The position numbers and the translations under genes were made by a program. The notes under the pieces were generated by a model, which was not told the DNA's origin, made no database searches, and saw nothing but the letters and a program-made list of their open reading frames with translations. Positions 1 through 36,746 of a stretch of 36,746 nucleotides of DNA are shown here, one piece after another. This stretch comes from Bacteroidota bacterium (GTDB taxonomy: Bacteria > Bacteroidota > Bacteroidia > Flavobacteriales_E > Vicingaceae), in NCBI GenBank assembly GCA_016183805.1, contig JACPDX010000008.1, positions 1,515-38,260 of the forward strand, given 5' to 3'. Position 1 is the stretch's first letter. The number at the start of each line of letters is the position of its first letter.

Positions 1-2487
1 ATTGATGTTAACATGGACGAAGGCATGTTAGATTCAGAAGTGGTGATGACTAAATTCTTAAATCTTATTGCTTCCGAACCAGATATTGCTAAACTTCCAA
101 TCATGATTGATTCATCAAAATGGTCGGTTATTGAAGCAGGATTAAAATGTACACAAGGAAAATCGATTGTAAACTCCATTTCATTAAAAGAAGGAGAACA
201 AGCCTTTTTAGAACGAGCAAAATTGGTTAGAAGATACGGTGCGGCTGTTATTGTAATGGCTTTTGACGAACAAGGTCAGGCTGATACATATGAGAAAAAA
301 ATTGCCATCTGTTCTAGAGCTTATAAATTATTAACCGAAAAAATTGGGTTTCCTCCCCACGACATTATTTTCGACCCTAATATTTTAACCGTAGCTACAG
401 GTTTAGAAGAACATAACAATTATGCGGTTGATTACATCAATGCTACGAAGTGGATTAAAGAAAACTTACCTGGAGCATTGGTGAGTGGTGGAGTTAGCAA
501 TGTTTCGTTCTCTTTTAGAGGAAATGATACCGTAAGAGAAGCCATCCATTCAGCATTTTTATACCACGCTATAAAAGCAGGTATGGATATGGGAATTGTA
601 AACCCTGGAATGTTGGAAGTGTATGCAGAAATTCCAAAAGACTTATTAGAACGTGTGGAGGATGTTTTATTAAATAGACGTAATGATGCAACAGAGCGTT
701 TGGTTCATTTTGCTGAAACCGTAAAAGGGGTAAAAAAAGACGAAACAAAAGAACTAGAATGGCGACAACATCCTGTTCAAGAACGACTTTCTCACGCCTT
801 AGTAAAAGGTATTGTAGAATTTATTGATGAAGATACAGAAGAATGTCGTCAATTATTTGACAAACCCATTGAAGTAATTGAAGGCCCTTTAATGGATGGG
901 ATGAATGTTGTTGGCGATTTATTTGGAGCTGGAAAAATGTTTCTACCTCAAGTAGTAAAAAGTGCAAGGGTAATGAAAAAAGCTGTTGCTTACCTCCTGC
1001 CTTACATTGAAGAAGAGAAGAAAAAATTCCCTGCAGACCAAGCAAAAGGAAATGGAAAAATTTTAATGGCTACCGTAAAAGGTGATGTTCATGATATTGG
1101 TAAAAATATTGTAGGTGTTGTTTTAGCTTGTAACAATTATGAAGTAATTGATTTAGGCGTAATGGTTCCCGCCGAAAAAATTATTGAAACAGCTATTAAA
1201 GAAAATGTTGACATTATTGGTTTAAGCGGATTAATTACTCCTTCATTAGATGAAATGGCCTATTTCGCAAAAGAAATGGAGCGACAAGGATTAAGCATTC
1301 CATTGTTGATTGGAGGAGCCACTACCTCAAAAATTCATACAGCAGTAAAAATTGAACCTAATTATACCAAAGCACCAACGGTTTATGTATTGGATGCTTC
1401 CAGAAGTGTTCCTGTTGTTGGCGAATTATTAGCAAAAGATAACACTGCTTTTGTAAAAAAAATAAAAGAAGAATATCAGAACTTACGAAATATACACGCC
1501 AAACGAAATGCTACGAAAGAGTTTCTAACCCTTGCTGAAGCACAAGATAACAAATTAAAAATAGATTTTAAAGCAGAACCTCCTTACAAACCCAACCAAT
1601 TGGGCGTTCAAGTCTTTAACAATTTTTCTATTCAAACATTGGTTGATTTTATCGATTGGAGTCCGTTTTTTAGAACATGGGAATTAGCAGGTCGTTATCC
1701 CAATATTTTGGAAGATGAAGTAGTTGGTGAAGCTGCCAAGAAACTGTTTGCCGATGCTCAACAAATGTTAAAAAAGATAGTTGATGAAAAATGGCTCACG
1801 GCAAACGCTGTAATTGGCATTTGGGAAGCAAACACCATTAACGACGATACTATTGAAGTTTATGAAAACAACAAAGCAATAAGCACTTTACACCAATTAC
1901 GTCAACAAGCAAAAAAAGCCAAAGGAGTTCCAAACATTTCGTTGGCCGATTTTATTGCTCCCAAAGAATCAGGTATAAAAGATTACATTGGTGGTTTTGC
2001 TGTAACTACTGGAATTGGCATTGAAGAGCATATTAAACGTTTTGAAGCCGACCATGATGATTACAACTCTATTATGATTAAAGCCTTGGCAGATAGGTTG
2101 GCAGAAGCTTTTGCTGAATGTATGCACCAAAAAGTTCGTAAAGAAATTTGGGGTTATGCGAATACTGAAAATTTAAGCAACGAAGAATTAATTGAAGAAA
2201 AATACAAAGGAATTAGACCTGCTCCCGGTTATCCGGCTTGTCCGAACCATACTTTAAAAAATGAATTGTTTAAATTGATGGAGGTTGAAAAAAATACAGG
2301 AATACATTTAACCGAAAGTTTAGCCATGTACCCAACAGCAGCAGTAAACGGAATGTATTTTGGGCACCCACAAGCCAAATATTTTGGGGTGGGTAAAATT
2401 AGTAAAGACCAAGTGGAGGCTTATGCCATTGCCAACAACATGAGCTATGAAAAAGCTGAACGCTGGTTGGGTTCGTCTATTTTATAA
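1..2487 (+). CDS. metH: Cobalamin-dependent methionine synthase (3' part; gene begins upstream)
   Basis: The protein transfers a methyl group from methyltetrahydrofolate via cobalamin to homocysteine, the last step of methionine synthesis in the cytoplasm. The frame is open from base 1, where it reads [11 protein letters not shown], a conserved stretch of the pterin-binding domain, so the gene is cut by the window edge. In order it shows the rest of the folate domain (visible residues 1 to about 230), the four-helix cap, the B12-binding Rossmann domain with the DVHDIG motif (visible residues 362-367, His364 being the lower cobalt ligand), and the C-terminal reactivation domain with [12 protein letters not shown] near 740, which binds S-adenosylmethionine. 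The visible 828 residues match what E. coli MetH has from this point on, so nothing seems missing. Whether the homocysteine-binding domain is fused or on a separate gene, as is common in Bacteroidota, cannot be seen. It ends in convergence with the next minus-strand gene. Confidence 0.96.
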
Positions 2488-2488
2488 C

Positions 2489-2555
2489 CGTCATTGCGAG
2501 GAACGAAGCAATCTCATTCTTACGAGCAGATTGCTTCACTGCGTTCGCAATGACG
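2489..2555. repeat. Imperfect palindromic repeat between convergent genes
   Basis: The left arm (2489-2514, begins CGTCATTGCGAGG and ends GAAGCAATCT) pairs with the right arm (2528-2555, AGATTGCTTC ... CGCAATGACG) over about 26 pairs, with a small internal bulge and a 13-nt loop. It begins one base after the metH stop and ends 9 bases before the stop of the opposing gene. From memory this sequence type recurs in intergenic DNA of many bacteria, Bacteroidota included. There is no T-run, so it is more a dispersed hairpin repeat than a classical terminator, though a transcript end here is plausible. Confidence 0.85.
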
Positions 2556-2564
2556 TCTAATAAT

Positions 2565-4667
2565 CTACTGTTTAACCACTTTTTTTATAATAACTTCATT
2601 TCCATCAGTAACCCTCACAAAATAAACACCATTGGGTTGGTTAGTTAAATCTAACAGTGTTAAGTGTTGTGTTATTGGTTGCGACACTATTTTTTGCCCT
2701 AATAAACTATAGACTTCTACCGTTGTTTTATTAGTGGATTGATAACTTACCAAAAACTGGTTCGCAAATGGGTTTGGATAAATGCTTAATAGATTTGATG
2801 GTATTGCTTCGTTTTTTACTCCAAGAATAGCACCTCCACAAGGTGTTGTGGCAAAACCATTGGCATGATAACTACGAATGGAATCTACCCGTTCTTGCAT
2901 TACCACCAAACTTGCCATGTTATCAGTTCCATTATAATCTCTACCAAAAACAAAAGCTACTTCCATTTCTACTATCGCACCAGGAAAAAATGTAAATGGA
3001 CCTGTTGAACCTATTCCCCTTCTATCTCCTGGAGGATTCCCTGCTTCAACTTCAGTCCAAGGTACTGGTGTAACAGGCACTCCTTGTGTACTCCAAAACA
3101 ATGGGTCAGAGTCACCGGGAAACAGATAATCAGCTGCTATAGTATTTCCTGTTGTAAGAGGGTTACCATCACCACCCCATGTTACCGAACCAACACTATC
3201 TAACCAATTGCCTTGTAAATAATCATAAATATCAACTCCGTTTCTTGGGTCACCGTTTCCATTAATTACAGCCCCAATATTATACGACATAAAATGACTT
3301 AATCCTAAAAATTCATTATCGAGTATTCCATCGCCAAAGCCTGTTCCTAAACCTGCGTAAGGTATTCCGTTTTGAGCTATGGCTGTTGATATATTTGTTG
3401 TAAATGGGTTATCAATACCATCATTATCTTGTTGTGCTCCTTTTAAAAAAGTTACCCCTTGAAATGGAGGTGTTGCACCATAACCAGTTACTCCATTAGC
3501 ATCTTCATCATCAATATCTGCATTGTATGCATAAAAAGTTCCTCTCGACACATCGCAACCTACGTAATCATCGTTTGAATTTCCTAAATCTAAATCAACC
3601 CATTGTCCAAAATAACAATCGGTTAGTGTATATGACGAACGATTGTACATGGTATAATCTAAAAATAAGGTGTTGTTAATGGCAGAATCTTCTGGGCAAT
3701 CGTAGGCATATACCATTCCATGAAATTCAAGGTTGTTGTTGCTGGTTTGCATCTGATTAGCCGACCGATTAGAATTACGAATAAAATAAATGGCTTGTTG
3801 TCCTTTAATTTTAGGGTAATCACCTAAAGTTGGAGTATAAATACCATCACTATTCACATCAACAAAAGGAGCTAAATCCTGAGCCTGACCCAAAGCAACA
3901 TCGCCATGTGCAGGCCAGTTGGTAATGGCTTCGGTTGTTCCATTGCCGTTGATGTGGTTTTGTATATCAATAGCACTCACTTTCCACACCCTATCCCATT
4001 GATAACTATAACTTTCGTTCACACCAATTGGCCCGGCATTTCCTGTATAATTTTGAAAAGGAATAGAAGGAGGTGGATTGTCACTAGCATAGGTCTCAGC
4101 ATAACCCTTCAATTGTCCACCATTATCAATACCCATCAACCAAAAATTTGAAGCAAAAATAGTATGTGAACCATCACCTTTTGGAACTTCAAATGCCGAA
4201 ACACTATTTGCCCTATCCATAAATAAAACCTCTTTATCTATGCTAGCATTAATGTTGTTTAAATCAATGTTTTCAAAGGCTTTTCTTTTTACATAAATGT
4301 AAATGGTTGCCGTATCATAGGCTGTTGGATTGCCATTATCTTTTAAATAGTAAGTGATACTATCTATACCAAAATAGCCTGGATTTGCGGTAAATTTAAT
4401 TTGATTAACCCTAATAGATGGTACAGGAGACATCACTACACTCACTTGATTTATACCATTATAACTTATGGTATCGATTATTTTTGTCGTTCCACTGCCA
4501 AGCGTATCATTGGCAGTTATTGTACCTCTGTTAAAAGTATATGTTATTGCAGTATCTGAGAACACTACATAAAACGTATCATTAACCGCAATGGGTAAGC
4601 TTTGTGCTTTGCTGCTATTAATCACAAATACATTTGCGATGAATAAAAGAGTGAATAATTTTTTCAT
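2565..4667 (-). CDS. T9SS-secreted protein with Ig-like N-terminal domain and type A sorting domain
   Basis: This is a 700-residue exported protein of unknown specific function. The chosen start at 4667 gives MKKLFTLLFIANVFVINSSKAQ as a normal signal peptide; the in-frame ATG at 4688 would add seven residues before it and is less likely. After the signal come about 100 residues resembling a bacterial Ig or cadherin-like Big_9 domain (NDT, GYFGIDSITYYLKDNG, ATIYIYVK). A long central region is rich in Asp, Asn, Gly and Thr and has calcium-site-like stretches such as DVNSDG. The last 75 residues (IYPNPF, VEVYSLLGQKI, LTNQPNGVYFVRV, KKVVKQ) are a typical T9SS type A C-terminal sorting domain, cleaved when the protein reaches the surface. 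It is therefore a likely substrate of the gldKLMN machine encoded 6 kb away. It stands alone, converging with metH. Confidence 0.9.
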   Translation of the reverse strand: MKKLFTLLFIANVFVINSSKAQSLPIAVNDTFYVVFSDTAITYTFNRGTITANDTLGSGTTKIIDTISYNGINQVSVVMSPVPSIRVNQIKFTANPGYFGIDSITYYLKDNGNPTAYDTATIYIYVKRKAFENIDLNNINASIDKEVLFMDRANSVSAFEVPKGDGSHTIFASNFWLMGIDNGGQLKGYAETYASDNPPPSIPFQNYTGNAGPIGVNESYSYQWDRVWKVSAIDIQNHINGNGTTEAITNWPAHGDVALGQAQDLAPFVDVNSDGIYTPTLGDYPKIKGQQAIYFIRNSNRSANQMQTSNNNLEFHGMVYAYDCPEDSAINNTLFLDYTMYNRSSYTLTDCYFGQWVDLDLGNSNDDYVGCDVSRGTFYAYNADIDDEDANGVTGYGATPPFQGVTFLKGAQQDNDGIDNPFTTNISTAIAQNGIPYAGLGTGFGDGILDNEFLGLSHFMSYNIGAVINGNGDPRNGVDIYDYLQGNWLDSVGSVTWGGDGNPLTTGNTIAADYLFPGDSDPLFWSTQGVPVTPVPWTEVEAGNPPGDRRGIGSTGPFTFFPGAIVEMEVAFVFGRDYNGTDNMASLVVMQERVDSIRSYHANGFATTPCGGAILGVKNEAIPSNLLSIYPNPFANQFLVSYQSTNKTTVEVYSLLGQKIVSQPITQHLTLLDLTNQPNGVYFVRVTDGNEVIIKKVVKQ

Positions 4668-4750
4668 GGATGCTGTTTTTAATTTCAACTAATTTTACGC
4701 TAAGGTAACTATAAAGTTAAAGCCATCTTTGCAATGGTTCATTTATCCTA

Positions 4751-4782
4751 TAAACGGTATGGTTTAGACGGTAAACGGTATG
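4751..4782. repeat. Direct repeat upstream of ispG, 21-bp period
   Basis: The 11-mer TAAACGGTATG occurs at 4751-4761 and again at 4772-4782, exactly two helical turns apart, in the 195-base region between the divergent T9SS cargo gene and ispG. The spacing would suit a dimeric DNA-binding protein, but no known operator is recognised. Confidence 0.45.
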
Positions 4783-4862
4783 TTTTTGTCCACTTTTGTG
4801 TTTTTTAATTCTTCACCAACCATTCAAAACTTATCAATAACTTTACATCAAATTATTTTTTT

Positions 4863-6782
4863 ATGTACTGCAACAGCTTAACCCAATATCAGCGTTTTAA
4901 AACAAGAGAAGTAAAAGTAGGCAACATTGGTATTGGCGGCAACAACCCCATTCGCATTCAATCCATGACCACCACCGATACCATGGATACTATTGCTACG
5001 GTTGAACAAAGCATTCGAATGATTGATGCCGGTTGCGAAATTGTTCGGATAACTGCTCCAAGCATAAAAGAAGCCGAAAATTTAGCCAACATCAAAGCCG
5101 AATTGTTAAAAAGAGGTTATACTACTCCTTTAGTTGCCGACATTCATTTTACCCCAAATGCTGCCGAAGTTGCTGCAAGAATTGTAGAGAAAGTTAGGAT
5201 TAACCCGGGCAACTATGCCGATAAAAAGAAATTCGAAAACATTGAATATACCGATGAAACCTACCAAGCAGAATTAGCGAGACTTCGTGAGCGTTTTATT
5301 CCATTAATAAAAATTTGCAAAGCTCATGGAACAGCCATGCGAATAGGTACCAATCATGGTTCATTGTCTGATAGAATTATGAGTCGTTATGGCGATACCC
5401 CCACCGGAATGGTAGAATCGGCTATGGAATTTTTACGCATTTGCAGAGAATTTGATTATCACGATATTGTACTTTCCATGAAAGCAAGTAACACTTTAGT
5501 GGTCGTTCAAGCCTATCGTTTGTTGGTGGAAACGATGATAGCCGAAGGTATGAACTATCCACTACATTTGGGAGTAACCGAAGCCGGTGATGGCGAAGAT
5601 GGTAGGATAAAATCTGCCGTAGGAATTGGAACTTTATTAGAAGATGGTTTGGGCGATACTATTCGGGTTTCGTTAACCGAAGAACCAGAATTTGAAATTC
5701 CTGTAGCCCAAGAGTTGGTTGCTCGATATAAAAATAGAAGTCAACATGAGCCTATTGAAAACATCGAAAATTATTGCTTAACTCCTTTTGAATACAACAA
5801 ACGAAAAACAAACGAAGTGCTAAATTTTGGAGGCTCAAATGTACCAAGAGTGGTTACTGATTTCTGCATGAAAGAAAAGATAACTCCAGCATCCTTTTTT
5901 GCCTTGGGTTATCAATATTCCTTGCCATTAGACAAATGGAACATCACCGAATTGGCTTGCGATTACATCTTTTTAGGAGATAAAACCATCGACTTTGAAG
6001 TGCCTGGAACACTAGGTTTAATCTACAATTACAAAACGTGGTTAACGGTTCGGAACAACTTTAACAGCTATCCATTTTTGGATTCAAAACAATATTTAAA
6101 CACTTCTGATTTATCAAATAAATTAAATATTGTTTACGTTACATTACCTGATTTAACCCAAGAACTTGTTGCAAAACTTAAAACCGATTCAACAGCCGTC
6201 TTAATGATTGACACTTACAACACTCATGGAATGGCTGAGCAACGGAAATTGTTTATTGATTTAATTAATAACGATTGTAAAACCCCTGTAATTATAGGTA
6301 GAGCTTATGGAGATTTAACTCCTGAGCAATTACAACTTCATGCCTCTACTGATATTGGTGCTTTATTAGTAGATGGACTCGGTGATGGGATTTTTATTGC
6401 GGCAGAGAATTGTGGCAGCGATAAAATGGTAAATGATACTGCTTTTGGAATTTTACAAGCCACTCGAACGCGTATTTCTAAAACTGAGTACATTTCTTGT
6501 CCAAGCTGTGGAAGAACACTTTTTGATTTACAAGAAACTACTGCTAAAATAAGAGCAGTAACGGCTCATTTAAAAGGATTAAAAATTGGTATTATGGGAT
6601 GTATTGTTAACGGTCCCGGCGAAATGGCTGATGCCGATTATGGATATGTTGGAACTGGTATTGGCAAAATAACCCTCTACAAAGAAAAAGAAGTAGTTAA
6701 ACGTAATGTTCCCGAACAAGAAGCCGTTAATGAATTGATTAATTTAATTAAAGAGAACGGCGATTGGGTGGAAAAAGAGTAG
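4863..6782 (+). CDS. ispG: 4-hydroxy-3-methylbut-2-enyl diphosphate synthase, long form
   Basis: IspG (GcpE) converts methylerythritol cyclodiphosphate to HMBPP in the MEP isoprenoid pathway, using a 4Fe-4S cluster. The N-terminal TIM barrel starts with TREVKVGNIGIGGNNPIRIQS and carries MTTTDTMDT. The C-terminal domain supplies the cluster ligands: Cys546 and Cys549 in CPSCGR, Cys580 in GCIVNGPGE, and Glu587. At 639 residues it is the long form with an extra central domain (about 290-520), as found in Bacteroidota, Chlamydia and plants, against roughly 370 residues in E. coli. All key residues are present. The start at 4863 follows an A/T-rich stretch without a Shine-Dalgarno sequence, as usual in this phylum. 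It is probably monocistronic, ending in convergence with the PD40/SPOR locus. Confidence 0.96.
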   Translation: MYCNSLTQYQRFKTREVKVGNIGIGGNNPIRIQSMTTTDTMDTIATVEQSIRMIDAGCEIVRITAPSIKEAENLANIKAELLKRGYTTPLVADIHFTPNAAEVAARIVEKVRINPGNYADKKKFENIEYTDETYQAELARLRERFIPLIKICKAHGTAMRIGTNHGSLSDRIMSRYGDTPTGMVESAMEFLRICREFDYHDIVLSMKASNTLVVVQAYRLLVETMIAEGMNYPLHLGVTEAGDGEDGRIKSAVGIGTLLEDGLGDTIRVSLTEEPEFEIPVAQELVARYKNRSQHEPIENIENYCLTPFEYNKRKTNEVLNFGGSNVPRVVTDFCMKEKITPASFFALGYQYSLPLDKWNITELACDYIFLGDKTIDFEVPGTLGLIYNYKTWLTVRNNFNSYPFLDSKQYLNTSDLSNKLNIVYVTLPDLTQELVAKLKTDSTAVLMIDTYNTHGMAEQRKLFIDLINNDCKTPVIIGRAYGDLTPEQLQLHASTDIGALLVDGLGDGIFIAAENCGSDKMVNDTAFGILQATRTRISKTEYISCPSCGRTLFDLQETTAKIRAVTAHLKGLKIGIMGCIVNGPGEMADADYGYVGTGIGKITLYKEKEVVKRNVPEQEAVNELINLIKENGDWVEKE

Positions 6783-6786
6783 GTTT

Positions 6787-6808
6787 GTCGGAAGACCGAA
6801 GTCAGAAG
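6787..6808. repeat. GAAGNC-type purine-rich repeat downstream of ispG
   Basis: GTCGGAAGACC followed by GAAGTCAGAAG lies just after the ispG stop. The same word family (GTCGGAAGACAGAAG, GAAGTCAGAAGTC) recurs at 24052-24143 inside a gene and at 29082-29120 between genes, so this is one copy of a dispersed simple repeat. Confidence 0.6.
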
Positions 6809-6837
6809 TTTGAAGGCTGTAAACAGATAACTTTTTC

Positions 6838-7188
6838 TTACTCCTTAATTATTCCCTGAGCGACTAAATCTTTCAAATAAACTCTTTTTCCTTTGTAAAT
6901 AGCTGTTACAAAAGCATCATCTTGACCTCTTGCTATCACTTTATCTCTATGCTCATTAGCTAAGTTCAAAGTCTTGAAACTTCCTCCAATAGTAAACCTT
7001 GTGATATTATCATCCAATAAATTTTTCTCTACTTCTCCTAACCCTTTTAATCTGGCATAATTATAATTTCTGGGCAAATTATACGCTGCTATTTGTACTT
7101 TAAAAATTAAGCCATCTATACTTTGTTCTCCAAGCGGTTCTTTCACTTCTTTAGTTTCTACAGGTTCCAATACTGTTGGTTGGTTCAA
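6838..7188 (-). pseudogene. C-terminal SPOR-like fragment of the frameshifted PD40 protein
   Basis: This 116-residue frame looks like the displaced C-terminus of the TPR/PD40 protein upstream. Its core (GLIFKVQIAAY, LKGLGEVEKNLLDD, ITRFTIGGSF, AFVTAIYKGKRVYLKDL) is a SPOR-like fold that in Bacteroidota usually ends such proteins. The only start available is TTG at 7188, inside the upstream reading frame, and the sequence just before VLEPVETKEV has no independent start signal. The frame lies +1 relative to the upstream one, and the two overlap by 38 nt. I infer one ancestral gene of about 620 codons broken by an indel between about 7151 and 7205. Independent translation by reinitiation is possible but unsupported. 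Confidence 0.7.
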
Positions 7189-8710
7189 GAATAATTGGAT
7201 CTCCTTTTAATAAGGAATTATCAAAATTTAACAATTTATAAGAAAACTCGTAAGTTTCTCCTTTGGGTAAATTAGACAAATATTCACCGGAGATAGAGTT
7301 CGTTCCAATTGTACTAAATATCTTATTATTACTTTTATTAGTTATCACTATTTCTGCCTCTGCAAGTTTCTCGTCAATGGTTACAACTCCTTTAACAACA
7401 GCAATAGTAGGGATATAACCCTCCAAACCGGGTGATGCTGTATAAATATCTTGTAAACCGAAACCACCGGGTCTTCCTGATGAAAAATATCCGGTTTTTC
7501 CATCAGCTGACAACACATAATAAGTATCTCTATCAGGACTATTTACCGGAACCCCGATATTTGTCGGAGGTAACCATGTTCCATCTTTCTGAAGTTGTGT
7601 ATGAAAAATATCGTAACCACCCATACTATTATGTCCTTCAGAGCTAAAAACCAAAGTTCTTCCATCGGGATGGATAAATGGAGCATCGTCATTATAAGGC
7701 GTATTTATGGTCGGTCCTAAATTTTCTATATTTCCCCAAATACTATCATTAATTAAAATGGCTTTATAAATGTCTCTGCCTCCTAATCCCGCAGGTTTAT
7801 CACTGGTAAAAAACAATGTTTTTCCATCAGCAGATAACGAAGCACTTCCTTCCCAATAGTTGGTATTCACTTCACCTAATAACGGCTTTGGCGTACTCCA
7901 ATCTCGTCCGGTTAAATTACTATAGTAAATCTCCCCTTTTTTATCTTTGGTATCTTTATAAACGAATAAAATTTGTCCATCAGGAGAAAGTGCAATACAT
8001 GCATCGTGATCATAACCATTGATATTATCATCAAGTGGTTTAGGTTCATCCCATTGATTATTGTTAAGTTTTGTTGAATGAAAAATATCTTCAAAACCAC
8101 CTTTTGACCTTTTTCCCCTATAGGTAAACAACATGGTTTGTTCATCAGAAGAAATTACAGGAACATATTCTGAAGCCTCAGTGTTTATTGGCAAACCAAC
8201 ATTATTTATAGAAACAGTTGTTGGATTTGATACCAATTCTTTGGCATTTTCACAGTTTTGAATTAATCGTTCAGTTATTGGGCGTTGACTTTTTATAATA
8301 TCCTGTTTTAAATACTCATTAAACTCTTTTATTGCTTCGTCAAATTGATAAGTTAAATGATAAGCTACTCCTAAAAAAAACTTTATATCGGCTACATCAG
8401 GATTAGTTTCTGCTATAGGTTTTAAATATTGTACCGCTTTATCATAAGCATCTTGTTTTTTTAAGTAGCACATTCCCAAACGATATTTGATATAATTTTC
8501 TTTGGGATATTTTTCAACCAACTCTTCATATATTGGAAGTGCATAGATATAATTTTCTCCAACGTAAAGTTCCTCTGCCTTATCCAATTCAATTTTATCA
8601 GTTTTATCAATGGTTTTTACATTTAGGGTAAGAGATTTATTTTGAGTAAATCCATCCTTCCAAATGATACTGAATATCAAAAATAACCATGCGATTTTAA
8701 ATGCTTTCAT
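7151..8710 (-). CDS. TPR / PD40 beta-propeller envelope protein, C-terminus frameshifted
   Basis: This 519-residue exported protein belongs to the Bacteroidota PD40 group; some members carry an OmpA domain and some, as here, a SPOR-like end. Residues 1-22 form a signal peptide ending GFTQ. Residues about 40-165 are TPR helices (ALPIYEELVEKYPKENYIKYRLG, AVQYLKPIAETNPDVADIKFFLG). Residues about 180-420 are WD40-like PD40 blades with the recurring pattern SxDGxTLFFTSD / HPDGRTLVFSSEG / SADGKTGYFSSGRPGG. A carboxypeptidase-regulatory-like beta domain follows (VVKGVVTIDEKLAEAEIVITNK). The frame then runs out in TNSIGTCRN, unrelated to the family, while the expected continuation lies in the +1 frame. 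The protein is probably periplasmic or outer-membrane associated. The gene stands alone, with no clear partner. Confidence 0.85.
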   Translation of the reverse strand: MKAFKIAWLFLIFSIIWKDGFTQNKSLTLNVKTIDKTDKIELDKAEELYVGENYIYALPIYEELVEKYPKENYIKYRLGMCYLKKQDAYDKAVQYLKPIAETNPDVADIKFFLGVAYHLTYQFDEAIKEFNEYLKQDIIKSQRPITERLIQNCENAKELVSNPTTVSINNVGLPINTEASEYVPVISSDEQTMLFTYRGKRSKGGFEDIFHSTKLNNNQWDEPKPLDDNINGYDHDACIALSPDGQILFVYKDTKDKKGEIYYSNLTGRDWSTPKPLLGEVNTNYWEGSASLSADGKTLFFTSDKPAGLGGRDIYKAILINDSIWGNIENLGPTINTPYNDDAPFIHPDGRTLVFSSEGHNSMGGYDIFHTQLQKDGTWLPPTNIGVPVNSPDRDTYYVLSADGKTGYFSSGRPGGFGLQDIYTASPGLEGYIPTIAVVKGVVTIDEKLAEAEIVITNKSNNKIFSTIGTNSISGEYLSNLPKGETYEFSYKLLNFDNSLLKGDPIILEPTNSIGTCRN

Positions 8711-8793
8711 GCTGTAAATTGTTTACTCAAAAATAAGAAAATCAAGCAATTAATGTGATTTTATTGATGATAAGAAGTTCTTTTTTATTAAGT

Positions 8794-9363
8794 TTATTCT
8801 TTGCCTAAATGCTCATCCACCAATTCTAGTTCTTTAAACCAATCCTCTCCAAACCTTCTAATTAAAGGTTCTTTTAAAAATTGATAGGTTTTTACCCCTA
8901 ATTCTTCTCCTAAAGCACAAGCATCACCACATATTTCAATTTGTTCGTAATTTACAGCTATAAACGATTTAAAATGTTTTAATCGTACTGGAAAAAGATG
9001 GCAACTAATCGGTTTCTTAAAAGAAATATCTCCATCTAAATATGCTTGTTCAATAGAGCATTTCGCAATGTTTTTTTCATCAAAAAAAACAAAAGCACAT
9101 TCCTTTCCTTTTACCAATTGAGTAACCATATCACCATCCGAATCAATGGTGTATAAATCTTCTTCTAAAGCTTCAATCGATTGTTTCGATAAATACTTTT
9201 TTACATAAGGAAAAGCATTCTCTAATTCTTCTAATTCGTCATCTTCTAAAGGTGCACCTGCGTCACCCTCAATACAACAAGCCCCTTTACAAGCATTCAA
9301 ATTGCAAACAAATTTTCTTTCTAATAGCAGCTCTGAAATTACGGTATCCTGAATTTGAATCAT
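8794..9363 (-). CDS. DUF3109 family cysteine-rich protein
   Basis: This is a soluble 189-residue protein of the uncharacterised DUF3109 family, at its normal length. It has a conserved set of cysteines: CNLNACKGACC (about 20-30), C in GKECAF, C in AKCSIEQ, C in SCHLFPVR, and CGDAC near the C-terminus. The pattern resembles YkgJ-type proteins thought to hold a metal or Fe-S cluster; that function is inference from the residues, not established. It starts one base after the stop of the threonine aldolase gene on the same strand, so the two are almost certainly co-transcribed and perhaps translationally coupled. No signal peptide is present. Confidence 0.9.
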   Translation of the reverse strand: MIQIQDTVISELLLERKFVCNLNACKGACCIEGDAGAPLEDDELEELENAFPYVKKYLSKQSIEALEEDLYTIDSDGDMVTQLVKGKECAFVFFDEKNIAKCSIEQAYLDGDISFKKPISCHLFPVRLKHFKSFIAVNYEQIEICGDACALGEELGVKTYQFLKEPLIRRFGEDWFKELELVDEHLGKE

Positions 9364-9364
9364 G

Positions 9365-10387
9365 TTAAAAATTTATTTTTTTTACTATCTCAATCGTTCT
9401 GTTTATCATTTCGTCATTCACATCCAAATGAGTAACAAATCGTATTTGTTGTGAACCAAAAGCTGCAACTTTAATTTGGTTTTTTTCTAATGTATGAATA
9501 ACATGGTTTACATCCAAATGAGGCAAAATCTCTATAATTAGTATGTTGGTATAAACAGGAAAAACCTCTTTTACCCATTTGAGTTTACACAATTCATCTG
9601 CCAATAGTTTTGCCCGGTGGTGATCCTCTTTTAATCGGTTAATATTGTTTTCTAATGCATAAATACCTGCTGCGGCTAAATACCCTGCTTGTCTCATTCC
9701 TCCTCCCAATATTTTTCTGATTCGTTTGGCTTTTTTAATATCTTCATTAGAACCTATTAATAAAGACCCCACCGGAGCTCCCAACCCTTTTGATAAACAA
9801 ACCGAGATGGTATCAAATTGATCTCCAATTTCTTGGGACGTATAATTTGATTCAACAATAGCGTTAAAAATTCGTGCTCCATCTAAATGTAACTTTAGCA
9901 ATTTATCTTTACATAAGTTATTAATTTTTTTAATCTCTTCGAAATCGTAAATACTACCGCCACCTTTGTTACAGGTATTTTCCAAACAAACTAATTGAGT
10001 TGGTGGGAAATGAATATCATCAGGGTTTATTGCAGCACCAATCAATTCGGCAGTTAATCTGCCTTTATTACCTTTTAACAATTTGGTTGCTAAACCTGAG
10101 TTAAAACCTATTCCTCCTCCTTCATATTTGTAAACATGAGCTAATTCATCACAAATAAGTTCTCCGGGTGAATTGGTATGAATTTTAATGGCAATTTGGT
10201 TTGCCATTGTTCCTGAAGGACAAAATAAGGCAGCTTCCTTAGTAAAAAGTTTTGCCGCCATATCCTGTAATTTATTTACAGTCGGGTCATCTCCAAAAAC
10301 ATCGTCACCTACAACAGCAGCCATCATTGCCTCTTTCATCTCTGTTGAAGGCTTAGTTACTGTATCACTTCTAAAATCAATATACAT
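9365..10387 (-). CDS. ltaE: Low-specificity L-threonine aldolase
   Basis: This PLP enzyme (fold type I) splits L-threonine or L-allo-threonine into glycine and acetaldehyde in the cytoplasm. The N-terminus IDFRSDTVTKPSTEM and the block VGDDVFGDDPTVNKL are diagnostic, followed by FCPSGTMANQIA. The PLP lysine is Lys200 in CLSKGLGAPVGS; LHLDGARIFNA supplies the aspartate that contacts the PLP ring nitrogen. The 340-residue length is normal and no residue looks damaged. It is the first gene of a two-gene unit with the DUF3109 gene. The start at 10387 is preceded by A/T-rich sequence. A distinction between threonine and allo-threonine preference cannot be made from sequence. Confidence 0.94.
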   Translation of the reverse strand: MYIDFRSDTVTKPSTEMKEAMMAAVVGDDVFGDDPTVNKLQDMAAKLFTKEAALFCPSGTMANQIAIKIHTNSPGELICDELAHVYKYEGGGIGFNSGLATKLLKGNKGRLTAELIGAAINPDDIHFPPTQLVCLENTCNKGGGSIYDFEEIKKINNLCKDKLLKLHLDGARIFNAIVESNYTSQEIGDQFDTISVCLSKGLGAPVGSLLIGSNEDIKKAKRIRKILGGGMRQAGYLAAAGIYALENNINRLKEDHHRAKLLADELCKLKWVKEVFPVYTNILIIEILPHLDVNHVIHTLEKNQIKVAAFGSQQIRFVTHLDVNDEMINRTIEIVKKINF

Positions 10388-10470
10388 AAGATAAAAAATA
10401 TAAGTCCAAAGTTCGTGAATAAAAGGAGAAGAAAATAAAAATATTTGTTAACTTCGTAACCTCAATTAAA

Positions 10471-10541
10471 GGTCGCGTGGCCGAGTGGCTAGGCAGAGCT
10501 CTGCAAAAGCTTCTACGGCGGTTCGAATCCGTCCGCGACCT
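10471..10541 (+). tRNA. tRNA-Cys (anticodon GCA)
   Basis: A complete cloverleaf is visible. The acceptor GGTCGCG pairs with CGCGACC; the D stem is GCC/GGC; the anticodon stem GAGCT pairs with AGCTT and holds loop CTGCAAA with GCA at 10503-10505; the T stem GGCGG/CCGTC holds TTCGAAT. The discriminator base is U, as cysteine tRNAs require. CCA is not encoded. It is single, not part of a tRNA cluster. Confidence 0.97.
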
Positions 10542-10542
10542 C

Positions 10543-10579
10543 AAAAAAAAACCTCCGTCAAACGACAGAGGTTTTTTTT
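10543..10579. terminator. Bidirectional terminator between tRNA-Cys and gldN
   Basis: A run of nine A (10543-10551), the stem CCTC-C-GTC, loop AAAC, GAC-A-GAGG, then eight T (10572-10579). The stem has one C-A mismatch. It serves the tRNA on the plus strand and, read from the other side, the end of the gldKLMN operon. Confidence 0.88.
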
Positions 10580-10593
10580 ATATAATTATTTTT

Positions 10594-11433
10594 TTAGAAA
10601 TTCCACATGTCGTGTTCTAAATTAAACATGTCTTCCTTGATGTTGTCTGATTCCAAGATTAAATCTAATCCTCTTAAATAGTCCTTATTGTTTCGATCAT
10701 AAACATTTGAACGTTTAGTAATATAACTATTAAACATTCTTTTCCAAAAAACATCATCATACGTTCTTTTTTCGGCATCGTTCTGACGGTTAAACACATC
10801 ATAATTAGCAAAAACATATCGAGCTTCAGGGAAATAAATCCAGAACAATACTTGTTTACCTTTAGATTCACCGGTATTTAAATCAATAACATTTAAAGCA
10901 GGAGCTAGTCCAATAATTCTAACATCCATTATAGATCGTTCTCTATCAAAAAACCAATCTTCTTTAACTCTATATTCAACAACATCAATAGAACCATATT
11001 CTTCATAAGTAGAATCGGCAGCACCAATAATTTCCTCACCAAAATCATCATATTGCTTTGTTTCCTTATAGCGACCCATTTTTGCTTTTGCTTCTGCTTT
11101 TGTTAATTGAACTGTAAATTCATCATCAGCATCACTATAAGCAGTAATGGTTCCTTCTAAAATACCTTCTTTCATCACATCGAACAAACTCTTTCTATCT
11201 TGAATTGGAGTAATTGGATAATACAAAGGGTGGTTGATTTTTTCACGTAAATCAATTGTTCTCCATATTCTTCTATGCCACATTACATCAGCTTCTCTTA
11301 CATGAGTATAAGGGATAACTCTACGTGTGGGAGTATTTTCTTTAATCCACGGTTTATCTAACACTTTATTTTGGGCAATTAACGAAACGCTAAAAAACAC
11401 CAAAATACATACATAAATTAATTTACGGTTCAT
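10594..11433 (-). CDS. gldN: Gliding motility / type IX secretion protein GldN
   Basis: GldN (PorN) is a periplasmic partner of the GldK lipoprotein; together they form the ring under the outer membrane in the T9SS. The 279-residue protein begins with a signal peptide (MNRKLIYVCILVFFSVSLIAQ). It continues with family blocks: READVMWHRRIWRTIDLREKIN, PLYYP, DRKSLFDVMKEGI, VRIIGLAP, KQVLFWIYFPEARYVFANYDVFN and MFNSYITKRSNVYDR. It is the last gene of the operon, 27 bases after gldM. A strong Shine-Dalgarno AAGGAGGT sits 4 bases before the start, which fixes the start at 11433. The operon ends at the hairpin shared with tRNA-Cys. Confidence 0.95.
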   Translation of the reverse strand: MNRKLIYVCILVFFSVSLIAQNKVLDKPWIKENTPTRRVIPYTHVREADVMWHRRIWRTIDLREKINHPLYYPITPIQDRKSLFDVMKEGILEGTITAYSDADDEFTVQLTKAEAKAKMGRYKETKQYDDFGEEIIGAADSTYEEYGSIDVVEYRVKEDWFFDRERSIMDVRIIGLAPALNVIDLNTGESKGKQVLFWIYFPEARYVFANYDVFNRQNDAEKRTYDDVFWKRMFNSYITKRSNVYDRNNKDYLRGLDLILESDNIKEDMFNLEHDMWNF

Positions 11434-11437
11434 AGAA

Positions 11438-11445
11438 ACCTCCTT
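11438..11445 (-). promoter_or_regulatory. Strong Shine-Dalgarno of gldN
   Basis: AAGGAGGT, read on the minus strand, is a near-perfect anti-16S match 4 bases from the gldN ATG. Most genes in this window have no such site, as expected for Bacteroidota. Confidence 0.7.
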
Positions 11446-11460
11446 TCTTTGTAAAAATTA

Positions 11461-13125
11461 TTAAATAATCTTAATATTTATGTTAGCCAAAGTACGTGTA
11501 GTGCCATCGGGCATTTTAACACTCATTTTTTCAACATAAAATCGTTGTCCACGAGAAGCTTTACCAATCAACGCTCTAGCCGCGTCATTCATTCTGCTTC
11601 CTGTAACTTTAGCATCTTTATAATCACCTGAAACAGTAGTTCCAATCTCAAATGAGCTTACTTGTACTTTTAAATCAAATTCAAAACCTTCCATTTTAGC
11701 TTGGATTACGCCACTTGCTAAATCACTTTTTGTCATAGTACATGAACCAGTTTTGCCAGCAATATAAGGTACTGGATCAGGAATTTTTTTAACTCTAAAT
11801 TCTGATTTACCTAAATTCACTGTTTTTCCATTATCGTCGGTACCGGAAACATTTATGGTAACTTTTCCAATAGCAGTTGGTCGCATAACGTATTGTCCAG
11901 CACCCGAACCTTGTCGTAAACCTGGTGCAGAAGCTTTAGCATTAGGCATTGGTGCAGAAACCGATACTGGATTATCAATACCCATGTAAAACACATTCAT
12001 AGCCGATGCAGCAACTGTTGTAGAAGGCTTACCTACTTCAAAAGAACTACTAAAAGGGTAAATTTTTGGTCCTTTTTTGGTTTTCACCTTAATAATTCCA
12101 CCCCAATCATGAATACCTACACCTTCTCTAATTTTTAAATACCCTTTACCGGCCTCAACATCTTTTAATTGATACCAACCGCCATTTTTAGTGGCATCCC
12201 ATCCTTCACCTTTCTGGCCTTTCATAATTTTATTTTCATCTGTTTCGGTAAGTGCAGCTACGCTATCATATGCACCAATAAAAATCTCTGGGTTATCCAA
12301 ATCGTTGTAAGCAGCAGTAAAAATTTGAGCAGCAAAAGAATCACCATCCATTACATACGCTTTTTTAGCATAGGCAAAACCATCCACTTTACTAAATGAA
12401 ACACCTGCAGCATCAATATTTTCATATAATTTAGCAACAGCCTCTGCTTCAGCACTTCTAACATCCGATTGGATTTTAGATAGAATGGTAATTACAGCAG
12501 CCAAAGGAACATGGTAAAAATTAGCCTCTTCCCAAGTTTTATCATCACTGGTTCCCGGTTTAGGGTCAGGAGTTTCTAAAACAGCTAACGATTTTTTCAT
12601 CAAATCTTGTGCTTCTTTATTTTCTTTAAATAAATCTAATAAATCGGCTTGATATTTATTGATTTTTTTTCTTAAATCAACAGCTGTCCATTCGCCATCT
12701 TTTGGAGTAGCCGGTTCAGCTAATCCCATTGTTAATGTTGGTAAATCATAATTATCTTTACTTTGTACATTAGAGATTTTGTACAAAGAATCATGTGAAC
12801 CTTCCGGAGTTTTATCAACAACTGTAATCAAATGATGTTTTAATTTTTTAATATAATCATAAAGATCATCAGTCATTTTTTTAACATTGTCTGCTTTTGC
12901 TTTAAATGGTTTTGCTGTTTCGCTATCAACAGCAGCGGCAGCAAATTTTGTATAATATATACTAGTTTTATCAGCAAAAGTCGATGTTGAATTCTCGATA
13001 CCATCGTTTACAACGATAAATGCATCAAGAATATCTTTAGAAACGTTCATTGCTAAAAGGGCAGTTAATACAAGGTACATCATACCAATCATCTTCTGCC
13101 GCGGTGGTAACTTACCTCCAGCCAT
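11461..13125 (-). CDS. gldM: Gliding motility / type IX secretion motor protein GldM
   Basis: GldM (PorM) is the inner-membrane rotor-shaft protein that spans the periplasm and, with GldL, turns proton flow into motion for T9SS secretion and gliding. The N-terminus MAGGKLPPRQKMIGMMYLVLTALLAMNVS contains the single membrane helix and Arg9, which is known to be important in the GldL-GldM channel. The remaining 520 residues form the four periplasmic domains, with the C-terminal part VPYIAGKTGSCTMTKSDL and FEFDLKVQVSSFEIG typical of the family. Length 554 is slightly above the usual 510-530. It sits between gldL (38 bases upstream) and gldN. Confidence 0.95.
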   Translation of the reverse strand: MAGGKLPPRQKMIGMMYLVLTALLAMNVSKDILDAFIVVNDGIENSTSTFADKTSIYYTKFAAAAVDSETAKPFKAKADNVKKMTDDLYDYIKKLKHHLITVVDKTPEGSHDSLYKISNVQSKDNYDLPTLTMGLAEPATPKDGEWTAVDLRKKINKYQADLLDLFKENKEAQDLMKKSLAVLETPDPKPGTSDDKTWEEANFYHVPLAAVITILSKIQSDVRSAEAEAVAKLYENIDAAGVSFSKVDGFAYAKKAYVMDGDSFAAQIFTAAYNDLDNPEIFIGAYDSVAALTETDENKIMKGQKGEGWDATKNGGWYQLKDVEAGKGYLKIREGVGIHDWGGIIKVKTKKGPKIYPFSSSFEVGKPSTTVAASAMNVFYMGIDNPVSVSAPMPNAKASAPGLRQGSGAGQYVMRPTAIGKVTINVSGTDDNGKTVNLGKSEFRVKKIPDPVPYIAGKTGSCTMTKSDLASGVIQAKMEGFEFDLKVQVSSFEIGTTVSGDYKDAKVTGSRMNDAARALIGKASRGQRFYVEKMSVKMPDGTTRTLANINIKII

Positions 13126-13163
13126 AATATTTTAATTTTTAATGGTTAAACAAAAGATTTAGA

Positions 13164-13967
13164 TTAAGCTTTAACTGTCATTGCGGTTAACATATTGCCA
13201 TAAACAGTATTTAATTTAGCTAAATTAACTGATAACTCAGAAATATTTTCTTTATATCGTTTAGTATCTTCAACTGAATCAGTCAAATTAGTCATCAATG
13301 CATTAATACCATTATACATTGTCGTCATTGTTTGAGCTTGTTGTTGAGACCCTGTTAGTTGAGCTTCATAAGACCTGTTCAATGCCTCTAAAGTCGAAGC
13401 CATTTTTTGCATTTCTTGTCCAGTTGAAGCACCAGAATCAGCAGCAGTAGAAAGAGTTGCCAAAGCTCTTGATGCCTCAGTATAAGAATCAGCTAATTCA
13501 CTTACTTTACCTGAAGCTGTTTTTAAACTATTGGTATAATCATTGGTTGCAACAGAAGCATCAGAAATTTCTGATAATTTATTGGCATTGTCACCAAGTT
13601 TTCTTAACCCTACACCTAAACTTTCAATCAATTCAGGTCCAATTTTAGCTTCAGCTAACATGTCATCTAATTGCTCAGTTACTGGTTTATTAGAAATTGC
13701 AGCACCATGACCATGATCTTCATCCATACCTGCTAATTCAGGATAAACTAAAGTCCAATCTAAATCCATGTGTGCAGGCTCAAATGCTGATACGGCAAAA
13801 ATAATTGCTTCAGTACTTAAACCAATTACAAGCATTGGACCAGCACCAGGCCAGTGCATAATTTTAAACATTGCTCCTACAATTACAACGGCAGCCCCCA
13901 TACCGTAAAGGAGTCCCATGATTGTTTTTCCTTTTTTTGTTTCAAATAAAAATTCTACAAATCCCAT
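13164..13967 (-). CDS. gldL: Gliding motility / type IX secretion motor protein GldL
   Basis: GldL (PorL) is the inner-membrane stator-like part of the T9SS motor. Two membrane helices are seen: residues about 16-34 (IMGLLYGMGAAVVIVGAMF) and about 44-62 (PMLVIGLSTEAIIFAVSAF). Glu53 in the second helix corresponds to the conserved glutamate thought to carry protons. The hallmark KIMHWPGA lies between them. The C-terminal 190 residues are a predicted helical, coiled-coil-like cytoplasmic tail rich in Ala, Ser and Thr (NKLSEISDASVATNDY, LEALNRSYEAQL). The gene is 51 bases after gldK and 38 before gldM. Confidence 0.95.
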   Translation of the reverse strand: MGFVEFLFETKKGKTIMGLLYGMGAAVVIVGAMFKIMHWPGAGPMLVIGLSTEAIIFAVSAFEPAHMDLDWTLVYPELAGMDEDHGHGAAISNKPVTEQLDDMLAEAKIGPELIESLGVGLRKLGDNANKLSEISDASVATNDYTNSLKTASGKVSELADSYTEASRALATLSTAADSGASTGQEMQKMASTLEALNRSYEAQLTGSQQQAQTMTTMYNGINALMTNLTDSVEDTKRYKENISELSVNLAKLNTVYGNMLTAMTVKA

Positions 13968-14018
13968 AAGTTTTAGTTTTTAAAAGTTAATTATATAGAT
14001 AGGTTAATTAATTACAGT

Positions 14019-15320
14019 TTAAATATTATCATCTTTTGCACGTCCCAAATAAGTCATCACACATCTGAATCCAATATAACATTTAGCAGTATCTTGGTAT
14101 TCGTAAGTTCTGGTTGAAGTTTGTAAATAGTACCCAACATCTTTCCAAGAACCTCCTCTGATAACTTTTCTTTTTAAAGAAGGAGGGTCATTTTCATTAG
14201 CATCATAGGTATAATCAGGATTCAAATCATGAGCAAAATTATATGCCGATTCATCAAATGCATTACTTGTCCATTCTGCTACATTACCAGCCATGCAATA
14301 TAAACCATAATCATTAGGATTATATGAGTTTATTTTTACAGTATGAAAACCACCATCATCAATATAATTACCACGCATTGGTTTAAAGTTTCCTAAGAAA
14401 CAACCTCTACTGTTTCTGATGTAAGGACCTCCCCATGGGTAAGGACTTAAATCTAACCCACCTCTTGCAGCCCATTCCCATTCTGATTCTGTTGGTAATC
14501 TGAAATCATTAACAATGATACCACCGTTTTCAATTAAGAAACTCTCTAATAATTGGGTTCTCCAGATACAAAATGCTGTTGCCTGTTTCCAAGAAACGCC
14601 TACAACCGGATAGTCATCATAAGCCGGATGCCAAAAATAATTTTTAGTCATTGGCTCATTAAAAGAGTAAGTAAAATCATGTATCCAAGCTAAAGTATCA
14701 GGATAAACGTTAATAACATCCTTCATGATAAATTTCGATCTATCCATACTAAATGGATGATCTTCAGAATCTCTACTTTCTCTTAATGCAGCTCTTTTAT
14801 AATCAATCCAATAATAATCATACATTAATTTTCTGGTATCTAATTCTCTTCTATTATAAAATCTTTCAGAAGGGATATAAAATAATGGTTCTAAAGCTTC
14901 TCTAGATTCTGGCTCATCCCATTTTAATTTTGCATACCAGTTTAATGCTGGAGGATCAATTTCTTCTCCAAATTCGTTTTCTGAGATAGAAAATTCTTCC
15001 TCATCAACTTCTTCAGCCATTATTCTTCGAGCGAGAGAGTCTCTTACCCAAAAAACAAACTGACGATATTCGTTGTTAGAAATTTCGGTCTGATCCATGT
15101 AGAACGCTTGAACAGAAACTGTTCTGGATTGTGCCGTTACAGCATAAGGAACATCCTGATCTGAAGGTCCCATATTATAACTACCCATTGGAATAAACAA
15201 CATTCCGAAAGGATCAGGTTGATACCATTCCTCTCTGCCTTGTACTCCAATTAACTCACCGTTTCCTTTGCTACAAGCATAAAGAACAGCAATTGTTATT
15301 AAAATTAATATTCGTTTCAT
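14019..15320 (-). CDS. gldK: Gliding motility / type IX secretion lipoprotein GldK
   Basis: GldK (PorK) is an outer-membrane lipoprotein forming the periplasmic T9SS ring with GldN. The signal peptide ends in the lipobox LYAC with Cys16 as the lipidated residue. The rest is a formylglycine-generating-enzyme (sulfatase-modifying factor) fold: FIPMGSYNMG, VSVQAFYMDQTEISNNEYRQFV, YPVVGVSWKQATAFCIWR, DFRLPTESEWEWAARGG, YPWGG, MAGNVAEWTSNAF, VIRGGSWKD, YIGFRC. As known for this family, it is structural and not expected to be an active FGE. The start at 15320 is supported by a strong Shine-Dalgarno three bases before it. It follows porP after a 110-base gap. Confidence 0.96.
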   Translation of the reverse strand: MKRILILITIAVLYACSKGNGELIGVQGREEWYQPDPFGMLFIPMGSYNMGPSDQDVPYAVTAQSRTVSVQAFYMDQTEISNNEYRQFVFWVRDSLARRIMAEEVDEEEFSISENEFGEEIDPPALNWYAKLKWDEPESREALEPLFYIPSERFYNRRELDTRKLMYDYYWIDYKRAALRESRDSEDHPFSMDRSKFIMKDVINVYPDTLAWIHDFTYSFNEPMTKNYFWHPAYDDYPVVGVSWKQATAFCIWRTQLLESFLIENGGIIVNDFRLPTESEWEWAARGGLDLSPYPWGGPYIRNSRGCFLGNFKPMRGNYIDDGGFHTVKINSYNPNDYGLYCMAGNVAEWTSNAFDESAYNFAHDLNPDYTYDANENDPPSLKRKVIRGGSWKDVGYYLQTSTRTYEYQDTAKCYIGFRCVMTYLGRAKDDNI

Positions 15321-15323
15321 TTT

Positions 15324-15331
15324 ACCTCCTT
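15324..15331 (-). promoter_or_regulatory. Strong Shine-Dalgarno of gldK
   Basis: AAGGAGGT on the minus strand, 3 bases before the gldK ATG. Together with the gldN site it makes two canonical ribosome-binding sites in one operon of a phylum that rarely uses them. Confidence 0.7.
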
Positions 15332-15430
15332 AGTTTAACTATCCGTTTTATTTTTTATGAATAGTGCCATTTTAAAGTTAACGGCGAACTGCACTTGAAC
15401 GTAATTAAAATTATTAAGTTACAATTTAAT

Positions 15431-16384
15431 TTATAAAAATCTTACTGAGTGATATACTTCTCTTTTTGGTGGTTTAGTAATATTTGTACAATATTTAATC
15501 ATAAACTCCAAGCTACCATTACTATAATCGCTTAATGTAGAAGTTGTGATGTCATAAGAAACTCCTACTTTTAAACCCGGTAATTGAGGTATGTTTACCC
15601 CGGCCAAAACAGCAATTGCATCTTCAATTCTGTATGAAACGCCTCCCCATACTAAATTATTGTACATTAATAACGCATTTATATCTAATTGAGTAGAAGC
15701 GGCGTCAGTTTTAGCTAAAATAGATGGTTTAACTACCCATTTTTTATCTTGTCTAATATCCCAATCGTAACCTGCCATAATATAATAGTGACGAGATTGT
15801 GCAAAATTTAAAGCACCTTCGCCGGAACTACCATTCGCAACATCTTTTAATTCTGAAGCTGTTAAATGTAAGGTAGAAATACCTACATACATTTTATTTG
15901 GTATGTTATAATACAAGCCTATGCCTAAGTCAAAAGTACTGGCTGAAGTTCCCGCATTAGGTATTGATGGATCAAGAGTTGGATCATCAACAGCAATAAA
16001 ATCCGATCCAAAAGATTTACTTAACATACCTGCATCTATACCGATACCTAAAGAACCAGGTCCTAAAGTTAAATGGTACGAATATGCTAATTTAGCTACC
16101 AACGAACTTTCAATTCCTAATTTATCTTGGAAAACAGTTAACCCAACACCATGTTTACTAAAAATCAAAGCATCAGTACTAAATAAATGTGTTTGAGGAT
16201 GACCATCGAAGCCAGTCCATTGAGTTCTACTTAACAAGGTAAAGCAAATTCCGCCGTTAGAACCAGCGTAACCAGGATTAACTGAAAGTTTATTAAACAT
16301 ATTTTGGGTAAACTGTGCATCTTGTTGAGCATGAAGACCAGCTCCGACAATGATTAATGAGATAGAAAGGATAAGTTTCTTCAT
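15431..16384 (-). CDS. porP: PorP/SprF family type IX secretion outer-membrane protein
   Basis: This 317-residue outer-membrane beta-barrel protein belongs to the PorP/SprF family. The signal peptide (MKKLILSISLIIVGAGLHAQ) is followed by the family start QDAQFTQNMFNKLSVNPGYAGSNGGI and by LSRTQWTGFDGHPQTHLFS. Alternating hydrophobic strands run to the C-terminus, which ends in FMIKYCTN and SVRFL. In Porphyromonas gingivalis porP precedes porK-porL-porM-porN, and the same order is seen here, so I use porP rather than sprF. It is the first gene of the T9SS operon, with a consensus-like promoter 55-85 bases upstream. Confidence 0.92.
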   Translation of the reverse strand: MKKLILSISLIIVGAGLHAQQDAQFTQNMFNKLSVNPGYAGSNGGICFTLLSRTQWTGFDGHPQTHLFSTDALIFSKHGVGLTVFQDKLGIESSLVAKLAYSYHLTLGPGSLGIGIDAGMLSKSFGSDFIAVDDPTLDPSIPNAGTSASTFDLGIGLYYNIPNKMYVGISTLHLTASELKDVANGSSGEGALNFAQSRHYYIMAGYDWDIRQDKKWVVKPSILAKTDAASTQLDINALLMYNNLVWGGVSYRIEDAIAVLAGVNIPQLPGLKVGVSYDITTSTLSDYSNGSLEFMIKYCTNITKPPKREVYHSVRFL

Positions 16385-16438
16385 ATAAATACAGGTTTTT
16401 CTAGTTAATTAAATTACATTATTACACACAATAGTCGG

Positions 16439-16469
16439 CTAAGATAAATAAAAATATTTTTTTTACAAA
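16439..16469 (-). promoter_or_regulatory. Bacteroidota-type promoter for porP-gldKLMN
   Basis: On the minus strand TTTG (16466-16469) is followed after exactly 19 bases by TATCTTAG (16439-16446). The Bacteroidota consensus is TTTG-N19-TAnnTTTG, so only one -7 position differs. It lies in the 131-base gap between the arginase-like gene and porP, which supports a separate transcript for the T9SS operon. Confidence 0.65.
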
Positions 16470-16515
16470 AACTTTTTCAACTTTTAATTGTTAATTTCTT
16501 GTTGATAACTGAAAA

Positions 16516-17679
16516 TCAGGCTAATTTTTGAAACGTTTGCCACCATCTATCGGGCATTTCATCTTCACAAGCCGTTTGGTAATCTTTATAAGAGCAAGGC
16601 ACTAATAAATGTCTTTCATATTTAATTTTCCGGTGTGATGGGTATGGAACATCCATCCACCAACGTTCGCTCTTATCACTTTTATAAAAAATCAATTCGT
16701 TTTCACCATTCTGAATGTTTACTCTATATTTAGTATAAGGTTTCCTTGAGCCTACAGGAAAGTCTTTTTTTCTATTGTTTATTCCGTCTAAAAAGTACCA
16801 AATCATTTGGGCGACCAGATGGGCTGTTTGTCCATTTTGGTCAAATTCAGGATTAACTTCATAGAAACCTACTGATGTTAGTTTATCGCTTAAGCCTGCA
16901 TATCTCGCAATCTGACAAGCTTGTTCGCCATAAAAGCCATTTGGAGATGCATTGGCGTTTCCAGGAGATTCTGATTGCCGGATAGCAGAAACATCAAATG
17001 AAAGAATATCGGCATTACGAACAATAGGCTCTACATCTTCAATGTTTTTTTGCACCTGACCTAATCGATAGACATCAAAAAACAATTTATTCATCAATTC
17101 TATCTCAGATTTATCTACGAAATATGATTGATATCCTATGTTACTATAGTTGAATAAAAAATTAGGCTGATGTAAAATAATTTTTGTTAAAAAGTTATTA
17201 GAACTTATTTCGGAATCTGGTTCTCCTAAATCAAAATTTGAATCGATGGCGACTAAATTGACGGTTTGTTCTAAATTTTTATATGCTAAAAAGTTTGCAT
17301 AAGTCAAATCCTGACCTCCTCCTATAATAATAGGAATAATTTCCAATTTAATTAATTCCTCTAATATTGAACTCAAAGCAAAATACGTATCATTTAATGA
17401 TGCCCCAATTTTTAGGTTACCGAAATCTATAATTTTAGAGGCTTCCCCTAATTTATTTAGTTTATACAAGTATTTTCGGACGTAATTAGGTGATTGTGAT
17501 GTTCCTGCATTTGAACTACTCCCGCGATGTTCTCCAACTCCAATAACTGCAACATTAAATTCTTTTAAATCCTGATTGTCGTAAAAAGATATGGCATTCA
17601 CAAAACTATTTCCGGAATATGGATGACTTAAACCACCTTGATTTAAATTTACAGGCTCAAAAAATTCAGAAAAATTCAT
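16516..17679 (-). CDS. Arginase-fold (formimidoylglutamase-like) protein with degenerate metal site
   Basis: The 387-residue protein has the ureohydrolase fold but not its usual active site. Arginases bind two Mn ions with GGDHS, DAHxD and SxDxDxxDP. Here the matching places read GGGQDLTYAN (His replaced by Gln), AIDSNFDLG (His replaced by Asn) and LSFDVSAIRQSE (second Asp replaced by Ser). From memory, close relatives with the same substitutions occur widely in Bacteroidota beside topA and gldK and are usually annotated formimidoylglutamase, a name the residues do not support. A conserved C-terminal extension ends WWMDVPYP, LVPCSYKDYQTAC and EMPDRWWQTFQKLA. There is no signal peptide. It lies 26 bases after topA on the same strand and just upstream of the T9SS promoter. 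Function unknown; a non-catalytic or altered role is inference. Confidence 0.88.
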   Translation of the reverse strand: MNFSEFFEPVNLNQGGLSHPYSGNSFVNAISFYDNQDLKEFNVAVIGVGEHRGSSSNAGTSQSPNYVRKYLYKLNKLGEASKIIDFGNLKIGASLNDTYFALSSILEELIKLEIIPIIIGGGQDLTYANFLAYKNLEQTVNLVAIDSNFDLGEPDSEISSNNFLTKIILHQPNFLFNYSNIGYQSYFVDKSEIELMNKLFFDVYRLGQVQKNIEDVEPIVRNADILSFDVSAIRQSESPGNANASPNGFYGEQACQIARYAGLSDKLTSVGFYEVNPEFDQNGQTAHLVAQMIWYFLDGINNRKKDFPVGSRKPYTKYRVNIQNGENELIFYKSDKSERWWMDVPYPSHRKIKYERHLLVPCSYKDYQTACEDEMPDRWWQTFQKLA

Positions 17680-17705
17680 CTCAAAAAAAATTTAATGTTT
17701 AGCTT

Positions 17706-20177
17706 CTATTTTTTCTTTGTTTTTTTAACAGCACTTTTTTCTGCCAAAACTTTTTTTGCATCTTCCAATGAAAAGTTAATCGCATCAACATCTTTTGGCA
17801 GTTCAATTTTTACTTTGCCTTTCACTAAATTAAATCTACCCCACCTCGCTTTTTGAAGAGATATTCCTTCTTCTTCCCAGTTATGGATATATTTTTCTAC
17901 TTCTTTTTTCTTTTTATCTTCAATCAATTCGGCAATATCTTTAGAGCTTAACTTATCAAAGTTATATTTTCTGTTTACATTAATAAACATATTGTTCCAT
18001 TTAATAAATGGACCGAATTTTCCAACTCCTTTTTGTACCGGTAAATTTTCGTAAGAATCAATTGGTGCATCAGCTTGTTGTTTTTCGCTAATTAATTCTA
18101 AGGCTCTTTTCAAGTCAACAGTTCCAATGTCTTCATTTTTTGGAATAGACACGAAAAGCTTATCCAATTTTATGTATGGACCAAACTTACCAACTGCAAC
18201 AACCACCTCAACTCCCTGATGTGTTCCAAGAGTTTTAGGAAATTTAAATAAATCAAGTGCCTGATTTAATGTTATATTTTCTATAGTCTGACCAGGTTGG
18301 AGACTGGCAAATTTTGGTTTTTCTTCATCATCGGCTTTTCCAATCTGAACCATTGCACCAAATTTACCTATTCGTACAATCACTTCCTTTTTCGAAACAG
18401 GATCAACTCCCAACACGCGTTCACCTGATGCTCTTTCGGCATGTTGCATAGTGTTTTCAATACTTTTATGGAATGGATTGTAAAACTCTTCAATCATTTT
18501 GTTCCATTTTTTCTGACCCTCAGCAATCTCATCAAATTGCTCTTCAACTTTGGCTGTGAAACCATAATCCATTACTTTATTGAAATTCTCTACCAGAAAA
18601 TCAGTAACAATTACACCGATATCAGAAGGAAACATTTTCTTTTTTTCGGTTCCGTAAATCTCTGTTTTGGTTTGAGCCGAAACCTGCTTGTTTTTCAAGG
18701 TTAAAACAGCATAACTACGTTCTTTTCCATCCCTATCTTCTTTAACCACATAACCACGTTTAACAATAGTTGTAATTGTAGGGGCGTAAGTAGAAGGTCT
18801 TCCTATCCCAAGTTCTTCCAATTTCCTGACTAAACTAGCTTCAGTATATCGAGGTGGATTCAAAGTAAAACGTTCTGAAGCAACAATATCGTTTAGTTGA
18901 AGTTTTTCTCCTTGTTTTAATGGCGGCAAGATGGTTTCATCATCTTCTAAATTCTCATCATCATTTGATTCCATGTATAATTTTAGAAATCCATCAAAAA
19001 TCAACACTTCACCTTTTGCAACAAATTTTTCTTTATTTGTCGTTATATTAATATTTACCGTGGTTTTTTCAAGTTTAGCCTCGCTCATTTGAGAAGCCAC
19101 TGCCCTTTTCCAAATTAATTCATAAAGCCGAACTTGTGAAGGATCGCCGGAAATGGAATGAGCATCCATGTATGTCGGACGAATTGCCTCATGAGCCTCT
19201 TGAGCACCTTTTGATTTGGTAGTAAATTTTCTCACTTGAGAATATTCTTCACCATAAGCACTGATAATTTCTTTTTTGGCTGCTCCAATAGCTTCATTTG
19301 ATAAGTTAACGGAATCGGTTCTCATGTAGGTGATTTTTCCCGATTCGTATAATTTTTGAGCAACTGTCATGGTTTGTAACACCGAAAAACCTAGCTTTCT
19401 TCCGGCTTCTTGTTGTAGTGTAGATGTAGTAAAAGGTGGTGCTGGAGATTTTTTAGTAGGTTTGGTTTCCAATCCTTCTATAATATACTCAGCAGCTACA
19501 CAACTATTTAAAAAATCTTCGGCTTCTTTTTTTGTCGAAAACCGTTTGGGTAACTCAGCTCTTAAAGAAACATTGCCGCCAACAATAAAATTAGCCACCA
19601 CTTTAAATGCTGATTGACTCGTAAAATTTTGTATTTCTCGTTCTCTTTCTACAATTAAACGGACTGAAACCGATTGAACCCGACCTGCAGATAACGATGG
19701 TTTTACTTTTTTCCATAAAACGGGAGAAAGTTCATACCCCACTAATCGGTCTAAAATACGACGAGCTTGTTGAGCATCAACTAAATTTCTATCTATTTTT
19801 CTTGGATTTTCTACTGCTTTGGTAATGGCGTTTTTAGTAATTTCATGAAAAACAATCCGTTTTGTCTTTTTTTCATCTAACCCAAGAGCCTCTAACAAAT
19901 GCCAAGATATGGCCTCCCCCTCTCTATCTTCATCGGAAGCCAACCAAACGGTTTCTGCTTCTTTTGCTAATTTTTTTAATTCTGATACTAATTTCTTTTT
20001 ATCGTTTGGAATAACGTATTGAGGTTCAAATCCTTTTTCAATATCAACAGATAAGTTTTTTCCGTCTAAATCTCTGATATGTCCAAAGCTGGATTTCACC
20101 AAAAAATCTTTACCTAAAAACTTTTCAATGGTTTTTGCCTTAGCAGGAGATTCAACAATTACTAAATTTTTTACCAT
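17706..20177 (-). CDS. topA: DNA topoisomerase I (type IA)
   Basis: TopA relaxes negatively supercoiled DNA through a 5'-phosphotyrosine intermediate. The start at 20177 is chosen because MVKNLVIVESPAKAKTIEKF is the family's first segment; an in-frame ATG at 20201 would add eight residues. The Toprim domain has the VESPAKAKT glutamate and the DEDREGE acidic motif (about 86-92). The active-site tyrosine is Tyr284 in ITYMRTDS. Other markers are LSAGRVQSV and GIGRPSTYAPTI. Instead of the E. coli Cys4 zinc fingers, the C-terminus carries Topo_C repeats (RIGKFGAMVQIG, AVGKFGPYIKLD, GVGKFGPFIKWN), normal in this phylum. The tail is Lys-rich (KKTKKK). It probably forms a transcript with the arginase-like gene that follows. 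Confidence 0.96.
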   Translation of the reverse strand: MVKNLVIVESPAKAKTIEKFLGKDFLVKSSFGHIRDLDGKNLSVDIEKGFEPQYVIPNDKKKLVSELKKLAKEAETVWLASDEDREGEAISWHLLEALGLDEKKTKRIVFHEITKNAITKAVENPRKIDRNLVDAQQARRILDRLVGYELSPVLWKKVKPSLSAGRVQSVSVRLIVEREREIQNFTSQSAFKVVANFIVGGNVSLRAELPKRFSTKKEAEDFLNSCVAAEYIIEGLETKPTKKSPAPPFTTSTLQQEAGRKLGFSVLQTMTVAQKLYESGKITYMRTDSVNLSNEAIGAAKKEIISAYGEEYSQVRKFTTKSKGAQEAHEAIRPTYMDAHSISGDPSQVRLYELIWKRAVASQMSEAKLEKTTVNINITTNKEKFVAKGEVLIFDGFLKLYMESNDDENLEDDETILPPLKQGEKLQLNDIVASERFTLNPPRYTEASLVRKLEELGIGRPSTYAPTITTIVKRGYVVKEDRDGKERSYAVLTLKNKQVSAQTKTEIYGTEKKKMFPSDIGVIVTDFLVENFNKVMDYGFTAKVEEQFDEIAEGQKKWNKMIEEFYNPFHKSIENTMQHAERASGERVLGVDPVSKKEVIVRIGKFGAMVQIGKADDEEKPKFASLQPGQTIENITLNQALDLFKFPKTLGTHQGVEVVVAVGKFGPYIKLDKLFVSIPKNEDIGTVDLKRALELISEKQQADAPIDSYENLPVQKGVGKFGPFIKWNNMFINVNRKYNFDKLSSKDIAELIEDKKKKEVEKYIHNWEEEGISLQKARWGRFNLVKGKVKIELPKDVDAINFSLEDAKKVLAEKSAVKKTKKK

Positions 20178-20354
20178 ATTAAAAATAGGTTTAACGTTCA
20201 AAGTTTAAGGTTTGAAGTTTTTAAAATATTCTGCAAAGAAATAAAATAAAATACTGGATTTCCAAATTATTGAGACCAGATTAATGAATTATATGTATAA
20301 ATCGGGGTTTTTAAACGCTTTTGTTAAAATATGACAACATAATAACAATGTCAT

Positions 20355-20388
20355 TTTGTCATTAAAATCTTATTTTTAACTAATTTTG
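20355..20388 (+). promoter_or_regulatory. Candidate promoter for the miaB-secG operon
   Basis: TAATTTTG (20381-20388) is a perfect TAnnTTTG -7 element 21 bases before the miaB ATG. A TTTG at 20355-20358 lies 22 rather than 19 bases upstream, so the -33 assignment is weak. An inverted repeat ATGACA (20331-20336) / TGTCAT (20349-20354) sits at the upstream edge and could be an operator. The gap 20178-20409 otherwise holds only A/T-rich sequence and a GTTTAAGGTTTGAAGTTT-like simple repeat near 20199-20220. Confidence 0.5.
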
Positions 20389-20409
20389 CACCTTTATTAT
20401 AACATATAG

Positions 20410-21003
20410 ATGGAAGAAACCAACAAAATTATTGACGAATCGATACAAGGTAGTGCAACTTTAATTGAGCCTAAATCAACCGAAGGAAAAAAATTATATA
20501 TAGAAAGTTATGGTTGTCAAATGAATTTTTCTGATAGCGAAATAGTTGCCTCCATATTAAGTAACAATGGTTTTAATACTACCAAAAATATTGAAGAAGC
20601 TGATGTTGTTTTTGTTAATACCTGCTCTATTCGGGAAAAAGCTGAACTAACTGTTAGAAACCGATTAAAATCTTTTACCAAATACAAAAAACAAAAACCT
20701 GAAATGATTATTGGTGTTTTAGGCTGTATGGCGGAGCGGGTGAAATCTCAATTACTTGATGAAGAAAAATTAGTTGACATTGTTGTTGGTCCTGATGCGT
20801 ATAGAGATTTACCTAATCTTATTAATCAAGCTGAGGATGGAAGAAAAGCTGTGAATGTGCTGTTGTCGAAAGAAGAAACATACGCCGACATTAGCCCTGT
20901 AAGACTGTTGAGTAATGGTGTTACCGCTTTTATATCAATAACCAGAGGTTGTGATAACATGTGCACGTTTTGTGTGGTTCCATTTACCAAGTTACTCTTT
21001 TAG
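20410..21003 (+). pseudogene. miaB: tRNA methylthiotransferase MiaB, N-terminal part (gene broken by internal deletion)
   Basis: MiaB adds the 2-methylthio group to isopentenyl-A37 of tRNAs that read UNN codons, using two 4Fe-4S clusters. This frame carries the N-terminal methylthiotransferase domain with its three cysteines ([24 protein letters not shown]) and the radical-SAM triad CDNMCTFC. It then runs VVPFT and goes out of frame (KLLF, stop at 21003). The family continues from VVPFT with an RGRERSR block and about 20 more residues before VTLLGQN. Here VTLLGQN follows after only two bases, in another frame. Assuming the usual 26 intervening residues, about 76 nt are missing between 20988 and 20991. 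Restoring them would give a normal protein of about 481 residues. As it stands the product lacks most of the radical-SAM barrel and the TRAM domain. Confidence 0.85.
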
Positions 21004-21779
21004 GCCAAAATGTTGATTCGTACTTGTGGTATGGGCAGGAAGGATTAAAAAAGGAATACGATAACTTATCTGATGAAGAAAAGTCGAAATGTGTAAACTT
21101 TGCTCAATTGATGGAGCAAGTTGCATTGATAAGCCCTGATTTGAGGGTACGTTTTTCTACTTCACACCCCAAAGACATTACCGATGAATTTTTATTTATG
21201 ATGGCAAAATACGACAATATCTGTAACTACATTCATTTGCCATTTCAAAGCGGAAACTCTCGAATTCTGGAATTAATGAATAGGGGTTACACTTCAGAGT
21301 GGTATAAACAACGAATTGATGCTATTAAAAGAATAGTTCCTGAGGTAGCTCTTTCGGCTGATGTTATTGCCGGATTTTGCTCTGAAACAGAAGAAGAACA
21401 TCAGGATACTTTATCTATGATGGAATATGTTAAATTTGATTATGCTTATATGTTTTCTTATTCGGAACGCCCAAATACTTTGGCTCAACGTAAGTTAAAA
21501 GACGATGTACCTGAAGATGTGAAGAAAAGAAGATTGGCAGAAATTATTGCACTACAAAACAAATATTCGCTGGAAAGAAATAAAGGATATGTTGGAAAAA
21601 CCTTTCAGGTATTAGTAGAAGGTTTTTCAAAAAAATCAAAAAACGATTTACAAGGAAGAACACCTCAAAATACGGTAGCAGTATTTCCAAAAGAACATTA
21701 TAAAGTAGGTGATTATGTAAGTGTTTACATACACCGCTGCACTGGTGGAACATTGATTGGGGAAGCGGTTAATAATTAG
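20961..21779 (+). pseudogene. miaB: tRNA methylthiotransferase MiaB, C-terminal part (out of frame)
   Basis: This is the rest of the interrupted miaB. Genuine MiaB sequence starts at about 20991 with [15 protein letters not shown] and contains [59 protein letters not shown], and the C-terminal TRAM domain ([15 protein letters not shown] ... [20 protein letters not shown]). The first ten residues of the open frame ([10 protein letters not shown]) are out-of-frame reading of the upstream part, not a real start. No ribosome-binding signal is seen, so separate translation is unlikely. The stop at 21779 is followed by a short direct repeat (TTAGAAATT at 21776-21784 and 21790-21798) and, 69 bases on, the sigma-54 activator gene. 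Confidence 0.85.
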
Positions 21780-21848
21780 AAATTGGAGATTAGAAATTAA
21801 ATACCGACGATTTCAAATCTATAATTTTAAATAAAATGAATTGAATAA

Positions 21849-23093
21849 ATGGACGCTCAACAAATAAAACAACGTTTCGGAATAATTGGCTCTTCACCGT
21901 CATTAAACAGGGCTATTGACATTGCCACACAAGTAGCAATAACAGATTTATCGGTTTTAATAAGTGGAGAAAGTGGTACCGGAAAAGAAGTGATGCCCCA
22001 AATTATTCATCAATTAAGTTCAAGAAAACACAATAAATACATTGCCGTAAACTGTGGTGCAATACCTGAAGGAACAATTGATTCTGAATTGTTTGGACAC
22101 GAAAAAGGTTCGTTTACCGGTGCTCATGAGGCAAGAAAGGGATATTTTGAAGTGGCTGATGGCGGCACCATTTTTTTAGATGAAGTTGCCGAATTGCCTT
22201 TGCCCACTCAGGCACGGTTACTCCGTGTTTTAGAAACAGGCGAATTTATAAAAGTAGGCTCATCTAAAGTTCAAAAAACTGATGTCAGGATTGTTGCTGC
22301 AACCAATGTTAAAATTCCTGATGCCATCAGTAAAGGAAAATTTAGGGAAGATTTATTTTATCGGTTAAATACTGTTCCTATTCACTTACCCCCTTTAAGA
22401 GAACGAAAAGAAGACATTCATTTATTGTTTAGAAAATTTTCGGCAGATTTTGCAAATAAATACCGCATGCCATCCATCGTTTTAGAACCTGCTGCTATCG
22501 AAGCCATCATCAATTTTAGTTGGCCTGGAAACATCAGGCAATTAAAAAATGTTGCCGAACAAATTTCTGTTATTGAAAATTCGAGAAGTATAACATTAGA
22601 AACCATTTTAAAATATTTACCCGCAAATAATACTTCTATATTACCTGCATTGTATGATGGTCATGACAAATCTGATTTATCGGAAAGAGATATTTTATAC
22701 AAAGTACTGTTTGGTTTAAAAAACGATGTGATTGAACTAAAAAAATTGGTATATGGTATTATTAATAACAAAGAACCATCATCAATTGACTCGGAAAATA
22801 AAAATTCCATGCTAAAAAGTATTCAGCAATTGTATTCAAAACAGGAAGATAATGTTGAAAAAAATCAAGTGGAGCTGGAAAAAATATATAAACCTCAAAT
22901 TTTAAGTAACAGCAATATTACACAGCACGAAGAGGTTATAGAAGAATCCTTATCTTTAGCCGACAAAGAAAAAGAGTTTATTATTAAAGCTTTGGAAAAA
23001 TACAATGGAAAACGAAAAAATGCTGCTACCGAATTAGGTATTTCTGAACGAACCTTGTACCGAAAAATAAAAGAATACAATTTAGAAAATTGA
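21849..23093 (+). CDS. Sigma-54-dependent transcriptional activator (AAA+ / Fis-type HTH, no receiver)
   Basis: This 414-residue bacterial enhancer-binding protein remodels sigma-54 RNA polymerase with ATP. Residues 1-11 are a short lead, so there is no receiver or other sensory domain. The AAA+ domain has Walker A GESGTGKE (40-47), the sigma-54 contact loop GSFTGA (87-92, a variant of GAFTGA), Walker B GGTIFLDEV (105-113) and FREDLFYRLN, then PGNIRQLKNV. Residues about 250-365 are a variable linker. The C-terminus is a Fis-type HTH (GKRKNAATELGISERTLYRKIKEY). It sits between miaB and lptE, an arrangement I know from many Bacteroidota, and its stop codon overlaps the lptE start. With no sensor domain it may be controlled by level or by a partner protein; its targets are unknown. 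Confidence 0.94.
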   Translation: MDAQQIKQRFGIIGSSPSLNRAIDIATQVAITDLSVLISGESGTGKEVMPQIIHQLSSRKHNKYIAVNCGAIPEGTIDSELFGHEKGSFTGAHEARKGYFEVADGGTIFLDEVAELPLPTQARLLRVLETGEFIKVGSSKVQKTDVRIVAATNVKIPDAISKGKFREDLFYRLNTVPIHLPPLRERKEDIHLLFRKFSADFANKYRMPSIVLEPAAIEAIINFSWPGNIRQLKNVAEQISVIENSRSITLETILKYLPANNTSILPALYDGHDKSDLSERDILYKVLFGLKNDVIELKKLVYGIINNKEPSSIDSENKNSMLKSIQQLYSKQEDNVEKNQVELEKIYKPQILSNSNITQHEEVIEESLSLADKEKEFIIKALEKYNGKRKNAATELGISERTLYRKIKEYNLEN

Positions 23094-23599
23094 AAAAAAC
23101 ACACCAATATATCATTTTAATGTTACTTTCGGTAAGTTTTGCAGCTTGCAAAGTAAACTACTCTTTTACAGGTGCTGCTATTGCCGAAGATGTAAAAACG
23201 GTATCTGTAAAAACATTTCAAAATTTTGCTCCATTGGCGAATGTAAATTATAGCCAAACGTTTAGTGAAGCTTTAAAAGATATTTTTATATCGCAAACCA
23301 ACTTAAGTTTAGCAACAACGGAAGGCGATATACAATTTGAAGGTTCCATTACCAATTATCAAATATCATCAGTTGCCATACAGGGTAACGAAACTGCTGC
23401 AAAAAACAGGTTAACAATAACGGTAAATGTAAAATTTACCAATACCAAAGACAAAAAACAAGATTTTGAAAGTGATTTTACCCGTTTTGCAGATTATGAC
23501 AGTTCAGTAAATATTTCTTCAATAGAAGATGAACTAATTAAGGAAATCAACAATCAATTAACCCAAGATATTTTTAATAAATCGGTAGGAAGCTGGTAA
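23090..23599 (+). CDS. lptE: LPS assembly lipoprotein LptE
   Basis: LptE is the outer-membrane lipoprotein that plugs LptD during LPS insertion. The 169-residue protein has a lipoprotein signal peptide with lipobox SFAAC (Cys20), followed by CKVNYSFTGAAI and VKTVSVKTFQNFA, typical of the Bacteroidota LptE family. The start is TTG at 23090, overlapping the TGA stop of the activator gene, which suggests translational coupling. The next ATG (M11) would destroy the signal peptide, so TTG is preferred. The downstream gene starts directly after its stop. LptB is encoded on the other strand 1.3 kb away; lptD is not in the window. Confidence 0.9.
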   Translation: MKKTHQYIILMLLSVSFAACKVNYSFTGAAIAEDVKTVSVKTFQNFAPLANVNYSQTFSEALKDIFISQTNLSLATTEGDIQFEGSITNYQISSVAIQGNETAAKNRLTITVNVKFTNTKDKKQDFESDFTRFADYDSSVNISSIEDELIKEINNQLTQDIFNKSVGSW

Positions 23600-24508
23600 A
23601 TGCAAACAACTAATTTTATAAAATACATTTCAAAACCAGCAACTATTCAATTAATGGCTGAAAGCGAAGCTGTATCATTAGTAAAAGAATTTCCTTATTG
23701 TCAAAGTGGACAAGTTTTATTAGCGTTACATCTAAATAAATCTAACCATTTGTTGTTTGAACAGCAATTGAAAAAAAGTGCAGTTTATTCATCCGACCGG
23801 AAAAAATTATTCGATTTGATTTCTATTACGAAGGAAGAAGTCAAAGCCAACATTGAGGTTGTCGATGACCCAAAACTGATTATTACTAAATCAATTATAG
23901 AACTTGATACTCAACCAACTCCAATCGAAAAAATTGTACTAGCTACTGAATTTGTTGCAGATGAAAAGAGCGAAAAAGAAAAATTATTAGAATTAGAATA
24001 CATTAACCAAGCTATTTCGAACAGTTACACTATAGAGTTGGAAGAAGAGGAGACGGAAGACAGAAGTCAAAAGTCAGAAGACAGAAGTCAGAAGTCAAAA
24101 GTCAGAAGTCAGAAAACGGAAGATGGAAGTGAGAAGTTAGAAGATTTTGACGAAAATAGTGAATTAACGTTTAGCGATTGGTTAAAACGTTTACCTAGTA
24201 GCGATAAAAAAACAGATAAAAACGTTAGTCAGCATAAAAAAATTAAATTGGATTTAATTGACAAGTTTATACAAGAAGACCCGAAGATTAAGCCAAAAAA
24301 AACCGAATTTTACTCACCAATTAATATGGCACGGTTGAGCGTTGTTGACGATTCTGATTTGGTTAGCGAAACGCTAGCCCTTATTCAGGTTGAACAAGGC
24401 AATTATGAAGAGGCTATAAAAACATATCAGAAATTAAGTTTGAAAAATCCGGAAAAAAGAAGTTATTTTGCAAACCAAATTAAAATTTTAAAACAAAAAA
24501 TAAAATAG
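23600..24508 (+). CDS. Hypothetical protein of the lptE-secG interval, TPR-like C-terminus, repeat-invaded
   Basis: I recognise this 302-residue cytoplasmic protein only by position: Bacteroidota often have a poorly conserved gene here. Residues 1-80 form a helical N-terminal domain (YISKPATIQLMAESEAVSLVKEFPYCQSGQVLLALHL). Residues about 245-302 resemble one TPR-type helix pair (VSETLALIQVEQGNYEEAIKTYQKLSLKNPEKRSYFANQI). Between them, residues about 152-181 are a low-complexity stretch of (E/V)(D/R)RSQKS units that is simply the in-frame translation of a dispersed GAAGTCAGAAGTC-type DNA repeat (24052-24143). A motif ELTFSDWLKRLP follows. The gene starts immediately after the lptE stop and ends immediately before the secG start. 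Function unknown. Confidence 0.8.
   Translation: MQTTNFIKYISKPATIQLMAESEAVSLVKEFPYCQSGQVLLALHLNKSNHLLFEQQLKKSAVYSSDRKKLFDLISITKEEVKANIEVVDDPKLIITKSIIELDTQPTPIEKIVLATEFVADEKSEKEKLLELEYINQAISNSYTIELEEEETEDRSQKSEDRSQKSKVRSQKTEDGSEKLEDFDENSELTFSDWLKRLPSSDKKTDKNVSQHKKIKLDLIDKFIQEDPKIKPKKTEFYSPINMARLSVVDDSDLVSETLALIQVEQGNYEEAIKTYQKLSLKNPEKRSYFANQIKILKQKIK
24052..24143. repeat. Purine-rich simple repeat inside a coding sequence
   Basis: About 92 bases made of near-tandem 7- and 14-base units of the type CAGAAGT / CAAAAGT / CGGAAGA, with almost no pyrimidine other than single C and T positions. The same words occur outside genes at 6787-6808 and 29082-29120. Here the reading frame stays open and yields RSQKSEDRSQKS-like peptide. 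Confidence 0.8.
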
Positions 24509-24871
24509 ATGTTTACATTAATCACCATTTTAGTAATAATAGTATGTGCATTGTTGTTACTTATTGTATTAATCCAAAACCCTAAAGGTGGTTTGGATTC
24601 AGCTTTTTCTACCAACAACCAAGTGATGGGAGTTAGAAAAACTGCCGATTTTTTAGAAAAAGCTACATGGACGTTAGGAATTGCTTTAGTAGTCTTGAGT
24701 ATTGCTTCGGCAGCTGTAAATCCTGCTAGAAGTGTTGATGAGGAAACCACAGTTCAATCAAAAATTCAAGAGCAAATTGACGAAAAAGCATTGCCAGTTC
24801 AAAATGCTCCTCAAAATGTTAGTGGTGCTCCACTTCCAAGTGGACAAGAGCCAAAAGAAGAAGGGAAATAA
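24509..24871 (+). CDS. secG: Preprotein translocase subunit SecG
   Basis: SecG is the small accessory subunit of the SecYEG channel in the inner membrane. The 120-residue protein has two membrane helices: MFTLITILVIIVCALLLLIVLI (1-22) and WTLGIALVVLSIASAAV (about 52-68). Between them is the family loop QNPKGGLDSAFSTNNQVMGVRKTADFLEKATW. A polar, Gln- and Pro-rich tail follows, as in other Bacteroidota. It starts directly after the previous stop, so it is the last gene of the miaB operon, which ends at a strong hairpin. In related genomes groES-groEL often follow; here they do not. Confidence 0.95.
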   Translation: MFTLITILVIIVCALLLLIVLIQNPKGGLDSAFSTNNQVMGVRKTADFLEKATWTLGIALVVLSIASAAVNPARSVDEETTVQSKIQEQIDEKALPVQNAPQNVSGAPLPSGQEPKEEGK

Positions 24872-24887
24872 AAAAATATTTTATACA

Positions 24888-24925
24888 AAACGAGAAAGCC
24901 GCTGAATTCAGCGGCTTTCTCGTTT
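24888..24925. terminator. Strong bidirectional terminator between secG and lptB
   Basis: A perfect 38-base palindrome: the arm AAACGAGAAAGCCGCTGAA is followed directly by its complement, with A's before and TTT after. It lies 16 bases after the secG stop and next to the lptB stop on the other strand, so it can end both convergent operons. Confidence 0.92.
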
Positions 24926-24926
24926 A

Positions 24927-25658
24927 TCAAACTTTCCTTTTCAACTCAAAGTGTTTCCCTAAATACACTCGTCGAACTTGCTCATCATTAGCTAATTCTT
25001 CGGCAGTTCCGGCTTTTAAAATGCTTCCTTCAAACAACAAATAAGCACGGTCGGTAATGCTTAAGGTTTCTTGTACGTTGTGGTCGGTAATTAAAATACC
25101 TATGTTTTTTTCTTTTAATTTAGATACAATGGCTTGTATGTCTTCCACCGCAATTGGGTCAACACCTGCAAAGGGTTCGTCCAACAATATAAAACTTGGG
25201 TTGGAAGCTAAGGCACGGGCAATTTCGGTTCTTCTTTTTTCTCCTCCCGATAAATTGTGTCCTAAATTTTTACGCACATGGTTTAATCCAAACTCTTCCA
25301 ACAGTTCTTCCAATTTGTCTTTTTGCTCTTGTTCGGTTAACGGCATCATTTCTAAAATGGCAGCAATATTATCCTCTACACTTAATTTTCGAAATACAGA
25401 AACTTCTTGTGGCAAATAACCAATACCCATTTGGGCACGTTTGTACATGGGCGAAGTGGTAATTTCTTTGTCGTCTAAAAAAACTTTTCCATCATTGGGT
25501 TTTATTAAGCCCACAATCATGTAAAACGAAGTGGTTTTTCCAGCTCCATTCGGACCAAGTAAACCAACAATTTCTCCTTGTTTTACATCAAAAGAAACGC
25601 CTTTAACAACCTCTCTTTTACCATAACGTTTTCTAATATTTTCTGCTCTTAAAATCAC
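24927..25658 (-). CDS. lptB: LPS export ABC transporter ATPase LptB
   Basis: LptB drives extraction of LPS from the inner membrane by the LptB2FG complex. All ABC motifs are intact: Walker A GPNGAGKT (35-42), Q-loop [11 protein letters not shown], signature LSGGEKRR, Walker [14 protein letters not shown], and the switch histidine in [25 protein letters not shown] and [21 protein letters not shown] are typical of LptB rather than other ABC ATPases. It follows tatC after 16 bases on the same strand, so the two probably share a transcript. Confidence 0.96.
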
Positions 25659-25674
25659 GTCTTAAATTTAACCC

Positions 25675-26481
25675 TTATTTTGAGTTCACCACTCGCATTG
25701 AAACAAAAATGCTAAATTCGTACAATATTAGCAAAGGTATCGCCATTAAAATTTGGCTCATTACATCTGGCGGTGTTATAATAGCTGATGCAATTAACGT
25801 TACTACAATAGCATGTTTTCTATATTTTTTCATAAATTCGGGTGTAACGATTCCCACCTTAGATAAAAAATATACAATTAACGGCAACTGAAAAACCAAA
25901 CCACAGGCTAATGTTACTGTAGTTACAGTGGAAATAAACGAGCTCAAACTAATTTGATTTTTAACCAACTCACTTACCTGATAGTTTCCTAAAAACTGCA
26001 CAGAAAAAGGAGAAATTAAATAATACCCAAATAAAATACCCATCGAAAATAATATTGAACCTGCAAAGATTAACCGTTGGGCATATTTACGTTCTTTTTC
26101 GGCTAATGCAGGAGCAATAAATCGCCAAATTTCGAAAAGCAGGTATGGAAATGATACTATTAAACCACCAATAATAGAAACCATAATGTGCATAGAAAAC
26201 TGACCACTCATTTCAATGTTTATCAGGTCGAAATTGATATCGCCCATACAAAGCAAATCATCTTTTCCCAACCAGTGGGATAGCTCACAAAAAACTCGAT
26301 AAGTCCAGAAATCTGAATATTTCTGAGCCAAAATAATGTTGTCGAAAACAAACGATTTGAAAGAGAAAATTAGAATGGTAAAAACCATTACCACAATACT
26401 TGCTCTAACTAAATGCCAACGCAGAACCTCTAAGTGTTCTAAAAATGACATTTCTGATTTATTGTTTTGAGAATTGCTCAT
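25675..26481 (-). CDS. tatC: Sec-independent protein translocase TatC
   Basis: TatC is the receptor for twin-arginine signal peptides in the inner membrane. The family N-terminus MSFLEHLEVLRWHLVRA starts at residue 11, after a short polar extension that is common in Bacteroidota, so the ATG at 26481 is acceptable. Six membrane helices can be traced: about 23-45, 98-125, 140-160, 185-210, 222-238 and 243-260. The FSVQFLGNYQVSE region and the late PPDVMSQILMAIPLLILYEFSI motif are diagnostic. TatA or TatB genes are not in the window. A perfect TAnnTTTG element lies only 9 bases upstream of the start. Confidence 0.95.
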   Translation of the reverse strand: MSNSQNNKSEMSFLEHLEVLRWHLVRASIVVMVFTILIFSFKSFVFDNIILAQKYSDFWTYRVFCELSHWLGKDDLLCMGDINFDLINIEMSGQFSMHIMVSIIGGLIVSFPYLLFEIWRFIAPALAEKERKYAQRLIFAGSILFSMGILFGYYLISPFSVQFLGNYQVSELVKNQISLSSFISTVTTVTLACGLVFQLPLIVYFLSKVGIVTPEFMKKYRKHAIVVTLIASAIITPPDVMSQILMAIPLLILYEFSIFVSMRVVNSK

Positions 26482-26489
26482 TGAGAGTA

Positions 26490-26497
26490 CAAATGTA
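26490..26497 (-). promoter_or_regulatory. Candidate -7 element for tatC-lptB
   Basis: TACATTTG on the minus strand fits TAnnTTTG, inside the small palindrome AGTACAAATGTACT. No TTTG is found at the expected -33 distance, and the transcript would start only a few bases before the tatC ATG, so the call is tentative. Confidence 0.35.
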
Positions 26498-26576
26498 CTT
26501 TTAAAATGTATAGAAAAAAGGGTGACTTAATTGTAAACAACACAACATTCTCCTCATAGCCGTCAGCCAAAAATTT

Positions 26577-26608
26577 CTCTTGTCCCTTGTCACTTCCTCT
26601 TGTCCCTT
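26577..26608. repeat. Direct repeat at the end of manC
   Basis: CTCTTGTCCCTT occurs at 26577-26588 and 26597-26608, a 20-base period, ending against the manC stop codon. It is another short simple-repeat patch of the kind scattered through this genome's intergenic DNA. Confidence 0.6.
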
Positions 26609-27700
26609 TTAATAAAACGACAAGTCTTTGATGAGTTTTACATCATTAACAAATTGTTTTATTTTTTGTTCGTCTTGTTTTTTGCAGACCAATAATATTT
26701 TATCTGACTCTACCACAATATAATCGTCTAAACCTTGCAAAACCACCAATTTATCATTTGGCACGTTGACAATATTGTTAGATGAATCGTACATTAAAAC
26801 ACTACCGCCTACAATTGCATTTTGGTTTTCATCTAAAGGTAGATGAGTGTAAATTGAACCCCAAGTGCCTAAATCAGACCAACCAATATCGGCACTTATC
26901 ACATAAACATTGGTTGATTTTTCCATAATACCGTAATCGATTGAAATGTTTTTACAAATGGAATAAGTGTCATTTATAAATTTAATTTCTTCGGGAGTAT
27001 TATATTTAGCTGCCCCATCTTTAAAAAGCTGATTCATTTGAGGTAACAATAAGTCGAATGCTTTATTGATGCTTTTTAAACTCCAGATAAACATTCCGGA
27101 ATTCCAACAAAACTCACCACTTTCGATAAACTGTTTTGCCAGTTCCAAATCGGGTTTTTCAGTAAAGGTTTTTACCTTTTTAATTTCGTCGTCAATGGTA
27201 GAGTGGTTACTATCGAACTGAATATAACCATAACCTGTATCTGGTCGGCTTGGAGTAATTCCTAATGTTAACAAGCAATCGTTTTTTTCGGTATAATTTA
27301 ATGCCAAATTAATAACCCGAACAAATTCATCTTCCTTTAAAATCAAGTGGTCTGCAGGAGCGACAACAATATTTGCATTGGGGTTTTTTAAAGCAATTTT
27401 ATGGTTAGCATAAGCAATACAGGGAGCTGTGTTTTTTCGACTTGGCTCGCAAATTATTTGTTCATCAGTAATACCTTTAATTTGCTCTTTAATAAGGTTT
27501 TGGTACAAATCATTGGTAACAATGTAGATATTTTTTTCAGGACAAATACGTTTTAATCTTCGGTAGGTTTGTTGGATAAGAGTTTCGCCTGTGCCTAAAA
27601 TGTCTAAAAATTGTTTGGGGTGAGAGGTTCTACTCATTGGCCAAAAGCGGCTTCCTATGCCGCCAGCCATTATAACACAATAGTTATTTGGATTTAGCAT
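26609..27700 (-). CDS. manC: Mannose-1-phosphate guanylyltransferase
   Basis: The enzyme makes GDP-mannose from mannose-1-phosphate and GTP, a precursor for polysaccharides and fucose-type sugars. The nucleotide-binding signature GGIGSRFWPMSRTSHPKQF begins at about residue 13. It is followed by RKNTAPCIAYA, VVAPADHLI, GYGYIQFD, FTEKPDLELA, FCWNSGMFIW, SIDYGIMEKS and DIGWSDLGTWGS, all standard for the family. At 363 residues it has only the nucleotidyltransferase part; the C-terminal cupin isomerase domain of bifunctional ManC/AlgA proteins is absent. It starts 4 bases after the aminotransferase stop, so the two genes are probably co-transcribed. Confidence 0.93.
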   Translation of the reverse strand: MLNPNNYCVIMAGGIGSRFWPMSRTSHPKQFLDILGTGETLIQQTYRRLKRICPEKNIYIVTNDLYQNLIKEQIKGITDEQIICEPSRKNTAPCIAYANHKIALKNPNANIVVAPADHLILKEDEFVRVINLALNYTEKNDCLLTLGITPSRPDTGYGYIQFDSNHSTIDDEIKKVKTFTEKPDLELAKQFIESGEFCWNSGMFIWSLKSINKAFDLLLPQMNQLFKDGAAKYNTPEEIKFINDTYSICKNISIDYGIMEKSTNVYVISADIGWSDLGTWGSIYTHLPLDENQNAIVGGSVLMYDSSNNIVNVPNDKLVVLQGLDDYIVVESDKILLVCKKQDEQKIKQFVNDVKLIKDLSFY

Positions 27701-27704
27701 GTTT

Positions 27705-28994
27705 TTAATTTAGTTTAGATAATGCTGCTTTTAGTTGAATAAACAAGGCATCAATTTCAGATAATACCGCAGTACCAACCGAAAGTCGATACCAAGTTGA
27801 GGTGGCGTCAGCACCAAAAGCACTAAAAGGAACGATAGCAATTTTAGCTACATCTAATAAATACTTGGTAACATCGGCAGTTGTTGCTAATAATTCACCC
27901 TCGGCTGTTTTTTTACCCACCAAATTAAAATTAACGGTTAAATAAATAGCAGCTTCTGGTGCAATGGCATCAACATTATAGCCTTGATTTTTTAAGGTAA
28001 TCATGCCATTATAAAACGCTGTTAATCGTTGGTCAACTTGGCTTTTAAATTTTGTTAAATAAGCATCAATAGCATCGTCATTTTTTAAATATTTAGCAGT
28101 AGCTATTTGTTCTGCCTTTGGTGCCCAAGCTCCAATGTGGCTTAAAATAGATCTCATTTTATCAATTACTTTTTGAGGGCCGAAAGCCCAGCCTACTCTA
28201 ACTCCGGTTGCTGCAAAAGCTTTTGAAATACCATCAATGTAAATGGTGTAATTTTTAATATCAGGACAAAGCGTAACTGGGTCAACATGACGAGTTTCGC
28301 CAAAGGTTAGTGTCCAATAAATTTGATCGTACAACAAATAAAGTGGTTTTTTTGATTGACCTCTTTTTTTATTTTCTTCCAACACCATTTCACAAATTTC
28401 TTTTAATCCTTCTTCGGTAAATGTTGTACCAGTTGGATTTAAAGGCGAACAAATAGCTAACAGGGTTGCTTCACTGATAAAAGGTTTTAACTCTGCTGCT
28501 GTTGGCATAAATTTATTTTTAGCAGTAGTTTCAACAAAAATCTGCTGACCTCTCGAAAGGTGTGTATAGTGGTTGTTGTTCCAAGATGGAACAGGAAACA
28601 ACACTTTGTCCTGAGGGTCAATTAGGGTTTGATAGACCGCATAAATTAATGGGCGAGCACCTCCAGAAATTAAAATTTGATTAGCATTATATTCTAATCC
28701 TTCTCTAGTATGTAAAAACCGGGAAACGGCATCTCTTAATTCTTGAACACCATTTGCAGGTGGATAATTGGTTTCTTCATTTTGATAAGCTTTGATGATT
28801 TCATTTTTCAATTCAACTGGAATAGGAAAAATTTTAGGATTAAAATCACCAATGGTAAGGTTGTGGATTTTCTCTCCCTTATCCATTTTAGCTTTTACTT
28901 CTCCTGCTAATTTAATAATTTCAGAACCGATTAAATTTTCGGCCATTTCAGAAACTTTTTGATTGATGATTGGCTCATGTAATGAAGTACTCAT
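27705..28994 (-). CDS. Pyridoxal-phosphate-dependent aminotransferase, class I/II
   Basis: This 429-residue aspartate-aminotransferase-like enzyme (fold type I) shows an AspC-type N-terminal arm (ENLIGSEIIKLAGEVKAKMDKG), NYPPANGVQELRDAV, ISGGARPLIYAVYQTLIDP, CSPLNPTGTTF (the Asn that contacts PLP) and the PLP lysine Lys258 in DGISKAFAATGVRVGWAFGP. The arginine that binds the substrate carboxylate would be in WYRLSVG near the C-terminus. The family is common in Bacteroidota and usually annotated only as aminotransferase; the substrate cannot be assigned. It leads a pair with manC, with no obvious metabolic link. Confidence 0.9.
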   Translation of the reverse strand: MSTSLHEPIINQKVSEMAENLIGSEIIKLAGEVKAKMDKGEKIHNLTIGDFNPKIFPIPVELKNEIIKAYQNEETNYPPANGVQELRDAVSRFLHTREGLEYNANQILISGGARPLIYAVYQTLIDPQDKVLFPVPSWNNNHYTHLSRGQQIFVETTAKNKFMPTAAELKPFISEATLLAICSPLNPTGTTFTEEGLKEICEMVLEENKKRGQSKKPLYLLYDQIYWTLTFGETRHVDPVTLCPDIKNYTIYIDGISKAFAATGVRVGWAFGPQKVIDKMRSILSHIGAWAPKAEQIATAKYLKNDDAIDAYLTKFKSQVDQRLTAFYNGMITLKNQGYNVDAIAPEAAIYLTVNFNLVGKKTAEGELLATTADVTKYLLDVAKIAIVPFSAFGADATSTWYRLSVGTAVLSEIDALFIQLKAALSKLN

Positions 28995-29081
28995 GGTCTT
29001 TTTTTTTATGATGATGCGAAGTTAATAAATCAGCCTGCCGTATTAAAATTTTTAAAGGTTTATTTTTTAAAAGAGCTAGAA

Positions 29082-29120
29082 GTCGGAAGACAGAAGCACC
29101 TCTAACTTCGAACTTCCGAC
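29082..29120. repeat. Inverted purine-rich repeat between sprT-like and aminotransferase genes
   Basis: GTCGGAAG (29082-29089) pairs with CTTCCGAC (29113-29120), with ACAGAAG next to the left arm and CTTCGAA overlapping the right arm giving a partial further match. The words are those of the 6787 and 24052 copies. It lies 8 bases beyond the stop of the sprT-like gene and may end that transcript, though the T-run is poor. Confidence 0.6.
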
Positions 29121-29128
29121 CCATTAAA

Positions 29129-29737
29129 CTACTCTACTACCAACACTTCGGCAGCACCGTGTATTAAATACTGCTTTCGGCTTGAGTTTTCCTGACAAAA
29201 ATACCTTGTGCGTCGTTTCTTACCTTTTATAAAAACTCTTTTATTTTTTAAAGCAAAAACAGCTCCTTCCGGTAAATCAATTAAATGAATAGTAGATTCG
29301 CCTATATCATGTTTTTTTAATTCTAGGGTTAGATTAAAATCTCTACACGAAGAAGCCGCAGGGTTTTTGATATGTTCGACCAATACAGCAGCTATTTCGT
29401 CAGTAAAAATGTTGTTTTCCAATAAAGTTATTATTAATGCAGCATATTGATTTTTCCATTCCAACCCATGAGGTAATATGTTGTTTTTGTATTTTTCATA
29501 CACCAACAAATGAGCAAATTCATGTGTAAGTGTTATTAAAAAAGCGTATTTATTGAGGTTTTGATTGACAGAAATTCGGTGTGGAAAATGTTTGTTTGGA
29601 GCTCTGTAATCTCCTAATTTGGTAGTTCTCGTTTTTGTAACCGTTAACCGGAAAGGGTTCGGTGTAAACCATTTTTTTAAAATTGGCATAGCTTGTTCGG
29701 GAACGTGTTGTTTTATATTTTCAAAAAAGGCTTCCAC
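29129..29737 (-). CDS. SprT-like zinc metalloprotease domain protein
   Basis: This 202-residue cytoplasmic protein has a SprT-like domain. The zinc-binding HEFAH motif is His72-Glu73-His76 in LTHEFAHLLVYEKY, and HGLEWKNQY, about 20 residues further, supplies the third ligand, as in SprT/Spartan proteins. The N-terminus (FENIKQHVPEQAMPILKKWF) and the block RTTKLGDYRAP fit Bacteroidota members. A C-terminal beta-rich part (EGAVFALKNKRVFIKGKKRRTRYFC) resembles the zinc-ribbon-like end of SprT but has few cysteines. It starts 3 bases after feoB, so it is probably the third gene of the feo operon. Its substrate is unknown. Confidence 0.88.
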   Translation of the reverse strand: MEAFFENIKQHVPEQAMPILKKWFTPNPFRLTVTKTRTTKLGDYRAPNKHFPHRISVNQNLNKYAFLITLTHEFAHLLVYEKYKNNILPHGLEWKNQYAALIITLLENNIFTDEIAAVLVEHIKNPAASSCRDFNLTLELKKHDIGESTIHLIDLPEGAVFALKNKRVFIKGKKRRTRYFCQENSSRKQYLIHGAAEVLVVE

Positions 29738-29740
29738 TAA

Positions 29741-31690
29741 TTAAGCAAAAATATGATACACTATAAAACTCGACAAATAAGCCAAAACACCCATGTATGT
29801 CAATTGGATTAATGGCCATTTGATAGATTTTGTTTCTCGGTAAACAACTGCTAACGTTGCCATACATTGCATGGCAAAGGCATAAAACAACAAAAGCGAC
29901 ATGGTAGTAGCTGTTGAGTATAGTTTTTCACCTGTTTCTGCATTTTTTGCATTCATCATTTTTTCACGAATCGACATGGTGTTCTCTTCATCGCCAACAC
30001 TATATAAGGTAGCCATTGTGCCAACAAAAACTTCACGAGCAGCAAAAGAAGTAACTAATGAAATTCCTATTTTCCAGTCAAAACCAATGGGTTGAATTAA
30101 AGGTTCAATTGTTTTTCCTATTATTCCGGCATACGATGCTTCCAATTTTTCGGCGGAAATTAAATGATTAATTTCTTTTTCGGAAAGAGACGAATAATTA
30201 TTCGTCTCTACGGCATATTTTTCTTCAATTTTTTCAAAAGTATTCGATGGTCCGTAAGACGACAATACCCACAGCACAATAGAAATTGCAACAATTATTT
30301 TTCCGGCATCAAACAAAAACACTTGTACTTTCGAGTAAATGGATAATCCAACATTTTTCCATCTTGGCATTCTGTAAATGGGCATTTCCATAATGAAACT
30401 ACTTTTTTCTTTCGATTTTATTAATTTTTTCATTACCCAAGCAGCCCCTAAAGCAGCAATAAAACCAATCAGGTACAATCCCATCATTAATAAACCTTGT
30501 AAATTAAAAACTCCCCAACTGCTGTCTTTTGATATGATTAAACCGATTAATAAAGTATAAACCGGTATTCTTGCCGAACAGCTTATTAATGGAGCTACCA
30601 TTATGGTAATCAATCGTTCTTTTAAATTGGTAATGGTTCGTGTACTCATAATTGCAGGGACAGCACAGGCTGTTGAACTCAATAACGGAATTATCGATTT
30701 TCCATTTAGTCCAAATTGGCGTAAAATGCGATCCATTAAAAAACTAACCCGCGACATGTAGCCGGTATCTTCCAGGACAACAATAAAGGCAAACAACATG
30801 GTAATTTGAGGGACAAAAACAAAGATTCCGCTTAATCCTGCAACAATACCATTTACTATTAAATCGTTTAAAATTCCTTGTGACAATGTATTTCCTAACC
30901 AATTACCTAGTAGTAAAAATCCTTTTTCAATTAATTCCATGGGGTACGACGACCATGAAAAAATAGCTTGAAAGATGGTAAATAAGATGCTTAAAAAAAT
31001 TAAATATCCATAAAATTTATGGGTAAGAATGTTGTCAATTTTTTTGGTTAAAACGGACGTTTTCCCTTCGCCTTTACTAGAAAAGCACTGATTTACAATC
31101 TCATTAATTTTCCCATATCTTAACATGGTTTCGTCAACAGCATTGGCTAAAGAATCCTTTTCAATAAACTTTACGGGATTGGCTTTAAAATGAACAATGG
31201 CATTTTTAAGTTCATCAACGCCTTTTCCTATATGAGCATTGATGGGAATAACTGATATTCCCAATAATTTTGATAGCTTTTCGACATTTACTTCCTGATT
31301 GTTTTTTTGAAGCAAATCCATCATGTTTAAAACCAACACTACTTTTTTACCCAAATCCATAATTTGAGTTAAGAGCAATAAGTTTCGTTTTAAATTGGTA
31401 ACATCTGCAACAACAACTATTATTTCGTCGTTTTTAGCTTCTAAAATGTATTGATTGGTAACTTTTTCGTCTTCCGAATTTGGGGCTAAACTATACGTGC
31501 CGGGCAAATCAATAATATTTACCACTTGATTATTTACTTTAAAAGTCCCCGATTTTTTATCGACCGTTACCCCCGGAAAATTTCCTACCTTTTGGTTTAG
31601 TCCGGTTAAGGAATTAAAGAGTGTACTTTTTCCTGTGTTTGGATTACCAACTAATAATACATTGAACAGTTTTTTTTCGACAACACTCAA
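29741..31690 (-). CDS. feoB: Ferrous iron transporter FeoB
   Basis: FeoB imports Fe(II) across the inner membrane. The N-terminal G domain has G1 GNPNTGKS (about 15-22), G2 around GVTVDKK, G3 DLPG and G4 NMMD, followed by the helical GDP-dissociation-inhibitor region. The membrane domain begins near residue 225 and includes the two gate segments (LLSSTACAVPAIMSTRTI and PLISCSARIPVYTLLIGLII) and AAREVFVGTMATLYSVG. The length of 649 is a little below the usual 680-720 but no block is missing. The loop AVETNNYSSLSEKEI is encoded by a 24-base perfect palindrome of a repeat family (30186-30209). The gene starts 5 bases after feoA. Confidence 0.96.
   Translation of the reverse strand: MSVVEKKLFNVLLVGNPNTGKSTLFNSLTGLNQKVGNFPGVTVDKKSGTFKVNNQVVNIIDLPGTYSLAPNSEDEKVTNQYILEAKNDEIIVVVADVTNLKRNLLLLTQIMDLGKKVVLVLNMMDLLQKNNQEVNVEKLSKLLGISVIPINAHIGKGVDELKNAIVHFKANPVKFIEKDSLANAVDETMLRYGKINEIVNQCFSSKGEGKTSVLTKKIDNILTHKFYGYLIFLSILFTIFQAIFSWSSYPMELIEKGFLLLGNWLGNTLSQGILNDLIVNGIVAGLSGIFVFVPQITMLFAFIVVLEDTGYMSRVSFLMDRILRQFGLNGKSIIPLLSSTACAVPAIMSTRTITNLKERLITIMVAPLISCSARIPVYTLLIGLIISKDSSWGVFNLQGLLMMGLYLIGFIAALGAAWVMKKLIKSKEKSSFIMEMPIYRMPRWKNVGLSIYSKVQVFLFDAGKIIVAISIVLWVLSSYGPSNTFEKIEEKYAVETNNYSSLSEKEINHLISAEKLEASYAGIIGKTIEPLIQPIGFDWKIGISLVTSFAAREVFVGTMATLYSVGDEENTMSIREKMMNAKNAETGEKLYSTATTMSLLLFYAFAMQCMATLAVVYRETKSIKWPLIQLTYMGVLAYLSSFIVYHIFA
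30186..30209. repeat. Perfect 24-bp palindrome inside feoB
   Basis: The half-site AGAGACGAATAA is followed directly by its reverse complement. In the feoB sense it is preceded by GT, giving GTAGAGACG at one end, which is the edge of a GTAGAGACG...CGTCTCTAC hairpin repeat I remember from intergenic DNA of Bacteroidota. Here it is translated in frame (ETNNYSSL) in a periplasmic or loop segment between membrane helices. Confidence 0.75.
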
Positions 31691-31695
31691 AATTA

Positions 31696-31926
31696 CTAGC
31701 TTGCTTTATTGATTTCGATAAGTTTTGCGTCTTTTTTTCGAATGCTTAGGCAATTACAACCGGAAGTAATAATCATAGGGTCGTGTAATGGTGCAATTCG
31801 TTCAACTTTAATTTCTTCACCTAAAATAAACCCCATGGTTAATAATTGCAACGCCAATTGCTCGTCGCAAATGTTGCAAATAGTACCACTTTCGTTTTCT
31901 ATGAGTTGATCTAAAGTTGTCATCAA
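31696..31926 (-). CDS. feoA: Ferrous iron transport protein FeoA
   Basis: FeoA is the small cytoplasmic SH3-like partner of FeoB, thought to regulate its transport. The 76-residue protein shows the family blocks LALQLLTMGFILGEEIKVERIAP and DPMIITSGCNCLSIRKKDAKLIEI. The cysteines CNICDE and CNC are visible, but a metal role is not established. It is the first gene of feoA-feoB-sprT-like, and its start lies just downstream of a palindromic operator overlapping the likely transcription start. Confidence 0.93.
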   Translation of the reverse strand: MMTTLDQLIENESGTICNICDEQLALQLLTMGFILGEEIKVERIAPLHDPMIITSGCNCLSIRKKDAKLIEINKAS

Positions 31927-31934
31927 AATTTTCC

Positions 31935-31969
31935 TTATTTAGATTTAGTCTAAATAAAGGGCAAATGTA
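31935..31969 (-). promoter_or_regulatory. feoA promoter (-7 box) with overlapping palindromic operator
   Basis: TACATTTG on the minus strand (31962-31969) is a perfect TAnnTTTG element 36 bases before the feoA start. Immediately downstream is the inverted repeat TTATTTAGA (31935-31943) / TCTAAATAA (31949-31957) with a 5-base spacer. It would cover the transcription start, as a repressor site should. The TTTAG...CTAAA type resembles sites of DtxR/MntR-type metal repressors, and an iron-responsive role fits the operon, but the protein is not identified. No clear TTTG -33 box is present. Confidence 0.6.
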
Positions 31970-32022
31970 ATTGATTTTTTATAGTAAATCCATGATTAAT
32001 ATCAGAAAAGGCAAGGAATAAT

Positions 32023-32160
32023 TTAAACGCTAACTGCTTTTTTACTTGTTGAACCCCATTTTGGGCACGTATTGCATTTTGTTTTTTTACTACCCGAACA
32101 AGATATTAAAAACGCTGAAAGGATGAATGTAATTGCAATATGTATAAAATTTAGTTTCAT
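32023..32160 (-). CDS. Small lipoprotein, 45 residues
   Basis: A short frame reads MKLNFIHIAITFILSAFLISC as a lipoprotein signal peptide, with lipobox FLISC and Cys21 as the first mature residue. Only 24 residues follow, including SGSKKTKCNTCPKW with a CxxC pair. Tiny Cys- and Lys-rich lipoproteins of this kind are known to me in Bacteroidota, usually unannotated; the function is unknown. It lies in the 348-base gap between feoA and mlaE, reads in the feoA direction and ends 53 bases before the feo -7 box. The signal peptide and ordinary codon use make it credible. Confidence 0.65.
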   Translation of the reverse strand: MKLNFIHIAITFILSAFLISCSGSKKTKCNTCPKWGSTSKKAVSV

Positions 32161-32274
32161 AATAACAAAGTTAAGCTTTAATGATTAAATGAAACATATC
32201 TATTAAAATTTATCTAACCATCAGCTATCGGATTCATTTTAAAAATAGTTACTTTTATCAACTATTAAAAAAAA

Positions 32275-33018
32275 ATGGTAACTGCATTACATAGTATAGG
32301 CGAATATTTTTTGCTGTTGAGCAGGGTTTTTAAAAAACCTGACAATTGGAAATTATATCGAAGACAAATTCTGGTTGAAATGACTACGTTGGGGTTGGGC
32401 TCTATGGGGTTAATTGCAATTATTTCGTTTTTTATGGGTGCGGTTGTTACCATACAAACTGCATCAAACATTGATAGCCCATTAATTCCTGATTATGCCA
32501 TTGGTTTTGCTACCCGACAATCGTTTATTTTAGAACTTGCCCCAACTGTAATGTGTTTAATTTTAGCAGGAAAAATAGGCTCTAATATTGCTTCTGAGAT
32601 AGGAACTATGCGAATTACCGAACAAATTGATGCTCTCGAAATTATGGGAGTAAACTCTGCATCGTATTTAATTTTACCGAAAATAATAGCTGCTTTATTA
32701 ATTGTTCCTGTCATCATTATTTACAGTATGTTTTTAGGCGTAATGGGTGGATGGTTTGTTTCAGCTTATTCCGACTTTACTACAATGGATAAATACTTGT
32801 TGGGGATTAGATGGAATTTTACCATGTTCAGTATTGTTTATGCATTAATAAAAACTTTATTTTTTGCTTTTATCATTACCAGTGTTCCTGCATTTTTTGG
32901 CTACTTTACCCGAGGTGGCTCCATCGAAATTGGTAGATCTAGTACTAAATCGGTTGTTTACAGCAGTATTTGTATCCTTATTGTAAATTATATTTTAACT
33001 CAATTACTTTTAATATAA
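32275..33018 (+). CDS. mlaE: MlaE-type ABC transporter permease
   Basis: MlaE is the inner-membrane permease of the phospholipid transport system that keeps outer-membrane lipid asymmetry. The 247-residue protein has a short amphipathic N-terminus (IGEYFLLLSRVFKKPDNW), then about five membrane helices starting at residue 44 (GLGSMGLIAIISFFMGAVVTIQ). The family signature around GKIGSNIASEIGTMRITEQIDAL is clear. It is followed after one base by mlaF. MlaD and other partners are not in the window; in Bacteroidota an mce-domain gene often lies elsewhere. Confidence 0.94.
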   Translation: MVTALHSIGEYFLLLSRVFKKPDNWKLYRRQILVEMTTLGLGSMGLIAIISFFMGAVVTIQTASNIDSPLIPDYAIGFATRQSFILELAPTVMCLILAGKIGSNIASEIGTMRITEQIDALEIMGVNSASYLILPKIIAALLIVPVIIIYSMFLGVMGGWFVSAYSDFTTMDKYLLGIRWNFTMFSIVYALIKTLFFAFIITSVPAFFGYFTRGGSIEIGRSSTKSVVYSSICILIVNYILTQLLLI

Positions 33019-33019
33019 G

Positions 33020-33769
33020 ATGTTAGAAGTTAAAAATATAAGCAAATCTTTTTATGACAAAAATGTGTTGGACAATGTTTCTGCCATTTTTAAACGTGGA
33101 CAAATAAACTTAGTGATTGGTGCAAGCGGCTCCGGAAAATCGGTACTTGTAAAATGTATTGTTGGTTTACTTGAAGTTGATGCCGGAACGGTTGAGTTTG
33201 ATGGAAGGAACTTTACAACAATGAATTTTATGGAACGAAAATTAGTCAGATCGGAAATTGGTATGTTGTTTCAAGGTTCGGCTTTATTCAACTCGTTATC
33301 TGTTGAAGAAAACATTCTATTTCCTCTAGAAATGTACACCAAACAAAGTAGAGAAGAAATGTTAGACCGGGTTAATTTTTGTTTGCAACGGGTAAATCTT
33401 GAAAATGTAAATCATCTTTTTCCTGCTGAATTGAGTGGTGGAATGCAAAAACGTGTCGGTATTGCCAGAGCTATTGCTTTAAATCCAAAGTATTTATTTT
33501 GTGATGAGCCCAACTCCGGATTAGACCCACGAACCGGAATTCTTATCGATAACCTGATTATGGAGATTACTAAAGAATATCAAATGACCACTATTGTAGT
33601 TACCCATGATATGAATTCGGTAATGGAAACCGGAGAAAATATCGTGTTTTTACATAAAGGTAAAAAATGGTGGGAAGGCAACAATCACGAAATCTTAAAA
33701 ACTGACAACAAAGAGTTGTGCGACTTTGTTTATGCTTCCAAAATTATGCAGAAATTTAAAGGGTTTTAA
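33020..33769 (+). CDS. mlaF: MlaF-type ABC transporter ATPase
   Basis: This is the ATPase of the Mla phospholipid transporter and partner of MlaE. Walker A is GASGSGKS (34-41), the Q-loop is GMLFQGSALFNSLSVEENI, the signature LSGGMQKRVGIARAIA, Walker B YLFCDEPNSGLDP, and the switch histidine is in VVTHDMNSV. The FQGSALFNSLSV and DEPNSGLDP blocks separate MlaF from LptB-like ATPases. It ends 4 bases from the stop of the convergent PKD/CHU_C gene, leaving no room for a separate terminator. Confidence 0.95.
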   Translation: MLEVKNISKSFYDKNVLDNVSAIFKRGQINLVIGASGSGKSVLVKCIVGLLEVDAGTVEFDGRNFTTMNFMERKLVRSEIGMLFQGSALFNSLSVEENILFPLEMYTKQSREEMLDRVNFCLQRVNLENVNHLFPAELSGGMQKRVGIARAIALNPKYLFCDEPNSGLDPRTGILIDNLIMEITKEYQMTTIVVTHDMNSVMETGENIVFLHKGKKWWEGNNHEILKTDNKELCDFVYASKIMQKFKGF

Positions 33770-33773
33770 CCTT

Positions 33774-34833
33774 TTAGAACAACTGAATACTTTTTTTCTC
33801 AGAGTGTTTCTCTCCATCTTCACCAATTGCAACTACCACAATGTAATAGGTTCCTTTCGGCAATATTTGGTTGTTTAAATCTCTTCCATCCCAAAAGCCT
33901 TCTAACGATTTCCATTCAAAAACAAGATTTCCTTTAGCATCTCTAACAACAGCTGTAAATTCTTTAATGTTTTCACCATCAATTTTAACAACATCGTTAA
34001 TTCCGTCACCATTTGGAGAGAAAACCGTTGGAACTGTGGCTAGTGAAGATGTTATATTGTTTTCTACCGTAATTACTTGCATTACAGTTTTTGCATTGGC
34101 ATTTTTATCTATGGCAGTTAATTTAACCACATATTTCCCCGGTGTAGAAAATGTATGGAAACTATTTTCCTGACTTGTGATTTCTGAACCATCGCCAAAA
34201 TCCCAAGAATAAGCAACTCCATTACCTTCAACATTAAATTCAACATCGAGTGGAGCTTTACCCCGAACAGTATTGGTTTTAATTTTAACCGTTAAATTAG
34301 CTTGTTCAACAATCGTTTTTTCGGTATTTTTTGATTTTTCCGGAGCATTTTGTTGAACTGTTTGAGTGCTATTTTGTTGGGTTGAAGCAGATTTTTCAAC
34401 CGTTTTATTATCAACTATCGTTGTTTCTTCATTAATACTGTTTTTTACTGTTTTTTCTTTGATATCTTTCTGTTCCGTTACCATTTCGGTTGAAGCAGAA
34501 ACGATGGTTTGTTCATTATTTTTTGTTTGAACTGATGATGAAGAACTAATTGCACCAGCTTTTGCATCATCTTCAACTACTCTATTTTGTAAAAGTGTAG
34601 TTGCATCTTCAACTATCGAATTATTAATTTCTTGTGTTGAATCATCCACTATTAAGTAATAAGTGGCGGTTGCCAATCCTGTAAAAATGGCTGCTCCGGC
34701 AATAAATTTAGCTAAAATTGCTTTTGATGCAGAAGTGGCTGCTGATGAAACCGAATCCTTAGGTGCGACTCCGTTTCCAGCTCCAATGTTGCTTTGAACA
34801 TTGATTTTCTATATTGTTTAAATCTTTTTTCAC
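33774..34833 (-). pseudogene. Membrane-anchored PKD / CHU_C protein coupled to ECF sigma; N-terminus broken by deletion
   Basis: The open frame (33774 to 34808) encodes one membrane helix (about 34647-34721, AILAKFIAGAAIFTGLATATYYLIV), a Ser/Thr/Gln-rich linker, a PKD domain (GNGVAYSWDFGDGSEI, GKYVVKLTAIDKNANAKTVMQVI), and a C-terminal CHU_C-type domain (TVFSPNGDGINDVVKI, WDGRDLNNQILPKGTYYIVVVA). It has no good start in frame; TTG at 34676 is inside the helix. In another frame a GTG at 34833, two bases after the sigma-factor stop, reads MKKDLNNIEN, a plausible family N-terminus, then breaks at about 34801-34806, where the other frame picks up NVQSNIGAGN. I infer a single gene that lost a short segment. 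The cytoplasmic N-terminus may have been an anti-sigma-like part. Confidence 0.72.
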
Positions 34834-34835
34834 TT

Positions 34836-35378
34836 TTATAGTATTTTTTCTTCTATAATTATTTTTTGTAAATACACTCTTGCTCTCGAATATTGCGATT
34901 TGGAAGTGTTTATTGAAATATTTAACTGGTCTGCAATTTCCTGATGCGAATATCCTTCAATGGCATACATGTTAAAAACTGTTCTAAAACCTGGAGGCAT
35001 TGCTTGTATAATTTTTAACAAATCGTTTACCGACAATTGTCCTAAAACATTTTCATTTTCTGACGGCAATTGGTAATCCACTAAATCTATATCTATATTA
35101 TTTTCGAATTTTTTATTTTTTCGAATTTGATCTAATGCAGTATTAATAATCACCTTCCTGATCCAACCTTCTAAAGAACCATCACTATTAAATAGATGTA
35201 ATTTTTCAAAAACTTTTACAAAACCTATTTGCAAAACATCTTGAGCTTCTTCAGCATCTTTAGTGTAACGCAAACAAACGCCCATCATTTTTCTTGAAAA
35301 AGAATCAAACAACTGCTTTTGAGCAAGAGAATCTTTTTCAAGACACTTTTTTACCAATTGCTCGTCATTCATTTTCAT
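34836..35378 (-). CDS. ECF-type RNA polymerase sigma factor
   Basis: This 180-residue sigma-70-family extracytoplasmic-function factor has region 2 (KQLFDSFSRKMMGVCLRYTKDAEEAQDVLQIGFVKVFEKL), then GWIRKVIINTALDQIRKNKK, and region 4 with an HTH (EGYSHQEIADQLNISINTSKSQYSRARVYLQKII). Region 3 is absent, as expected. Translation may start at the ATG at 35378 or at the one two codons on. It is followed after 2 bases by the GTG start of a single-pass membrane protein with periplasmic PKD and CHU_C domains, which by position would be its membrane regulator. Such sigma / envelope-protein pairs occur in Bacteroidota. The signal and the regulon are unknown. Confidence 0.92.
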   Translation of the reverse strand: MKMNDEQLVKKCLEKDSLAQKQLFDSFSRKMMGVCLRYTKDAEEAQDVLQIGFVKVFEKLHLFNSDGSLEGWIRKVIINTALDQIRKNKKFENNIDIDLVDYQLPSENENVLGQLSVNDLLKIIQAMPPGFRTVFNMYAIEGYSHQEIADQLNISINTSKSQYSRARVYLQKIIIEEKIL

Positions 35379-35463
35379 CTACTCGGGGTTAAGATGCGTT
35401 TTTTATTAAAAAGGTTGCATTACCCTGTTATTCATTTAAAGAATTTTCAAAAAAAAGTGTCAG

Positions 35464-35556
35464 TTCGAGTTTTTTCTGAAAGAAAAAGTATCGAGAACAA
35501 ACTTTTTAATGAAAATTTGCATTCTCGATACACCACGCAAAAGCGTGGCACTCGAA
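35464..35556. repeat. Compound nested hairpin repeat upstream of rsmI
   Basis: TTCGAGT (35464-35470) pairs with ACTCGAA (35550-35556). GTATCGAGAA (35488-35497) pairs with TTCTCGATAC (35522-35531). Inside the right half CCACGC-AAAA-GCGTGG (35533-35548) forms its own stem. The pieces can fold into a branched structure. The TTCGAG...GTATCGAGAA...TTCTCGATAC...CTCGAA layout resembles a dispersed repeat I know from Bacteroidota intergenic DNA. The 284-base gap 35379-35662 holds nothing else I can identify. Confidence 0.75.
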
Positions 35557-35662
35557 TGGACAAATTTTCTTAAAATGCATAATCGGGTTGCATTAATCTT
35601 TCATAAAGTTAAACATTTTAGTTTGTAGCGTTTATCTTTACACTTTCAATTTATAAAAAAAC

Positions 35663-36250
35663 ATGTCAAAATTATACATCGTACCTACTCCTATCGGTAA
35701 TTTAAACGATATTACGTTGAGGGCGTTACAAGTTTTAAAGGATGTGGATTACATTTTAGCAGAAGACACCCGCCAAACCTCAAAATTGTTAAACCATTTT
35801 GAAATTGAAAAAAAATTAGTGTCGTATCACCAGCACAACGAACACAAAAGCATAGACCGAATTATTGAAGACTTAAAACAAGATAAAACCATTGCCGTGG
35901 TAAGCGATGCAGGAACTCCCGGGATTTCCGACCCCGGTTTTTTAATTGTTCGGGCATGTATTCAAAACGAGATTGGGGTAGAGTGGTTGCCCGGAGGACA
36001 AACCCGATTAAACCTATTAAAAGAAGAGACCAGAACCATTGTTTTTTACGAATCGACCCATCGATTATTAAAAACGTTAACTCAATTTGCCGAGTTTTTT
36101 GGTGAAGACAGACGCGTTTCTGTTTCGCGTGAGTTAACCAAAATGCACGAAGAAAACATTAGAGGAACGGTTAAAGAAGTAATGGAATACTACAAAACCC
36201 ATGTAATAAAAGGCGAAATTGTTATCATTGTTCATGGGAATGAGAAATAG
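35663..36250 (+). CDS. rsmI: 16S rRNA 2'-O-ribose C1402 methyltransferase RsmI with internal deletion
   Basis: RsmI methylates the ribose of C1402 in 16S rRNA with S-adenosylmethionine. The N-terminus KLYIVPTPIGNLNDITLRAL, LAEDTRQTSKLL, SYHQHNEH and VSDAGTPGISDPG are perfect family blocks. After VEWLPG, however, the protein jumps to GQTRLNLLKEETRTIVFYESTHRLLKTL. The usual LPGATAFVPALV ... FEGFLP ... GR segment, about 29 residues and part of the SAM-binding core, is missing. The reading frame is kept, so the protein is 195 residues instead of about 224. The gap lies at 35993-35998, equal to about 87 nt. The protein as encoded is unlikely to be active. The end (SRELTKMHEE, KGEIVIIVHGNEK) is normal. 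Confidence 0.9.
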   Translation: MSKLYIVPTPIGNLNDITLRALQVLKDVDYILAEDTRQTSKLLNHFEIEKKLVSYHQHNEHKSIDRIIEDLKQDKTIAVVSDAGTPGISDPGFLIVRACIQNEIGVEWLPGGQTRLNLLKEETRTIVFYESTHRLLKTLTQFAEFFGEDRRVSVSRELTKMHEENIRGTVKEVMEYYKTHVIKGEIVIIVHGNEK

Positions 36251-36273
36251 CTTCTTAATACTAATTTAATATT

Positions 36274-36293
36274 GAAAAGAGTTTGCTCTTTTT
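36274..36293 (+). terminator. Weak rho-independent terminator after rsmI
   Basis: The arm GAAAAGAG (36274-36281), loop TTTG and arm CTCTTTTT (36286-36293) form an eight-pair stem (one G-T pair) ending in T's, 24 bases after the rsmI stop and before chrA. Confidence 0.5.
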
Positions 36294-36315
36294 CGTAATT
36301 GAGTATTTTTAACCC

Positions 36316-36746
36316 ATGGATAAAAATATAAAAGAAGTTGCATCAGTATTTTTTAAATTAGGGTGCTTTGCCTTTGGTGGCCCTGCTGCCCATATTTCCA
36401 TGATGGAGCAGGAAGTGGTGGAAAAAAGAAAATGGATGACCAAAGAACATTTTCTCGATTTAATTGGCGTAACCAATTTAATTCCTGGTCCAAATTCTAC
36501 TGAAATGACCATGCACTGTGGTCACGAAAGAGCCGGTAAAGCCGGTTTATTTGTTGCCGGATTGGCTTTTATCATTCCCGCCATCATCATTACCGGAGTG
36601 TTGGCATGGGCTTACACCACTTATGGCGAATTGCCCAACATTAAACCATTTATTCAAGGAATTCAGCCGACCGTCATTGCCATAATTTTAGCTGCGGTAA
36701 TTACGTTGGGTAAAAAAGCATTAAAAACTATCGAATTGGGTGTTAT
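36316..36746 (+). CDS. chrA: Chromate transporter ChrA family protein (5' part, cut by window end)
   Basis: The frame is open to the window end (143 residues seen). It begins MDKNIKEVASVFFKLGCFAFGGPAAH, then VTNLIPGPNSTEMTMHCGHERAGKAGLFVAGLAFIIPA, both diagnostic of the CHR family (FGGP and the PGP region). At least two membrane helices follow. Family members export chromate or take part in sulfate or other anion transport; the actual substrate cannot be told. The ATG at 36316 gives the expected N-terminus. Confidence 0.92.
   Translation, partial: MDKNIKEVASVFFKLGCFAFGGPAAHISMMEQEVVEKRKWMTKEHFLDLIGVTNLIPGPNSTEMTMHCGHERAGKAGLFVAGLAFIIPAIIITGVLAWAYTTYGELPNIKPFIQGIQPTVIAIILAAVITLGKKALKTIELGV

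Follow-up and report, generated by a model that had tools for sequence, protein, structure and literature searches.

What does a protein with the arginase fold and a degenerate metal site do between a topoisomerase gene and the genes of the T9SS? The question is raised by a gene at 16516..17679 on the minus strand of the window, by which we mean the whole 36,746-nucleotide stretch of DNA that was analysed. The gene has an ATG start and encodes 387 amino acids. Directly upstream, across a gap of 26 bases, lies topA, which encodes a type I DNA topoisomerase (17706..20201). Downstream follow a gene for a PorP/SprF-family T9SS membrane protein (15431..16384), gldK (14019..15320), gldL (13164..13967), gldM (11461..13125) and gldN (10594..11433). 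All of these genes are on the minus strand, and the first-pass annotation was right to place the gene beside topA and the T9SS genes.

Membership in the arginase superfamily was clear from both score and fold. The Pfam Arginase profile (PF00491) matched residues 42-296 with 88.1 bits, against a gathering cut-off of 22. Ligand positions were assigned by alignment to the Bacillus subtilis HutG (3m1r) and a Trypanosoma cruzi formiminoglutamase (4mxr). We assumed the ligand numbering and the split between MnA and MnB of rat arginase I, and we take H126 and D234 to be the ligands specific to the second metal (MnB). The three altered motifs read from the DNA letters were found exactly as described, all on the minus strand. 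GGGQD (residues 120-124, 17308..17322) occupies the canonical GGDHS region, with Q123 at the position of H101. DSNFD (residues 146-150, 17230..17244) stands for DAHxD, keeping D146 (D124) and D150 (D128) and carrying N148 in place of the His ligand, H126. SFDVS (residues 227-231, 16987..17001) stands for SxDxD, keeping D229 (D232) and carrying S231 in place of the second Asp ligand, D234. Three of the six ligands are thus changed and three are kept, so that the claim that most Mn ligands are gone was overstated, although H126 and D234 are indeed lost and the binuclear Mn site is incomplete. The substrate-side glutamate E277 is kept, as E274.

The three substitutions do not carry the same weight. 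As judged from the sequence, N148 and S231 are strong signs of inactivity, because they take away both of the MnB-specific ligands. Q123, unlike these two, is a weak sign, since both solved enzymes, 3m1r and 4mxr, carry Asn at the H101 position and the title of the 4mxr structure reports two bound Mn ions.

The rest of the protein is well preserved, as had been suggested. An AlphaFold model of the window protein, built with 65 aligned sequences, had a pLDDT of 92.3 and a pTM of 0.93. It matched the T. cruzi formiminoglutamase variant 4myn with a Z of 37.4 (rmsd 2.0 over 278 residues), T. cruzi 4mxr with a Z of 37.3 and B. subtilis HutG 3m1r with a Z of 35.6 (rmsd 2.1 over 285 residues). The matches to 4myn and 3m1r cover residues 13-305. 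A crude hydropathy scan of the protein found no hydrophobic N-terminus, signal or membrane segment.

What follows the fold is a C-terminal extension (residues 306-387, 16519..16764, minus strand) that lies outside the Pfam Arginase match. The long conserved extension that had been proposed was borne out by its many near-invariant positions across 81 members, among them F331, W340, W341, C362, Y367 and P376. Pfam gave only scattered matches on the extension, in 1 to 3 of 57 members. A known domain was considered as its source and rejected, the profile search returning only chance-level SH3-type matches (best E 0.035). Modelled alone, the C-terminal 83 residues gave a moderate model (pLDDT 78.6, pTM 0.67), for which Foldseek found no match at E <= 0.001 and VIA-align no confident match (best Z 4.4). 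Given the moderate quality of this isolated model, and since failure to find a match is no proof, the extension is not put forward as a new fold.

To place the window protein among its relatives, 81 extension-bearing members were aligned with 25 hand-chosen arginase-family relatives without the extension, two of which came from the window's own genome. The members comprised the window protein, 60 loci chosen from homologue searches and 20 further ones, with near-identical rows kept. Six rows that were fragments, duplicates or unrelated (L233, L236, L238, L242, L244 and L246) were dropped before alignment. The alignment upheld the idea of a conserved group with degenerate ligands. H126 was kept in 6/81 extension-bearing members versus 25/25 relatives, and D234 in 4/81 versus 25/25; no member (0/81) had both. 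E277 was kept in 38/81 members versus 25/25 relatives. The relatives did not vary at H126, D234 or E277; elsewhere in the site, four had Asn at H101, one had Asn at D128 and three had Cys at D232.

Other positions changed in the opposite direction. The H126 and D234 columns, which had the lowest entropy in the relatives, rose to the 84th and 72nd percentile among the members, whereas E217 and W294 went from the 83rd and 77th percentile in the relatives to the lowest entropy in the family. The family-specific residues E217 and R221 lie in EPIVR (residues 217-221, 17017..17031, minus strand). The set of family residues comprised E217 and W294 (both 81/81), W340 (80/81), R221, C362 and Y367 (79/81 each) and R205 (78/81). 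The ligand loss in the family goes beyond chance. In a 62-row maximum likelihood tree that held 37 of the 81 members together with all 25 relatives, obtained by a quick search with no bootstrap and with several long branches flagged, the members formed one side of a branch with an SH-aLRT support of 100. The same split of the 37 members was recovered with the motif columns left out. Between the window gene and its nearest relative dN was 0.09 while dS was saturated (> 2), and the gene is therefore under purifying selection.

Because the second-metal ligands are lost and the old site is eroded, while the fold is retained and new near-invariant residues have appeared, we consider the protein to be, most probably, an ancient and class-wide pseudoenzyme of the arginase fold, akin to the formimidoylglutamase/agmatinase-like proteins of the superfamily. 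A kept fold, degenerate ligands and purifying selection were all observed. The same features point to a binding role, and it is probably a binding or regulatory protein.

Some members could instead have kept half of the site for a new chemistry. The MnA half-site (D146, D150 and D229, together with Q123 or a His) would then bind one metal, and the protein would be a mononuclear-metal enzyme. D124 is kept in 65/81 members, D128 in 51/81 and D232 in 64/81, and the D124 and D232 columns, at the 13th and 12th entropy percentile in the family, are the best conserved of the old site. All three Asp are present in 49/81 members, including the window protein; of these 49, 48 have His, Asn or Gln at H101, and 12 of them His. 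However, at least one of the three Asp is missing from 32/81 members, and some diverged members, such as L224 (TSRLP), L227 (SARTH) and L112 (TGHT-), have lost most of the site yet keep the extension together with E217 and W294. In a family that is otherwise constrained, partial erosion of a catalytic site would not be expected unless the members concerned had taken on another function, and we regard a mononuclear enzyme as quite unlikely. A further observation speaks against the pseudoenzyme reading: the nearest relative, L053, is 86% identical to the window protein and reads DSHFN where the latter reads DSNFD, so that it has His at H126 and Asn at D128. The old metal site thus turns over even within the genus. 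With all three Asp kept in 49 of the 81 members, sequence does not decide between a pseudoenzyme and a new enzyme.

The database label of formimidoylglutamase (HutG) can be judged more firmly. HutG (TIGR01227) was the best NCBIfam match of the window protein and the model was matched by 28/28 aligned members; the retained E277 also agrees with a working enzyme of this kind. However, the window protein scored 95.8 bits against a curated cut-off of 229.15, and the family has lost H126 and D234. Genomes G036 and G042 each have a separate hutG above the cut-off (298.5 and 293.9 bits) within a hutH-hutI-hutU-hutG cluster, while their extension-bearing gene is located away from that cluster. In the window genome hutU and the arginase-fold gene are on different contigs (C75 and C88), and in two further genomes (G103 and G111) a second arginase-family match was found within 3 kb of hutU.

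Absence of the histidine pathway was considered as a further argument and refuted. Urocanase (hutU) was found in 70/77 genomes searched, the window's own included, which speaks for the HutG label, and pathway absence therefore cannot be used against it. The hutU matches fell into two classes, one with frames of ~552-621 aa (E 1e-255 or lower) and one with frames of ~664-751 aa (E ~1e-117 to 1e-136).

The window protein is almost certainly not HutG, and it is highly improbable that it works as a formimidoylglutamase. HutG (TIGR01227; 3m1r, 4mxr) remains the closest fold and the best family model, and in the first motif it likewise lacks the His, having Asn where the window protein has Gln. The window family differs from it in the missing H126 and D234 ligands, in the added C-terminal part, in a score far below the cut-off and in gene positions outside those hut clusters that were examined. 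The warning that the label is misleading was therefore justified: the best database name is that of an enzyme which the protein almost certainly is not, and it would mislead metabolic models of Bacteroidota.

The gene is retained nearly universally in its class. A first search found it in 41/41 genomes (the window's own and 40 relatives). In a sample of 336 genomes of the class Bacteroidia it was present in 316, membership being read from the score for most genomes. This count is the 317 profile matches minus G550, a relative without the extension, and includes two fragments at contig ends (G394, C-terminal only; G437, N-terminal only). Among the weakest class matches that were inspected, G369 and G396 were strongly diverged but had the extension. 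Of the matches listed for a sample of 296 genomes of the phylum, those from other classes ran no further than about position 322 of the 389-position profile and left most of the extension uncovered. In the single-contig genome G366 the homologue (C1:921214-922374, minus strand) was broken into three matching segments, of which the central one lay in a different frame and contained stops, a break caused by frameshifts or sequencing errors.

This distribution bears on the proposed link with secretion. The protein could serve the T9SS or gliding as a dedicated factor, perhaps by partnering the GldL/GldM motor from the cytoplasm, a role that overlaps with the pseudoenzyme reading. GldL was found in 328/336 class genomes at E <= 0.001 (326 over the cut-off), whereas the genomes of other classes in the phylum sample all lacked GldL over the cut-off. 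Among the matches listed for the gene, none from another class extended into the C-terminal extension. At E <= 0.001, GldL and the gene occurred together in 314 class genomes and were both absent from 6, with GldL alone in 14 and the gene alone in 2, an association with a Fisher p of 5e-7 that ignores phylogeny. In favour of a link, the draft genome G420 (family f92) lacked both, and G369 and G396 of the same family had both.

However, secretion did not hold up as a necessary link. The 14 GldL-positive genomes without the gene (of 328) are spread over families f26, f27, f67, f96, f105, f111 and f114, and GldM was present in 13/13 of those checked, among them genomes of f26, f67, f96, f105 and f114. 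The protein is therefore not a T9SS core component, as it is missing from genomes that have the GldL/GldM motor. Conversely, the gene was present while GldL and GldM were not found in G503 (f18, 99% complete) and in G367 (f16, a 95%-complete draft). In f27 the gene was missing from 6/6 sampled genomes, of which three had GldL and three did not, and the association is therefore largely one of lineage. Two of the six genomes with neither were very small (0.5 and 1.2 Mb). The distribution does not call for a role in the T9SS, and such a role, that of a dedicated factor included, is possible but doubtful. A gliding link through GldB was also tried and did not discriminate: GldB was found in 18/20 gene-negative genomes, in a search of 80 genomes of which 75 matched at E <= 0.001 and 48 over the cut-off.

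Gene order gave a similarly mixed picture. Neighbours were counted at 57 of the 60 loci of a first set and at 51 of 80 named loci (the best 80 of 583) with enough flanking sequence, and were sought by blastp with the window proteins, so that diverged topA or gldK may have been missed. At 29/57 and 33/51 loci, topA lay no more than 1.5 kb upstream and on the same strand, and at 28/57 and 17/51 gldK lay no more than 3 kb downstream. Both were present at 27/57 and 17/51, and neither at 27/57 and 18/51. The expectation that relatives occupy the same position was met in part only: adjacency to topA and, less often, to T9SS genes is common but not general, and the many loci with neither also count against a dedicated T9SS factor. 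In favour of such a factor, the order topA-gene-porP-gldKLMN recurred in the window genus and in several families, and family f21 had topA-gene-gldK. The arrangement topA-gene-gldK was also seen in Tenacibaculum and Polaribacter, while several Bacteroidales MAGs had only topA beside the gene, and Pedobacter and Mucilaginibacter had neither. Since 44/45 loci with gldK downstream also had topA upstream, topA is found beside the gene more widely than gldK is. By their position topA and the T9SS motor genes are candidates for a partner, and the neighbourhood requires neither.

Outside the topA/T9SS context, a selection of neighbours was scanned at 11 loci (L082, L095, L099, L110, L130, L146, L152, L161, L173, L186 and L191). 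No conserved neighbour emerged from these, as only L146 and L161 agreed. At both, the gene was followed by a ResA/TlpA-like thiol-disulfide oxidoreductase (L146:9231-10415 in Pedobacter and L161:9198-10427 in Mucilaginibacter, both on the plus strand). At L186, from one Bacteroidia MAG, the next gene (9177-11525, plus strand) encoded a protein that resembles agmatine deiminase and carries a T9SS sorting tail. The remaining scanned loci showed an ECF sigma factor, RNase H, an FkbM methyltransferase, PheS, a GFO/IDH oxidoreductase, others, or no match.

As a pseudoenzyme, the protein could have arisen and could work as follows. The arginase fold has lost the MnB ligands, H126 and D234; E277 is gone as well from roughly half of the members, the window protein not being one of them. 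Because of these losses, the binuclear Mn mechanism would no longer be expected to hydrolyse guanidino or formimino compounds. Selection has instead fixed new residues on the core of the fold (R205, E217, R221 and W294) and in the C-terminal addition, some 80 residues long (W340, W341, C362 and Y367). The likely mode of action is binding, of a protein partner or a small ligand, by a surface that core and extension would form in contact with each other. The outcome would be structural or regulatory and, going by the crude hydropathy scan, presumably cytoplasmic. The fixed residues and the added part are direct targets for mutants. In a bolder version, which we put forward tentatively and consider rather unlikely, a metabolic enzyme fold that was disarmed early and gained a new C-terminal domain would have taken up a place in the cytoplasm as regulator or assembly partner, either of the T9SS rotary motor or of a process coupling that motor to topoisomerase or to the state of growth, and most of Bacteroidia would still depend on it.

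Pseudoenzymes of the arginase fold are already known. One is the arginase-like protein of T. brucei, which we take to be TbARG. PMC11271267 cites the T. brucei protein in describing arginase proteins without the binuclear centre in eukaryotes and prokaryotes. On that account it resembles the window protein in having evolved on the arginase fold with no binuclear Mn cluster; it differs as a eukaryotic case, whereas the window family is bacterial, spans a class and has gained a domain. The same paper presents MetCb as the metal-free pseudo-subunit of metformin hydrolase (cf. 8ryi, 8x3g, 8snf). MetCb is likewise an arginase-family pseudoenzyme, whose job, as described there, is to bind a partner, and metformin hydrolase chains were among the fold and profile matches of the window protein. 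The difference is that MetCb partners an active paralogue from its own cluster, whereas no second Arginase-family protein was found among the 30 of 35 listed window ORFs that were scanned. The window's own genome has two canonical arginase-family paralogues, on other contigs. No paper on this family, gene or locus was found in the literature searched, which is weak evidence of absence as subscription journals were thinly covered; two T9SS reviews named only a neighbouring locus tag.

Several other features of the window were recorded. Two proteins encoded at 2565..4688 and 33774..34676, both on the minus strand, carry T9SS C-terminal signals (Por_Secre_tail; CHU_C with PKD domains). A tetrapyrrole methylase-type ORF at 35663..36250 (plus strand) covered only positions 1-116 of the 212 in the Pfam profile and is possibly truncated or frameshifted. 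On the same strand, miaB (20410..21779) was split into two overlapping ORFs in different frames, with the UPF0004 part at 20410..21003 and the radical SAM and TRAM part at 20961..21779. It formed one open frame of 480-507 aa in 4/5 relatives examined, and none was found in the available stretch of the fifth. The split miaB is thus a frameshift or a sequencing error.
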